Positions 1 to 54,073 of a DNA stretch of 54,073 bases are shown here, piece by piece (position 1 is the stretch's first letter; every line of letters begins with the position of its first letter). Origin of the DNA: Paracoccaceae bacterium (GTDB taxonomy: Bacteria > Pseudomonadota > Alphaproteobacteria > Rhodobacterales > Rhodobacteraceae); contig JAIXSA010000140.1 in the NCBI GenBank assembly GCA_027484915.1, positions 1 through 54,073 on the forward strand, given 5' to 3'. The notes below the pieces were generated by a model. That model saw only the letters and a program-made list of their open reading frames with translations, had not been told where the DNA came from and made no database searches. A program made the position numbers and the translations under genes.

Positions 1-1
1 C

Positions 2-334
2 GGCTTCATCCTGGTGCCGGCGATGATCTACCTTCTGGGGATGCCCACGAAGGTCGTGATCGGCACCTCGCTGTTCCAAATCATCTTCGTCACCAGTTTC
101 ACCACTGTGGCCCATGCGGTGAACAGCCAGACCGTCGACATGATGCTGGCGCTTCTTCTGATCCTGGGCGGCGTCGTCGGCGCGCAGATCGGCACACGGG
201 TCGGGGTCCGGCTCAAGGCCGAACAGCTGCGCATCCTGTTGTCGCTGCTGGTCCTGACCGTGTCGATCCGGATCGCGGTGGACCTGCTGGTCCAGCCGTC
301 CGAGCTTTATTCGGTCGCGGGGGTGCTGCCGTGA
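2..334 (+). CDS. TauE/SafE family membrane permease, C-terminal part
   Basis: This is the C-terminal end of a gene cut by the left edge of the window; the open frame runs from base 2. The 110 visible residues are almost entirely hydrophobic, with about three membrane helices separated by short polar turns. The stretch LILGGVVGAQIGTRVG followed by LRILLSLLVL is typical of the second repeat of TauE/SafE (COG0730) permeases, which export sulfite, sulfoacetate or related small organosulfur anions. The last codons overlap the GTG start of the next gene by four bases, so the two are translationally coupled. The substrate cannot be read from the sequence. Confidence 0.8.
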   Translation, partial: GFILVPAMIYLLGMPTKVVIGTSLFQIIFVTSFTTVAHAVNSQTVDMMLALLLILGGVVGAQIGTRVGVRLKAEQLRILLSLLVLTVSIRIAVDLLVQPSELYSVAGVLP

Positions 335-1092
335 TCCGCGCGCTTGCCGTGCTTCTGGCCCTGGCACTTCCCGCCGCCGCGCAAGAGGTGATCGTCGCCG
401 GGATGAGCCAGAACCGCGTGTCGATCACCGCCGACTTCGACGGCTCCGAGATCCTGATCTACGGGGCGGTCAAGCGCGACGCGCCTCCGCCCGAAGGCGC
501 GGGGGCGCTGGAGGTCATCGTCACGGTCGAGGGGCCATCGACGCCAGTAGCCGTACGGCGCAAGGACCGGGTGGCCGGGATCTGGATCAACAACGCCTCG
601 GTCCGCGTGGACAGCGCACCAAGCTTCTACGCCGTCGCCACCACCGGCCCCCTGGACCACATCCTGTCCGACGTCGACAACTTGCGCTACGGCATCACCA
701 TCGAACGGATGATCCGTGCCATCGGCATTTCGGACGAGGCGGACAAGGCCGGGGAGTTCGTGCTTGCGCTGTTGCGGGTGCGCACGAACGAAGGGCGCTA
801 CCGGGTGCTGGAGGGCAACGTCGAGCTGACCGAGGATACGCTGTTTCGCACCGACGTCGTGTTGCCCGCCAACCTGACCGAAGGCGAATACAAGGTCCGC
901 CTTTTCCTGCTACGCGACAAGCGGGTGATCGCCAGCCAGGAAAGGGTGATCGGCGTGCGGAAGGAAGGGCTGGAGCGGTTCATCTTCAACCTCGCGCAGG
1001 AGCAGCCGCTGATCTACGGGCTTGTGTCGCTGGTCCTGGCCGCGTTGGCCGGATGGGGGGCCTCGGCCGCGTTCCGGCTGATCCGGGTCTAG
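331..1092 (+). CDS. TIGR02186 family membrane-anchored protein
   Basis: The 253-residue product starts at a GTG that overlaps the stop of the TauE gene (GTGA). It has an N-terminal signal peptide (about residues 1-18, ending AAAQE), a long beta-rich periplasmic region with conserved-looking blocks such as VSITADFDGSEILIYGA, and one C-terminal membrane helix (about 228-248). This matches the TIGR02186 family, usually found next to TauE/SafE permeases in Rhodobacterales. The role is unknown; the coupling suggests it assists the permease. Its 3' end overlaps the convergent VOC gene by four bases, so no terminator fits between them. Confidence 0.8.
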   Translation: MIRALAVLLALALPAAAQEVIVAGMSQNRVSITADFDGSEILIYGAVKRDAPPPEGAGALEVIVTVEGPSTPVAVRRKDRVAGIWINNASVRVDSAPSFYAVATTGPLDHILSDVDNLRYGITIERMIRAIGISDEADKAGEFVLALLRVRTNEGRYRVLEGNVELTEDTLFRTDVVLPANLTEGEYKVRLFLLRDKRVIASQERVIGVRKEGLERFIFNLAQEQPLIYGLVSLVLAALAGWGASAAFRLIRV

Positions 1093-1568
1093 TCGGCCTC
1101 GGCCAGCAGCGCCTGCACGTCCAGCCGCCTGGTGAACATAGCCAGGGACCCGTCGGGGTTGCGGGGCCAGTCGGCCTCGGGCCGGTCGCGGTAGAGCTCT
1201 ACCCCGTTGCCGTCGGGGTCGTCCAGATACAGCGCCTCGGACACGCCATGATCGGAAGCGCCGGTAAGGGGGTGGCCCGCCTCTGCCAGACGTTTCAGGA
1301 CATTGGCCAGCGACTTGCGGTCGGGGAACAGGAAGGCGGTATGATAAAGGCCGGTATGGCCGGGCGGCGGCGGCGACCCGCCAAGGCTTTCCCAGGTGTT
1401 GAGACCGATGTGGTGGTGATAACCGCCGGCCGAAAGGAAGGCCGCCTGCGTGCCGTAGCGGGCCACAAGATCAAAGCCGAGCACGCCGGAATAGAAGGCA
1501 ATCGCCCGGTCCAGATCGGCGACCTTCAGGTGGACATGGCCAACGCGGGTTTCGGGAGGGAGTGACAT
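1089..1568 (-). CDS. VOC family (glyoxalase/extradiol dioxygenase fold) protein
   Basis: A 159-residue protein of the vicinal-oxygen-chelate superfamily. The opening GHVHLKVADLDRAIAFYSGVLGF is the standard first beta-alpha-beta unit, with a candidate metal ligand at His11 or His13. HHHIGLNTW in the middle and GVELYRDRP near the C-terminus supply the expected second His and the Glu ligand. It resembles CatE-like or YwbC-like single proteins with two betaalphabetabetabeta modules. The substrate cannot be assigned. Neighbours give no pathway clue: the upstream minus-strand gene is ubiK, 93 bases away. Confidence 0.8.
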   Translation of the reverse strand: MSLPPETRVGHVHLKVADLDRAIAFYSGVLGFDLVARYGTQAAFLSAGGYHHHIGLNTWESLGGSPPPPGHTGLYHTAFLFPDRKSLANVLKRLAEAGHPLTGASDHGVSEALYLDDPDGNGVELYRDRPEADWPRNPDGSLAMFTRRLDVQALLAEAD

Positions 1569-1661
1569 CGCGGGGCACCTTCCTGCAGCATCGCCCTGAC
1601 TTTACCCCACCAACCGCAGCAGGCCTACAGGCTTTTCCGCACAGGTCCGGTGCAGGGCGAT

Positions 1662-1919
1662 CTAGCCCTTCGTCTTCGCCAACGCCGCTTCCAAGGCGGC
1701 AATCCGGGCTTCCAGCGCCGCGTTTTCCTCACGCGCCTTCTGCGCCATCGCGCGGGCAGCGTCGAACTCTTCGCGCGTCACGAAATCGCGGTCGGCCATC
1801 CAGCGGTCGATCCAGCTTTTCATCGCGGTCTCGGCCTCGGTCTTGGCACCCTGGGCCACGCCCATCGCGTTGGTCATGAGCTGGCTCATGTCGTCGAAGA
1901 ACTTGTTGCGGGTCTGCAT
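1662..1919 (-). CDS. ubiK: Accessory factor UbiK family protein (BMFP domain)
   Basis: An 85-residue protein that starts at the ATG at 1919, preceded by the Shine-Dalgarno-like AGGAGG; longer open frame upstream is not needed. The N-terminus (MQTRNKFFDDMSQLMTNA) is amphipathic and the C-terminus is a coiled coil (about 46-82, TREEFDAARAMAQKAREE...LEARIAALEAALA). This is the layout of UbiK/YqiC, a membrane-associated trimeric coiled coil that supports aerobic ubiquinone biosynthesis through the Ubi complex. It lies divergent from lgt across 114 bases, an arrangement I regard as typical of Rhodobacteraceae. Confidence 0.82.
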   Translation of the reverse strand: MQTRNKFFDDMSQLMTNAMGVAQGAKTEAETAMKSWIDRWMADRDFVTREEFDAARAMAQKAREENAALEARIAALEAALAKTKG

Positions 1920-2033
1920 TGGGGCCTCCTGCGCTTCACCCCTATATGGCCCCGCCCTGCGCGCAGGGCAAGGCACGGTTGACATCCGAACCCCCGCCCG
2001 CGACAAGCGGTCACAAAGCTGCACAGGGCCCGC

Positions 2034-2903
2034 ATGATCCCGTTTCCCGACATTTCGCCCAACCTGATCGAGGTCGAGCTGTTCGGCTTCACCCTTGCGC
2101 TGCGCTGGTATGCGCTGGCCTATATCACGGGGCTCTTGTTCGGCTGGTGGATCATCCTGCGGGCGATCAGGACGCCGCGGCTTTGGGCGGGTGACCCGCC
2201 ATTGACGGCCGAGCAGGTGGAGCGGTTCTTCACCTGGGTCGTCCTTGGGGTGATCCTGGGCGGGCGGCTTGGCTATGTGATCTTCTACGAACCCGATGTC
2301 TACCTGGCCGAACCCTGGCGCATTCCCTTCGTCTGGGAGGGCGGGATGTCCTTCCACGGCGGGTTTGCCGGGGTGGTCGTGGCCGGGATCTGGTTCTGTC
2401 GGCGCGAGAAGATCCCGATGCTGTCGATGGGGGACCTTCTCGCAGTCGCCGCACCGCTGGGCCTTGCCTTGGGCCGCCTGTCAAACTTCGTCAACGCCGA
2501 GCTTTGGGGCCGTCCGACCAACCTGCCCTGGGGCGTGATCTTCCCCGGCACCGCCGCGCAGACCTGCGAGGGGGTCTCCGGCCTGTGCGCGCGCCATCCG
2601 AGCCAGCTTTATCAGGCGGCGCTGGAGGGGTTCCTGCTGCTGGCCGTGCTTCTGTGGCTGGCCTTCCGGCGGGACTGGTTCCGGCGGCCCGGCGCGCTGA
2701 TGGGGGTCTTTCTTGTCGGCTACGGCATTGCGCGCTTCCTGGTGGAGTTCGTCCGCCAGCCCGACGCGCAGTTCGTCTCGCCCGGCAACCCGATTGGCTG
2801 GGCCGTCCAGTTCGGGACGGTCGGCCTGACGATGGGCCAGCTTCTGTCGCTGCCGATGATCGCGGCGGGGCTGTGGTTCGTCTTCCGCGCAAGGCAGGCA
2901 TGA
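2034..2903 (+). CDS. lgt: Prolipoprotein diacylglyceryl transferase Lgt
   Basis: Transfers diacylglycerol from phosphatidylglycerol to the lipobox cysteine of prolipoproteins in the inner membrane. The 289-residue product has about seven membrane helices. It carries the Lgt signature [16 protein letters not shown] (about 147-162) and the MSFHGG block with His108, which corresponds to the essential histidine of the E. coli enzyme. Length is normal for the family. Its stop overlaps the ATG of the methyltransferase gene (ATGA), so lgt, midA and pgeF form one coupled operon. Confidence 0.96.
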
Positions 2904-3955
2904 CGCCGCTTGCCCGTCTTCTGGTTCAGCGCATCCGCGAGACCGGGCCGATCACCGTGGCGGACTACATGGCCGAGTGTCTGCTGCATCCCGTCCACGG
3001 CTATTACACCACGCGCGATCCGTTCGGTGCGGCGGGCGATTTCATCACGGCGCCCGAAATCAGCCAGATGTTCGGCGAGCTTCTGGGGCTGGCGCTTGCC
3101 CAGTCCTGGCTTGACCGGGGGTCGCCCAAGCCCTTCACCCTGGCCGAACTTGGCCCAGGTCGGGGCACGCTGATGGCCGATATCCTGCGTGCAACCCGGG
3201 GCGTTCCCGGCTTTCATGCCGCAGTCCAACTCGTGCTGGTCGAGGCGTCGCCGGTGCTGCGCCAGATGCAGCAGCAGACGATTAGCCGGGTCGCCGACCT
3301 TGGGCCGCGATGGATCGAAGCCGCAGGGGATCTGCCCGAGCAACCCCTGTTTCTAGTGGCAAACGAGTTCTTCGATGCCCTGCCGATCCACCAGTTCCAG
3401 TCTGTGAACGGCGCATGGCATGAACGCCTGATCGGCTTGCGCGACGATGCCCTGACCTTCGGACTGGCCGAAGGACCGACCCTTCCCGGCACCCTTGCCA
3501 CGCAGCAAAAAAAAGATGGCCTGATCATCGAAGAGGGGCGCATCGCCCGCCTCATCATGCGGCAAGTGCAGACTCGGCTGGACCATCACGGCGGACTTGC
3601 GCTGGTCGTGGACTATGGCGGCTGGCGGTCGCGAGGGGACACGTTGCAGGCGCTGCGGGCCCATGCCTTCGACGACCCCCTTGCCCATCCTGGCGAGGCC
3701 GACCTGACCGCGCATGTCGACTTCGAGCCGCTGGCCGAGCAGCAGCCGTATTTCTACACCACGCAGGGCGAGTTCCTGACCCGCCTTGGCATCGACGCCA
3801 GGGCTGGCCGACTGGCGCAGCGCCTTTCCGGGCCCGCCCTGGAAAGCCACCTTGCCGCGCATCGGCGCTTGACCCATCCTGAAGAAATGGGTTCGTTGTT
3901 CAAGGTGCTGGCCGTCACGTCTGCCGGCGCCCCACCGCCCCCCGGATTCGCCTGA
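2900..3955 (+). CDS. MidA/NDUFAF7-type SAM-dependent methyltransferase
   Basis: The 351-residue protein starts at the ATG overlapping the lgt stop. It belongs to the DUF185/MidA family (COG1565), bacterial relatives of mitochondrial NDUFAF7, which methylates an arginine of a complex I subunit. Visible landmarks are the family N-terminus [21 protein letters not shown], the SAM-binding ELGPGRGT (83-90), and the [14 protein letters not shown] block around residues 152-165. Whether the bacterial enzyme has the same target is inference. The position between lgt and pgeF is common in Rhodobacteraceae. Confidence 0.88.
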
Positions 3956-4713
3956 TGCCCACCACGCTGGAAACCATCACCTCCGACGCGCTGCAAGCCC
4001 GCCACGGCTTTTTCACCCGCAAGGGTGGGGCGTCTTCGGGCATCTTTGCGGGGCTGAACTGCGGCACGGGGTCTTCGGACCAGACCGAGATCGTGGCGAT
4101 CAACCGCGCCAGGGTGGCTGAAGCGATGGGTGTCGGAGCCGAGGCGCTGGTGACCGTGCATCAGGTCCATTCCGCCAGGGCGATCCCGGTCACCGGCCCG
4201 CTGTCGATCCGGCCTGAAGCCGATGCGCTGGTCACCGACCGCCCGGGTGTGCTCTTGGCGGTCCTGACCGCCGACTGTCAGCCCGTCCTCTTTGCCGACC
4301 CCGAGGCCAAGGTGGTCGGCACCGCCCATGCCGGGTGGCGCGGCGCGGTGGACGGGGTGCTGGAGGCCACGCTCGACGCGATGGAGGCGCTTGGCGCGCG
4401 GCGGTCGCACATCACCGCCGTGATCGGCCCGACGATAAGCCAGTCCGCCTACGAGGTCGGCCCCGAATTCTTCGACCGCTTCCGCGCCGAGGACGAGGCG
4501 AACACCCGCTTCTTCGCACATGGTCCCAGCGACCGGATGCTGTTCGACCTGCCCAGCTATGGCCTTTTCCGGCTGCGCAACGCAGGGGTGAAGGAAGCGC
4601 TGTGGACCGGACACTGCACTTACCGCGATCCGGCCCGCTTTTTTTCCTATCGGAGAACAACGCATGCCGGAGAGGCGGATTATGGTCGACTCATCTCGGT
4701 AATCCGCCTCTAA
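3955..4713 (+). CDS. pgeF: Purine nucleoside phosphorylase/laccase-domain protein (YfiH family)
   Basis: The 252-residue protein starts at an ATG sharing one base with the midA stop. It has the metal-binding triad of the YfiH/DUF152 family: His72 (VHQVHS), Cys108 (TADCQPV) and His125 (HAGWRG), plus a C-terminal CTYRDPARFFSYRR block. The family was first called multicopper polyphenol oxidase; later work describes purine nucleoside phosphorylase/adenosine deaminase activity and, in E. coli, a role as an editing hydrolase in peptidoglycan synthesis (PgeF). The exact role here is open. It ends the lgt-midA-pgeF operon. Confidence 0.9.
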   Translation: MPTTLETITSDALQARHGFFTRKGGASSGIFAGLNCGTGSSDQTEIVAINRARVAEAMGVGAEALVTVHQVHSARAIPVTGPLSIRPEADALVTDRPGVLLAVLTADCQPVLFADPEAKVVGTAHAGWRGAVDGVLEATLDAMEALGARRSHITAVIGPTISQSAYEVGPEFFDRFRAEDEANTRFFAHGPSDRMLFDLPSYGLFRLRNAGVKEALWTGHCTYRDPARFFSYRRTTHAGEADYGRLISVIRL

Positions 4714-4823
4714 TCCGTCTTTATGGGGCGTGAAAAAGCCCTGATTGCTGCACCGCACTTCCCCAACCTTGCCGCAATCGCCGGTCAAGCATACGCCAAC
4801 AGGTTGTATTGCGGGGGGTTCCG

Positions 4824-5021
4824 ATGATCATCCAGATGAAGACCAAGCGCCGCTGGATCCTCTCGATCCTCGAAACGGTTGGCGACGGCGAGGACACCCG
4901 CATCGTCGCACGCGCCACCGCCCGCCAGACGACGGGGCGCACGGCGATGGTATCCGGTCAGAAGGGCTTTGCGATGCGCCTGAAGACTGCGACCCGGCAA
5001 GTGTCGGACGCGTCGCGCTGA
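4824..5021 (+). CDS. Small basic hypothetical protein
   Basis: I do not recognise this 65-residue product. I take the ATG at 4824, which has a G-rich potential ribosome site just upstream (GGGGGG at 4812-4818); an in-frame TTG at 4809 is less likely. The protein is strongly basic (MKTKRRWILSILE at the start, many Arg and Lys later), without a signal peptide or membrane helix. The rest is rich in Thr, Ala and Gly. It stands alone, 110 bases after pgeF, and its 3' end meets the convergent lrp gene after six bases. It could be a small nucleic-acid-binding protein, but nothing shows it. Confidence 0.55.
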   Translation: MIIQMKTKRRWILSILETVGDGEDTRIVARATARQTTGRTAMVSGQKGFAMRLKTATRQVSDASR

Positions 5022-5027
5022 TCCGGC

Positions 5028-5528
5028 TCAGGCGTTCTTCGCCAGCCGCGCTTCCAGAACATCGAACGGCAGACCGGGCTCATCCTTCGCACAGCGGATG
5101 ACGAGGCTGGTCTTCACGTTTGCGACGTGGTCGGCCTTCAGCAGTTCCTCGGTCAGGAAGCTTTGGAAGGTCGACAGGTCGGGCGAGACGCATTTCAGGA
5201 TGAAATCGATCTCGCCGTTCAGCATGTGACATTCCCTAACCAGGGGCCAGGCCCGGCACCGGGCCTCGAAGGTCGCAAGGTCGGCCTCAGCCTGCGAGTT
5301 CAGGCGGACCATCGCGAAGACCTGGACCTCGAATCCCAGTTCCCGGGCATTGATGTCGGCGTGGTAGCCACGGATGAAGCCCTGCTCCTCCAGCCCACGC
5401 ACGCGGCGCAGGCAGGGCGGGGCCGAGATGCCCACCCGGCTGGCCAGCTCGACGTTGGTCATGCGCCCGTCGGCCTGCAGCTCGGCCAGGATCTGACGGT
5501 CGATGGGATCAAGCTTGTGCGCGGCCAT
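5028..5528 (-). CDS. Lrp/AsnC family transcriptional regulator
   Basis: A 166-residue regulator; the start at 5528 is set by the site GGAGG a few bases upstream and by the family-typical opening MAAHKLDPIDRQILAELQ. Residues 1-60 form the winged helix-turn-helix (MTNVELASRVGISAPPCLRRV is the HTH core). Residues about 66-150 form the RAM effector domain. It lies divergent from trxB across 166 bases, a pairing that recurs in Alphaproteobacteria, so it may control trxB or itself. The effector, probably an amino acid, is unknown. Confidence 0.92.
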   Translation of the reverse strand: MAAHKLDPIDRQILAELQADGRMTNVELASRVGISAPPCLRRVRGLEEQGFIRGYHADINARELGFEVQVFAMVRLNSQAEADLATFEARCRAWPLVRECHMLNGEIDFILKCVSPDLSTFQSFLTEELLKADHVANVKTSLVIRCAKDEPGLPFDVLEARLAKNA

Positions 5529-5694
5529 GGTGCCTCCGTTCTGCGCCTTACTTACGCGGCGGGCGCCCTCTGCGCAATAATATTTCAACGACGCGCAAGA
5601 AAACCTTCCCTTGCCGGGCGTGCAACCCCGCCATGCGGGGGCTTTCCGCCCCCCGCGCGCATGGATATATCGGGTCCGACAGATGGGGGACGAC

Positions 5695-6633
5695 ATGGGC
5701 GAGACGCGGCACACCAAGGTTCTGATCATCGGCTCTGGCCCCGCCGGGTACACGGCGGCGGTCTATTCGGCCCGCGCGATGCTGCAGCCGCTGCTGATCC
5801 AGGGGTTGCAGCCGGGCGGGCAGCTGACCGTCACGACCGAGGTCGAGAACTGGCCCGGCGACCACACGGTGCAGGGTCCTGACCTTATGGTGCGGATGGA
5901 GGAACATGCCAAGGCGATGGGGGCCGAGGTGATCTCGGACTACATCACCAGCCTGGACCTGTCGAAGCGTCCCTTCACTGCGACGGCGGACAGCGGGACG
6001 ACCTATACGGCGGACGCGGTGATCCTGGCGACGGGCGCGCAGGCAAAATGGCTCGGGCTGCCAAGCGAGGAGAAGTTCAAGGGTTTCGGCGTGTCGGCCT
6101 GCGCGACCTGCGACGGGTTCTTCTACCGGGGCAAGGAGGTCGTGGTGATCGGGGGCGGGAACACGGCGGTCGAGGAGGCGCTGTTCCTGACCAACTTCGC
6201 GTCGAAGGTGACGCTGATCCACCGGCGGGATTCCCTGCGGGCCGAGAAGATCATGCAGGACCGGCTGTTCAAGCACCCGAAGATCGCGGTGGTCTGGGAC
6301 AGCGAGGTGACCGAGGTTGTCGGGACCGAGTCCCCCTTGGGGGTGACGGCGGTGAAGACGCGTAACCTGAAGACCGGGGTGGAGGGAGAGATTCCCTGCG
6401 CCGGGTTCTTCGTCGCCATCGGGCATGCTCCGGCGTCGGAGCTGGTGAAGGACCAGCTGCCGCTGCATTCGGGGGGCTATGTGGTGGTGGAGCCGGGGTC
6501 GACGCGGACGGCGATTCCGGGCGTCTTCGCGGCTGGTGACCTGACCGACCACATCTACCGGCAGGCGGTGACCAGTGCCGGGATGGGCTGCATGGCGGCC
6601 CTGGATGCCGAGAAGTTCCTGGCCGGGCATTGA
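5695..6633 (+). CDS. trxB: Thioredoxin-disulfide reductase
   Basis: A 312-residue NADPH-dependent flavoenzyme that reduces thioredoxin in the cytoplasm. It has the FAD-binding GSGPAG (13-18), the redox-active CATC (Cys136-Cys139), the NADPH-binding [14 protein letters not shown] and the C-terminal FAD block [11 protein letters not shown] chose the ATG at 5695 because GGGGGA lies five bases upstream; the ATG at 5683 in the same frame lacks such a site and would add four residues. The leader contains a GCGGGGG/CCCCCGC hairpin at 5635-5656. A hairpin sits right after the stop. Confidence 0.96.
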
Positions 6634-6636
6634 GGG

Positions 6637-6657
6637 CTGCCCGCGCGTGGGCAGGTT
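6637..6657 (+). terminator. Terminator-like hairpin after trxB
   Basis: Three bases after the trxB stop, CTGCCC and GGGCAG form a six-base stem around GCGCGT, followed by GTTT. It is short and the T run is weak, so it may only slow transcription. Confidence 0.45.
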
Positions 6658-6714
6658 TACGGCCCTTTGGGAATCAAGGGGTTGGCCGTGGGCGTTCAGG
6701 GATTGTTAACTTGT

Positions 6715-6764
6715 GCTCCTCGTGTGCCTTCGGCTTCTCGTCGCAAGCGAGGAGCGCCGAAGGC
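6715..6764. terminator. Interleaved inverted repeats between trxB and the ATPase gene
   Basis: Two perfect inverted repeats interleave here: GCTCCTCG (6715-6722) with CGAGGAGC (6748-6755), and GCCTTCGGC (6726-6734) with GCCGAAGGC (6756-6764). They cannot both form fully in one RNA, so two alternative folds exist. The site is at the junction of two convergent genes, where a bidirectional terminator is expected, but there is no clear T run on either side. Confidence 0.35.
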
Positions 6765-6781
6765 GAAGACGAGCGGAACCG

Positions 6782-7831
6782 TCAGCGCAGCCGCTGGCCA
6801 TCCTTGTCGAACAGCATCGCATCACGCGCGTCGAAGCTGAGGCCGACCTTGGCGCCGGGCTCCAGGCTCACCTGGTCATGGCGTTCGACGATCAGCTTTT
6901 CGCCTGAGGGCGCGGTGAGGTGCACGTAGGAGACCCCACCCAAGGCTTCGGTCAGTTCGACCCGGTGCGTGTCGCCCGGCCCGATCTTCAGATGCTGCGG
7001 GCGGAGGCCAACCGTGATTTCGGCACCCTTGGCGGGGAGACCAACAGTCGTCGAAACCGGTCCAAGGCCCTTTGTCGCGACGAAGCCGACCTCGGCCACC
7101 CCCGCCACGAAGTTCATCGCGGGCGAGCCGATGAAACCTGCCACGAACTTGTTGTCTGGGTTGTTGTAGAGGTCCAGGGGCTTGCCCACCTGCTCGATCC
7201 GGCCCGCCCGCAACACGACGATCTTGTCGGCGAGCGTCATCGCCTCGACCTGGTCATGGGTGACGTAGATCATCGTGGCGCCGATCTCGCGGTGGAGGCG
7301 GGCGATTTCGACGCGCATTTCAACCCGCAGCTCGGCGTCGAGGTTCGAGAGCGGCTCGTCGAACAGGAACACCTCTGGCCCCCGCACGATGGCGCGACCG
7401 ATGGCGACGCGCTGGCGCTGGCCGCCGGACAGGGCCTTGGGCTTGCGCTCCAGAAGCGGTTCCAGCTTCAGGATGCGGGCGGCCTCGGCGACCTTGCGGT
7501 CGATCTCGGCCTTGGGGTGGCCCGTCATCTTCAGGCCAAAGCCCATGTTTTCCGCCACGGTCATGTGGGGATAGAGGGCGTAGGTCTGGAAAACCATCGC
7601 AACGCCGCGTTCCGAGGGGTCGATGTAGGTCACGTCCTTTGCGCCGATGCGGATGGCACCCGACGAAGTTTCCTCCAGCCCCGCGATCATCCGCAGAAGC
7701 GTCGACTTCCCGCAGCCCGAGGGGCCGACGAAGACGCAGAATTCACCGTCCTCCACCGTCAGGTTGACCCCGTGGATCACCTGCACGTCGCCAAATCGCT
7801 TGACGACTTTCTCCAGCGTAACGCCTGTCAT
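6782..7831 (-). CDS. ugpC: Carbohydrate ABC transporter ATP-binding protein (UgpC/MsmK type)
   Basis: A 349-residue ABC ATPase that should power the sugar permeases encoded at 10062-11829. It shows Walker [10 protein letters not shown] (36-44), the Q-loop in [14 protein letters not shown], the signature [10 protein letters not shown], Walker [13 protein letters not shown] and the switch His in [16 protein letters not shown]-terminal TOBE/MalK-type regulatory domain follows (about 240-349). The ATG at 7831 has the strong site GGGGGAGGAAAA before it; the frame stays open upstream, but I do not use it. It lies 13 bases behind iclR and is probably cotranscribed with it. The symbol reflects family annotation rather than proven glycerol-phosphate transport. 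Confidence 0.9.
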
Positions 7832-7844
7832 AATTTTCCTCCCC

Positions 7845-8630
7845 CTAAACCTGTTCCGGAAAGCGCCAGCTTTCCGCTTCCGCAGCGATCTTCGCCGCAA
7901 TGTCCTTGATCATCGGCGCCTGGGCCCCAAGTGCGTCCAAAGTCGTCCGCGCCGTGGTCGAGGTGACCGACAATGCGCCCATCACCCGCCCGGCCCGCGA
8001 GCGAATCGGCACGGCGCAGCAGATGATTCCCGTCTCGTGCTCTTCAGCGTCCCAGGCGTGGCCGCGTTTGCGAATCGCCTCGAGCTCGGCCAGGAGCGCC
8101 TCGCGGCTGGCCAGAGTATGGGGCGTGAAGCGGTGGAAGGACTGGCGGGCCAGGGCTGCCTCCAGCGCCTCGGGCGGGAGGTAAGCGAGCATCGCCTTGC
8201 CGACACCCGTGCAATAGGCGGGGCCGACCTTGCCAGCCTGCGCGAACATCTCGACCGGCTTTGCGGCGTTGCGTTTGTCGACGTAAAGGACCTGGCCCAA
8301 GTCCATCTGCGCCAGGTGGATCGTCTCGCCGGTTTCGCGTGCCAATTCATCAAGATAGGGCCGCGCGATGGGCGCGAGCGAGGATTGCGCCCAGGCCGCA
8401 TGCGCCAGACGGACAAGGCGGACGCCCAGCGCATAGCTTCCCGTTTCGGGGTCAAGCGTCAGCATCCCCTGATGGGTCAGGGTCTGCAAAAGACGGTAAA
8501 GCGTGGCCTTGGGATAGTCGGCCTGGGCCAGGATATCGGAAAAGCGCACGGGGCGGCCGAAGCCTGCCACCATGTCCAAGACGTCCAGCGCCTTGCCGAC
8601 GGTTCCGTCTGCGTGCCCCTCCGCTCCCAC
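7845..8630 (-). CDS. IclR family transcriptional regulator of the galactoside island
   Basis: A 261-residue regulator. I chose the GTG at 8630 (opening [18 protein letters not shown]) because GGGAGGGAG lies just before it; an in-frame ATG at 8696 would add 22 residues without family similarity. Residues about 10-75 are the winged HTH ([22 protein letters not shown]) and about 85-255 the IclR effector domain ([31 protein letters not shown]). It lies divergent from the transporter/glycosidase operon, and the space between holds two palindromes. It is probably the local repressor or activator, with a galactose or galactonate derivative as a plausible but unproven effector. Confidence 0.9.
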
Positions 8631-8654
8631 CGGCTCCCTCCCAGAACGTGGTTG

Positions 8655-8719
8655 TTGACAGGATAGACGATAGCCGACATAGTTTTCAATATTCAAGACT
8701 TAGTTTCGAATAGTGAAAC
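8655..8719 (+). promoter_or_regulatory. Putative promoter and IclR operators of the galactoside operon
   Basis: A sigma70-like promoter can be read as TTGACA (8655-8660), 17 bases, CATAGT (8678-8683). An imperfect 18-base palindrome centred on AATATT (8682-8699, 14 of 18 positions symmetric) overlaps the -10 and start region. A second inverted repeat, GTTTC-7-GAAAC (8703-8719), lies just downstream. This is where a repressor would block transcription. Assigning it to the adjacent IclR protein is inference. Confidence 0.5.
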
Positions 8720-8735
8720 CAAACGGGAGGAAACC

Positions 8736-9989
8736 ATGGTTCACAAACTGACGGGCGCATTGACGCTCGGGGCGGCGCTTCTGCTGTCCACTTCTGCTTT
8801 CGCGCAGGACAAGCGCGTCGTCACCTGGAACGCGGACTACGATCCGATTCCGCTGGCGGCTGCCGAAGCGCTGATCGCCGACTTCGAGGCTGCGAACCCC
8901 GAGATCGACGTGGTGCTGACCAACTTCGACCACGAAGCCTACAAGAACGCGATCCGCAACTTCCTGACCGCGGACCCGCCGGATCTGGCCAACTGGTATG
9001 CCGCGAACCGGATGCGTCCGTTCGTCGAGGCTGGCCTCTTCGCCGACATCTCGGACGTCTGGGCGAACAACGGGCTGATGGACTCGCTCGCCTCGTCGGT
9101 GCTGTCGTCGACCATCGACGGCAAGCAGTATGCGATCCCCTACACCTACTATCAGTGGGGCATCTATTATAACCGCGACGCCTACAAGGCCGCGGGCGTG
9201 GACGTTCCGGGGCCGGAAGGCGTGACCTGGGACCAATTCCTGGCCAATTGCGAGAAGTTCAAGGCCGCTGGCATCGACTGCGTGACGACGGGTTCGTCGG
9301 CGCTGTGGCCGGTTGCGGGCATCTTCGACTATGTGTCGATGCGCACCAACGGCTACCAGTTCCACAGCGACCTGGCCGCCGGCAAGATCTCGTGGACCTC
9401 GCCGGAAGTGGCGGCGGTGTTCGACAACTTCGGCAAGCTGCAGCCCTACGTCACCGCGAACCATGCCGCGATCGACTGGCAGGATGCGGCCGCGCTTCTG
9501 GTTCAGGGCAAGGCTGCCAACTACGTGATGGGCAACTTCGCCGTCGGCGTCTTCAAGGAAGGCGGGATGACGAACGACAACCTGGGCTTCATGGTGTTCC
9601 CGGAAATCACCCCCGGCATCGCCCGGGCCGAGGAAGCGCCGACCGACACGATCCACCTGACCTCGGGCGCGAAGAACCCCGAGGATGCGAAGACGTTCCT
9701 GGCGTACATGGCCAGTGCCGAAGCGCAGACCAAGTGGAACGGCGCTGTGGGTCAGCTGCCGACCAACAAGAACGCCTCGGTCGATGCGGCCGATCCGTTC
9801 CTGACCGCGGGCTTCCAGGCGCTGTCCACCGCGACGGGCGGGATCGCCCAGTTCTGGGACCGCGACGCGGATGCCGAATATGCCAAGGTCGGCATGGAAG
9901 GCTTCCAGCAGTTCCTGGTGCAGCCGGACCAGCGTGATGCGATCTTGGAGCGGCTTGAAGCAGCCCGCACGCGGCTTTACCCGCAGTGA
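8736..9989 (+). CDS. Sugar ABC transporter substrate-binding protein
   Basis: A 417-residue periplasmic binding protein of the MalE/UgpB type (solute-binding family 1). Residues 1-23 are a signal peptide, cut after AFA. The mature part contains the family blocks AAEALIADFEAANPEI and IPYTYYQWGIYYNRDAYKAAG near the hinge. The ATG is preceded by GGGAGG. It is the first gene of the operon and is followed by a strong hairpin before the permease genes, which should give more binding protein than permease. Context points to alpha- and/or beta-galactosides as ligand; the sequence alone does not prove it. Confidence 0.9.
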   Translation: MVHKLTGALTLGAALLLSTSAFAQDKRVVTWNADYDPIPLAAAEALIADFEAANPEIDVVLTNFDHEAYKNAIRNFLTADPPDLANWYAANRMRPFVEAGLFADISDVWANNGLMDSLASSVLSSTIDGKQYAIPYTYYQWGIYYNRDAYKAAGVDVPGPEGVTWDQFLANCEKFKAAGIDCVTTGSSALWPVAGIFDYVSMRTNGYQFHSDLAAGKISWTSPEVAAVFDNFGKLQPYVTANHAAIDWQDAAALLVQGKAANYVMGNFAVGVFKEGGMTNDNLGFMVFPEITPGIARAEEAPTDTIHLTSGAKNPEDAKTFLAYMASAEAQTKWNGAVGQLPTNKNASVDAADPFLTAGFQALSTATGGIAQFWDRDADAEYAKVGMEGFQQFLVQPDQRDAILERLEAARTRLYPQ

Positions 9990-10001
9990 TCTGAAGCTTT
10001 G

Positions 10002-10040
10002 GGCGCCTCCCTCACGGGGGGCGCCTTTCTCGTTTTGCCG
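10002..10040 (+). terminator. Intercistronic terminator/attenuator after the binding-protein gene
   Basis: GGCGCCTCCC (10002-10011) pairs with GGGGGGCGCC (10016-10025) over ten base pairs, one of them G-U, around a TCAC loop. It is followed by TTTCTCGTTTTG. Its place between binding protein and permease is typical of partial terminators or 3' RNA-stabilising hairpins in sugar ABC operons. Confidence 0.65.
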
Positions 10041-10061
10041 TTTCGTTTTCCGGGGGGAGAC

Positions 10062-10982
10062 ATGGCTGAGACAGCTTCGACCGCACCGCGGCGCTGGACC
10101 CAGAGGAGCGTGGCTCCCTGGCTGTTCCTGGCCCCAGGTTTGTTGATGTTCGGCGTCTACGTGCTGTGGCCGATCATCCAGAGCGTGACGCTGTCGTTCT
10201 ACGACTGGGACGGGCTTTACAACAAGGACGGGGAGTTCATGGGCCGCTTTGTCGGCATGGGGAACTACTCCGAATTGATGACGGACCCGGCTTTCGAGAC
10301 GAGCCTTTGGAACAACCTGAAATGGCTGGTCCTTTATATGCTTGCGCTGCCCATCGGGTTGTTCATCGCGATCTTCCTGAACCAGACGGTTAGGGGCATC
10401 CGGCTTTACAAGTCGCTGTTTTTCTTTCCCTTCGTCATCAGCCAGGTCGTCGTCGGACTGATCTTCGCCTGGTTCTATGCGCCGAACTTCGGGCTGTTCT
10501 ACCTGCTGACCGAGAACGTCTTCGGCCAGGGCACCGCGATCCTCGCCGACCCCGACCTTGTGACCTACGGCATCATCGCGGCGGGGCTTTGGCCGCAGAT
10601 CGCCTATGTGATGATCCTCTACCTCACCGGCCTGAACAACGTCGCCCCCGACCAGATCGAGGCGGCGCGGCTGGATGGGGCCAAGGGCTGGCGGATGCTG
10701 TGGTATGTGGTGCTGCCTCAGTTGCGGCCGGCCACGTTCATTGCCGTGATCGTCACGGTGATCGGCGCGCTGCGGTCGTTTGACCTGGTGTCGATCATGA
10801 CCAACGGCGGGCCCTTCGGGTCGTCCCGCGTGTTGTCCTACTACATGTTCGAAATGGCGCTTGGCGAATACGGGTTCCGCATGGGCTATGGGGCGGCCAT
10901 CGCAGTCGTCCTGTTCCTGATCATGATGGTCTTCATTTCGGGCTTCATCTGGAAGATGTGGCGCGACGAGAAGGAGCGCTGA
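10062..10982 (+). CDS. Sugar ABC transporter permease (MalF type)
   Basis: A 306-residue inner-membrane permease with six predicted helices. The EAA loop that docks on the ATPase is visible as EAARLDGAKGWRMLWYVVLP. I start at the ATG at 10062, preceded by GGGGGGAGAC; upstream frame overlaps the hairpin and has no family similarity. Only one base separates its stop from the second permease gene. Together with 8736-9989, 10984-11829 and the ATPase at 6782-7831 it makes a complete CUT1-type importer. Confidence 0.92.
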   Translation: MAETASTAPRRWTQRSVAPWLFLAPGLLMFGVYVLWPIIQSVTLSFYDWDGLYNKDGEFMGRFVGMGNYSELMTDPAFETSLWNNLKWLVLYMLALPIGLFIAIFLNQTVRGIRLYKSLFFFPFVISQVVVGLIFAWFYAPNFGLFYLLTENVFGQGTAILADPDLVTYGIIAAGLWPQIAYVMILYLTGLNNVAPDQIEAARLDGAKGWRMLWYVVLPQLRPATFIAVIVTVIGALRSFDLVSIMTNGGPFGSSRVLSYYMFEMALGEYGFRMGYGAAIAVVLFLIMMVFISGFIWKMWRDEKER

Positions 10983-10983
10983 G

Positions 10984-11829
10984 ATGTTTCCGCGTCCGAT
11001 CCAGAAATCATCAACCGCCGCGCAGTGGGTCTACACCATCGCCCTGCCCATCGCGCTGCTGATCTGGCTGTTCCCGCTGCTGGGGGTCGCGCTGACCTCA
11101 TTGCGGCCCGCGTCGGACCTGGCGCAGGGCAACTACTTCGGCATGCCGTCCGGCATCGCCTGGGAGAACTACGTCTACATCTTCACCGAGACGCCCATCG
11201 GGCAGTACATGGTCAACTCGCTGTGGGTGACGATCCCCACGGTGATCGGCGCGGTGAGCCTGTCGCTGATGACGGGGTTCGCGCTGGCGGTCTACGGGTT
11301 TAGGGCGAACATCCTGGTGTTCTTCATGTTCGTGGCCGGGAACTTCGTGCCCTTCCAGATCCTGATGGTCCCGGTGCGCGACATGACGCTGCAACTGGGG
11401 ATGTACGACACCTGGTATGGCCTCGCCCTGTTCCACATCGCCTTCCAGACCGGGTTCTGCACGCTTTTCATGCGCAACTTCATCAAGGCTCTGCCCTTCG
11501 AACTGATCGAGGCGGCGCGGGTCGAGGGCGTCAGCGAATGGCGCATCTTCTGGTACATCGTTCTGCCCTTGATGCGCCCCGCCATCGCGGCGCTGTCGGT
11601 GCTGGTCTTCACCTTCATCTGGAACGACTTCTTCTGGGCCACTGTGCTGACGCAAGGCGTTGACAGCCAGCCGATCACGGCGGGCCTGTCGTCCCTGAAC
11701 GGCCAGTGGATCGCCCAATGGCATCTGGTCAGCGCAGGGTCCATCCTGGCCGCCCTGCCGCCCGTGGCGATGTTCTTCCTGATGCAGAAGCATTTCATCG
11801 CCGGTCTGACGCTTGGGGCCGTGAAGTAA
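10984..11829 (+). CDS. Sugar ABC transporter permease (MalG type)
   Basis: The 281-residue partner permease, again with six helices and the EAA loop EAARVEGVSEWRIFWYIVLP. The C-terminal part (LVFTFIWNDFFWATVLT) is characteristic of CUT1 MalG-type subunits. Its stop codon TAA overlaps the ATG of the alpha-galactosidase gene, so transport and hydrolysis are translationally coupled. Confidence 0.92.
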   Translation: MFPRPIQKSSTAAQWVYTIALPIALLIWLFPLLGVALTSLRPASDLAQGNYFGMPSGIAWENYVYIFTETPIGQYMVNSLWVTIPTVIGAVSLSLMTGFALAVYGFRANILVFFMFVAGNFVPFQILMVPVRDMTLQLGMYDTWYGLALFHIAFQTGFCTLFMRNFIKALPFELIEAARVEGVSEWRIFWYIVLPLMRPAIAALSVLVFTFIWNDFFWATVLTQGVDSQPITAGLSSLNGQWIAQWHLVSAGSILAALPPVAMFFLMQKHFIAGLTLGAVK

Positions 11830-13892
11830 TGCACTGGAGGATCGATACGCGCGGGCAGACCATCGCCCTTGCGACCGAAGGCGGTATTCCCGAGGTCATC
11901 TATTGGGGGCCGTCCCTGCCAGAGGGCGAGGACCTGGGCCAACTGGCCCTTGCCGCGCGGCACGACCTGACGGGCGGGATGCTGGACAAGCTGCCGTCGC
12001 TGTCGCTCTCGCCTGAACCGGGTCGCGCCTTCCAGGGCCAGCCCGGACATGTGCTGGCCGAGGCGGACGGGACGCCGATGCTGCCCGCCTTCCGCTTTGA
12101 CCGGGCCGAGACCGCTCCGGACCGCCTGACGCTGATCTCCACCGCCAACGGGCTGGCGCTGCGCCATGTGCTGACCGCTCAGGCGACAGGGGCGATCACG
12201 CTGCAGACAGTGCTGGAGGCCGACCGTCCGATCCGCGTCCAGTGGCTGGCCGCCCCGGTCCTGCCTGCGCCGCAAGACGGAGAGATGATCGACGTCCACG
12301 GCAAGTGGATTGGCGAGTTCCACCTGATCCGCACCCCCTGGTCCCCCGGCATCCGGCTGCGCGAGGCGCGGACCGGGCGGTCGGGGCATGAACATCCGCC
12401 CTATCTTATCCTTGCCGGGAACGGTTGCACCAACACGCACGGGCAGGCGCTGGGGCTGCATTATGCCTGGTCTGGCGGGCACCGGATGGTGGCGGAAGAG
12501 CTGCCGGACGGCCGCCGTCAGGTGCAGTTCGGCCATGCGCTGGGGGCCGAGACCGAGCCGGGCCAGTATTTCGAGACGGCCGAGTTGATCGTGACCTGCT
12601 CGACCGAGGGGCTGAACGGGATCGGCGCGGCCTTCCAGCGCGATATCCGCGACCGGGTGGTGCAGTGGCCTGACCCGCTGCGCCCGCGCCCGGTGCATTA
12701 CAACTGCTGGGAGGCGGTCTACTTCGACCACAAGCTCGATACCTTGGCCGAGTTTGCCACCCGTGCGGCGGCGCTGGGGGCGGAACGATTCGTGCTGGAC
12801 GATGGCTGGTTCGGGCGGCGCGACGACGACACCTCCTCCTTGGGGGACTGGACCATCGACCGGCGGAAATGGCCCGAGGGGCTGCATCCGTTGATCCGGC
12901 ACGTGCATTCCCTTGGGATGACCTTCGGCCTGTGGTTCGAGCCCGAGATGGTGAACCCCGACAGCGACCTGTTCCGGTCGCATCCGGACTGGATGCTGGG
13001 GCCTGTCGATCAGGTCACGGGCCGCAACCAGATGGTGCTGAACCTTGCCCTGCCGGAGGTTCGTGAAAACCTGTTCCGGCAAGTCTCGGCGGTGCTGGGT
13101 GAGTATCCCATCGACTACATCAAATGGGACCACAACCGCCTGCTGCCTGTGGTCGACGCCGCCCAGACGCGGGGCGTGTACGACCTGATCGACCGGCTGC
13201 GGGCGGCGCATCCGGAGGTGGAAATCGAAAGCTGCGCCAGTGGCGGCGGGCGGATCGACGCGGGGATATTGGCCCGCACGCACCGGGTCTGGCTGAGCGA
13301 CAGCAACGACGCGCTGGAGCGGCTGCGGATGCAGCACGACGCGGCGCTGTTCCTGCCCTCGGCCATCACCGGGTCACATGTCGGGCCGCGCCATTGCCAT
13401 ACCTCCGGCCGCGTTCTGCCGATGGCGTTCCGCGCCTGGGTCGCGGCGCAGCGGCACATGGGGTTCGAGATGGACCTGCGCGAGTTGACCGGGGACGAGG
13501 CGCTGGTGCTGGGCGGGGTGACCGCCTGGTACAAGGCGAACCGCGACTGGATGATGGGCGGCACGATCCTGCGGCTGGACAGCGACGATCCGGCAGTGGT
13601 GGCCGAGATGCAGCTGGCCGCGGATGGCGGACGGTTCGTGGTCTTTGCCGGTCAGGCGGACACCAGCCGCCAGAGCCTGCCGCGACCCCTGCGGCTGACC
13701 GGGCTGGAACCCGGCGCGCGGTATGAGGTTAGGCTTCTGAACCCCGAGGACGCGCCGCGCCAGTCGCGGGGGCCAAACGCAATGAAGACTGGACCCTTGA
13801 CCCTGACTGGTCAGATGCTCATGACCCGTGGCATCCTGTTGCCCGTAGCCTGGCCCGCGACGATGTGGGTTGTCGAAGGACGAAAGCTGTGA
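11829..13892 (+). CDS. Alpha-galactosidase, glycoside hydrolase family 36
   Basis: A 687-residue retaining glycosidase that releases galactose from alpha-galactosides such as melibiose and raffinose. It has the GH36 blocks: LDDGWFGRRDDD, WFEPEMVNPDSDL, the nucleophile in YIKWDHNR (Asp434), ESCASGGGRID, and the acid/base in WLSDSND (Asp491). There is no signal peptide, so it acts in the cytoplasm on imported oligosaccharides. The ATG shares a base with the upstream permease stop, and its own stop overlaps the next gene (GTGA). The aglycone preference is not visible. Confidence 0.95.
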   Translation: MHWRIDTRGQTIALATEGGIPEVIYWGPSLPEGEDLGQLALAARHDLTGGMLDKLPSLSLSPEPGRAFQGQPGHVLAEADGTPMLPAFRFDRAETAPDRLTLISTANGLALRHVLTAQATGAITLQTVLEADRPIRVQWLAAPVLPAPQDGEMIDVHGKWIGEFHLIRTPWSPGIRLREARTGRSGHEHPPYLILAGNGCTNTHGQALGLHYAWSGGHRMVAEELPDGRRQVQFGHALGAETEPGQYFETAELIVTCSTEGLNGIGAAFQRDIRDRVVQWPDPLRPRPVHYNCWEAVYFDHKLDTLAEFATRAAALGAERFVLDDGWFGRRDDDTSSLGDWTIDRRKWPEGLHPLIRHVHSLGMTFGLWFEPEMVNPDSDLFRSHPDWMLGPVDQVTGRNQMVLNLALPEVRENLFRQVSAVLGEYPIDYIKWDHNRLLPVVDAAQTRGVYDLIDRLRAAHPEVEIESCASGGGRIDAGILARTHRVWLSDSNDALERLRMQHDAALFLPSAITGSHVGPRHCHTSGRVLPMAFRAWVAAQRHMGFEMDLRELTGDEALVLGGVTAWYKANRDWMMGGTILRLDSDDPAVVAEMQLAADGGRFVVFAGQADTSRQSLPRPLRLTGLEPGARYEVRLLNPEDAPRQSRGPNAMKTGPLTLTGQMLMTRGILLPVAWPATMWVVEGRKL

Positions 13893-14653
13893 CCGATCCC
13901 ATTTTCCCGGATTTGCAGGGCCAGTCGGTGTTCATCACCGGAGGCGGCTCTGGCATCGGGGCTGCGCTGACGGAAGGGTTCCTGCGGCAGGGGGCCAGAG
14001 TGGCCTTTTGCCAGCGCTCGGACGGGACGGCGTTCTGCGACGCGATGGAAGCGGCGACGGGGAACCGCCCGCTGTTCCTGCCCTGTGACATCTCGCTGGT
14101 GGATCAGCTGCAGCTGACACTGGCGACGGCGGCCAAGGCGCATGGGCCGGTGACGGTGCTGGTGAACAACGCGGCGAACGACCAGCGGCATGAGACGCTG
14201 AAGACCGATCAGGCCTTCTGGGACTGGTCAATCGACGTGAACCTGCGGTCGTATTTCTTCGCCTGCCAGTCGGTGATCCCAGGGATGCAGGCGGCGGGGG
14301 GCGGTTCGATCATCAACTTCAGCTCGATCAGCTTCATGATGGCCGACAAGGGCTATGCCGCCTACATCACGGCGAATGCGGGGATCGTGGGGATGACCCG
14401 CACCCTGGCGCGCGAGTTCGGGCCGGACCGGATCAGGGTGAACGCGGTGGCACCGGGCTGGGTGCTGACCGAGCGGCAGAAAGAGCTGTGGGTGACGCCC
14501 GAGGGGCTGGCCGCCTATCTGTCGCGGCAATGCCTTCCGGATCCGATCGAGCCGGCGGACGTGGCGGGGACGGTGCTGTTCCTGGCCTCGGATGCGTCGA
14601 AGATGATGACCTCGCAGACGTTGATCCTGGACGGGGGGTATATTTCGTCATGA
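13889..14653 (+). CDS. SDR family sugar 1-dehydrogenase (probable galactose dehydrogenase)
   Basis: A 254-residue short-chain dehydrogenase starting at a GTG overlapping the alpha-galactosidase stop. It has the cofactor motif TGGGSGIG (17-24) and NNA (93-95), with Ser146 and Tyr159 of the catalytic set. The C-terminal half resembles Caulobacter xylose 1-dehydrogenase (RIRVNAVAPGWVLTERQKE; TPEGLAAYLSRQCL). In context the likely reaction is D-galactose to galactonolactone with NAD(P)+. Oddly, the YxxxK lysine is Asn163 (codon AAT at 14375-14377). That makes activity uncertain, or means this subfamily uses another residue. Confidence 0.82.
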   Translation: MTDPIFPDLQGQSVFITGGGSGIGAALTEGFLRQGARVAFCQRSDGTAFCDAMEAATGNRPLFLPCDISLVDQLQLTLATAAKAHGPVTVLVNNAANDQRHETLKTDQAFWDWSIDVNLRSYFFACQSVIPGMQAAGGGSIINFSSISFMMADKGYAAYITANAGIVGMTRTLAREFGPDRIRVNAVAPGWVLTERQKELWVTPEGLAAYLSRQCLPDPIEPADVAGTVLFLASDASKMMTSQTLILDGGYISS

Positions 14654-15555
14654 GTGAAATTGTACCTGTCTGGATTGCGGTTGACTGGGGCACTTCGAAC
14701 CTGCGCGCCTGGGCGATGGGGCCAGAGGGCGTGCTGGCCAAGGTGTCCAGTGACGAAGGGATGGGCAAGCTGTCGCGGGACGGGTTCGAGCCGGCGCTGC
14801 TGCGGCTGATCGGGCCGTGGCTTGGCGGGAGGCCCCCGGTCTTGGCCTGCGGGATGGTCGGCAGCCGCCAGGGCTGGTGCGAAGCGCCATACCGGACGGT
14901 GCCCTGCACGCCGCTGGACCGGAATGCCGTGGTGATGGCCCCGGTGACGGATGCACGCCTGAAGGTTGCGATTGCGCCGGGGTTGAAGCAGACCTCCCCC
15001 GCCGATGTGATGCGGGGGGAGGAGACGCAGATCGCGGGCGCGCTGCGGCTGATGCCAGGGTATGACGGGGTGTTCTGCCTTCCGGGGACGCATTCGAAAT
15101 GGGTCCACATCAGCGCCGGTGAGGTGGTCAGCTTCCAGACCTTCATGACCGGCGAGATGTTCGCGCTTCTGTCCGAAGCGTCGGTCCTGCGACACGGGAT
15201 GCAGGGCGAGGGCTGGGACGATGCGGCCTTCGACGCGGCGGTGTCGGACGCGTTGTCCAAGCCCGAAAAGCTGGGTGCGCGGCTCTTTTCCTTGCGGGCC
15301 GAGGGGCTGATCGCGGGCCTTTCGCCCCAGGCGGCGCGGGCGCGGCTGTCGGGGCTGCTGATCGGCACCGAACTCGCGGCGGCCAAACCCTATTGGCTTG
15401 GCCAGCGCGTGACGCTGATCGGCGCCGAGAAGCTGTCGTCGGCCTATGCCCGCGCCCTGGCCGCGCAGGGGATTGAGGCGCAACGCCTGAATGCCACCGA
15501 CTGCACATTGGCGGGCCTCGCCTCGCTTTCTCCCATGACCGAGGCTGCCCGATGA
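14650..15555 (+). CDS. dgoK: 2-dehydro-3-deoxygalactonokinase
   Basis: A 301-residue kinase that phosphorylates 2-keto-3-deoxy-D-galactonate at C6 in the De Ley-Doudoroff pathway. The DgoK signatures are present: [13 protein letters not shown] at the N-terminus (phosphate-binding, ASKHA fold), [18 protein letters not shown] and [10 protein letters not shown]. The ATG overlaps the SDR stop and its own stop overlaps dgoA. This order kinase-aldolase matches dgo clusters elsewhere. Confidence 0.94.
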
Positions 15556-16157
15556 CCCACCGAAACCTGATCGCCATCCTGCGCGGGATCACCCCGCCCG
15601 AGGCCGCCGACGCCGCCAAGGCGCTGGTCGCGGCGGGGATCACGCGGATCGAGGTGCCGTTGAATTCTCCGTCACCATTCGAGTCGATTGCGGCGATGGT
15701 CGCGGCGGTGCCAGGGGCCGAGATTGGGGCGGGGACGGTGCTGACGGTCGAGGATGTGGCCCGCGTGAAGGCGGCAGGGGGGACGCTGGTGGTGTCGCCG
15801 AACGCCGATGCGGAGGTGATCCGGGGGACGGTGGCGGCGGGAATGGCGTCCTGGCCGGGGGTGATGACGCCGACGGAGTGTTTCGCGGCGATCAAGGCGG
15901 GGGCGACGGGGTTGAAGCTGTTCCCGGGCAGCCTGATCGGGCCGGAAGGTCTGAAGGCGATCCGGGCCGTGTTGCCAAAGGACCTGCCGGTCTATGCGGT
16001 GGGGGGCGCGGGGCCGGCGAACTTTTCCGACTGGGCGAAGGCGGGGGCGAACGGGTTCGGGATCGGGACGGCGCTCTATGTGCCGGGCCTGTCGACGGCC
16101 GAGATCGCGACGAAAGCCGCCGCCATCGTTGCGGCCTATGACGAGGTTTTCGGATGA
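15552..16157 (+). CDS. dgoA: 2-dehydro-3-deoxy-6-phosphogalactonate aldolase
   Basis: A 201-residue class I aldolase of the KDPG/KHG family. It splits 2-keto-3-deoxy-6-phosphogalactonate to pyruvate and glyceraldehyde 3-phosphate. The Schiff-base lysine is Lys122 in GLKLFPGS and the catalytic Glu is Glu34 in [11 protein letters not shown]. The latter motif, with [10 protein letters not shown] near the end, favours the DgoA subgroup over Eda. It is coupled by ATGA overlaps to dgoK upstream and to the lactonase gene downstream. Confidence 0.93.
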
Positions 16158-16990
16158 TCTACGACACGCGCCCCTGCGAGCTGGGCGAAGGCCCGCTGTG
16201 GCACCCCCATCGGGAGGAGCTGTTCTGGTTCGACATCCTGAACCGGACGCTGCATTCCAAGACGACCTCCTGGCCTTTCGACGTCTATGTGTCGGCCGCT
16301 GGGTGGATCAGCCGGGACGAGCTCATGATTGCCTCGGAAACCGGGCTTTTCCGGTTCAACCTTGCCACCGCAGCCCGGACCCCGGTGGCCGAGGCGGGCA
16401 CGTCGCAAACCCGGTCGAACGACGGCCGCGCCGACCGACAGGGCGGGTTCTGGTTCGGGACCATGGGGAAGAAGGCCGAGAAGGGCGTCGGCGCGATCTG
16501 GCGCTGGCACAGGGGCGAGCTGCGGCAGCTGTTCGGCGGGATCAGCATCCCGAACTCGATCTGCTTTACCGTCGATGGGAGGGCTGCGCATTTTTCCGAC
16601 ACGGCGGACGGCAAGGTGATGAAGGTCGCTCTGGACAGCGCGGGGTGGCCGAAGGGCGATCCGGTGGTCTGGCACGACTTTGACCGGTCCGGGCTGAACC
16701 CCGACGGCGCGGTGATCGACGCCGAGGGGCGGTTCTGGAATGCCCAGTGGGGCGAAGGTCGCGTGGCGTGCTACGGGCCCGACGGGGCCTTCCTGCAGGC
16801 CGAAGAGACGCCCGGCGCGCCGCAATCCTCTTGCCCGGCTTTCGGCGGCGCCGACCTGTCCACCCTGTTTGTCACCACCGCCCTTGAGCACATGGACGCG
16901 GAAGCGCGGGCGAAGCATCCGGCCTCGGGCCAGGTCTTTGCCTTTGCTGGCGTCGGCAAGGGGCTTCCCGAACCACAGGTCCTGATATGA
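16154..16990 (+). CDS. SMP-30/gluconolactonase/LRE family lactonase
   Basis: A 278-residue six-bladed beta-propeller lactonase of the regucalcin family. Likely divalent-metal ligands are the Glu in ELGEGPLW (residues 8-15), the Asn/Asp of [16 protein letters not shown] and the Asp of [16 protein letters not shown]. In this operon the expected substrate is galactono-lactone made by the dehydrogenase at 13889-14653, giving galactonate. A related L-arabinonolactonase role cannot be excluded. It overlaps both neighbours by four bases. Confidence 0.9.
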
Positions 16991-18888
16991 AACGCACGCT
17001 TGGCGTCTGCTACTACCCCGAACACTGGAACGAGGCGCAATGGGCCGAGGATGCCGCCCGGATGGTGCGCCTTGGTCTGACCTGGGTCCGGATTGGCGAG
17101 TTCGCCTGGAGCCGGATGGAGCCGGAACCGGGGCGCTATGACTGGGACTGGCTGGACCGGGCGATTGCGACGCTGGGCGCGCGGGGGCTGAAGGTGGTCT
17201 TGGGCACTCCCACCGCGACGCCGCCGCGCTGGATGGTCGACCGGCACCCGGACATGTTCGCGGTGGATGCCGAGGGGCGGGTGCGCGGATTCGGCTCGCG
17301 CCGGCACTATGATTTCTCGCACCAAGGCTATCGGACGGAATGCGCCAAGATCGTCGGGCTGATGGCCGAGCGCTATGGGAAGAACCCCCATGTCGCGGCT
17401 TGGCAGACGGACAACGAATATGCCTGCCATGCGACGACGCTAAGCTATTCCGAGGCCGCGAAGACGGCGTTCCAGGACTGGCTGGCGCAGAAGTACCAGT
17501 CGCCGGATGCCTTGAACCGGGCCTGGGGCAATGTGTTCTGGTCGATGGAGTACAGCGATTTCAGGGACATCGGGCTGCCGAACCTGACGGTGACCGAGCC
17601 GAACCCGAGCCATGTGATGGATTTCCGTCGCTTCTCCAGCGAGCAGGTGGTCAGCTTCAACAAGCTGCAGGTGGAGATCATCCGCAAGCACTCGCCCGCG
17701 CCCATCGCGCACAACTACATGGGCGCGGTGACCGAATTCGACCATTGGGATGTGGGCGCGGACCTGGATATCGCCTCGTGGGACAGCTATCCGCTGGGGT
17801 TCCTGTCGGACCGCATACCTGCGGATGCCGAGCACAAGCGGCGCTTCGTGCGGCAGGGCGATCCGGATTTCCAGGCCTTCCACCATGACCTTTACCGCGC
17901 CGTGGGCCGGGGCCGCTGGTGGATCATGGAGCAGCAGCCGGGCCCGGTGAACTGGGCGCCCTACAACCCCGATCCGCTGCCCGGGATGGCGCGGCTTTGG
18001 GCCTGGGAGGCCTTCGCGCATGGGGCCGAGGCGGTGTGCTATTTCCGCTGGCGGCAGGCACCCTTCGCGCAGGAACAGATGCATGCGGGCCTTCTGCGCC
18101 CCGACAGCGCCCCGGCGCAGGCGTTCGGAGAGGCGGAGCAGGTCGCGCAGGAGCTTGCGGCGATGCCCGATGTCGGGACCGCCAAGGCCGATGTGGCGCT
18201 GGTCTTCGACTATGCCTCGGACTGGGCCTGGGACATTCAGCCTCAGGGCCGGAGCTTCAGCTATTTCTGGCTGGTGTTCCATGTCTACAAGGGGCTGCGG
18301 CGGCTGGGGCTGAACGTGGACATCGTGCCGCCGGATGTGGCGGACCTGTCGGGATACAAGCTGGTGCTGGCGCCGGGGGTGTTCAGCCTGTCTGACCCGC
18401 TGAAAGCGGCGCTCGCGGCGTTCAAGGGCACGGCGATCCTGGGGCCGCGGACGAATTCGAAGACCCCGAACTTCTCGATCCCCGTGCCGCTGCCCCCTGC
18501 CCTGCCGGGGCTGGAGGCGGTGGTTGCCCGCGTGGAAAGCCTGCCACCCGACGTGCCGGTGCCGCTGGCGCAGGGGGGCGCGCTGGTCAACTGGCGCGAG
18601 AAGCTGGAGGGCACGGCGCAGGTGGTCGAGGTGGCCGAGGATGGCTGGCCCGCGCTGGTCTGCGCCGGGAAGCTTCATTACCTGGCCGGGTGGCCGGATG
18701 ATCAGGCCTTGGCGCGCATCCTGCAGCGCGCCTGTGCGGCCGAGGGGATCGAGACCGACCCGCTGCCGGAAGGTCTGCGGCGGCGAGACACGGCAACGCA
18801 CCGGTTCCTTTTCAACTACAACCCGGTTCCGGCCGAATGGGGCGGGGTTTCCATCCCTCCGGCGGGCGTGCTCTGGACGGCGCTTTAG
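16987..18888 (+). CDS. Beta-galactosidase, glycoside hydrolase family 42
   Basis: A 633-residue cytoplasmic retaining beta-galactosidase. The N-terminal TIM barrel starts [23 protein letters not shown] and carries the acid/base Glu144 ([10 protein letters not shown]) and nucleophile Glu315 ([11 protein letters not shown]), positions that match GH42. A trimerisation domain (about 390-560) and a short C-terminal beta domain follow. There is no signal peptide. As last gene of the operon it adds beta-galactosides to the diet served by the alpha-galactosidase. A 25-base repeat hairpin follows ten bases after the stop. Confidence 0.94.
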
Positions 18889-18897
18889 GGGCGCGGG

Positions 18898-18922
18898 CGT
18901 AGGGTGGGCAATCTGCCCACCC
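18898..18922. repeat. Palindromic repeat, copy 1 (CGTAGGGTGGGCAAT-type)
   Basis: A 25-base element whose core GGGTGGGCA (18902-18910) pairs perfectly with TGCCCACCC (18914-18922). A copy with 24 of 25 identical bases occurs at 38497-38521. Both copies lie about ten bases after the stop of a plus-strand operon and face a minus-strand gene, so they can act as bidirectional terminators, but the identity suggests a dispersed REP-like repeat. Confidence 0.7.
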
Positions 18923-18926
18923 CCTG

Positions 18927-20537
18927 TCAGACCTGGACGGCGACCGTGCCCGTGACCGGCAGGAAGGCTGCGGCGTTCGGGCCAAGGGTCAGCCGGTCAT
19001 CCTGCAGCATCGCGTGGAGCGACGGCCCGGTCGGGGCCTGCACCCCCGTCACGGTGACCGAAAGCGCCACCGGCGACAGGTTGAAGAGGCAAAGAAGCGC
19101 CCCCTCTCCTTCCCCCCGGATGAAGCCCAGCACCGGTTCGGGCAGGTCGAGGAAGTGCGACTTGCCTGTCCGCAGTGCCGACGACCGTTTCCGGAACGCC
19201 AGCACCTGCCGGTAATGCTCCAGCACCGAGCCTTGGGCGCCCTTCTGCCCCTCGACGTGCCGTGCGGCCTGTTCCGCCTTGACCGGCAGCCAGGGTTTCA
19301 CCGGCGAAAAGCCCGCGTTGGGCGAGGCATCCCAGACCATCGGGGTGCGCGTGTTGTCGCGGCCGATGGGTTCGGGCCAGAAGTTGATGCCCTGCGGGTC
19401 GGTCAGTTCCTCGAAATCCAGCGGTGTGTCGGTCTGGCCCAGTTCCTCGCCCTGCCAGAGGCAGACCGAGCCTTCGAAGGCCAGAAGGAGCGACCCCGCC
19501 TGCTTGGCCACGTCATCGACATTGTCGCCGTGCTTGGCCCAGCGCGTCGCGTGGCGGACCACGTCGTGGTTCGAGAAGGCCCACATCGGCCAGCCGTCGG
19601 GCGCGCCCTTGAAGAAGCCCTCGACCTTTTGCCGGAAGAACGCCGCTTCGTATTCGTAGCCCATCAGCTCGAACGAGTAGCACTGATGCAGGCGACCGGG
19701 CGCAGTGTATTCGCCCATCATGCGGATCGCGTGGTGGGCCTCGCCCATCTCGCCCACCGAGGCCGCGCCGTATTCGTCCAGAAGCGTGCGGATGCGTTCC
19801 ATCCAGGCCAGGTTCTCGGGCTGGTTCTTCGAGAAGATGTGGTACTGCATCCCGTAGGGATTGCCCTCGGGTTCCTTCTTCACGCGGTAGTCGGCCGGGT
19901 CGTCGCGGAAGAGGGGGTCGTGGAAGAAGTAGTTCACGGTGTCGAAGCGGAAGCCGTCGCCCCCCCGCTCAAGCCAGAAACGCATCGCCTCAAGCGCCCA
20001 GTCCTGGACGGCCGGGTTGTGGTAGTTGAGGTCGGGCTGCGAGGTCAGGAAGTTGTGCAGGTAATACTGCTTGCGCCGCGCGTCCCATTGCCAGGCCGGG
20101 CCGCCGAAGACCGACAGCCAGTTGCAGGGCGGCATCCCGTCGTGCTTCGGGTCGGCCCAGACATACCAGTCGGACTTGGGGTTCATCCGGTCCTTGCGGC
20201 TTTCCGCGAAGAACGGGTGCTGGTCCGAGGTATGGCTGAGGACCTGGTCGATGATGACCTTGAGGCCCAGCTTGTGCGCCTTGGCGACCATCGCGTCGAA
20301 GTCCGCCAGCGTACCGAAGACCGGGTCGACGTCGCAATAGTCGCTGACGTCATAGCCCATGTCCTTCATCGGGCTGCGGAAGAACGGGGACAGCCAGACC
20401 GCGTCGACCCCAAGGTCGGCAAGATGGTCCAGCCTGCGGGTGATCCCCGGCAGGTCGCCCACCCCGTCGCCGTTGTCGTCCTGGAAGGACCGGGGATAGA
20501 CCTGATAGGTCACGGCGCCACGCCACCAGTCGGACAT
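18927..20537 (-). CDS. Alpha-glucosidase, GH13 (oligo-1,6-glucosidase type)
   Basis: A 536-residue alpha-amylase-superfamily enzyme starting at 20537 (MSDWWRGAVTYQVYPRSF), the usual GH13 subfamily 23 opening; GGAGTGGGGA precedes it. Conserved regions are IIDQVLSHTSDQH, DGFRFDTVNYF (nucleophile Asp199), SVGEMGE (acid/base Glu263) and FSNHDVVRHATRW (Asp325). It hydrolyses terminal alpha-glucosyl bonds of short oligosaccharides in the cytoplasm. It faces the galactoside operon rather than being part of it. It could process the glucose side of transported sugars, but its regulation may be separate. Confidence 0.93.
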   Translation of the reverse strand: MSDWWRGAVTYQVYPRSFQDDNGDGVGDLPGITRRLDHLADLGVDAVWLSPFFRSPMKDMGYDVSDYCDVDPVFGTLADFDAMVAKAHKLGLKVIIDQVLSHTSDQHPFFAESRKDRMNPKSDWYVWADPKHDGMPPCNWLSVFGGPAWQWDARRKQYYLHNFLTSQPDLNYHNPAVQDWALEAMRFWLERGGDGFRFDTVNYFFHDPLFRDDPADYRVKKEPEGNPYGMQYHIFSKNQPENLAWMERIRTLLDEYGAASVGEMGEAHHAIRMMGEYTAPGRLHQCYSFELMGYEYEAAFFRQKVEGFFKGAPDGWPMWAFSNHDVVRHATRWAKHGDNVDDVAKQAGSLLLAFEGSVCLWQGEELGQTDTPLDFEELTDPQGINFWPEPIGRDNTRTPMVWDASPNAGFSPVKPWLPVKAEQAARHVEGQKGAQGSVLEHYRQVLAFRKRSSALRTGKSHFLDLPEPVLGFIRGEGEGALLCLFNLSPVALSVTVTGVQAPTGPSLHAMLQDDRLTLGPNAAAFLPVTGTVAVQV

Positions 20538-20720
20538 TCCCCACTCCCATGTTCGGATTCTCGTGCGGGCCATAGCGGGGGGCGGGTCCCCACAAAAGTC
20601 CAAAGCGTTTGCGGCCCGGCAGATCGGCGCAGAAACCCCCGCTCTGCGGCACATCCGCAACGACCTGCCCGCAGATCGTGCAGGAGGGGCCTGTAATGGT
20701 CACAATATCGCGGTTGACCC

Positions 20721-20753
20721 TTCAGGGACCTGCGCGCAGGTTGCGCCCCTGAA
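20721..20753. promoter_or_regulatory. Nested palindrome before the MFS gene
   Basis: ACCTGCGCGCAGGT (20728-20741) is a perfect 14-base palindrome. It is enclosed by a second inverted repeat, TTCAGGG (20721-20727) and CCCTGAA (20747-20753). The structure ends 14 bases before the ATG at 20768, so it could be an operator or a hairpin limiting ribosome access. Confidence 0.4.
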
Positions 20754-20767
20754 CCGGAGCGCCCCGC

Positions 20768-22006
20768 ATGTCCAAAGCCCCCCTGATCACTCCCGTCCTT
20801 ATTGCCGGTTGCGTGATCCTGATGATCTCGTTCGCGATCCGGGCCAGCTTCGGCGTTTTCCAGATCCCCATCGCTGCAGAGTTCGGCTGGCTGCGCGCCG
20901 ACTTCTCGTTGGCCATCGCGATCCAGAACCTGGCCTGGGGGATCGGGCAGCCCCTGTTCGGTGCGATGGCGGAACGGTTCGGCGACCGCAAGGCGATCAT
21001 CGCGGGGGCGCTGCTATATGCGGCGGGGCTGGTGCTGTCGTCCTATGCGGTGACGCCAGGCGAGCACCAGATGCTGGCGATCCTGGTCGGTTTCGGCATC
21101 GCCGGGACCGGGTTCGGCGTGATCCTGGCCATCGTCGGGCGGGCGTCCAGCCCCGAGAACCGCTCGATGGCGCTTGGCATCGCAACCGCTGCCGGGTCGG
21201 CAGGCCAGGTCTTCGGCGCACCGACGGCCGAGATCTTGCTGCAAAGCTACAGCTGGCAGACCGTCTTCCTGATCTTCGCCGTGGTCATCCTGGCGACGCT
21301 GGCGGCACTGCCCTTCCTGCGCAGCCCGCAGATGGCCACCAAGCAGGAACTGGAAGAAAGCCTGGGGACTGTCCTGATCCGCGCCTTCAAGGACCCGTCC
21401 TACACGCTGATCTTCCTGGGTTTCTTTTCCTGCGGCTATCAGCTTGCCTTCATCACCGCGCATTTCCCGGCCTTCGTGACCGAGCTTTGCGCGCCCATCG
21501 ATGCAGGGTCGATGCTGGCGGGGATCGGCATCACCACCACCTCGGCCCTGGGCGCGGTGTCCATCGCGGTGATTGGGCTTTTCAACATCGTCGGCACGCT
21601 GACGGCGGGGTATCTCGGCAAGCGCTACACCAAGAAATACCTGCTGTTCGGCATCTATGTGGGCCGCACTGTCGCGGCGGCGGTGTTCATCCTGCTGCCG
21701 ATCACTCCCGCGAGTGTCCTGATCTTCTCGGCGGTGATGGGCGCCCTGTGGCTGGCAACGGTTCCCCTGACCAGCGGCCTTGTCGCGCATATCTACGGGA
21801 TCCGCTACATGGGAACGCTGTATGGCGTGGTATTCCTGAGCCACCAGATCGGCGGGTTCCTGGGCGTCTGGCTGGGCGGGCGGATGTATGACCTGAACGG
21901 CGACTACACGCTCGTGTGGTGGATCGGCGTCGGCGTCGGGGCCTTCTCGGCCATCGTCCACCTGCCGATCCGCGAGCGCACGATGCCGGTGGGCCAAGCG
22001 GCCTGA
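20768..22006 (+). CDS. MFS transporter
   Basis: A 412-residue major facilitator with 12 predicted helices. The loop between helices 2 and 3 reads AERFGDRKAIIAG, the MFS motif A, and a hydrophilic central loop separates the two halves (about 185-205, SPQMATKQELEESLG). It resembles the monocarboxylate/oxalate-formate-like group of the superfamily, but the substrate is not clear. It is divergent from the alpha-glucosidase across 230 bases and convergent with the DUF4424 gene seven bases downstream. Confidence 0.85.
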   Translation: MSKAPLITPVLIAGCVILMISFAIRASFGVFQIPIAAEFGWLRADFSLAIAIQNLAWGIGQPLFGAMAERFGDRKAIIAGALLYAAGLVLSSYAVTPGEHQMLAILVGFGIAGTGFGVILAIVGRASSPENRSMALGIATAAGSAGQVFGAPTAEILLQSYSWQTVFLIFAVVILATLAALPFLRSPQMATKQELEESLGTVLIRAFKDPSYTLIFLGFFSCGYQLAFITAHFPAFVTELCAPIDAGSMLAGIGITTTSALGAVSIAVIGLFNIVGTLTAGYLGKRYTKKYLLFGIYVGRTVAAAVFILLPITPASVLIFSAVMGALWLATVPLTSGLVAHIYGIRYMGTLYGVVFLSHQIGGFLGVWLGGRMYDLNGDYTLVWWIGVGVGAFSAIVHLPIRERTMPVGQAA

Positions 22007-22013
22007 GGGGCGG

Positions 22014-23060
22014 TTACTCCTGCGCCATCGGCTGAACGACCAGCACCTCCAGGTCGCGGTCGGGGGAGTAGTTCGTCTTTTCCACGACGAAGGTCGTCGG
22101 CCCGGTCTTCTTCACGCCGTCGGCGCACAGCGAGATGACGTTCTTCGGATCACCCTTGTCCAGCGTCAGGATGAATTTGCCGATTGGCCCTGCCCAGCTG
22201 TTCGCGGTCCGCAGGACGTAACTGATGTTGTAGGCGGTGCCGTAATTGCCGAATTCATCGCCCTCAGGGTTCTTCAGGGTCTTGGCGAGGGCTCTCGAGG
22301 TGCCGTCGTCGATGCAGTACATGTCCCTGAGATAGATCTGATAGTCTTCCGGCGGGTCGGACCAGTAGAAAAGCCCCCCAGGAGGGCGGTTGGTGTAGCT
22401 GTGGCTGACCTTCACCACGGCGCCGGCCGGGAAGGTCTGAGTCCAGTGATACCGCGTGACGATGGCCCAGGCACCCCAGACATCGGGTGGAACGCCCTGC
22501 GCCGCGTCCCCTTCGTAGTATTCCGCAAGGCCCAGCGCCGCGAGTTCGTCCCGCTTCGCGGGCGGAAAGGACATGAGCACGTCGCGGACCGCCATGTAGT
22601 CCAGCGTCAGGGGAATCCCAAGGCGCTCAAGGTCCGCTGTCACGTCGCGGCCGGGATTGTCATATTGCTTCGAGGGCGGGTTGTCCTCATCCCAGCCCTC
22701 TTCAAGCACAGCGATGCGGTCGATGGTGACCTGGACCGGCTGTCCGTCCACCGTCGCAGTGAAACCGACGAGGTCCTCCTGCGTCAGGTCCTCGGGCAGG
22801 TTCATCATCGCCTCGTAGCCGGACCAGACGCCGATGGGCGGGAGGGGGAAGATCACCTCGCCAGTCACATCCTGGTCGGTCACGTTGCGGAAGGTGTAGT
22901 CGACGGCGACCCTGTCGATGGAGATGAAAAGCCGCTCTTCCTCCATCGCGACGGCCTCGGTCTGGCCGAAGGTGAGGCCGGTGGCCGAGAGGCCGCCGAA
23001 GCCGTCGTTGGCCAGTGCCGGGGTGGAAAGAAGCAAGGCGGGGATCAGGCAAAGGCGCAT
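22014..23060 (-). CDS. DUF4424 domain-containing secreted protein
   Basis: A 348-residue protein with a short signal peptide (residues 1-18, ending PALA|ND). The rest matches DUF4424: an opening DGFGGLSATGLTFGQTEAVAMEEE, a beta-sandwich-like part with FRNVTDQDVTGEVIFPLPP, and a Tyr/Trp-rich region with PAGAVVKVSHSYTNRPPGG. The function of the family is unknown and it is probably periplasmic. GGAGG lies before the ATG. It has no operon partner; the upstream region holds three palindromes. Confidence 0.85.
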   Translation of the reverse strand: MRLCLIPALLLSTPALANDGFGGLSATGLTFGQTEAVAMEEERLFISIDRVAVDYTFRNVTDQDVTGEVIFPLPPIGVWSGYEAMMNLPEDLTQEDLVGFTATVDGQPVQVTIDRIAVLEEGWDEDNPPSKQYDNPGRDVTADLERLGIPLTLDYMAVRDVLMSFPPAKRDELAALGLAEYYEGDAAQGVPPDVWGAWAIVTRYHWTQTFPAGAVVKVSHSYTNRPPGGLFYWSDPPEDYQIYLRDMYCIDDGTSRALAKTLKNPEGDEFGNYGTAYNISYVLRTANSWAGPIGKFILTLDKGDPKNVISLCADGVKKTGPTTFVVEKTNYSPDRDLEVLVVQPMAQE

Positions 23061-23127
23061 CGGAACCTCCGGGGCGAAGTGCCTGCATCTGACGCTGGAA
23101 CGGGCAATGCCGCAAGAGATCCGTGCG

Positions 23128-23192
23128 CGGAGTTTTCGAAAACTCCGGTCCGATTTCTTTGAAGAAATCGGCCTTGCGCCGCCCGGCGGCGC
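23128..23192. repeat. Cluster of three consecutive palindromes
   Basis: Three near-perfect palindromes stand in a row in 65 bases. They are CGGAGTTTTC/GAAAACTCCG (23128-23147, no loop), CCGATTTCTT/AAGAAATCGG around TG (23150-23171), and GCGCCGCC/GGCGGCGC around C (23176-23192). They fill most of the gap between the DUF4424 gene and the MFS gene. No T run follows. A REP/BIME-like mosaic repeat or an operator cluster are both possible. Confidence 0.6.
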
Positions 23193-23231
23193 TTGTCACA
23201 ACCTGCCGACCTTCCGAAAGGCCCCGTCCCC

Positions 23232-24401
23232 ATGCGCATCGGCATTGCCGCCCTGATCCTGGCCTATGTGCTAAGCCAATTCTACCGCGCGTTCCTGGCG
23301 GTGCTGTCGCCCGTGCTGAAAGCCGATCTGGGCGTGACGGCGGCGGACCTCGCCTCGGCCTCGGGCTGGTGGTTCCTGGCCTTTGCGGCGATGCAGGTGC
23401 CCATCGGCTGGGCTTTGGATCGGGTCGGGCCGCGCCTGACCGCCGGGGTCTTGATGGCCGTCGGGGCCGGCGGGGCGCTGCTCTTCGCGCAGGCGACGGG
23501 TGCGGGGCAGATCAGGTTGGCGATGGCGCTGATCGGGATCGGCTGCGCTCCGGTCCTGATGGCGAGCTATTTCATCTTCGCACGCCAGTTTGCGCCCGCG
23601 GTCTTCGGCACGTTGGCCGGGATCACCATCGGCGTGGGGTCATTGGGCAACGTCGCCTCCTCGCTGCCCCTGTCGGCGGCGGTCGAGGCCTTCGGCTGGC
23701 GCGAGACGGTGCTGGGGCTGGCGGCGATCACCGGGGCGGTGGCGCTGGCGATCCTGGTGCTGGTGCGCGACCCGGAGCGGCTGGAGACAGCGCGGAATGG
23801 GTCGCTTCTGGACCTTCTGCGCATTCCGGCGATCTCGCCGATCCTGGCGATGATGGTCGTGTGCTACATGCCGATCGCGGGCATCCGGGGGTTCTGGGTC
23901 GGACCGTATTTTGCCGACGTACATGGGGCGGATCAGGCAGGGATCGGTCAGGTGAGCCTGTGGATCGGGCTGGCGATGGTGGCGGGCAACTTCGCCTATG
24001 GGCCGATGGATCGCTGGCTCGGGACGCGGAAGTGGGTGATCTTCGGGGGCAATGCAGTGACGCTGTGCTGTCTGGTCGGCCTGTGGTGGTTCGCTGCCGC
24101 GCCGGCGGCGCTGGCCACGGGGTTGCTGATCGCGGCGGGGTTCTTCGGGGCGAGCTTCCCGATGGTCATCGCGCATGGCCGGGCGTTCTTTCCACCGCAT
24201 CTGATGGGCCGGGGCGTGACGCTCTTGAACCTCTTTGGCATCGCGCCCATCGGCATCGCGCAGATCCTTGCCGGGCGCATTCATGCCGGGACCACCCCGG
24301 TGCCGCCCGCCGCGCCCTATGAGGCGGTTTTCCTGTTCTTCGCGCTGGTCACGGCGGTGGGGCTGGCCGTCTACCTTCTGTCACAAGACCGGACGGACTG
24401 A
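23232..24401 (+). CDS. MFS transporter
   Basis: A 389-residue major facilitator with about 12 helices. The opening MRIGIAALILAYVLSQFYRAFLAVLSPVL and the motif A variant GWALDRVGPRLTAG fit the nitrate/cyanate-like and ACS-like MFS groups. I use the ATG at 23232; an in-frame TTG 39 bases upstream would begin inside the palindrome cluster. Only a weak GAAAGG lies ahead of the start. The substrate is unknown. Confidence 0.83.
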   Translation: MRIGIAALILAYVLSQFYRAFLAVLSPVLKADLGVTAADLASASGWWFLAFAAMQVPIGWALDRVGPRLTAGVLMAVGAGGALLFAQATGAGQIRLAMALIGIGCAPVLMASYFIFARQFAPAVFGTLAGITIGVGSLGNVASSLPLSAAVEAFGWRETVLGLAAITGAVALAILVLVRDPERLETARNGSLLDLLRIPAISPILAMMVVCYMPIAGIRGFWVGPYFADVHGADQAGIGQVSLWIGLAMVAGNFAYGPMDRWLGTRKWVIFGGNAVTLCCLVGLWWFAAAPAALATGLLIAAGFFGASFPMVIAHGRAFFPPHLMGRGVTLLNLFGIAPIGIAQILAGRIHAGTTPVPPAAPYEAVFLFFALVTAVGLAVYLLSQDRTD

Positions 24402-24490
24402 CGCGCCCCGGTCGAATCCGCTTCCCCCCTCGCCGCGCATGCGCTAACAGCCGCCCGTCCCACCTTTGGGACGATCAAAGGAGAACCCCG

Positions 24491-25513
24491 ATGGGCTACA
24501 AGGTCGTCGTCGCGGGTGCCACGGGCAACGTGGGCCGCGAAATGCTGAACATCCTCGCCGAGCGCGAGTTCCCGGTCGATGAGATCGCCGCGCTGGCGTC
24601 GCGCAAATCTCTGGGCACTGAAGTCAGCTTTGGCGACAAGACTTTGAAGACCAAGGACCTGGACACTTTCGACTTCACCGGCTGGGACATCGCGCTTTTC
24701 GCCGTGGGGTCCGAGGCGACGAAGATCTATGCCCCCAAGGCTGCGGCGGCGGGCTGCGTGGTGATCGACAACTCCAGCCTCTACCGCTACGACGCGGACG
24801 TGCCGCTGATCGTGCCGGAAGTGAACGCGGACGCGATCTTCGGCTATGCCAAGAAGAACATCATCGCCAACCCCAACTGCAGTACTGCTCAGATGGTCGT
24901 GGCGCTGAAACCGCTGCATGACCGCGCAACGATCAAGCGGGTCGTCGTCGCCACCTACCAGTCCGTCTCGGGCGCCGGGAAGGAGGGGATGGACGAGCTT
25001 TGGAACCAGACCAAGTCGATCTACAACCCGGTCGACGAGGTTCCGGCCAAGAAGTTCTCCAAGCAGATCGCCTTCAATGTGATCCCGCATATCGACGTCT
25101 TCCTGGACTCGGGCGAGACCAAGGAAGAATGGAAGATGGTGGCCGAGACGAAGAAGATCCTCGACCCCAAGATCAAGGTCACCGCGACCTGCGTGCGCGT
25201 GCCGGTCTTCGTCGGCCATTCCGAAGCGATCAACATCGAGTTCGAAGAGTTTCTGGACTGGCAGGAAGCCCAGGACATCCTGCGGGAGAGCCCCGGTGTG
25301 ATGCTGATCGACAAGCGGGAACCCGGTGGCTACATCACGCCGATCGAATGCGTGGGCGAGTACGCGACCTATGTCAGCCGGGTCCGCCAGGATTCGACCA
25401 TCGACAACGGTCTGTCGCTGTGGTGCGTGTCCGACAACCTGCGCAAGGGTGCCGCGCTGAACGCGGTGCAGATTGCCGAGCTTCTGGGGTCGAAGGTCCT
25501 GAAAAAGGGCTAA
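24491..25513 (+). CDS. asd: Aspartate-semialdehyde dehydrogenase
   Basis: A 340-residue NADPH-dependent enzyme making L-aspartate semialdehyde for lysine/diaminopimelate, threonine and methionine synthesis. It has the Rossmann motif GATGNVG (9-15), the active-site Cys130 in ANPNCSTAQM, and the SVSGAGKEGMDEL and HIDVF blocks. The site AAAGGAGAA precedes the ATG. It is monocistronic, ended by a strong intrinsic terminator whose loop holds the next gene's start codon. Confidence 0.97.
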   Translation: MGYKVVVAGATGNVGREMLNILAEREFPVDEIAALASRKSLGTEVSFGDKTLKTKDLDTFDFTGWDIALFAVGSEATKIYAPKAAAAGCVVIDNSSLYRYDADVPLIVPEVNADAIFGYAKKNIIANPNCSTAQMVVALKPLHDRATIKRVVVATYQSVSGAGKEGMDELWNQTKSIYNPVDEVPAKKFSKQIAFNVIPHIDVFLDSGETKEEWKMVAETKKILDPKIKVTATCVRVPVFVGHSEAINIEFEEFLDWQEAQDILRESPGVMLIDKREPGGYITPIECVGEYATYVSRVRQDSTIDNGLSLWCVSDNLRKGAALNAVQIAELLGSKVLKKG

Positions 25514-25536
25514 GGGTTTCTTAACCTTGTTGCGGG

Positions 25537-25568
25537 AGGGTCTTGGCCTATGGCCGAGACCCTTTTTC
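25537..25568 (+). terminator. Intrinsic terminator of asd overlapping the next start codon
   Basis: GGGTCTTGGCC (25538-25548) pairs with GGCCGAGACCC (25552-25562) over 11 base pairs, one of them G-U, around the loop TAT. TTTTTC follows directly. It is the clearest intrinsic terminator in the window. The ATG of the following reading frame (25550) begins in the loop. Confidence 0.85.
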
Positions 25569-25984
25569 ATTGCGATGACATTCTCTGGACGCGCTTCGCG
25601 GCCCTGTGCAAGGCACGGGACGAGACGCCCGGCGCGGTGCTGCGGGAAATTGTGCGGCTGGAAGTCAAGCGACACGACAGTCGCAAAGCGAGGAGTGACG
25701 AAGTCATCGACGAGCGGCTCCTCGCTCGACTTCGTCTCCTCGTCGCGGAGGCACTGTCGGTTTCGGAAAGCTGGGGGCAGTTGCAACGCGCACTCCAAGA
25801 TCGCGGGCTGACGTTTGTCCCTTCGGGCGGCGGGCTTCTGCTCGTCGATACCGCCACAGGCGGTCACCTCGCCAAGTCCAGCCAGGTCGGCCCACCCTAT
25901 CTCGATCTCGTTCGCCGTTTTGGAGCTGGCTTCCCCGGTCATCCCCGGCCAGGTCTCGCCGTCCAGGCACTCACCCGCCCCTGA
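25550..25984 (+). CDS. Ribbon-helix-helix-like protein of unknown function
   Basis: A 144-residue product. Residues about 4-40 (HCDDILWTRFAALCKARDET, then PGAVLREIVRLEVKR) look like a ribbon-helix-helix DNA-binding unit. Residues about 75-130 (SWGQLQRALQDRGLTFVPSG, then GGLLLVDTATGGHLAKSSQVG) resemble a segment I associate with relaxase/mobilisation proteins, where a Mob domain ends. No relaxase, oriT or other transfer gene lies nearby, so it is an orphan. GGGAGGG lies ten bases before the ATG, but ATG and ribosome site are both inside the asd terminator. Start and function are therefore uncertain. Confidence 0.6.
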   Translation: MAETLFHCDDILWTRFAALCKARDETPGAVLREIVRLEVKRHDSRKARSDEVIDERLLARLRLLVAEALSVSESWGQLQRALQDRGLTFVPSGGGLLLVDTATGGHLAKSSQVGPPYLDLVRRFGAGFPGHPRPGLAVQALTRP

Positions 25985-26041
25985 CCCCTTGCACCTCCCC
26001 GCCGCACGGGCTTTCCTGTCCGCCCCGACAGGAGACCCGCG

Positions 26042-26866
26042 ATGACGCAAGTGCTTGCCCTGAACGACAGCCGCCAGATCCCGCAGCTGGGGTTCGGCCT
26101 CTGGCAGGTCCCGGCAGCAACCACGGCCGAGACCACGGCGACCGCCCTGCGGATGGGCTACCGGCTGGTCGACGGCGCGGCGATCTATGGTAACGAGGCA
26201 GGCCAGGGTGACGGCATCCGGCGATCGGGCCTGCCGCGTGAAGACATTTTCGTCACCACGAAGGTCTGGAACAGCGAGCAGGGGTTCGACAAGACGCTCC
26301 GCGCCGCCGACGGGAGCCTGAAGCGGCTGGGCCTTGACCAGGTCGATCTCCTTCTCATCCACTGGCCCTGCCCGGCCCAGGACCTCTATCTCGACAGCTG
26401 GCGCGCGCTGATCCGTCTGCAGAAGGAGGGCAAGGCCCTGTCCATCGGGGTGTCCAATTTTCAGGAGCCGCATCTGGAGCGGATCATCGGCGAGACCGGC
26501 GTCACCCCCGTCCTGAACCAGGTGGAGATCAACCCGCGACTGCAGCAGCCCGGACTGCGGGCGTTCCACGACAAGCACAAGATCGTCACGCAAAGCTGGA
26601 CCCCCCTTGGTCAGGGCCGCAGCTTCGACGCCGCTCCGGTGCAGGCGGCGGCGACGCGCGCGGGGAAGACCCCGGCCCAGGTGATCCTGCGCTGGCATGT
26701 CCAGATCGGGGCTTCGGTCATCCCGCGATCCACACGCGAGGCGGGGTTGCGCGAGAACCTTGACCTGTTCGACTTCGCGCTCACCGACGCCGAGATGGCC
26801 GCCATCGCCGCGCTGGACGAGGGCGCGCGCTGCGGCCCCGATCCGGCGCGGTTCAACATGGCTTGA
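26042..26866 (+). CDS. Aldo/keto reductase (2,5-diketogluconate reductase-like)
   Basis: A 274-residue NADPH-dependent oxidoreductase with the complete AKR tetrad: Asp44 and Tyr49 (RLVDGAAIYGNE), Lys74 (VTTKVWN) and His107 (LLIHWP). The C-terminal RWHVQIGASVIPRST is the cofactor-binding block. Length and motifs fit the DkgA/AKR5 group. The physiological substrate is open, probably a small aldehyde or keto sugar. It is a single gene 57 bases after the previous one. Confidence 0.92.
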   Translation: MTQVLALNDSRQIPQLGFGLWQVPAATTAETTATALRMGYRLVDGAAIYGNEAGQGDGIRRSGLPREDIFVTTKVWNSEQGFDKTLRAADGSLKRLGLDQVDLLLIHWPCPAQDLYLDSWRALIRLQKEGKALSIGVSNFQEPHLERIIGETGVTPVLNQVEINPRLQQPGLRAFHDKHKIVTQSWTPLGQGRSFDAAPVQAAATRAGKTPAQVILRWHVQIGASVIPRSTREAGLRENLDLFDFALTDAEMAAIAALDEGARCGPDPARFNMA

Positions 26867-26966
26867 CGCACGCCGGGGACAAATCCTTGGGACAGGTTTC
26901 CCGGCCTTGCTGACCCTGCGGCACCCGACCTACCGTCCCGGCGACATCAACCGAAAGGCCCCGCCG

Positions 26967-28598
26967 ATGCGCGTCCTCATTGCCGCCCTGCTTGCGACCA
27001 CCGCCCTGCCCGCCTGGGCCGACACAATCGCGGCCACCAGCCGCATCACCGCCGTTACCGTCTACCCCGACGGCGCCAAGCTGACGCGGGAGGTCACCTT
27101 CAGCGCCCCCTCCGCCGGGGCGCACGAGCTTCTGGTCACCGACCTGCCCTATGACAGCGATGCGGGGCTGATCCGGCTGGCCGCCCGGGAGGGGCTGCAA
27201 CTGGGTGCCTTCACCCTGCGCGCCGACCGGCTGCCCCCGCGCGCAGACCCGCTGACCGCAGCGCAGGTCGCCGCGAAGGCCGCGGTGGAGGAGGCCGAGG
27301 CCGCCGCCGGTCAGGCACAGCTGGCGCTGGAGGCGATCACCGCGAAGGTCGAGGCAGCCGAGGCTCAGGTGCGGTTCCTGTCGTCCTTCACCGGGGCCCT
27401 GCCGGATGGGGCGACGCCCGAGACGATCAAGGCGATGGCCGGGATGATCGGGGCCGAGACGCTGGCCGCCCGGCAGGCTGCGCTGGCAGCCAAGGCCGAA
27501 TTGCCGCCCGCCCAGAAAGCCGTCACCGAAGCGCAAGAGGCCGTGGCCAAGGCGCAGGCGGCCTTCGACGCGCTGCCTTCGGTCGACATGGACTATACCG
27601 CGCTGTCGGTGGCGGTAACGGCATCGGTGGCTGGCGAGCAGACGGTCACCGTGACGCAATATGTCGGCAACGCGAGCTGGCAGCCGGTCTACGACCTGAA
27701 CCTGACGCGCGAAGGCGGCGACAAGCTTACGCTCGACCGTTCCGTCCTTGTCACCCAGTACACGGGCGAGGATTGGGACGGCGTGGCGCTGACGCTGTCA
27801 TCCTCGCGCCCCAGCGAACAGTCCGCGCCGTCGCAGCTTTGGCCAGAGCTGCGGTCCATCGGGCCGGAGGTCGACATCGAGGAGCTGGCCCGCAAGTCGA
27901 TGGGCGCTGCCGATGTGCTGTACGAGTCGGCACCCGCGACCGAGGCTGTTGCTGCCCCCATCACCGCAGGCATGGCCTATGAGGGCGACACGGTCGTCTA
28001 CCAGTATCCCGAACCGGTTTCCGTCGCCACGGGATCGGAAAACCTGCGCCTTGCGCTGGACAGCCTGGACTTTGCGCCCGTGGTGGAAGCCGTGGCCGTG
28101 CCGCGCCTGGACGACACCGCCTTCGTCACGGCAACCTTCACGAATGCCAGCGACGAGCCGCTGCTGCCGGGCCAGGCGATGCTGTTCCGCGAAGGGGTGC
28201 TGGTCGGCTCGACCATGCTGGACGTCATCGCCCCGGGGGTGGAGACCGACCTTGGCTTCGGCGCGATCGCGACGCTGCGCGTCAAGCGCGAGATGCCCAA
28301 GCGCGCTGGGGGCGAGACGGGGGTGTTCACCAGCGCCAACCAGCAGACAGAAAGCGCGGTGATCACGGTGGAGAACACCGGAACCGAGGCCTGGCGGCTG
28401 CGCATCCTGGACCAGGTGCCCTACAGCGAACAGGACGATCTGGAGGTCGAGGTCACCGCCTCGCCCGAGCCGACGGAAACCGACGTCGACGGCCAGCGCG
28501 GCATCCTGGCCTGGGAGTTCGACCTCTCGGCCGGGGGCAAGCAAAGCATCACCCTGGAACACAGCCTGACCTGGCCCGAAGGCATGGTCCTGCAGTGA
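26967..28598 (+). CDS. DUF4139 domain-containing secreted protein (MuiA-like)
   Basis: A 543-residue protein starting at the ATG at 26967, with signal peptide residues 1-18 (ending AWA|DT) and AAAGG upstream. The order is: a beta-rich N-terminal DUF4140 part with TAVTVYPDGAKLTREV, an Ala/Glu-rich coiled coil (about 95-195), then DUF4139 (about 200-540) with SWQPVYDLNL and YTGEDWDGVALTLSSSRP. The family is known as mucoidy inhibitor A-like; its molecular role is not established. It ends at a GNRA-loop hairpin. Confidence 0.85.
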   Translation: MRVLIAALLATTALPAWADTIAATSRITAVTVYPDGAKLTREVTFSAPSAGAHELLVTDLPYDSDAGLIRLAAREGLQLGAFTLRADRLPPRADPLTAAQVAAKAAVEEAEAAAGQAQLALEAITAKVEAAEAQVRFLSSFTGALPDGATPETIKAMAGMIGAETLAARQAALAAKAELPPAQKAVTEAQEAVAKAQAAFDALPSVDMDYTALSVAVTASVAGEQTVTVTQYVGNASWQPVYDLNLTREGGDKLTLDRSVLVTQYTGEDWDGVALTLSSSRPSEQSAPSQLWPELRSIGPEVDIEELARKSMGAADVLYESAPATEAVAAPITAGMAYEGDTVVYQYPEPVSVATGSENLRLALDSLDFAPVVEAVAVPRLDDTAFVTATFTNASDEPLLPGQAMLFREGVLVGSTMLDVIAPGVETDLGFGAIATLRVKREMPKRAGGETGVFTSANQQTESAVITVENTGTEAWRLRILDQVPYSEQDDLEVEVTASPEPTETDVDGQRGILAWEFDLSAGGKQSITLEHSLTWPEGMVLQ

Positions 28599-28623
28599 TC
28601 CCTCCCGCCCTGCAGCGGAAGAA

Positions 28624-28645
28624 GGCCGGGCCGCAAGGTCCGGCC
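28624..28645 (+). terminator. Hairpin after the DUF4139 gene
   Basis: GGCCGGGCC (28624-28632) and GGTCCGGCC (28637-28645) form nine base pairs (one G-U) around a GCAA tetraloop. CTTGCCGTTGCG follows, so a T run is nearly absent; it may be a 3' end stabiliser as well as a terminator. Confidence 0.55.
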
Positions 28646-28689
28646 CTTGCCGTTGCGTCACCCGCCAGAGTTGCCTTGCGCCGACTGAC

Positions 28690-28740
28690 TTCACGTCAGG
28701 CAGGCTTCTGACGTGACGTCATAGTGACGTTAACGTCAAC
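28690..28740 (+). promoter_or_regulatory. Operator array of TGACG/CGTCA half-sites before the MerR gene
   Basis: Within 50 bases lie a half-site in TTCACGTCAGG (28690-28700), the overlapping symmetric sites TGACGTGACGTCA (28709-28721), and the perfect 14-base palindrome TGACGTTAACGTCA (28725-28738). They sit 70-120 bases before the MerR-family start. MerR regulators of fatty-acid and branched-chain amino-acid degradation (LiuR type) bind palindromes of this general size, so self-regulation of the operon is a reasonable inference. Confidence 0.6.
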
Positions 28741-28809
28741 TGCTCTGGTATTCATGTCCCTGGGTTTGCATCTGCCGGCCATGATGCACTCCCCACGACG
28801 AGCCCGACC

Positions 28810-29211
28810 ATGAAATCTGACGTTCCGACCGACGTGATGACCATCCGCGAGATGTGCGATGCCTATGACGTCACGCCACGTACCCTGCGCTTCTACGAGG
28901 CGAAGGAATTGCTGACCCCGATCCGCGTGGGGACCCGGCGGCTGTTCACCCGGCGCGACCGGGCCCGGCTGGCGCTGATCCTGCGCGGCAAGCGCTTCGG
29001 CTTCAGCCTGGAGGATATCCGGCAGACGCTGGACCTTTACGACCGCGACGGCGGCCTGACCGCCCAGCGTCAGAAGGCCTATGACCTGGCGGTGAAGCGG
29101 TTGGCAGAGATGGAGGCCCAGCGCGCCGAGCTGGACCTGGCGATCGCGGATCTGAAGGCCGAACTGAAGGAAGCCGAAGCCAAGGGCCTTGTGTCCAACC
29201 GCGCGGCCTGA
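28810..29211 (+). CDS. MerR family transcriptional regulator (LiuR-like)
   Basis: A 133-residue regulator. Residues 10-75 are the MerR winged helix (MTIREMCDAYDVTPRTLRFY...TRRLFTRRDRARLALILRGK) and about 80-125 a long dimerisation coiled coil (AEMEAQRAELDLAIADLKAE). There is no Cys-rich metal site. The size and its place directly before an acyl-CoA dehydrogenase and thiolase fit LiuR-type repressors of acyl-CoA degradation, which respond to acyl-CoA compounds; the effector here is inferred. No strong ribosome site precedes the ATG at 28810. The start at 28837 (MTIREM) is an alternative. Confidence 0.87.
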   Translation: MKSDVPTDVMTIREMCDAYDVTPRTLRFYEAKELLTPIRVGTRRLFTRRDRARLALILRGKRFGFSLEDIRQTLDLYDRDGGLTAQRQKAYDLAVKRLAEMEAQRAELDLAIADLKAELKEAEAKGLVSNRAA

Positions 29212-29256
29212 CCGACACGCGCCCCCAGGCGCGACCGACAGAGGGAAGAGAACAAG

Positions 29257-31029
29257 ATGCCAAGCTATACCGCCCCCGTGAAGGACATGCAGTTCGTGCT
29301 GCATGACGTCCTGAAGGTCTCGGACGCCGACATTCCCGGCTATTCCGACCTTGACCGCAGCTTCACCGAGGCGGTGTTCGACGAGGCGGCAAAGGTCGCG
29401 CAGGACATCCTGACTCCGCTGAACATCATCGGCGACGTCGAGGGCTGCGTGCTGGAGAACGGCGTCGTCCGAACGCCCAAGGGCTTCAAGCAAGCCTTCG
29501 ACAGTTTGCGCGAGGGCGGCTGGATGTCGCTGGACGCGGCCCCCGAATACGGCGGGCAGGGGCTGCCCTACCTGATGCACACGGCAGTGAACGAGACGTT
29601 CGTTTCAGCCAACATGGCCTTCAACATGTACCAGGGCCTGACCCACGGCGCCTATTCGGCGATCAAGGTGCACGGGACCGAAGAGCAGAAGGCGAAATGG
29701 CTGCCTAAGATGGTCTCATGCGAATGGACCGGCACGATGAACCTGACCGAGCCGCATTGCGGCACCGATCTGGGGATGATGCGGACCAAGGCCGAGCCGC
29801 AGGCGGACGGGTCCTACAAGATCACCGGGCAGAAGATCTTCATCTCGGCCGGCGACCACGACATGGCGTCGAACATCGTGCATCTGGTGCTGGCCAAGGC
29901 CCCCGGCGGTGGCGAGGGGACGAAGGGGATCAGCCTTTTCATCGTGCCGAAGTTCCTGGTGAACGAGGATGGCTCCTTGGGTGCGCGGAATGCCGTGTCC
30001 GTCGGCAAGGTCGAAGAGAAGATGGGCATCCACGGCAACGCCACCTGCGTCATGAACTACGACGGCGCGACGGGTTGGCTTCTGGGAGAGCTGCACAAGG
30101 GCATGAAGGCCATGTTCACCATGATGAACGAGGCCCGGCTTGGCGTGGCGCTGCAGGGCTATGCGGTGGCCGAGGCGGCGTATCAGAACGCTCTGACCTA
30201 TGCGAAGGACCGCCTGCAGGGCCGTGACGTGACCGGGGTGAAGAACCCGAACGGCCCGGCGGACCCGCTGATCGTCCACCCCGACATCCGCCGCAACCTG
30301 ATGGAGCAGAAAAGCTTTGGCGAAGGTGCCCGCGCCTGGGCCTACTGGAGCGCCACGCTGATCGACCGCGCCCACACCGGCGACGCGGCGGCGGACGGGC
30401 TGATCGGGCTGATGACTCCGGTCCTGAAGGGGTTCCTGACCGACAAGGGCTTCGAGATGGCGGTACAGGCCCAGCAGGTCTATGGCGGCCACGGCTATAT
30501 CGAGGAATGGGGCATGTCCCAGTTCGCCCGCGACGCCCGGATCGCCATGATCTACGAAGGCGCCAACGGCGTGCAGGCGCTGGATCTGGTGGGCCGCAAG
30601 CTGGCCACCGACGGCGGCAAGCATGTGATGGCGTTCTTTGAAATGGTGAAGGCCGAATGCAAGGCCCATGACGGCGACGACCGGATGAAGGGCTTCGTGG
30701 AGCCCTTGAAGGTGGCTTCGAAGGCGCTGCAGCAGGCGGGGATGTTCTTCATGCAGAACGGGATGAAGAACCCAAACGCGGCTTTGGCTGGCTCCTACGA
30801 CTTCATGCACATGATGGGCCATGTGTGCCTGGGCCTGATGTGGACCAAGATGGCGAAGGCCGCCTATGTGGCGCTGGATGCTGGCGCGCAGGACCGCGAC
30901 TTCTACGAGGCGAAGATCGCCACCGGCCGCTTCTACATGGCCCGCCAGCTTCCCGCCTGCGCGATGCACCTGATGCGCATCGAAAGCGGGGCCGAACCGG
31001 TCATGGCGCTGGCCGCCGAGGCGTTCTAG
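29257..31029 (+). CDS. Acyl-CoA dehydrogenase (long FadE/DmdC-like type)
   Basis: A 590-residue FAD enzyme oxidising acyl-CoA to enoyl-CoA. The FAD and substrate blocks are [17 protein letters not shown] and FISAGDHD. The catalytic base is Glu434 in [15 protein letters not shown]. It has the extra C-terminal domain (about 465-590) of the long subfamily that includes DmdC, the methylmercaptopropionyl-CoA dehydrogenase of marine Rhodobacterales, and FadE-like enzymes. Chain-length specificity cannot be read. GAGGGAAGAG lies before the ATG. It begins the catalytic part of the MerR-led operon. Confidence 0.92.
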
Positions 31030-31042
31030 GCTTCTGCCCGAG

Positions 31043-31064
31043 GGGCGGGCCATAAGGCCCGTCC
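31043..31064 (+). terminator. Intercistronic hairpin between acyl-CoA dehydrogenase and GST
   Basis: GGGCGGGCC (31043-31051) and GGCCCGTCC (31056-31064) pair over nine bases (one G-U) around ATAA. There is no T run. It probably marks a processing or stability element inside the operon rather than a full stop. Confidence 0.4.
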
Positions 31065-31088
31065 GACAGGTCACGGGAGAGACTGGCC

Positions 31089-31712
31089 ATGAAGCTGTAT
31101 TCCTTCGGCGAAAGCGGCAACGCTTACAAATGCGCCCTGGCGCTGGAGATGGCCGGGCTCGACTGGGAGCCCGTCTTCGTCGACTTCTTCAAGGGCGAGG
31201 CCCGCAGCCCCGAGTTCAAGGCGATCAACGAGATGGGCGAAGTCCCGGTGTTGATCGACGGCGACACCACGCTGACCCAGTCGGGGGTGATCCTGGACTA
31301 CATCAGCTCCAAGACCGGCAAGCTTGGAGGCAAGTCCGCTGCGGAACGGCGTGAGGTTCTGCGCTGGCTCTTCTGGGACAACCACAAGCTTTCCACCGCC
31401 ATCGGCACCACCCGCTTCCTGATGAACTTCCTGCCCGCCGACAAACGCCCCGAGGCGGTGATCCCCTTCCTGCAAGGCAGGCTCAAGGCCGCCTACACCG
31501 TGCTGAACGACCATCTTGCGGGCCGAAACTGGATCGCCGGTGAGGCCGTTACCATCGCTGACCTGTCGTGCTGCGGCTACCTCTACTACCCCGAGCCCTA
31601 CGGCTTTGCCCGCACCGACTGGCCGAACATCGACCGCTGGCTGGACCGCATCGCCGCCCTGCCCGCCTGGAAACACCCCTACGACCTGCTGACGCGGGCC
31701 TTTCCACAATGA
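31089..31712 (+). CDS. Glutathione S-transferase family protein
   Basis: A 207-residue protein with an N-terminal thioredoxin-like GSH domain (about 1-78: LYSFGESGNAYKCALALEMAG; EVPVLIDGDTTLTQSGVILDYI) and an all-helical C-terminal domain (about 88-205; WIAGEAVTIADLSCCGYLYY carries the conserved N-capping motif). Ser or Asn near residues 9-11 is the probable thiolate-stabilising residue. GSTs are frequent next to fatty-acid genes in Rhodobacteraceae, but the substrate is not known. Its stop overlaps the start of the small gene that follows. Confidence 0.9.
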   Translation: MKLYSFGESGNAYKCALALEMAGLDWEPVFVDFFKGEARSPEFKAINEMGEVPVLIDGDTTLTQSGVILDYISSKTGKLGGKSAAERREVLRWLFWDNHKLSTAIGTTRFLMNFLPADKRPEAVIPFLQGRLKAAYTVLNDHLAGRNWIAGEAVTIADLSCCGYLYYPEPYGFARTDWPNIDRWLDRIAALPAWKHPYDLLTRAFPQ

Positions 31713-31957
31713 ATACGGGATCGATTTTCCGGGCTCTGGGTCGGCGCATTCAAAGGCTCCAATATGGTGGAGACCTCGTCGCGAAGCATGAAATCAACCG
31801 ACAAGTGACGATCTGCCACCTTACCAATCCATTCAGCATCTACTTCGCCTTCAGATCTGAGACATCAGGCTGCATTTTGTCTGCAGACGAAGCCAGCGAG
31901 GTAGCGCGTCTGTTGGAACAGATTGTTGAGATCGAAAATCAAGGAGTAGCCCCATGA
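31709..31957 (+). CDS. Small unknown protein inside the beta-oxidation operon
   Basis: An 82-residue product I do not recognise. The ATG overlaps the GST stop, and its stop overlaps the thiolase ATG, so it is a genuine coupled gene. AAGGAG near 31942 serves the thiolase. The protein is soluble, with a basic N-terminus (GRRIQRLQYGGDL), a hydrophobic middle (HLTNPFSIYFAFRS) and an acidic helix at the end (ADEASEVARLLEQIVEIE). By eye the gene is about half G+C, well below its neighbours, which suggests later insertion into the operon. Confidence 0.65.
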   Translation: MNTGSIFRALGRRIQRLQYGGDLVAKHEINRQVTICHLTNPFSIYFAFRSETSGCILSADEASEVARLLEQIVEIENQGVAP

Positions 31958-33165
31958 CCGACGCCTTCATCTATGACGCCGTCCGCAGCCCCCGGGGCAA
32001 GGGCCGTCCCGACGGGTCGCTGCACGAGCTGACCGCTGTTGCCTTGTCGGCAAAGGTGCTGAACGCGTTGAAGGAACGGAACGGGCTGGAAGGCCACGCG
32101 GTTGAGGATGTGATCTGGGGGAATGTCACCCAGGTCGGCGAACAGGGCGGGTGCCTAGCGCGGTCGGCGGTGCTGGCTTCGGACCTCGACGAACGCATTC
32201 CGGGCCTTGCCATCAACCGGTTCTGTGCCAGCGGAATGGAGGCAGTGAACCTGGCGGCAAACCAAGTGAAGGGCGGTGCGGGCCACGCCTATATTGCCGG
32301 CGGGGTCGAGATGATGGGCCGCGTCGCGATGGGGTCAGACGGGGCGGCGATTGCCGTGGACCCGGGGCTGGCGATGAAGACCTACTTCGTGCCCCAGGGC
32401 ATCAGCGCGGACATCATCGCCACCGAATACGGCTTCACCCGCGACCAGGCCGACGCCTTGGCGATGGAATCCCAGCGCCGCGCCGCGCAGGCCTGGTCGG
32501 AAGGCCGGTTCGAGAAGTCGGTGCTGGTGATCAAGGACCAGAACGGCCTGCCGATCCTGGCCACCGACGAATACATGCGCCCCGGCACAGACATGCAGGC
32601 TTTGGGCGCGCTGCGGCCTGCCTTCAAGGAGATGGGCGAGGTGATGCCCGGCTTCGACAAGGTCGCGATGATGAAGTACCCGCATCTTGAACGGATCAAT
32701 CACATCCACCACGCCGGGAACTCCTCCGGGATCGTGGACGGGGCCGCCGCCGTGCTGATCGGCAATGCCGAGTTCGGGAAGGCCCACGGGCTGAAACCCC
32801 GCGCGCGCATCCGGGCGACGGCGAAGATCGGGACCGATCCGACGATCATGCTGACCGGCCCGGTTCCGGCGACGCAGAAGATCCTGAAGGACTCGGGCCT
32901 GCAGATCGGCGACATCGACCTGTTCGAGGTGAACGAGGCCTTCGCGTCTGTGGTTCTGCGTTTCCAGCAGGCCTTCGACGTCGATCCCGCGCTGGTGAAC
33001 GTCAACGGCGGGTCAATCGCGATGGGTCACCCCCTGGGTGCGACCGGCGCGATCATCATCGGGACCCTGCTGGACGAGTTGGAGCGGCAGGACAAAGAGC
33101 TTGGCCTAGCCACCCTCTGCATCGCCAGCGGCATGGGCGCGGCCACGATCATCGAACGGGTCTGA
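31954..33165 (+). CDS. fadA: Acetyl-CoA C-acyltransferase (thiolase)
   Basis: A 403-residue thiolase that splits 3-ketoacyl-CoA with CoA, the last step of beta-oxidation. The nucleophile is Cys91 ([12 protein letters not shown]), His359 lies in [13 protein letters not shown], and Cys389 in [12 protein letters not shown]. The last motif usually reads CxGGGxG; here Ala-Ser replaces two glycines, a mild variation. The C-terminus-to-fadJ order is interrupted by the five-gene cassette that follows. Confidence 0.92.
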
Positions 33166-33324
33166 TGCAGATGCGCGACAGCGGTGGGCAAATTCCCGTG
33201 AACCGGGCGGAAGGCGGGACTGGCGTCGGTTTCGTCGTATCCGATGTCGCAATCCTACGTCGCGCGTTGGGTGATTCTCCCAAGCTGGATGCTTCTTCGG
33301 ATTGTTTCACAAGGCATTCGGGCC

Positions 33325-33750
33325 ATGCATTCCCAACTGACCGCCGAGTTGCGCGCGCGCGGACACCTGCTTTTGCAGGGGCGCATCGACGAGCTGATCG
33401 ACAACTACATCTTCCCGCTTCCGGTATTTCTGCCCGAGCAGCGGATGCTTCTCACCTGCCGGGCGCAGGGGCGCGCCGTCTTCTCGCTGCTACACGCATC
33501 GCTGAAGCGCACAGGCGTCACCACCCTGCAGCCACAGGTCCAGGCGGTCGAGCTGCCGCGTTCCGGGCGCTTTCGGGTCTGGGTCGACTGGCAGGAACGG
33601 GTGCTGCCGACAGCCGAGACGCGGGTCTCATCCGCGATCTACTACTTCCGGGTGACACGGCTTGGCCCTGGCATCGAGATGGTGGACTATACCCGCCTGT
33701 CGATGCCCGAGCTGCATCAGGAGTTCGAGGCACTCGCGCTGTCCGCCTGA
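33325..33750 (+). CDS. NTF2-like small protein N1
   Basis: A 141-residue protein without a recognised family. It begins MHSQLTAELRARGHLLLQGR and contains the helix-rich start RIDELIDNYIFPLPVFL followed by alternating beta strands (RFRVWVDWQERVLP; SSAIYYFRVTRLGPG). It shares the layout and scattered identities (D/E-x-Y-x3-LP, a long helix ending in GVT, then strands) with the proteins at 34268 and 35850, and I read all three as NTF2/SnoaL-like alpha+beta barrels. The start is chosen by alignment to those; an in-frame ATG at 33244 would add 27 residues. Confidence 0.65.
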   Translation: MHSQLTAELRARGHLLLQGRIDELIDNYIFPLPVFLPEQRMLLTCRAQGRAVFSLLHASLKRTGVTTLQPQVQAVELPRSGRFRVWVDWQERVLPTAETRVSSAIYYFRVTRLGPGIEMVDYTRLSMPELHQEFEALALSA

Positions 33751-33800
33751 CGTCGCGCGCCTTCCAGGTCGGGCGTCAGCCCAACCAAGAGGAATGACCG

Positions 33801-34271
33801 ATGCCCGTGATTGACCCTGCCAAGGTTCCGCTGAAGACCGGATCGATCTACCCCGAACCCTATGCCAGCATGATGCAGGGCCGGTCTTCGCTGCGCCTGG
33901 GCGAGGCCGGGGGGCTGACGCAGTTTGGCGTCAACCTCGTCACGCTGGAACCCGGCGCGCTGTCCAGTTTGCGGCACTGGCACCTGAAGGAAGACGAGTT
34001 CGTCATGGTCACCGAGGGCGAATGCACCCTGGTCCAGGACGCGGGCGAGACGGTGATGCGGCCCGGCGATTGCGCTGCCTTCCCGGCGGGTTCGACCGAC
34101 GGGCACCATTTCATCAACCGCACCGACCGGGCGGCGCGCTTCCTTGTGATCGGATCGAAGGCCCCGCGCGAGGTGGCGACCTATTCCGACGTCGACCTCG
34201 TCTGCGAGATCGAGGGGGGGAAGGCGCGCTTTACCTACAAGGACGGCAGCGACTGGACAGGGCCGCGATGA
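33801..34271 (+). CDS. Single-domain cupin protein C1
   Basis: A 156-residue cupin (COG3837-like). Motif 1 is PGALSSLRHWHLKEDEF, giving HxH and Glu ligands; motif 2 is PGDCAAFPAGSTDGHHFIN, giving PxG, His and Asn. All metal ligands are kept. GAGGAATGACCG precedes the ATG. Cupins of this type bind Fe, Mn or Ni and act as dioxygenases, isomerases or sensors; the substrate is unknown. Its stop overlaps the next gene's ATG. It is clearly homologous to both halves of the protein at 34690-35694. Confidence 0.85.
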   Translation: MPVIDPAKVPLKTGSIYPEPYASMMQGRSSLRLGEAGGLTQFGVNLVTLEPGALSSLRHWHLKEDEFVMVTEGECTLVQDAGETVMRPGDCAAFPAGSTDGHHFINRTDRAARFLVIGSKAPREVATYSDVDLVCEIEGGKARFTYKDGSDWTGPR

Positions 34272-34693
34272 GCCCGATTTCGATCTATCCGTCCGGGCTG
34301 GACGTGGTGACTGCTGCGGTCCCTGCGGGCGACCTCGATGCCTATGCTGCGATGATCGACCTGCCTTATCTGGTGCACGCCGGCACGGCAGACCTCTTGG
34401 TATCGGATCGCGAAGGCCTGAGGCCGACCTTCCAGGCGCTTGGCGACGGGCTTAGGGTGCGTGATGTCACGCAGTGCGAGAGGATTGCCCGCGCAGCCGG
34501 CTGTGTCGACCGTGACGGGATCGAGGACACCGCCCATTCGCATGTCGCCTCGCCCACGATCGTTCGCAGGGATGACCGCTGGCTGTTTTCGCAGGCGCGC
34601 TATCGATCTCTTCAGACACGCCGCTGGCCCTTCGCCGACGCGCAGGTGTTCGGGCATTTCGACCAGACGGCGGATGCGGAGACTGCCTCGTGA
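34268..34693 (+). CDS. NTF2-like small protein N2
   Basis: A 141-residue protein similar in plan to N1 and N3: DLDAYAAMIDLPYLVHAG at the start, a helix EGLRPTFQALGDGLRVRDVT, then strands ending RWLFSQARYRSLQT. The ATG overlaps the C1 stop, and the last codon runs into the GTG start of the double cupin, so all three are coupled. No catalytic motif can be named. It has no signal peptide. Confidence 0.65.
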   Translation: MSPISIYPSGLDVVTAAVPAGDLDAYAAMIDLPYLVHAGTADLLVSDREGLRPTFQALGDGLRVRDVTQCERIARAAGCVDRDGIEDTAHSHVASPTIVRRDDRWLFSQARYRSLQTRRWPFADAQVFGHFDQTADAETAS

Positions 34694-35694
34694 TCCTGGA
34701 CCCTGCCGCAATCGTGGTCAGCCAGACCCCGGCCGCAGACGTGCCGCGGCTTGGTCGGGCGCGCACGCTGCATCTGTCGGATGCGGGCGGGCTGACCCAG
34801 TTCGGCGTTCACGAGCAGACCCTTCATCCGGGTGCCACCACCGGTTTGCGGCACTGGCACTCGGCCGAGGATGAGTTTGCCTATGTGCTGGAAGGCGTCG
34901 TCACGCTGGAAGATGACGACGGTTTGCAGGATCTGGGTCCGGGCGACGCCGTCGCCTGGCCACACGGGCGCCCGAACGCGCACCGCCTGCTGAACCGCAG
35001 TGACAAGCCATGCCGCTACCTGATCGTCGGCAGTCGGGCGAAGGGCGACATCTGCACCTATCCATACGACGGCCGCCGCCAGATCAACGAGGCCACCGCT
35101 TGGCGGATCGAGGCGGCGGACGGTGCCGTGCTGCGGTCCGGCGACCTGCCGGCCGAGCTGCTGAACCTGCGTGCGCCCTGGGGCCGGCCGTGGGACGGCA
35201 GCTCAAGGCCGCAGGTGCTTCGCGCCGGGTCGGTCGAACGGATGTACTGCACAAGCAACTATCCGGAAGGGTTTTCGGCGCTGGGCGATGCCTGGGACAT
35301 CGCCTTGTCGGACGCAGGTGGCCTGACCCAGTTCGGCGCTTTCCTGGAAATCGTTGATCCCGGCGGCCAGACGTCGGTGCGGCACTGGCACGAGGAAGAG
35401 GACGAGTTCCTTTATGTCCTCGACGGCACCGTCACGCTGTTGGAAGACGACGGGGCGCGCAGTATCGGTCCCGGCACGTCGGTCGCCTGGCCTGCTGGGA
35501 TCCCGAACGCCCATTGCCTTCGCAATGTCGGCGATACGCAGGCGATCCTCTTCATCGTCGGAACCCGCTTGCCGGAGGACAGCTGCCACTACCCCGATAT
35601 TGACCTTCATTACGCCCGCCGAAATGGCTTCCGCACCTTTACACGCAAGGACGGCACGCCCTATCCCGGCTGGCCCCGCGAGGTGGGCCGCTGA
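34690..35694 (+). CDS. Double-cupin protein C2-C3
   Basis: A 334-residue protein starting at GTG, made of two cupin domains (about 28-125 and 205-310) joined by a linker of some 80 residues. Each half has full ligands: LRHWHSAEDEFAYVLEG with AWPHGRPNAHRLLN, and VRHWHEEEDEFLYVLDG with AWPAGIPNAHCLRN. Both halves also share the AGGLTQFG block with C1. A duplication and fusion of a C1-like gene explains it. The length is close to bicupins such as gentisate dioxygenase, but the motifs do not prove that reaction. Confidence 0.82.
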   Translation: MILDPAAIVVSQTPAADVPRLGRARTLHLSDAGGLTQFGVHEQTLHPGATTGLRHWHSAEDEFAYVLEGVVTLEDDDGLQDLGPGDAVAWPHGRPNAHRLLNRSDKPCRYLIVGSRAKGDICTYPYDGRRQINEATAWRIEAADGAVLRSGDLPAELLNLRAPWGRPWDGSSRPQVLRAGSVERMYCTSNYPEGFSALGDAWDIALSDAGGLTQFGAFLEIVDPGGQTSVRHWHEEEDEFLYVLDGTVTLLEDDGARSIGPGTSVAWPAGIPNAHCLRNVGDTQAILFIVGTRLPEDSCHYPDIDLHYARRNGFRTFTRKDGTPYPGWPREVGR

Positions 35695-35849
35695 TGGCGA
35701 TGCATGCTCACGACATTTTTTTGATGCAAACGGGAACCGACGCCTGCATCCTGAGTTCTGCGTTAGGTGAAGTATTGTTCCACGACTTTCCGGCGCGCGC
35801 CTTGCTGGTTGGGGGCGTTCGTCCCCATCATTGCAAGGGGTCCCGATTC

Positions 35850-36296
35850 ATGAGCCCGACCGCCATTCTGCAGGTCTATCTGGACCGCATTGGCAAAGCA
35901 GTCCTGAGTGAGAGGTTCGAAGAGTATCGTAGCTTTGTGCAATTGCCCCTAAGCATCCAGACAGCCTCGGCAAGCATGACGATTTCCAACGACGAAGACC
36001 TGCTGGACGGGCTCGACGCCTTCAACGACATGCTACGGTCCCATGGCGTGACGGACATGATCCGTCCGGTAAAGGCGGCCGTCTTCCAGGGCACCGACCA
36101 CATCGTCGGCGTCTACGAGACGCGGTTGATGCGAGACTCGCAGCAGGTCCTTCCGACCTTCCATTCGAAGATGTGGCTCGGCTGCTTCAGCGGCATCTGG
36201 AAGGCGATGGAGATTCACAACACCACCAAAGATGCGCGCTGGCCAATTCTGCTGACCCGCCTTCCCCCTGACAATTGGCTTTCCGAGGAGACCTGA
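35850..36296 (+). CDS. NTF2-like small protein N3
   Basis: A 148-residue relative of N1 and N2: LSERFEEYRSFVQLPLSI, a helix ending LRSHGVTDMIRPV, then strands VGVYETRLMRD and MWLGCFSGIWKAMEI. I start at 35850 by alignment with N2 (both begin MSP). The same frame is open to an ATG at 35694 that overlaps the C2-C3 stop and would add 52 residues. The DNA is noticeably poorer in G+C than the flanking genes. It ends just before the TTG start of fadJ. Confidence 0.65.
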   Translation: MSPTAILQVYLDRIGKAVLSERFEEYRSFVQLPLSIQTASASMTISNDEDLLDGLDAFNDMLRSHGVTDMIRPVKAAVFQGTDHIVGVYETRLMRDSQQVLPTFHSKMWLGCFSGIWKAMEIHNTTKDARWPILLTRLPPDNWLSEET

Positions 36297-36297
36297 G

Positions 36298-38487
36298 TTG
36301 ACCGACTTCACCATGACCACTGACGCCGACGGCGTCGCCACCATCACCTGGGACGTCGCATCGAAGTCGATGAACGTCATGTCGACCGAGGCCTTCATGG
36401 CGCTGAGCGGTCAGATCGATCAGGCACTGGCGGACGGGTCGGTGAAGGGGGTGATCATCACCAGCGGAAAGAAGGACTTTGCCGGGGGCATGGACCTGAA
36501 CGTCATCGCCCGGATGCGGGCTGGCGGGGCTCAGGCGATCTTCGACGGCGTCATGCAGATGCATCAGACCTTGCGCAAGATCGAGCGGGCGGGGATGGAC
36601 CCGAAAAGCCTGAAGGGCGGCAAGCCCATCGTGGCCGCGCTGCCCGGCACTGCGTTGGGGATTGGGCTGGAACTGCCCTTGTCCTGCCACCGGATCATTG
36701 CCGCCGACAACCCGAAGGCCAAGATCGGCCTGCCCGAGATCCTGGTCGGGATCTTCCCCGGCGCGGGCGGCACGACGCGGCTGGTCCGCAAGCTTGGCGC
36801 GATGGCTGCGGCACCGTTCCTGCTGGAGGGGAAGCTGTCGGACCCCAAGTCCGCCAAGGCTGCCGGGATCATCGATGAGGTCGTGGCCCCCGAGGACCTG
36901 CTCAAGCGCGCCAAGGACTGGGTCCTGTCGGCCACCGACGCCGACCTAGTGAAACCCTGGGACGCCAAGGGCTACAAGATGCCCGGCGGCGCGCCCTACC
37001 ATCCGGCAGGGTTCATGACCTTCGTCGGTGCCAGCGCGATGGTCCACGGCAAGACGATGGGCGTCTATCCGGCTGCGAAGGCTTTGCTTGCGGCGGTCTA
37101 CGAAGGCGCCCTGGTGCCCTTCGACACAGCGCTTAAGATCGAGGCGCGGCACTTTACCAGCGTCCTGATGAACCCCTCCTCCACCGCGATGATCCGCAGT
37201 CTTTTCATCAACAAGGAGGCGCTGGAGAAGGGTGCAAACCGGCCCAAGGTCGAGGATATGGCCGTCCGCAAGCTTGGCGTGATCGGCGCAGGCATGATGG
37301 GGGCCGGGATCGCCTATGTCTCGGCCAATGCCGGGATCGAGGTGGTGCTGATCGACAGCACTCAGGACGCCGCAGACCGGGGCAAGGCCCACTCCGAAGG
37401 CATTCTCGACAAGGGCATGAAGCGCGGGAAGGTGACGGCTGACAAGAAGGCCGAGGTGCTGGGCCGGATCACGGCGACCACGGATTATGCCGCACTTGCC
37501 GGCGTCGATCTGGTGGTGGAAGCGGTCTTCGAGGACCCGAAGATCAAGGCCGAGGTGACGGCCAAGGTCGAGGCGGCCGTGGGTGCGGACTGCATCTATG
37601 CGACGAACACCTCGACCCTGCCGATCACCGGTCTGGCGGCGGCCTCAAGCCGGCGGGATCAGTTCATCGGCATCCACTTCTTCAGCCCGGTCGACAAGAT
37701 GAACCTGGTCGAGATCATCCGGGGCAAGGCGACCGGCGACAAGGCCGTTGCCAAGGCGCTGGATTTCGTCCGGCAGATCCGGAAGACCCCCATCGTCGTC
37801 AACGACGCCCGCTTCTTCTACGCCAACCGTTGCATCATCCCCTACATCAACGAAGGCATCCGCATGGTCGCCGAGGGGGTGGAGCCTGTGCTGATCGAGA
37901 ACGCCGCGAAGCTGGTCGGCATGCCTCTGGGCCCGCTTCAGCTGGTGGATGAGACCTCCATCGACCTCGGCGTGAAGATCGCCAAGGCGACCAAGGCGGC
38001 AATGGGCAAGGACTACCCCGATGAGGCCGTGGACCATGTGCTGTTCTGGATGGCCGACCAGGGCCGGCTGGGGAAGAAGGCCAATGCCGGGTTCTACGCC
38101 TATTCCGACAAGGGGGAGCGGCTGGGGCTGTGGGAGGGGCTGGAGGCGAAGTATCCACTGGACAAGGTGCAGCCGTCGCTGGCCGACGTGCAGCACCGTC
38201 TTTTGTTCGCGCAGGTGCTGGAAGCCGTCCGCGCGCTGGAGGAAGGCGTCCTGACCGACATCCGCGAAGGCGACGTGGGCGCGATCCTCGGCTGGGGCTT
38301 CGCGCCGTGGTCGGGCGGGCCGTTCTCGTGGCTGGACATGATCGGTGCGCCCCGCGCGGTAGAGATCTGCCGGGGCCTGACGGCGCAGTTCGGGCCGCGC
38401 TTCCATGCCCCGGCGCTTTTGCGCGAGATGGCCGAGAAGGGTCAGACCTTCTACGGTCGGTTCGCAAGTGAAAAGGCCGCAGCCTGA
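36298..38487 (+). CDS. fadJ: 3-hydroxyacyl-CoA dehydrogenase/enoyl-CoA hydratase fusion
   Basis: A 729-residue bifunctional beta-oxidation enzyme. Residues about 1-200 are crotonase (GGMDLNVIARM; oxyanion-hole PGTALGIGLELPLSCH; IGLPEILVGIFPGAGG). Residues about 320-500 are the NAD domain (KLGVIGAGMMGAGIAYV; GIHFFSPVDKMNLVEI with the catalytic His). About 505-729 are the C-terminal dehydrogenase domains. I accept the TTG at 36298 because GAGGAG lies seven bases upstream; ATG 36313 is the alternative. It closes the MerR-led operon and is followed by the 25-base repeat. Confidence 0.93.
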   Translation: MTDFTMTTDADGVATITWDVASKSMNVMSTEAFMALSGQIDQALADGSVKGVIITSGKKDFAGGMDLNVIARMRAGGAQAIFDGVMQMHQTLRKIERAGMDPKSLKGGKPIVAALPGTALGIGLELPLSCHRIIAADNPKAKIGLPEILVGIFPGAGGTTRLVRKLGAMAAAPFLLEGKLSDPKSAKAAGIIDEVVAPEDLLKRAKDWVLSATDADLVKPWDAKGYKMPGGAPYHPAGFMTFVGASAMVHGKTMGVYPAAKALLAAVYEGALVPFDTALKIEARHFTSVLMNPSSTAMIRSLFINKEALEKGANRPKVEDMAVRKLGVIGAGMMGAGIAYVSANAGIEVVLIDSTQDAADRGKAHSEGILDKGMKRGKVTADKKAEVLGRITATTDYAALAGVDLVVEAVFEDPKIKAEVTAKVEAAVGADCIYATNTSTLPITGLAAASSRRDQFIGIHFFSPVDKMNLVEIIRGKATGDKAVAKALDFVRQIRKTPIVVNDARFFYANRCIIPYINEGIRMVAEGVEPVLIENAAKLVGMPLGPLQLVDETSIDLGVKIAKATKAAMGKDYPDEAVDHVLFWMADQGRLGKKANAGFYAYSDKGERLGLWEGLEAKYPLDKVQPSLADVQHRLLFAQVLEAVRALEEGVLTDIREGDVGAILGWGFAPWSGGPFSWLDMIGAPRAVEICRGLTAQFGPRFHAPALLREMAEKGQTFYGRFASEKAAA

Positions 38488-38496
38488 ACCACGCAG

Positions 38497-38521
38497 CGTA
38501 GGGTGGGCAATTTGCCCACCC
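38497..38521. repeat. Palindromic repeat, copy 2 (CGTAGGGTGGGCAAT-type)
   Basis: The core GGGTGGGCAA (38501-38510) pairs with TTGCCCACCC (38512-38521) around one T. It matches the element at 18898-18922 at 24 of 25 bases. It lies ten bases after the fadJ stop, before the convergent reductase gene. Confidence 0.7.
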
Positions 38522-38550
38522 TGCTTTCGCTGCATGGTTAACAATTCGAG

Positions 38551-38570
38551 GTCTCTACGCACGTAGAGAC
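38551..38570. repeat. Palindrome GTCTCTACG/CGTAGAGAC
   Basis: A 20-base palindrome with nine-base arms around CA, GTCTCTACGCACGTAGAGAC, 30 bases after repeat copy 2 in the same convergent gap. GGAAGGAAGACGGAAGCAAG follows on the plus strand. It may be a terminator for the minus-strand gene or a second dispersed repeat. Confidence 0.5.
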
Positions 38571-38625
38571 GGAAGGAAGACGGAAGCAAGACAGGATGAA
38601 GACGCCCGGTCCGACCCCGTTTACC

Positions 38626-39585
38626 TCACGGGTTAACCAGGTTCGGCGGTGACGTCCCCTCGGCCCAGGCCACCAGGTTCGCCACCGCCATCATCCCCAT
38701 GTTCTCGCGCACTTCCAAGCAGGCGGTCCCGAGATGAGGGAGGAGCGTGACGTTCTCCATCTCCATAAGCGCCGCCGGAACCTTCGGCTCGAACTCATAT
38801 ACGTCAAGGCCAGCACCAGCGATCCGGCCAGCCTGCAGCGTCTCGACCAGCGCGGTCTCGTCCACCACGTCGCCGCGGCTGATATTCACGAAGATGCCGG
38901 TTTTCTTCATCATTCCCAGCGCCTTGGCGTCGATGAGGTGATGCGTCGCCTTGCCCCCCGGAACGGCCACCACCACGAAATCCGCCGCCATCGCCTCGGC
39001 CATGTCCACTTGCCGCGCGGGCAGTCCGGGGTCCTCGACGCGGGAGCGGTTGTAGAACACCACCTCCATGTCAAAGCCGTAATGGCAGCGCTTGGCGATG
39101 GCCTTGCCGATCCGACCGAAGCCGATGATTCCAAGGCGTTTTCCGGTGACATGGGTGCCCAGCATCTGGACCGGCCCCCACCCTTCCCACTTGCCCGCCC
39201 GCAGGATGCGCTCGCCTTCGCCAAGACGCCGGGCGGTCATCAGGATCAGGCTGACAGCGATGTCCGCAGTGGCATCGGTGACCGCCCCGGGAGTGTTGGA
39301 CACCGCAATGCCGGACGCCTTTGCGGCCTCGGCGTCGATGTGGTTGTAGCCCACTCCGAAGTTCGCAAGGATCTTCGCGCGGGGCGCAGGAACCTCGGCG
39401 AAGACATCCGCCTGGAACCGGTCGCCCAGTGTCGGCAGCACCGCGTCATAGTCGCGCAGCGCTGTGCGCAGTTCCTCGGGCGACAGCACCTCGGTCCGGT
39501 CCCGCAGGGTGACGTCAAACCGTTCGCGGGCGGCCTCCAGGACGCGGTCGGGCAGGCGGCGGCTGATCAGAAGCTTCGGTTTCAA
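38626..39585 (-). CDS. D-2-hydroxyacid dehydrogenase (glyoxylate/hydroxypyruvate reductase)
   Basis: A 319-residue NAD(P)H-dependent enzyme. The nucleotide motif is LGIIGFGRIGKAIAKR, and the catalytic Arg, Glu and His lie in NISRGDVVDE, GLDVYEFEP and LLPHLGTA. It most resembles GhrB/GyaR-type reductases of glyoxylate and hydroxypyruvate. It starts at a TTG that overlaps the csaA stop (TTGA), with the strong site GGGAGGAAAA upstream, so it is coupled to csaA. Confidence 0.9.
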   Translation of the reverse strand: MKPKLLISRRLPDRVLEAARERFDVTLRDRTEVLSPEELRTALRDYDAVLPTLGDRFQADVFAEVPAPRAKILANFGVGYNHIDAEAAKASGIAVSNTPGAVTDATADIAVSLILMTARRLGEGERILRAGKWEGWGPVQMLGTHVTGKRLGIIGFGRIGKAIAKRCHYGFDMEVVFYNRSRVEDPGLPARQVDMAEAMAADFVVVAVPGGKATHHLIDAKALGMMKKTGIFVNISRGDVVDETALVETLQAGRIAGAGLDVYEFEPKVPAALMEMENVTLLPHLGTACLEVRENMGMMAVANLVAWAEGTSPPNLVNP

Positions 39586-39917
39586 AACAGTTTTCCTCCC
39601 AAGGGAACCTCGTGACCCGGCCCGATCAGCACGACCGCGCCCTCTTCGTCCGGCAGACCCAGAACCAGCACTTCCGACATCACCGGCCCGATCTGGCGGG
39701 GCGGAAAGTTGACCACGGCCAGCACCTGTCTGCCCACCAGTTGGTCGACGCTATAGTGCTTGGTGATCTGGGCGGAAGAGCGCTTTTCGCCAATCTCCGG
39801 CCCGAAATCGACCCAAAGCTTGTAGGCCGGCTTGCGCGCCTCGGGAAAGGGCTCTGCGCGGGTGATGCGGCCGACGCGGATGTCGACCGTTTCGAAATCG
39901 GCGTAGGTGATCGTCAT
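39582..39917 (-). CDS. csaA: tRNA-binding protein CsaA-like
   Basis: A 111-residue single OB-fold protein of the tRNA-binding (EMAP II/Trbp111) family. The opening ITYADFETVDIRVGRITRAE and the blocks KLWVDFGPEIGEKRSSAQIT and VLAVVNFPPRQIGPVMSEVL match CsaA, a homodimer with proposed chaperone and tRNA-binding activity. It overlaps both its downstream reductase and upstream proC by four bases, giving the operon proC-csaA-ghr. Confidence 0.92.
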   Translation of the reverse strand: MTITYADFETVDIRVGRITRAEPFPEARKPAYKLWVDFGPEIGEKRSSAQITKHYSVDQLVGRQVLAVVNFPPRQIGPVMSEVLVLGLPDEEGAVVLIGPGHEVPLGGKLF

Positions 39918-40726
39918 TTGCCGAGTTCCCGCCCCCGGTCGGCAGCGGCCTTCACGGCGCGTTTCAGCAGCGCTGGAAAGCCCGAGTCAGAGTCCATGAG
40001 CACACCAAGGGCGGCCGCCGTCGTGCCTCCGGGTGAGGTCACGTTGATCCGCAATTGCGCTGCAGTTTCGGGGCTTTGGAACGCCAGCTCCCCCGCCCCG
40101 CAGACGGTCGCTCGCGCCAGTTGCATGGCGACGTCGGTGGGAAGCCCCTCAGCCTCGCCCGCGGCGGCCATCGTCTCGATCAGGTGGAAGACATAGGCCG
40201 GACCCGAACCGGAAACGGCGGTCACCGCGTCGATCTGATCCTCACCCGCAAGGTCCACCACCTGCCCCACGGCGGCCATCAGCTCGCGCGCGAGGGCGTA
40301 ATCTGCGTCCGAGACATGGGCGTTGCGACAAAGCGCGGTGATCCCGCGACCGACCATCGCAGGCGTGTTCGGCATGGTGCGGACGATGGGGGTCCGGCTG
40401 CCCAGGACGTCTTCGAAGGTGGCGATCTTGGTCCCCGCCGCGATCGACGCGAACAGCGTCGAACCGTTGCCCAAAGCCTGTAGTGACGGCAGCGCCGCGC
40501 CCATCATCTGCGGCTTCACCGCCAGAAGCGCCACGGCAGGCGCCTTCGGAACACCTTGGTTGAGATGCACGCCGCTGCCCTTCAGCCAGTCCGTGGGGTT
40601 GGGCTCGATCACCCAGACCGACCCGGGCGGCACCCCCGCCGCCAGCCAGCCGGTCAGCAAGGCCGTCCCCATCTTGCCGCAGCCAAGCAGCACCAGCCCG
40701 TCCCGAGCCACGCGATCCAAGGTCAT
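39914..40726 (-). CDS. proC: Pyrroline-5-carboxylate reductase
   Basis: A 270-residue enzyme for the last step of proline synthesis. It has the NAD(P)-binding VLLGCGKMGTALLTGW, the substrate block TVRTMPNTPAMVGRG-like VRTMPNTPAMVG, and the dimerisation motif VSGSGPAYVFHLIE. I start at the ATG at 40726, behind GGGGGG; an in-frame TTG 15 bases upstream is not needed. It follows the YbjN gene by 27 bases on the same strand. Confidence 0.95.
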   Translation of the reverse strand: MTLDRVARDGLVLLGCGKMGTALLTGWLAAGVPPGSVWVIEPNPTDWLKGSGVHLNQGVPKAPAVALLAVKPQMMGAALPSLQALGNGSTLFASIAAGTKIATFEDVLGSRTPIVRTMPNTPAMVGRGITALCRNAHVSDADYALARELMAAVGQVVDLAGEDQIDAVTAVSGSGPAYVFHLIETMAAAGEAEGLPTDVAMQLARATVCGAGELAFQSPETAAQLRINVTSPGGTTAAALGVLMDSDSGFPALLKRAVKAAADRGRELGK

Positions 40727-40753
40727 GGAACCCCCCTTCAAACCGGGGAGAGG

Positions 40754-41257
40754 TTAGGCGCGCCCGTAGGCCTCGGCAATGGCGACTTTCATCGCCTGCT
40801 CGGGGGACTGGTCTCCCCACATCGCCAGCTGGAAGGCGGGATAGAACCGTTCCGACGCCATCACCGCCGCGGCGATCAGCCGGTCGATCTGTTCCGGTCC
40901 CGCGATCTGCCCGCCCGAGAGGACAAGGCCATAGCGCCAGACCATCAGCTTCTGTTCGGACCACCAGGTGAAAGCCCCGGTCCAGACCAGGTCGTTGCAG
41001 CGGTTCAGCACGTCGTAAAGCGCGTGGATCCGGTCTGCGGGCGGCTCCATCTCGAAGGTGCAGATCAGGCGCAGCGTCTCATCCTGCTCGCACCAGGCGA
41101 GGGTCAGCGAGTAGGTCCGCCACTGCCCTTCAACCGCCATCGCGATCTGGTCGTCGGTGACACGGTCAAATTCCCAAGAATGGTGCTCGGCAAGGCTTTC
41201 GACGATGTCGATGGGATGAAGGTCCTCCATCGATGCGTAATCTTCGGAAAGCGACAT
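40754..41257 (-). CDS. YbjN domain-containing protein
   Basis: A 167-residue acidic cytosolic protein of the YbjN family, which shares the fold of type III secretion chaperones. Family blocks are SWEFDRVTDDQIAMAVEGQW, YSLTLAWCEQDETLRLICTFEM and LWRYGL-like MVWRYGLVLSGGQ. Function is unknown; E. coli YbjN affects motility and stress responses when overproduced. It is probably the first gene of the ybjN-proC-csaA-ghr operon. Confidence 0.85.
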   Translation of the reverse strand: MSLSEDYASMEDLHPIDIVESLAEHHSWEFDRVTDDQIAMAVEGQWRTYSLTLAWCEQDETLRLICTFEMEPPADRIHALYDVLNRCNDLVWTGAFTWWSEQKLMVWRYGLVLSGGQIAGPEQIDRLIAAAVMASERFYPAFQLAMWGDQSPEQAMKVAIAEAYGRA

Positions 41258-41500
41258 TGCCTGGCCTCACAATAAAGCTTCTGGCGGGCCGAAACCCACT
41301 AGAAACTGGGTATCTGGCAAGGATCAGCGTTTGCCCGACGCCGTCCTTACTAGATATGGTGTGGCCAAAGCGGAAGCCTGTAAAGCGATTTCTTGCGAAA
41401 ATAGCTGTGGACAAGAGGTTTTTGCAGGCCGGAGAGTCTGAAGAGTCAAGCACTTGGCATTTGGCGAGAGCGATTGGCAGGGCGAAACACGCCAAAGCAG

Positions 41501-41532
41501 AAAAAAGCCCCCGTGCTGTGGGGCACGGGGGC
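41501..41532 (-). terminator. Intrinsic terminator downstream of trpS
   Basis: A ten-base perfect GC-rich stem (41507-41516 with 41523-41532) with a six-base loop and, on the minus strand, TTTTTT immediately after. It ends trpS transcripts and/or the small RNA candidate. Confidence 0.88.
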
Positions 41533-41609
41533 ATGTCGGGTTGCCCGGACAGCCTAGGGGACAGTACTGCCGGGCCGAAGGCGATGGGGACAGATCGCAT
41601 CTCCGAACA
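41501..41609 (-). ncRNA. Candidate small RNA of three hairpins ending in an intrinsic terminator
   Basis: On the minus strand three stems follow one another. The first is GCGAT/ATCGC (41581-41598). The second is GCCCGG-CAG with CTG-T-CCGGGC (41543-41575, one bulge). The third is a perfect ten-base terminator stem GCCCCCGTGC/GCACGGGGGC (41507-41532) followed by six T. A possible -10, TATGGT, lies at 41621-41616, with no good -35. The RNA would be about 110 bases. It could instead be the trpS 3' end, whose stop is at 41650. I found no match to SRP RNA, tmRNA or RNase P RNA. Confidence 0.42.
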
Positions 41610-41649
41610 CCCCTGACCATAGGCCCGGGATGAATCGAGTGTATGACAG

Positions 41650-42705
41650 TCAGCCCCGGCGTGAGCGGATCATGCCGGTGATGTCGTAAACCTGCTCCAG
41701 GATCGGCCGGGCGAGCGCGTCGGCGCGGTCGGCACCATCGCCAAGAATGCGGTCGATCTCACCCGGGTCGGCCATCAGGCGGTTCATCTCGGCGGTGATC
41801 GGCGAAAGCTTGGCCACGGCCAGGTCCGCAAGTGCTGGCTTGAAGGTGCCGAACTGCGCACCGGCAAAATCGCGGACGACCTGGTCCACCGAGTGCCCGG
41901 CAAGGGCGGCGTAGATGTTGACCAGGTTCCGCGCCTCGGGCCGGTCCTTCAGGCCGTCCGCCGTTTCCGGCAGCGGCTCGGGGTCGGTCTTGGCCTTGCG
42001 GATCTTTGTGGCGATCATGTCGGCATCGTCGGTCAGGTTGATGCGGCTTTGGTCCGAGGGGTCGGACTTCGACATCTTCTTGGTGCCGTCGCGCAGGCTC
42101 ATCACCCGAGTCGCAGCGCCTTCGATCAGCGGCTCGACAACCGGGAAGAAATTAACCCCATAGTCGTTGTTGAACTTGATCGCGATGTCGCGGCAAAGCT
42201 CAAGATGCTGTTTCTGGTCATCGCCCACGGGCACCATCGTGGCGTGGTACAGCAGGATGTCGGCGGCCATCAGAGAGGGATAGGCGAAAAGGCCCAGCGA
42301 GGCGTTCTCGGCGTTCTTTCCGGCGGTCTTGTCCTTCCACTGGGTCATGCGGGACATCCAGCCCATGCGCGCGACACAGTTGAAGATCCAGCCAAGCTCG
42401 GCATGCGCGCCGACCTGGCTTTGGTTGAAAAGAATGGACCGTTTCGGGTCGATCCCGGCGGCGATGAAGGCGGCGGCCCCTTCCCGCGTCTGGTGGCGCA
42501 GCTTTTCCGGCTCCTGCCAGGTGGTGATCGCGTGCATGTCGACCATGCAGTAGATCGTCTCGATCCCCTCGTCCTGCTTCTCGACAAAGCGCTTCAACGC
42601 GCCAAGGTAGTTGCCAAGCGTCAGCCCGCCCGAGGGCTGGATGCCCGAAAAGATGCGGGGCTTGAAGGCTTTCGGCGTTTGGACCGCCGTAGCTGGGGAG
42701 GACAT
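41650..42705 (-). CDS. trpS: Tryptophanyl-tRNA synthetase
   Basis: A 351-residue class I synthetase. The HIGH-like region is [19 protein letters not shown] and the KMSKS loop is [13 protein letters not shown]. The block [16 protein letters not shown] is the tryptophan/ATP site. Start at 42705 ([19 protein letters not shown]); the frame is open upstream but that part overlaps the rhomboid gene and has no family similarity. It is divergent from the rhomboid gene across 76 bases. Confidence 0.96.
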
Positions 42706-42781
42706 GTCAAGGCTCCGTCTGGATAATGCGTGCGAACCCGCGTAATCGAAGGGGCAACAGGCGTCAATCAGCAGGACAGGC

Positions 42782-43471
42782 ATGGACCCGGACCACAACG
42801 CACCGCCTTTGAACCCGCTGCCGCCCGTGGTCTGGGCGCTGGCGCTGCCGATGATCGCGATGGAGCTGGTGCTCAGCCTGGCGCAGGCCGGTCTGGTCGG
42901 GGGGGCGCAGGGGTTCACCTGGCGGGTGCAGGCGGTGGAACGCTTCGGGCTGTTTCCCGAACTGCTGCAGTATCAGTGGGAGACGGGCGGCCAGCCGGTC
43001 GGCGAACTGTACAGGCTGGTAAGCTATGTGCTGGTCCACGGCAGCTTCACGCATGCGATCTTCGCCATCGTCATGTTGCTGGCCCTGGGCAAGATGGTGG
43101 CCGAAGTCTTCCGCTGGTGGGGGGTGCTGATGGTGTTCCTCGGCTCGGCTGCGGTGGGGGGCGCGGCCTATGGGCTTGTGGTGCCCGGACTGAAGACGCA
43201 GCTGATCGGCGGGTTCCCGGCGGTGTACGGTTTGATCGGGGCCTTCACCTTCCTGATCTGGACCCGGCTGGCCATGGTCGGAGCGAACCGGTTCCGGGCC
43301 TTCAGCCTGATCGGGGCGCTTTTGTTCGTCCAGTTGGTGTTCGGGCTTCTCTTCGGGGCGGGCTGGGACTGGGTGGCGGACATCGCGGGCTTTGCCACCG
43401 GGTTCCTGCTGTCCTTCGTCGTGGCGCCTGGCGGGATCCGGCGTGTGCTGGACCAGATCCGTCAGCGCTGA
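42782..43471 (+). CDS. Rhomboid-family membrane protein lacking catalytic residues
   Basis: A 229-residue protein with six or seven membrane helices in rhomboid order. The L1/TM2 block is [28 protein letters not shown], the TM4 block is [13 protein letters not shown] and the TM6 block [13 protein letters not shown]. In active rhomboids TM4 reads GxSGxxxGLxGA and TM6 has HLxGFxxG. Here the Ser position is Pro and the His position is Asp; the Asn of HxxFN in TM2 is Ala. It should therefore be a pseudoprotease, perhaps a membrane-protein chaperone or adaptor. Its last ten bases overlap the 3' end of murJ. Confidence 0.8.
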
Positions 43472-45006
43472 CGGCGCAGCGCCATCAGATCCGATAGCCG
43501 GACCGCCTTCAATCCGAACGCCGCTGCGGCGTAAGTCCCCATTCCAAGCGTGATCAGCAGGGCAAGGGCAAGGACCCGGTAGGCACGGGCTTCGAGCATC
43601 GGCTGCAGAAGGCTCCAGCCAATCCAGAGTGCGAGACCCATCACCGCAGAGGCCAGCACGATCCGCCATAACCGCGACAGGAAGCGCGGATCGAAGCGTG
43701 TTTCCTCGCCCAGCCGCCGCGCGCCCCACCAAAGCTGGCCCACCATCACCCAGGCCGAAAGCGTTGTGGCCCAGGCTGCGGCAGAAAAGCCGATCCAGGG
43801 CATCAATCCGAAGGCGAGTGCTGCGTTCAGCACCATTGACCAGACGGCGTACCGGAAGGGACTGCGCGTGTCCTCGCGGGCGTAGAACAGGGGTTGCAGG
43901 GCCTTCTGCAGGACGAATGCGGGCAGGCCCAGGCCGTAGATCGCCAGGGCCAGCGCGGTGGCGGCGGTGTCCTCGGCCCCGAAAGCGCCGCGCTGATAGA
44001 GGACCTCGGTGATCGGCAACGCGATGACCACCAGCGCCACGGCGGCGGGAAGCGTCAGGAGAAGCGCGAATTCGGTGCCGCGGTTGAACGCCTCGCGGCC
44101 CCCGGTGCTGTCCCCCGTCTGCAGCCGCCGGGAAAGCTCTGGCAGCAGGACCGTGCCCACGGCAATAGCGACGACGCCCAGGGGAAGCTGGTACAGCCGG
44201 TCGGCGTAGACGAGCCAGGAGATCGCGCCCTCTGTCCCCGAGGCGACCTGACGCGAAACGAGGAGGTTGATCTGGACAACCCCGCCGACCAGCAGCGCGG
44301 GGCCCATCGTGATCATCAGTCGCTTGAAGTCCGGCGTCAGTTTGGGAAGCCGCAGGCGGGGGACAAAACCGATGCGACGGGCGGCATACAGCGTCCATGC
44401 AAGTTGCGCGATGCCGGTGATCGGCGTGGTCCAGGCCAGCGTCAGGCCCATGTCCCAGCCAAGGTAATGCGCCAGCATCATTGCGACGATGAAGACGACG
44501 TTCATCAGGACCGGCACCGCCCCGGCCTCGGCAAAGTGGCCGTGGGCGTTCAGGATGCCGGACAGAAGCGCGAAAAGCGAGATGAAGCCGATGTAGACGA
44601 AGGTGATACGCCCGAAGTCCACCGCCATGTCGAAGCGGCCGTCACCGACGAAGCCGGCGGCCATCGCCCAGACCAGAAGCGGCATTGCCAGCGTGCCGAT
44701 CAGCGTGAAGACGATCAGGAAGGCGCTCAGGCCGGAGAAGGCATTCTGTGCGAAACCCTCGGCATCATCGCCGGCCTCCAGTTTCTTGGCGTACAGGGGG
44801 ACGAAGGCCTGGTTGAACGCGCCTTCGGCGAAGAATCGACGGAACATGTTCGGCAGCGAAAAGGCCACGTTGAACGCGTCCGCCACCGGCCCGGCGCCCA
44901 AGTAGGCTGCCATCATCAGCTCGCGCACCAGACCCGCGCCGCGCGACACCAGCGTCCAGCCGCCCAGCGTCACGATGTTGCGGATCATCCCGCGCGCGCC
45001 GCTCAT
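43462..45006 (-). CDS. murJ: Lipid II flippase MurJ
   Basis: A 514-residue MOP-family flippase with about 14 membrane helices that moves lipid II across the inner membrane. The N-terminus MIRNIVTLGGWTLVSRGAGLVRELMMAAYLG and the block FNVAFSLPNMFRRFFAEGAFNQAFVPLY, with conserved Arg residues, are diagnostic. The ATG at 45006 overlaps the glnD stop by four bases, so both are one operon. Confidence 0.95.
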   Translation of the reverse strand: MSGARGMIRNIVTLGGWTLVSRGAGLVRELMMAAYLGAGPVADAFNVAFSLPNMFRRFFAEGAFNQAFVPLYAKKLEAGDDAEGFAQNAFSGLSAFLIVFTLIGTLAMPLLVWAMAAGFVGDGRFDMAVDFGRITFVYIGFISLFALLSGILNAHGHFAEAGAVPVLMNVVFIVAMMLAHYLGWDMGLTLAWTTPITGIAQLAWTLYAARRIGFVPRLRLPKLTPDFKRLMITMGPALLVGGVVQINLLVSRQVASGTEGAISWLVYADRLYQLPLGVVAIAVGTVLLPELSRRLQTGDSTGGREAFNRGTEFALLLTLPAAVALVVIALPITEVLYQRGAFGAEDTAATALALAIYGLGLPAFVLQKALQPLFYAREDTRSPFRYAVWSMVLNAALAFGLMPWIGFSAAAWATTLSAWVMVGQLWWGARRLGEETRFDPRFLSRLWRIVLASAVMGLALWIGWSLLQPMLEARAYRVLALALLITLGMGTYAAAAFGLKAVRLSDLMALRRQR

Positions 45007-47771
45007 GCGATGGCCCTTTCGGCCCCCTCGACGATGGCCTGGCGCAGCTTCTTCTCCAGTGCTTCCTGGCGATGCTTCTGGTGCAGCTTCAGGCCGAACA
45101 TGTCCTTGACGTAGAAGGTGTCCACCACCTGCGCGCCATAGGTCGCGATCACGGCGCTGGCGATGTAGATGTTGTTCACCGCCAAGGTCCGGGTCAGGTC
45201 GTACAGCAGGCCCGGACGGTCGCGGGTGTCGACCTCGATGATCGTGTAGATGTCCGACCCTTCGTTGTCGAACATGATGTGGGTCGGAAAGCGGAACTCG
45301 CGTTCGCGCTTCTTGATCTTGTCGCGGTCCTTCAACGCCTCGCGCGCCAGGACCTCGCCCTTCAGGGTCTTGTCGATCATCCCGCGCAGGCGCGGCAGTC
45401 GGCTGATCTCGTAGGGATGGCCCTCGATGTCCTGGACCCAGAAGACCGCGGTGGCATAGCCGTCCTTCGAGGTATAGGTCCGTGCGTCCACCACATTGGC
45501 GCCGACCAGGGCCAAGGCCCCCGCAAGGCGGCTGAAGATGCCGGGATGGTCGGCCAGCGCAAAGCAGGCCCGCGTCGCGTCGCGGTCGGGATCGGGATGC
45601 AGGTCGATGCGGATCTCGTCGTCGCCGATGCCTTGCAGAAGGCGGGCAAAGACCTCATGCGTGTCGGTGGACAGGCCTTGCCAATAGGGCGCGTAATGGC
45701 GCGTGGTCTCATGATCCAGTGCGGCGGCGTCCCAGCCCTTCAGCCGGTCGCGCAAGGCCAGCGTGGCGTCGGCCTGCCGGTTCTCGCGGTTCAGCGTCTC
45801 CAGCCCGCCCTCAAGCGCCTCGGCGGTCTGCTTGTAGAGCTGCCGCAGCAGCATGGCCTTCCAGTTGTTCCAGGTCCCCGGCCCGACGCCACGGATGTCG
45901 CAGACCGTCATCACGGTCAACAGGTCCAGCCGCTTGCGCGTGCGGACGGCCTTGGCAAAGTCGCGCACCGTGCGGGGGTCGCCGATGTCGCGCTTCTGCG
46001 CCATGTCCGACATCAGAAGGTGGTAGCGGACCAGCCATTCCACCGTCTCGCATTCCTCGGCATCCAGCCCCAGCCGGGGCGCCACACGCCGAGCGATCTG
46101 CGCGCCGAGGATGGAATGATCCTCGGGCCGACCCTTGCCGATATCGTGAAGGAGGAGCGCCACATAAAGCACGCGGCGGTTCACGCCCTCCTTCAGGATC
46201 GAGGAGGAAAGTGGCAGGTCCTCGACCAGTTCGCCGCGTTCGATCTGTGCGAGGCAGGAGATGGTCTGAATGATGTGCTCGTCCACCGTGTAGTGGTGGT
46301 AGACGTTGAACTGCATCATGGCGACGATGGGTTCAAACTCCGGAATGAAAGCGGCAAGGACGCCGAGCTCGTTCATCCGGCGCAGGCTGCGTTCGGGGTT
46401 CCCGTGTTTCAGAAGGAGGTCAAGGAAGATGCGCTGCGCCTCGGGGTCGTCGCGCATGTCGTCGTCGATCAGATCAAGGTTCGCAGCGACGATCCGCATG
46501 ACGTTGGGGTGGAGCAGATACTTTGTCCGCAGCGCCTCTTCGAAGACGCGCAGAAGGTTGAGCTTGTCCTTGAGGAAATCCTTCGGATCCACCACGTCGA
46601 TGCGGCCTTGCACCAGCTTGTAGCCGGACTTCACCCGCTTGGTCATCTTGAAGATGCCGAACAGGCTTGCCTCGCGCTTGGCGTGACGGGCTTCCAGCTC
46701 GGTCAGAAAGACACGCGTCAGCTCGCCCACACGGGTGGCCAGGCGGAAATAGTCCTGCATGAAATGCTCGACCGCGCGGCGGCCGGCGGTGTCGCGGTAG
46801 GCCATACGGGCCGCGACCTCGACCTGAAGGTCAAAGGTCAGTGTGTCTGTCGGCCGCCCGGTGATGAAGTGCAAGTGGCAGCGGACGGCCCAAAGGAAGT
46901 CTTCCGCCCGGGCGAAACTGTCAAATTCCTCACGCGACAGAAGCCCGGCGCCGACGAGCCCCTCGGCCGAGGGCACCCGGTGCAGGTACTTTCCGATCCA
47001 GTAAAGCGTCTGAAGGTCGCGCAGGCCGCCCTTCCCCTCTTTCACGTTCGGCTCCAGCACATAGCGCTGGCCGCCCTGCCGCTTGTGGCGTTCAGCCCGT
47101 TCGGCAAGCTTCGCCTCGATGAATTCGGGGCCGGAGTTCTTGAAGAGATCGCCCCAGAGCCTGTCGCCAAGCTCGACCGCGAGGGGGGCGTGTCCACAGA
47201 TGAAGCGATGCTCCAAAAGGGCGGTGCGGATCGTCACATCCTCGCGCCCAAGGCGGAGGCAGTCCTTTACCGTGCGGCTGGAATGGCCGACCTTCAATTT
47301 CAGGTCCCACAGCATGTAAAGCATCGTCTCGATGACGCTTTCCGCCCAGGGGGTGATCTTCCACGGCGTCAGGAACAGAAGATCGACGTCGGACTGCGGC
47401 GCCATCTCGGCCCGGCCATAGCCCCCGACACCCAAGACGGCGATGCGCTCGGCCTCGGTCGGATTGGCAAGGGGATGCAGGCGCATGGCGACCGCGAGGG
47501 TGACCTGCACCAGCACGTCGGTCAGGGCGGCCTGAGCCGAGACCAGCGCGCGGGCGTGGCGTGGGGCCTGGCGGAAAGCGGCCTCGAAATCCGCTGTCGC
47601 GGCGGCCTTGGCGGCCTGCAGATCGCGGACGACCAGCGCACGGGCCGACTTGGCATCTGCAGCGTCCCGCAGGCCCGCAAGCACCCGCGTCGTCAGTTCG
47701 ACCGCGTCCGGAACCGGATATCCGGGATGGGCTGCCGAAAGCTCTGGGTCCGCCGTGATGGCCCCTTCCAC
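45003..47771 (-). CDS. glnD: PII uridylyltransferase/uridylyl-removing enzyme
   Basis: A 922-residue bifunctional nitrogen sensor that adds UMP to PII protein when glutamine is low and removes it when high. Domains in order: nucleotidyltransferase (about 60-320; GVGGYGRAEMAPQSDVDLLF supplies the GG and DxD), a helical linker, HD hydrolase (about 460-600; LLLHDIGKGRPEDHS), and two ACT domains (about 720-800 and 840-920) that sense glutamine. The start is GTG (47771). It is coupled to murJ and 17 bases behind the PBP-activator stop on the same strand, so the three may be cotranscribed. Confidence 0.95.
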   Translation of the reverse strand: MEGAITADPELSAAHPGYPVPDAVELTTRVLAGLRDAADAKSARALVVRDLQAAKAAATADFEAAFRQAPRHARALVSAQAALTDVLVQVTLAVAMRLHPLANPTEAERIAVLGVGGYGRAEMAPQSDVDLLFLTPWKITPWAESVIETMLYMLWDLKLKVGHSSRTVKDCLRLGREDVTIRTALLEHRFICGHAPLAVELGDRLWGDLFKNSGPEFIEAKLAERAERHKRQGGQRYVLEPNVKEGKGGLRDLQTLYWIGKYLHRVPSAEGLVGAGLLSREEFDSFARAEDFLWAVRCHLHFITGRPTDTLTFDLQVEVAARMAYRDTAGRRAVEHFMQDYFRLATRVGELTRVFLTELEARHAKREASLFGIFKMTKRVKSGYKLVQGRIDVVDPKDFLKDKLNLLRVFEEALRTKYLLHPNVMRIVAANLDLIDDDMRDDPEAQRIFLDLLLKHGNPERSLRRMNELGVLAAFIPEFEPIVAMMQFNVYHHYTVDEHIIQTISCLAQIERGELVEDLPLSSSILKEGVNRRVLYVALLLHDIGKGRPEDHSILGAQIARRVAPRLGLDAEECETVEWLVRYHLLMSDMAQKRDIGDPRTVRDFAKAVRTRKRLDLLTVMTVCDIRGVGPGTWNNWKAMLLRQLYKQTAEALEGGLETLNRENRQADATLALRDRLKGWDAAALDHETTRHYAPYWQGLSTDTHEVFARLLQGIGDDEIRIDLHPDPDRDATRACFALADHPGIFSRLAGALALVGANVVDARTYTSKDGYATAVFWVQDIEGHPYEISRLPRLRGMIDKTLKGEVLAREALKDRDKIKKREREFRFPTHIMFDNEGSDIYTIIEVDTRDRPGLLYDLTRTLAVNNIYIASAVIATYGAQVVDTFYVKDMFGLKLHQKHRQEALEKKLRQAIVEGAERAIA

Positions 47772-47788
47772 GATGTGCGGACCCTGCC

Positions 47789-48961
47789 TCAGAACCCGGC
47801 GCCGCCGAAGCTGCGCGGGGCAGAGTCGATCACCACGACCTGGCTGGCCCGGATCGTCGCCACGGCAAGGCCGCGTTCGTTGGTGCCGTTCGGCAGCAGG
47901 CGGAAGATGCCCGAGACGCCGGCAAAGCCCGCCGATTGGGTGAGGTCCTCCCTGGACAGCGGAGCGCCGTTGGCGGAGCGGTTGGCAAGCGCCCCGATGG
48001 CGGCGATCCCGTCATAGGCCAGGGCCGCGACCGGCAGGGGCTGACTGCCGTAGGCGCCCTGGTAGCGCGCCCCGAACTGTGCCTGCAGGCCCGGATCAGG
48101 CATGGCGAACCAGCCGCCCTGCACGCCCGGCAGGGACAGCGTCGCCGGCGGGATGTCCCAACGGGTAAGCCCGATGAACTGGGTGGTGTTCCGGTCGATC
48201 CCGTTGTCGACCAGAAGTTGGCTGAGGAGCGGCAGCGCCCCCGCCGTGTCGGCAGTCAGGAACAGCGCCGTCGCCCCCGACGACCGTGCCGAGCTGACGA
48301 TGCCCGAGGCCGCCTGCACGATGCCGTTCTGCGAGAATTCGTATGAGGTGACACCGACGACCGATCCGCCTGCGGCCGAAACGCCGCGTTCGATCGCGGC
48401 CTTGCCGACTTCGCCCGCAACGTTGCGGTCATGCACGATCAGCACCTTGGACTTGCCGTTCTGCACCGCGAACCGCGCCAGGCGACGGGCGGTGTTGTCG
48501 AAGGTCTGGCCCAGGACGAAAACGTTGCCCCCCGCAATGGCCGTGTTGTTCGAGAAGGCAAGGATGTTGACCCCGGAATTCGCCACCGCGACGCCCGCGG
48601 CATTGGCTTCTTCCGAATAGAACGGCCCCAGGATGACCTGCGCGCCTTCATCCACTGCCTGCTTGGCCAGCGCCGCCGCCTGCGCGGGGCTGCCACCGGT
48701 CCTGTAGACCTTGAGGTCGATGTTCACCCCCGACAGGTCCGCCATCGCCAGACGGGCGGCATTCTCGAGGTTCTGGCCAAAGAGCTCGTCCTGCGACTGG
48801 CCCGAGCCCGAGGGGACCAACAGCGCCACCTGGACCGAGCCGCCTTTGGCCGGAGGCGTCGTCCCGGGGCCGGTCGCAACACAGCCCGACAGGACGAGGG
48901 CGGTCAGACCAACAACCATCTGACCCAGCGACTTGCGGGCCCGGCGAAATACGGACAACAT
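47789..48961 (-). CDS. Penicillin-binding protein activator (LpoA-like lipoprotein)
   Basis: A 390-residue lipoprotein with lipobox LSGC (Cys at about residue 27). The mature part has a periplasmic-binding-protein type I fold, as in the C-terminal half of LpoA: VQVALLVPSGSGQSQDELFG, AQVILGPFYSEEANAAGVA, FALTADTAG-like ALFLTADTAG. LpoA activates PBP1A from the outer membrane; the alphaproteobacterial forms lack its TPR half, as here. Gene order beside rsmI and yraN matches the E. coli lpoA-yraN neighbourhood, which supports the call. The ATG is at 48961; longer open frame upstream runs antisense to rsmI. Confidence 0.87.
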   Translation of the reverse strand: MLSVFRRARKSLGQMVVGLTALVLSGCVATGPGTTPPAKGGSVQVALLVPSGSGQSQDELFGQNLENAARLAMADLSGVNIDLKVYRTGGSPAQAAALAKQAVDEGAQVILGPFYSEEANAAGVAVANSGVNILAFSNNTAIAGGNVFVLGQTFDNTARRLARFAVQNGKSKVLIVHDRNVAGEVGKAAIERGVSAAGGSVVGVTSYEFSQNGIVQAASGIVSSARSSGATALFLTADTAGALPLLSQLLVDNGIDRNTTQFIGLTRWDIPPATLSLPGVQGGWFAMPDPGLQAQFGARYQGAYGSQPLPVAALAYDGIAAIGALANRSANGAPLSREDLTQSAGFAGVSGIFRLLPNGTNERGLAVATIRASQVVVIDSAPRSFGGAGF

Positions 48962-49033
48962 GGTGGTTCCTCGCTGTTGCAGCGCGCTGCGTTTGCTGGT
49001 CAGGGTAAAGCGTTCGGGAAGGGAAGTAAACTT

Positions 49034-49924
49034 GTGAGGCAACCCCTTGACCCCGCCTCCGGCTCCCGGGATTCCGTTGTGCGCGCCATTTCGCCGGGAC
49101 TGCACCTCGTCTCGACCCCCATCGGCGCGGCCCGCGACATCACGCTTCACGCGCTGGATGTGCTGGCCGGTGCCGATGTTCTGGTGGCCGAGGATACCAG
49201 GACCTTGCGCCACCTGATGGAGATCCACGGCATCCCGCTGAACGGTCGGCAGGTGATCGCCTACCATGACCATTCGGGCGAGGGACAGATGCAGCGCCTG
49301 CTGGGGCTTCTGGCCGAGGGCCGGAGCCTCGCCTACGCCTCCGAGGCCGGAACGCCCCTGATCTCGGACCCCGGCTTCGAACTGGCGCGCGCCGTCGCTG
49401 CCGCGGGCTTGCCGATGAGCGCCGCGCCCGGCCCCTGCGCCGCGATCTGCGCGCTGACCCTGTCCGGCCTGCCCTCGGACCGCTTCCTCTTCGCGGGCTT
49501 CCCACCCTCGGCACAAGGCGCGCGGCGCAGTTTCCTGGAGGATCTGGCGACGGTGCAGGCGACGCTGATCCTGTACGAAAGCCCTAAGCGGCTGGCGGCC
49601 CTTCTGACGGAAATGGCCGCCACGCTGGGCGCGGCCCGGCAGGCAGTGGTCTGCCGCGAGTTGACCAAGCGCTTCGAAGAGGTGATGCGCGGCAGCCTTG
49701 CAGACCTTGTCGAACAGGTCGACGGCCGCGACATCAAGGGCGAGATCGTTGTGCTGGTCGACCGTGCCGCACCGGTTGAGGCAGATGATACGACGATCGC
49801 CGCCGCCCTGGACCAGGCGCTGAAGACGATGTCCGTTAAGGATGCCGCAACTTTTGTGTCGCAAACTCTGGGCGTGTCCCGCAAGATCGTCTACCGGATC
49901 GCCCTCGATCGCAGCCAAGGTTAG
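49034..49924 (+). CDS. rsmI: 16S rRNA (cytidine1402-2'-O)-methyltransferase
   Basis: A 296-residue SAM methyltransferase that 2'-O-methylates C1402 in the ribosomal decoding centre. Motifs include LHLVSTPIGAARDITLHAL, AEDTRTLRHLMEIHGI, YASEAGTPLISDPGFELAR and AAPGPCAAICALTLSGLP. I start at the GTG at 49034 because GGGAAGGGAAG lies just before it; the GTG at 49079 would cut 15 residues. It is divergent from the PBP-activator gene across 72 bases and followed by yraN after two bases. Confidence 0.94.
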   Translation: MRQPLDPASGSRDSVVRAISPGLHLVSTPIGAARDITLHALDVLAGADVLVAEDTRTLRHLMEIHGIPLNGRQVIAYHDHSGEGQMQRLLGLLAEGRSLAYASEAGTPLISDPGFELARAVAAAGLPMSAAPGPCAAICALTLSGLPSDRFLFAGFPPSAQGARRSFLEDLATVQATLILYESPKRLAALLTEMAATLGAARQAVVCRELTKRFEEVMRGSLADLVEQVDGRDIKGEIVVLVDRAAPVEADDTTIAAALDQALKTMSVKDAATFVSQTLGVSRKIVYRIALDRSQG

Positions 49925-49926
49925 CC

Positions 49927-50325
49927 ATGCCGTTCGACGTCGTCTCTTCTCCTGCCAGGTCCTCGCGCAAGGCGCGCGGGTTGACCAATTACCTGGCCGG
50001 TCACGCGGCGGAAGCTGCGGTCGCACGACACTATGAAGACCGTGGCGTTGGAATCTGCGCCCGCAACTGGCGCGGCATCACGGGGGAAATCGACCTGATC
50101 GGCCGCGACGGCGATGTGGTCGTCTTCATCGAAGTGAAGCAAAGCCGGACGCATGACCTCGCCGCCTCGCACATTTCAGACGCGCAGATCCGTCGCATCT
50201 TCGCCTCTGTCGACGAATTCGTCGCTGGCGAACCGAAGGGTTTGCTGACCGATGTCCGTATCGACCTTGCACTGGTCGATGGGCAGGGCCGGGTCGAGGT
50301 GGTGGAAAACGCCTTCGCAGGTTGA
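49927..50325 (+). CDS. YraN/UPF0102 nuclease-fold protein
   Basis: A 132-residue protein of the UPF0102 family, with the restriction-endonuclease-like core. GLTNYLAGHAAEAAVARHYE opens the domain, and the putative catalytic residues lie in GEIDLIGRDGDVVVFIEVK (Glu-x-Asp and Glu-Val-Lys). The family role is unsettled; a nuclease acting on branched or single-stranded DNA has been suggested. It follows rsmI by two bases. Confidence 0.9.
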   Translation: MPFDVVSSPARSSRKARGLTNYLAGHAAEAAVARHYEDRGVGICARNWRGITGEIDLIGRDGDVVVFIEVKQSRTHDLAASHISDAQIRRIFASVDEFVAGEPKGLLTDVRIDLALVDGQGRVEVVENAFAG

Positions 50326-50379
50326 ATTGCATCTTCCGGCGGCTTCGGCCATCACTTCCTTCGAATGAAGGAGTGAGCC

Positions 50380-51321
50380 ATGCCCCTGAAGGTAGCCCTG
50401 CAGATGGACCCCATCGGGTCGGTCAACATCAACGCGGATTCGACCTTCCGCATCGCGCTTGAAGCCCAGGCGCGCGGGCATCAGCTGTTCTTCTATCCGC
50501 CGGACCGCCTGGCCTTCGTCGAAGGCCGCGTCATGGCACGGGGCTGGCCGATCGAGGTGCGGCGCGAGGTCGGCAATCACGTGACCTATGGCGAAGAGAC
50601 CGAGGTCGACCTTGGCGACTACGACGTCGTCTGGCTGCGCCAGGACCCGCCTTTCGACATGGGCTACATCACCACGACCCACCTGCTGGAAATGATCCAT
50701 CCGAAGACCCTGGTGGTGAACGACCCCTTCTGGGTCAGGAACAGCCCGGAAAAGCTGCTCGTCCTGCGTTTTCCGACGCTCACACCACCCACGGCCATTG
50801 CCCGCGACCTGGCCACCATCCGGGCCTTCAAGGCGCGGCATGGCGACATCATCCTGAAACCCCTCTACGGCAACGGCGGCGCGGGGGTCTTCCGGCTTGA
50901 CCCCAACGACCGCAACCTGTCGTCGCTGCATGAGCTGTTCATGGGCATCAACCGCGAGCCGCTGATCGTCCAGAAGTTCCTGCCGGACGTGGCAAAGGGC
51001 GACAAGCGGGTGATCCTGGTCGACGGCGAACCCGTGGGCGCGATCAACCGTGTCCCCCAGGCCGGCGAGACCCGGTCGAACATGCACGTCGGCGGCCGGC
51101 CCGAAAAGATCGGCCTTACCGAGCGCGACCTTGAAATCTGCCGGACCATCGGCCCGGTGCTCAAGGAAAAGGGTCAGGTCTTCGTCGGCATAGACGTCAT
51201 CGGCGACTGGCTGACCGAGATCAACGTCACCTCTCCCACCGGCATCCAGGAGCTGGAGCGGTTCGACGGCACCAACGCCGCCGCCCGGATCTGGGAAGTG
51301 ATCGAGGCAAAGCGGGCCTAG
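50380..51321 (+). CDS. gshB: Glutathione synthetase
   Basis: A 313-residue ATP-grasp ligase joining gamma-glutamylcysteine and glycine. Blocks are [20 protein letters not shown] at the N-terminus, [19 protein letters not shown] (ATP-grasp glycine-rich loop), [21 protein letters not shown] and [21 protein letters not shown] (Mg ligands). AAGGAG lies before the ATG. It follows yraN by 54 bases; its last four bases overlap the antisense gene. Confidence 0.96.
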
Positions 51322-52208
51322 GCGAGCCCACTGTCCGGATAGGCGCGGCAAATGTCCCAGACCAGTGCCTTCATCCAGTCGGCCTGTTCATTCGTGGGCC
51401 AGCCCGGCTCCCCGCGGAGGTTCGGAATTCCGCGCGGATCGCGCCCGTAGATCACCGCGTAGTGGGCCACCGCGATCAGATAGCTACCCTTGAGGTTGAT
51501 GTGGATGTCGTCCTCGAACAGCTCTTGCATGTCGGTCAGCCCAGGCGCCGTTCCGGCCTGGATCGCGTCCCAGACGGCTGCCATGATCAGCGGACCGGGG
51601 ATCATCCGCATCGGCGGGCTGCCCTCGGGCCGATTGGCGTTCACATAGTCGACGATCTGCTGCCAGGCGCCCATCTCGACGTCCAGCCGGGCGCGGAAGC
51701 CAAGCTTGTTGTCCTCGGTTGTGTCCCATTTGCTGGGGACCCCGCTTTGCAGGCTGATCCAGCTGGCATAGAGGACGGTTTCGGCGCCTTTTCCGCCGCG
51801 ACCGTTCTTCCAGGCATGTTCGAACCAGGTCAGGGCGATCTTGTCCGACCCGTGCCATTGCAGGGTGGCGCGCACCGGAACGCGTTCGGTCAGGACCAGA
51901 AGATCATAGTTCGCGATGTCCCGCCGGGCATCGACCGGGTCGATGGGGTTGGTCTTCCACCGATGCTCGGCCGGGCTGCCGGGGATCGTGGACTGGTCGA
52001 TCACCATGCCCCGCGTCTGCGCACCGCCTGCGGCCTTGACCAGGGTCTCCAGCGGGCGCGGGATGGGGTCTGTCAGGCTGTGTCCGGACATCACCATCCG
52101 AAGATTGAAGGGACGCTCCACCGGCTCGGCCCGAAGGGGTGCCGCAGCCAGGGCCGGAAGGGCCGCCAGGCCCGCAAGGACGCTGCGGCGGTTGGGGAAA
52201 TTCGACAT
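51318..52208 (-). CDS. Tat-exported SGNH-hydrolase-like protein
   Basis: A 296-residue protein. I start at 52208 ([20 protein letters not shown]), where the RR-x-h-h motif followed by a hydrophobic stretch is a Tat signal; cleavage after about residue 28. The mature protein opens [17 protein letters not shown], a block I-like motif with Ser in GHS rather than GDS, and has [13 protein letters not shown], matching the DxxH of block V. That suggests an SGNH/GDSL esterase fold, but the rest is unfamiliar. A long insertion with Trp-rich segments lies between. The substrate is unknown. Confidence 0.65.
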
Positions 52209-52423
52209 CTCAAATGACCTTTCACACGATCTACGGGCCAAGCTTACCCAGGGCAGATGGGGCTTGGAAGGCGGCACTGCAAGGCCGGGGGCCAGTGGAA
52301 ATCACCTGGTTGGAAGCGGTCCGAAAGAGTGGTCAGTGCGGCGAGGAATGATACCTGTCCACGGTGGGCAGGGCACTTCGACCAATGAAATTCAATGGCT
52401 TGGCCGTGGCCATTCAGCAAGCG

Positions 52424-53203
52424 TCAACCATGTTCGCCCTCCGGGTCGTGCCGCAGCTTGCGCAAGAGGACCAACCCGAAGAGAAAGTTCGGCAGAACGA
52501 CCGCCATCGGCACCAGATAGGCCGACAGCGGCAGGGGGCCTTCGGGCAGCGGCTCGTTCGCGGTCTGATAGACGACCAGCAGAATGCCGAAGTTCCAGAC
52601 CATATGGTAGACCACGGCCGTCCAGATCGACCCGGTCCGCAGCATCAGCGCGATCAGGAGAAGCCCGGTCATCATCGCCGCTACCGCCTGCGCGGCGGCC
52701 AGTCGGACGTCGCCCAGCGCAAAGGCGTTCAGGACGTGGATTGCGCCGAAAAGCGCCGAGGTCAGTGCCACCGCCGGCCAGACACGCAGGCGCGAGCGCA
52801 GGGCCTGGAACAGGATCCCGCGGAACATCCACTCTTCCGACAGGGCGACCAGCGCCGTGTTGAGCGCGAGGAACAGCATCGTCCGCAGTGGCGGCAGGCC
52901 GACGGCCAGCGCGATGAGGTAGAACGGCAAGAGCGTCAGGATGGGAAACCAGATCAGCCTTGCCGTCGCCCAGGCGTCAGGCGGGCCGAAGCCAAGCCCG
53001 CGCCAGCGGAAAAGTCCGGTGGCAAGCCCAAGCACCGCGATCCCTGCAAGGATGTTCCAGGCCGGTCCGGAGGAAAGAAATCCGATGACATCGACGAACG
53101 ACTCCGCCCCCTCCCGCAGAAGGGCGCCGACGGCCATCGTCGCGGCCAGCCACGCGACGAGGGTCAGGAGGGCATGAAAAAGTAGGTTGGGTCTTGCGGG
53201 CAT
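52424..53203 (-). CDS. CPBP family intramembrane metalloprotease
   Basis: A 259-residue protein with about eight membrane helices of the Abi/CAAX-protease-like (CPBP) family. The active-site motifs are all present: EEWMFRG (EExxxR), FGAIHVLNA, and the HxxxN of VVYHMVWNFG. Roles in the family range from prenyl-protein processing to bacteriocin self-immunity; none is indicated by neighbours. I use the ATG at 53203 with AGGA upstream; ATG 53230 in the same frame is possible (nine residues more). Confidence 0.87.
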   Translation of the reverse strand: MPARPNLLFHALLTLVAWLAATMAVGALLREGAESFVDVIGFLSSGPAWNILAGIAVLGLATGLFRWRGLGFGPPDAWATARLIWFPILTLLPFYLIALAVGLPPLRTMLFLALNTALVALSEEWMFRGILFQALRSRLRVWPAVALTSALFGAIHVLNAFALGDVRLAAAQAVAAMMTGLLLIALMLRTGSIWTAVVYHMVWNFGILLVVYQTANEPLPEGPLPLSAYLVPMAVVLPNFLFGLVLLRKLRHDPEGEHG

Positions 53204-53446
53204 TGCGGTCCTGTGCGGATCGGGCGTCATCGCCCCTGGCAGACGCTTGGCAATGCGAAGCGTTCCCGTCGGCACCGGCCTTTGCTGCAGGACTAAACGC
53301 GGGGAGGCGCTCGGGCAAGGGCAAGGTCGGCCCGTCGGCAACCGTTGCTTGCGACCGGGCTGCCGATGATAGGACCTTTGGCCTGTAGCCCCGGACTTGG
53401 GGCCGGAGTAGACTTGCCCCGACCAAGCACCCAAAGGGGCGTCACC

Positions 53447-54073
53447 ATGTCGATGGTTCCTGCAGGCGAAATCCGCACGATGCAGTCCGCGCTGATCGTG
53501 GACGACCATCCGCTGTTCTGCGACGCCTTGTCCATGACGCTGAAGTCCGTCGCCGGGATCGAGGAGATCGAAACGGCCGACCGGCTTGAGACCGCGATCC
53601 ACCGGATCGATCTGCCGCCCGCGCCGGATGCCATCGTGCTGGACCTGAACCTGCCGGACGTCAACGGGATCGACGGGCTGATCCGCTTGCGGCAGGCGGC
53701 GGCGGGGGTGCCGGTGCTGGTGGTCTCGTCACTGGCAGACAACCGGGTGATCGGGGCGTGTCTGGCGGCGGGGGCGGCCGGGTTCGTGCCCAAGCATTCC
53801 CGGCGCGAGGTGTTCCGGGCCGCCTTCGATGCGCTGCGCGAGGGGCGGCGGTTTCTGCCGGACGGCTATGAGCCGGTGCCCGAGGGCAAGGGGAAAGCCT
53901 CTGCCAAGGAGGAGGCCATCGGTCGGCTGGCGCTGTTGACCCGGCAGCAGGCGAAGATCCTGCAACTGGTCTGCGAGGGCCTTCTGAACAAGCAGATCGC
54001 CTATGAGCTGTCTATCGCTGAGACCACGGTCAAGGCGCATGTCACCGCGATCATGCGCAAGCTGGGGGTGCAG
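53447..54073 (+). CDS. NarL/FixJ-type response regulator, C-terminus cut by the window
   Basis: The frame is open from the ATG at 53447 to the window end (209 codons). AAAGGGG precedes the start. Residues about 13-130 are a receiver domain with acidic pocket VDDHP (Asp19, Asp20), phospho-acceptor Asp66 (VLDLNLPDVNG), Ser94/Ser95 and Lys116 (GFVPKHS). Residues about 160-209 are a LuxR-type HTH (LTRQQAKILQLVCEGLLNKQ, then ETTVKAHVTAIMRKLGV); only a few residues are missing. The partner kinase is not in the window. Confidence 0.9.
   Translation, partial: MSMVPAGEIRTMQSALIVDDHPLFCDALSMTLKSVAGIEEIETADRLETAIHRIDLPPAPDAIVLDLNLPDVNGIDGLIRLRQAAAGVPVLVVSSLADNRVIGACLAAGAAGFVPKHSRREVFRAAFDALREGRRFLPDGYEPVPEGKGKASAKEEAIGRLALLTRQQAKILQLVCEGLLNKQIAYELSIAETTVKAHVTAIMRKLGVQ

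What the first reader, a model, noticed from the sequence alone, without database searches (positions are those of the whole stretch)
33325..36296. Alternating NTF2-like/cupin cassette embedded in a beta-oxidation operon
Between thiolase and fadJ lie five genes in the order N1-C1-N2-(C2C3)-N3. The three cupin domains share AGGLTQFG, RHWH..EDEF and PxGxxxxH blocks with all metal ligands kept. The three N proteins look like paralogues of one alpha+beta barrel fold. From C1 to C2C3 the genes overlap by four bases. It looks like a repeated two-gene module (NTF2-like plus cupin) that was duplicated and partly fused. Cupins and NTF2-like proteins often form small-molecule enzymes, so a dedicated side reaction for an unusual acyl-CoA or aromatic acid is possible. 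I know of no described system of this form.
Basis: partly seen in the sequence, partly recalled or inferred. Interest (0 to 1): 0.78.

Follow-up and report, generated by a model that had tools for sequence, protein, structure and literature searches.

The report
Variable cupin/NTF2 slot in beta-oxidation operon
Between two core fat-burning genes, Rhodobacteraceae bacteria keep a slot that holds zero to six small protein domains, almost all from two families (metal-binding cupins and fast-changing NTF2-like proteins) that come and go independently, which points to optional helper proteins for fatty-acid breakdown.

Summary
The anatomy is real: between thiolase and fadJ lie N1, C1, N2, C2C3 and N3, with complete cupin metal sites. 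N1 and N3 are confidently predicted NTF2-like folds; N2 is their homologue. The reading as a duplicated N-cupin module fails. In 128 thiolase-fadJ junctions of one family the slot holds 0 to 6 N or cupin domains. In the 100 not chosen for slot content, 10 have both, 22 only N, 28 only cupin, 40 neither: no pairing. Trees reject local duplication of the cupins (p 0.0009) and, weakly, of N2/N3 (p 0.04). Fusions are N-N or C-C, N-C once in 31. One other recognised gene appears in 88 filled slots; no N or C domain was found antisense, and 35 of 88 last genes overlap the inferred fadJ start. N evolves several times faster than its neighbours; cupin C1 is conserved. Best reading: a slot for optional accessory proteins of beta-oxidation, the cupin probably a metal enzyme, N probably a dimeric binding protein (catalysis not excluded). 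No biochemistry is shown, and a neutral slot is not excluded. The window's slot is the longest of the 128; two Tabrizicola records share its order.

The parts
28810..29211 (+). MerR-type regulator gene at the head of the operon
   Evidence: Pfam MerR-DNA-bind E 2e-15
29257..31029 (+). acyl-CoA dehydrogenase gene
   Evidence: Pfam Acyl-CoA_dh_C, _1, _N and _M
31089..31712 (+). glutathione S-transferase-like gene
   Evidence: Pfam GST_N, GST_C
31954..33165 (+). thiolase, left edge of the slot
   Evidence: NCBIfam NF006090 668.6 bits, cut-off 514
33325..33750 (+). N1: NTF2-like protein, subfamily a; dN/dS 0.41 against the same-genus copy
   Evidence: model pLDDT 96, Foldseek NTF2-like prob 1.00
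33801..34271 (+). C1: single-domain cupin, the conserved slot cupin
   Evidence: Pfam Cupin_2 E 3e-18; PDB 3i7d E 6e-55; 80 of 80 best relatives lie behind thiolase
34268..34693 (+). N2: NTF2-like protein, subfamily b; overlaps C1 and C2C3 by four bases
   Evidence: tblastn and profile homology to N3 and N1; not modelled
34690..35694 (+). C2C3: fused bicupin, GTG start, both metal sites complete
   Evidence: Pfam Cupin_2 E 1.5e-34, two stretches
35850..36296 (+). N3: NTF2-like protein, subfamily b
   Evidence: model pLDDT 91.1, Foldseek SgcJ 4ovm E 2e-7 prob 1.00; start by homology
36298..38487 (+). fadJ, right edge of the slot
   Evidence: Pfam ECH_1, 3HCDH_N, 3HCDH; best NCBIfam models FadJ/FadB, below their equivalog cut-offs

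Best explanation
The five genes fill an accessory slot inside the main fatty-acid beta-oxidation operon of Rhodobacteraceae. At this one junction, between the thiolase (beta) and FadJ (alpha) genes, lineages gain, lose and fuse small proteins of two unrelated families: AGGLTQFG cupins and a fast-evolving NTF2-like family. Shown here: position, near-exclusive content, sense orientation, turnover, independence of N and C, like-with-like fusion. Inferred: the products are optional helpers of the thiolase/FadJ steps. The cupin is most likely a mononuclear-metal enzyme acting on a small beta-oxidation-derived molecule (a beta-dicarbonyl or enol is my guess). The N proteins are most likely dimeric proteins that bind an acyl intermediate or a partner protein; catalysis by them is less likely but not excluded. 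Each works alone, so the window's six-domain array is a stack of separate accessories, not one N-cupin machine.
For: 128 junctions with slot lengths near 15, 480, 1000, 1500 and 2000 bases, the window longest at 3135. Arrangements: 40 empty, 24 C, 21 b, 10 bb, and 17 other arrangements in 33 genomes. Among 88 filled slots one other recognised gene, a GFA enzyme in L090; only leftovers over 180 bases were looked at. Control: in the fadJ-chosen loci with a measurable GST, the GST-thiolase junction is 300 bases or more in 5 of 91, the slot in 59 of the same 91; with the N-chosen loci and window 6 and 84 of 116. No N or C domain found antisense in the slots, and 35 of 88 last slot genes overlap the inferred fadJ start, 25 by four bases. 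Fusions: N-N 12 of 17, C-C 6 of 18 (one is the split C1 of L034), N-C 1 of 31. dN/dS over the pairs tried: N 0.41-0.94, C1 0.16-0.30, C2 and C3 0.34-0.36, core genes 0.08-0.17. Cupin ligand motif intact in 62 of 69 domains. No residue able to act as acid or base reaches 90 percent in 66 NB rows other than an Arg. No terminator-like site inside the slot.
Against: No biochemical or fitness evidence. 40 of 100 fadJ-chosen slots are empty, so none of this is essential across the family. N copies also sit in unrelated places (ribosomal-protein, tsf and hisG neighbourhoods), and strong cupin relatives lie outside the slot in 15 of 128 genomes, so neither family is bound to beta-oxidation. Conserved polar residues in N leave catalysis open: NB has Asp in 57 and 52 of 66 rows at two columns and Arg in 62; N1-type proteins have a last-strand Glu in 16 of 20 and an Arg in 17 of 20. 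Three slot cupins have a changed metal ligand. dN/dS values are pairwise, with dS up to 1.3, and rough.
Confidence: 0.47

Rival explanations
1. One reading: N and cupin form a two-gene enzyme module that was duplicated and partly fused to process one unusual acyl-CoA or aromatic acid.
For: Alternation and four-base overlaps in the window; the same order in two Tabrizicola records, L192 and L195; 7 of 31 adjacent N-C pairs overlap by four bases.
Against: N and C occur independently in 100 fadJ-chosen genomes, with no association in tree-aware pairs (low power); local duplication rejected for C and weakly for N2/N3; N-C fusion once in 31 adjacent pairs.
Confidence: 0.08
2. Permissive neutral slot: a junction that tolerates insertions, holding genes unrelated to fatty-acid oxidation that come and go by recombination between the conserved flanking genes.
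For: High turnover: at least 33 changes for C and 38 for N on a thiolase tree of 127 rows, single gene and quickly built; decaying remnants in L034, L058 and L085 (by eye); N copies in other core operons; higher dN/dS of N.
Against: Two families plus one GFA gene in 88 filled slots; no antisense copy found; many overlaps with the inferred fadJ start; C1 dN/dS much nearer to the core genes than that of N.
Confidence: 0.23
3. Both families are non-enzymatic ligand sensors or subunits that tune the thiolase/FadJ complex, changing with the host's lipid diet.
For: Position between the genes of the two complex subunits; few near-invariant residues in N; fast evolution with the fold kept.
Against: Cupin ligand motif kept in 62 of 69 domains, which a pure sensor need not keep; co-variation with thiolase or FadJ was not tested.
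Confidence: 0.2

Closest known systems
PDB 3i7d, single-domain cupin titled 'sugar phosphate isomerase' (from Silicibacter/Ruegeria pomeroyi: recalled)
   Same: C1 matches over nearly its whole length, E 6e-55, with the metal-site histidines and glutamate kept.
   Different: I know of no measured activity behind the title, and I could not place that gene in its genome.
Oxalate decarboxylase / bicupin family (TIGR03404, PDB 1j58)
   Same: Bicupin layout of C2C3 and distant similarity (28.4 bits).
   Different: Far under the family cut-off of 254.2 bits.
SnoaL / ketosteroid-isomerase / SgcJ-type NTF2-like proteins
   Same: Fold of N1 and N3 (Foldseek prob 1.00). A few members touch such families weakly: SnoaL_3 5e-5 and SnoaL_4 6e-4 in 1 of 66 each, DUF4440 in 2 of 66, TIGR02246 (SgcJ/EcaC) in 2 of 66, DUF6841 in 2 of 20 N1-type rows.
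   Different: N1, N2 and N3 themselves reach no Pfam or NCBIfam cut-off.
Fungal COG3837 cupins AtD and PatJ of terreic acid and patulin pathways (PMC12356543, passages read)
   Same: Possibly the same COG as C1; the COG of C1 is recalled, not tested.
   Different: Secondary metabolism in fungi; no sequence comparison was made.

Membership tests
Cupin superfamily (Cupin_2, PF07883) | Pfam score above the gathering cut-off | tested here: met
   C1 65.6 bits, C2C3 117.9 bits, cut-off 27.2
Cupin superfamily (Cupin_2, PF07883) | two-His, Glu, His metal site | tested here: met
   All three window domains; motif intact in 62 of 69 slot domains; of the other 7, two are fragments, two vary outside the ligands, three have a changed ligand (read by eye). 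Metal binding itself was not tested.
Oxalate decarboxylase bicupins (TIGR03404) | score above the curated cut-off | tested here: not met
   28.4 against 254.2 bits
NTF2-like superfamily | cone-shaped alpha+beta fold | tested here: met
   N1 and N3 models, pLDDT 96 and 91, Foldseek prob 1.00; N2 by homology only
SnoaL / ketosteroid isomerase families | curated family score | tested here: not met
   No Pfam family for N1 or N3, only FmrO below its cut-off for N2; weak matches in a few of 66 and 20 relatives
SnoaL / ketosteroid isomerase families | conserved catalytic acid/base | tested here: inconclusive
   None at 90 percent apart from an Arg in NB, but Asp in 57 and 52 of 66 NB rows and Glu in 16 of 20 N1-type rows; their place in the pocket was not examined
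Two-gene N-cupin module | N and cupin co-occur across genomes | tested here: not met
   10 both, 22 N only, 28 C only, 40 neither of 100
Two-gene N-cupin module | copies arose by duplication of the pair | tested here: not met
   p-AU 0.0009 for the cupins, 0.041 for N2+N3, quick trees
General insertion hotspot | many unrelated gene families as cargo | tested here: not met
   One GFA gene besides N and C in 88 filled slots; leftovers under 180 bases not looked at
Beta-oxidation enzymes or subunits | activity on, or binding to, acyl-CoA or the thiolase/FadJ complex | not testable with these tools
   needs purified proteins

The most novel reading that the evidence does not exclude
The thiolase-FadJ junction is a plug-in port of a core metabolic complex: two unrelated small folds serve as interchangeable, rapidly evolving subunits that set substrate range or regulation of the beta-oxidation complex, and lineages tune fat use by swapping them in and out.
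Probability: 0.2. Interest if true: 0.78.

Novelty: new variant of a known kind. Interest (0 to 1): 0.55.

Why it matters
The core fatty-acid oxidation operon is usually thought of as fixed. A junction in it whose cargo comes almost only from two non-homologous families, changes fast and was found only in the operon's sense, suggests unknown accessory functions of beta-oxidation in a large group of aquatic bacteria. C1 already has a close solved relative (3i7d) without a reaction known to me, and the empty and filled slots among close relatives give natural controls.

Tried and rejected
Rejected: N-cupin module; oxalate decarboxylase membership; defence function (PADLOC gave only a weak PDC-S09 match for C1, E 0.004); phage origin (no PHROG match for the five proteins). 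Plasmid search with N2: no match. Complementarity between slot cupins and cupins elsewhere looked promising but is not significant (p 0.16 in 128, 0.20 in 100). Profile search of NB against solved structures gave only what look like chance matches (portal protein E 0.004, phosphatase, calmodulin); the N1-type profile gave KSI/NTF2 entries at E 0.009 at best. Class-level search for NB: 8 of 337 genomes matched, the window's own, one other family genome strongly and six in other families weakly. Promoter and terminator scan: 2 promoter-like sites (shuffles mean 1.3) and 2 terminator-like sites (shuffles mean 5.7), so uninformative.

Limits: 27 of the 128 slot loci were chosen because they hold N, and the window is the case itself. 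The other 100 were picked by hand from the printed part of the fadJ list, which shows better matches first and leaves some out, so genomes with poorly matching fadJ are under-sampled. The family sample is nearly one genome per genus. Gene starts other than the window's are inferred from homology. N and C profiles were refined on the same slots. L098, with a 350-base slot without N or C, is counted as empty. On re-checking I found the conserved Asp and Glu columns of N, softened the 'no catalysis' claim, lowered the best explanation from 0.50 to 0.47 and raised the neutral slot from 0.22 to 0.23.
Full report
On the + strand of the window lie MerR, acyl-CoA dehydrogenase, GST, thiolase (31954-33165), N1 (33325-33750), C1 (33801-34271), N2 (34268-34693), C2C3 (34690-35694), N3 (35850-36296) and fadJ (36298-38487). 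Pfam gives Cupin_2 for C1 and C2C3 and no family above its cut-off for the N proteins; NCBIfam gives none for N.

N1, N2 and N3 are one superfamily. N2 finds N3 in its own genome by tblastn (E 5e-4). Profiles of 17 N1-type (NA) and 24 N2/N3-type (NB) proteins match each other (hhalign probability 97, E 1e-10). AlphaFold2 models of N3 (66-row alignment, pLDDT 91) and N1 (20 rows, pLDDT 96) have NTF2-like solved structures as best Foldseek matches, probability 1.00: SgcJ, SgcE6, designed NTF2 folds, ketosteroid isomerase-like proteins. N2 was not modelled. Near-invariant residues are P, R and W in 66 NB rows and one P in 20 NA rows. Less strictly, NB keeps Asp in 57 and in 52 of 66 rows at two columns, and NA keeps a last-strand Glu in 16 of 20 and an Arg in 17 of 20, so catalysis by N is not excluded.

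The place is a slot. I took 29 stretches around N matches and 100 stretches upstream of fadJ, picked without regard to slot content. With the window, 128 loci hold both thiolase and fadJ in one orientation, 27 of them from the N-chosen set; L043 and L045, where an N gene lies elsewhere, have neither. Slot lengths cluster near 15, 480, 1000, 1500 and 2000 bases; the window's 3135 is the longest. Domain order by profile search (a = NA, b = NB): none 40, C 24, b 21, bb 10, a 5, bC 5, aCCC 3, CC 3, aCCb 2, bbCb 2, bCC 2, bCb 2, and one each of aCbCCb (window), ba, CCb, aC, bbCC, bbb, bbC, CCC and Cb. The 'aCCb' of L034 is really a, C1 with an internal in-frame deletion, b, and a remnant of C3; the C of L058 is a fragment. 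Among stretches over 180 bases without N or C, only that of L090 gave a recognised gene, a GFA enzyme; it was the only one I took to Pfam, the others I judged by eye. As a control, in the fadJ-chosen loci the GST-thiolase junction is 300 bases or longer in 5 of 91, the slot in 59 of the same 91; with the N-chosen loci and the window the numbers are 6 and 84 of 116. No N or C domain was found antisense in the slots, and 35 of 88 last slot genes overlap the inferred fadJ start, 25 of them by four bases.

N and C are not a pair. In the 100 fadJ-chosen genomes, 10 hold both, 22 N only, 28 C only and 40 neither; about 12 'both' are expected if independent. Tree-aware pairs show no association (median p 1), with only 13 and 14 supported pairs and so little power. 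Adjacent domains are fused in 12 of 17 N-N and 6 of 18 C-C cases (one C-C case is the split C1 of L034) but 1 of 31 N-C cases; four-base overlaps occur in 7 N-C, 7 C-C and 2 N-N pairs. Holding the window's three cupins as one clade costs 140 log-likelihood units (p-AU 0.0009), and N2 with N3 43 units (p-AU 0.041); these are quick trees, and the N tree warns of few columns and long branches. C1, C2 and C3 each have closer relatives in other genomes, and C1 followed by a C2C3 bicupin without an N between them occurs in L035 and L133. So the array was more likely assembled piecewise.

Rates differ. Between the window and the same-genus genome, thiolase and fadJ are 94 and 91 percent identical, N1 60 and N2 44 percent. 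Pairwise dN/dS over the comparisons made: N 0.41-0.94, C1 0.16-0.30, C2 and C3 0.34-0.36, core genes 0.08-0.17. All are under 1. The cupin ligand motif is intact in 62 of 69 slot domains; of the other seven, two are fragments, two vary only outside the ligands and three (L035, L088, L151) have a changed ligand (read by eye).

Distribution. In 198 family genomes the NB profile matches 59, the cupin profile at 1e-10 matches 107 and the fadJ start 193. Of 90 NB matches, 70 lie in the slot, 12 elsewhere and 8 in genomes whose fadJ place I did not have. In the class, 8 of 337 genomes matched NB: the window's own, one other family genome strongly (1e-39) and six in other families weakly (8e-9 or worse). 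The 80 best cupin relatives in named genomes all have the thiolase upstream and 78 also fadJ downstream; 39 are thiolase-C-fadJ, and two Tabrizicola records, L192 and L195, show exactly the window's order. The name Rhodobacteraceae for the family rests on the titles of these named records.

Interpretation. Near-exclusive content, sense orientation, overlap with the fadJ start and conservation of C1 speak for a function tied to this operon; turnover, empty slots and copies elsewhere speak for an optional one, or for none. I read the cupin as a mononuclear-metal enzyme and N as a dimeric binding protein; fold and ligands are predicted or read from sequence, the reactions are guesses. The neutral-slot rival is not excluded. 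Paper searches: searches gave no paper; one search listed 20 of 34 papers, mostly on DMSP, none of those 20 with fadJ; one search listed two papers that I did not open; one search listed one, on fungal cupins, read in passages. None of what I saw describes this slot; the library holds open-licence PMC papers only.

Noticed in passing
L173:5749-6831, L174:5835-6281, L177:5522-5992: NB genes inside ribosomal-protein gene clusters: in L173 two antisense copies between L16 and S17, in L177 one antisense behind L16; in L174 and L177 a 2OG-Fe(II) oxygenase (PF13759) is close by.
   Followed up: partly
L175:5759-6451, L176:5718-6197, L043:7577-8080: Further single N genes beside tsf and hisG (Pfam) and, in L043, a few kilobases from a GroEL-like gene (by eye).
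   Followed up: no
L182, L183, L186, L190; L181, L184: Out-of-slot cupin relatives sit behind a Bax-inhibitor-1 family gene (Pfam for L186; others by eye) or beside a CobO-like gene (by eye).
   Followed up: no
L034:7480-8641: Same-genus genome: C1 lacks 26 codons in frame including AGGLTQFG, between repeats coding SSLR, and only a tail of C3 is left before fadJ.
   Followed up: partly
31709-31957: Small open frame of 82 codons between GST and thiolase without a Pfam match.
   Followed up: no
L224: A record titled Exiguobacterium profundum (MAG) holds a thiolase-CCC-fadJ slot like those of Rhodobacteraceae, so the title is probably wrong.
   Followed up: no
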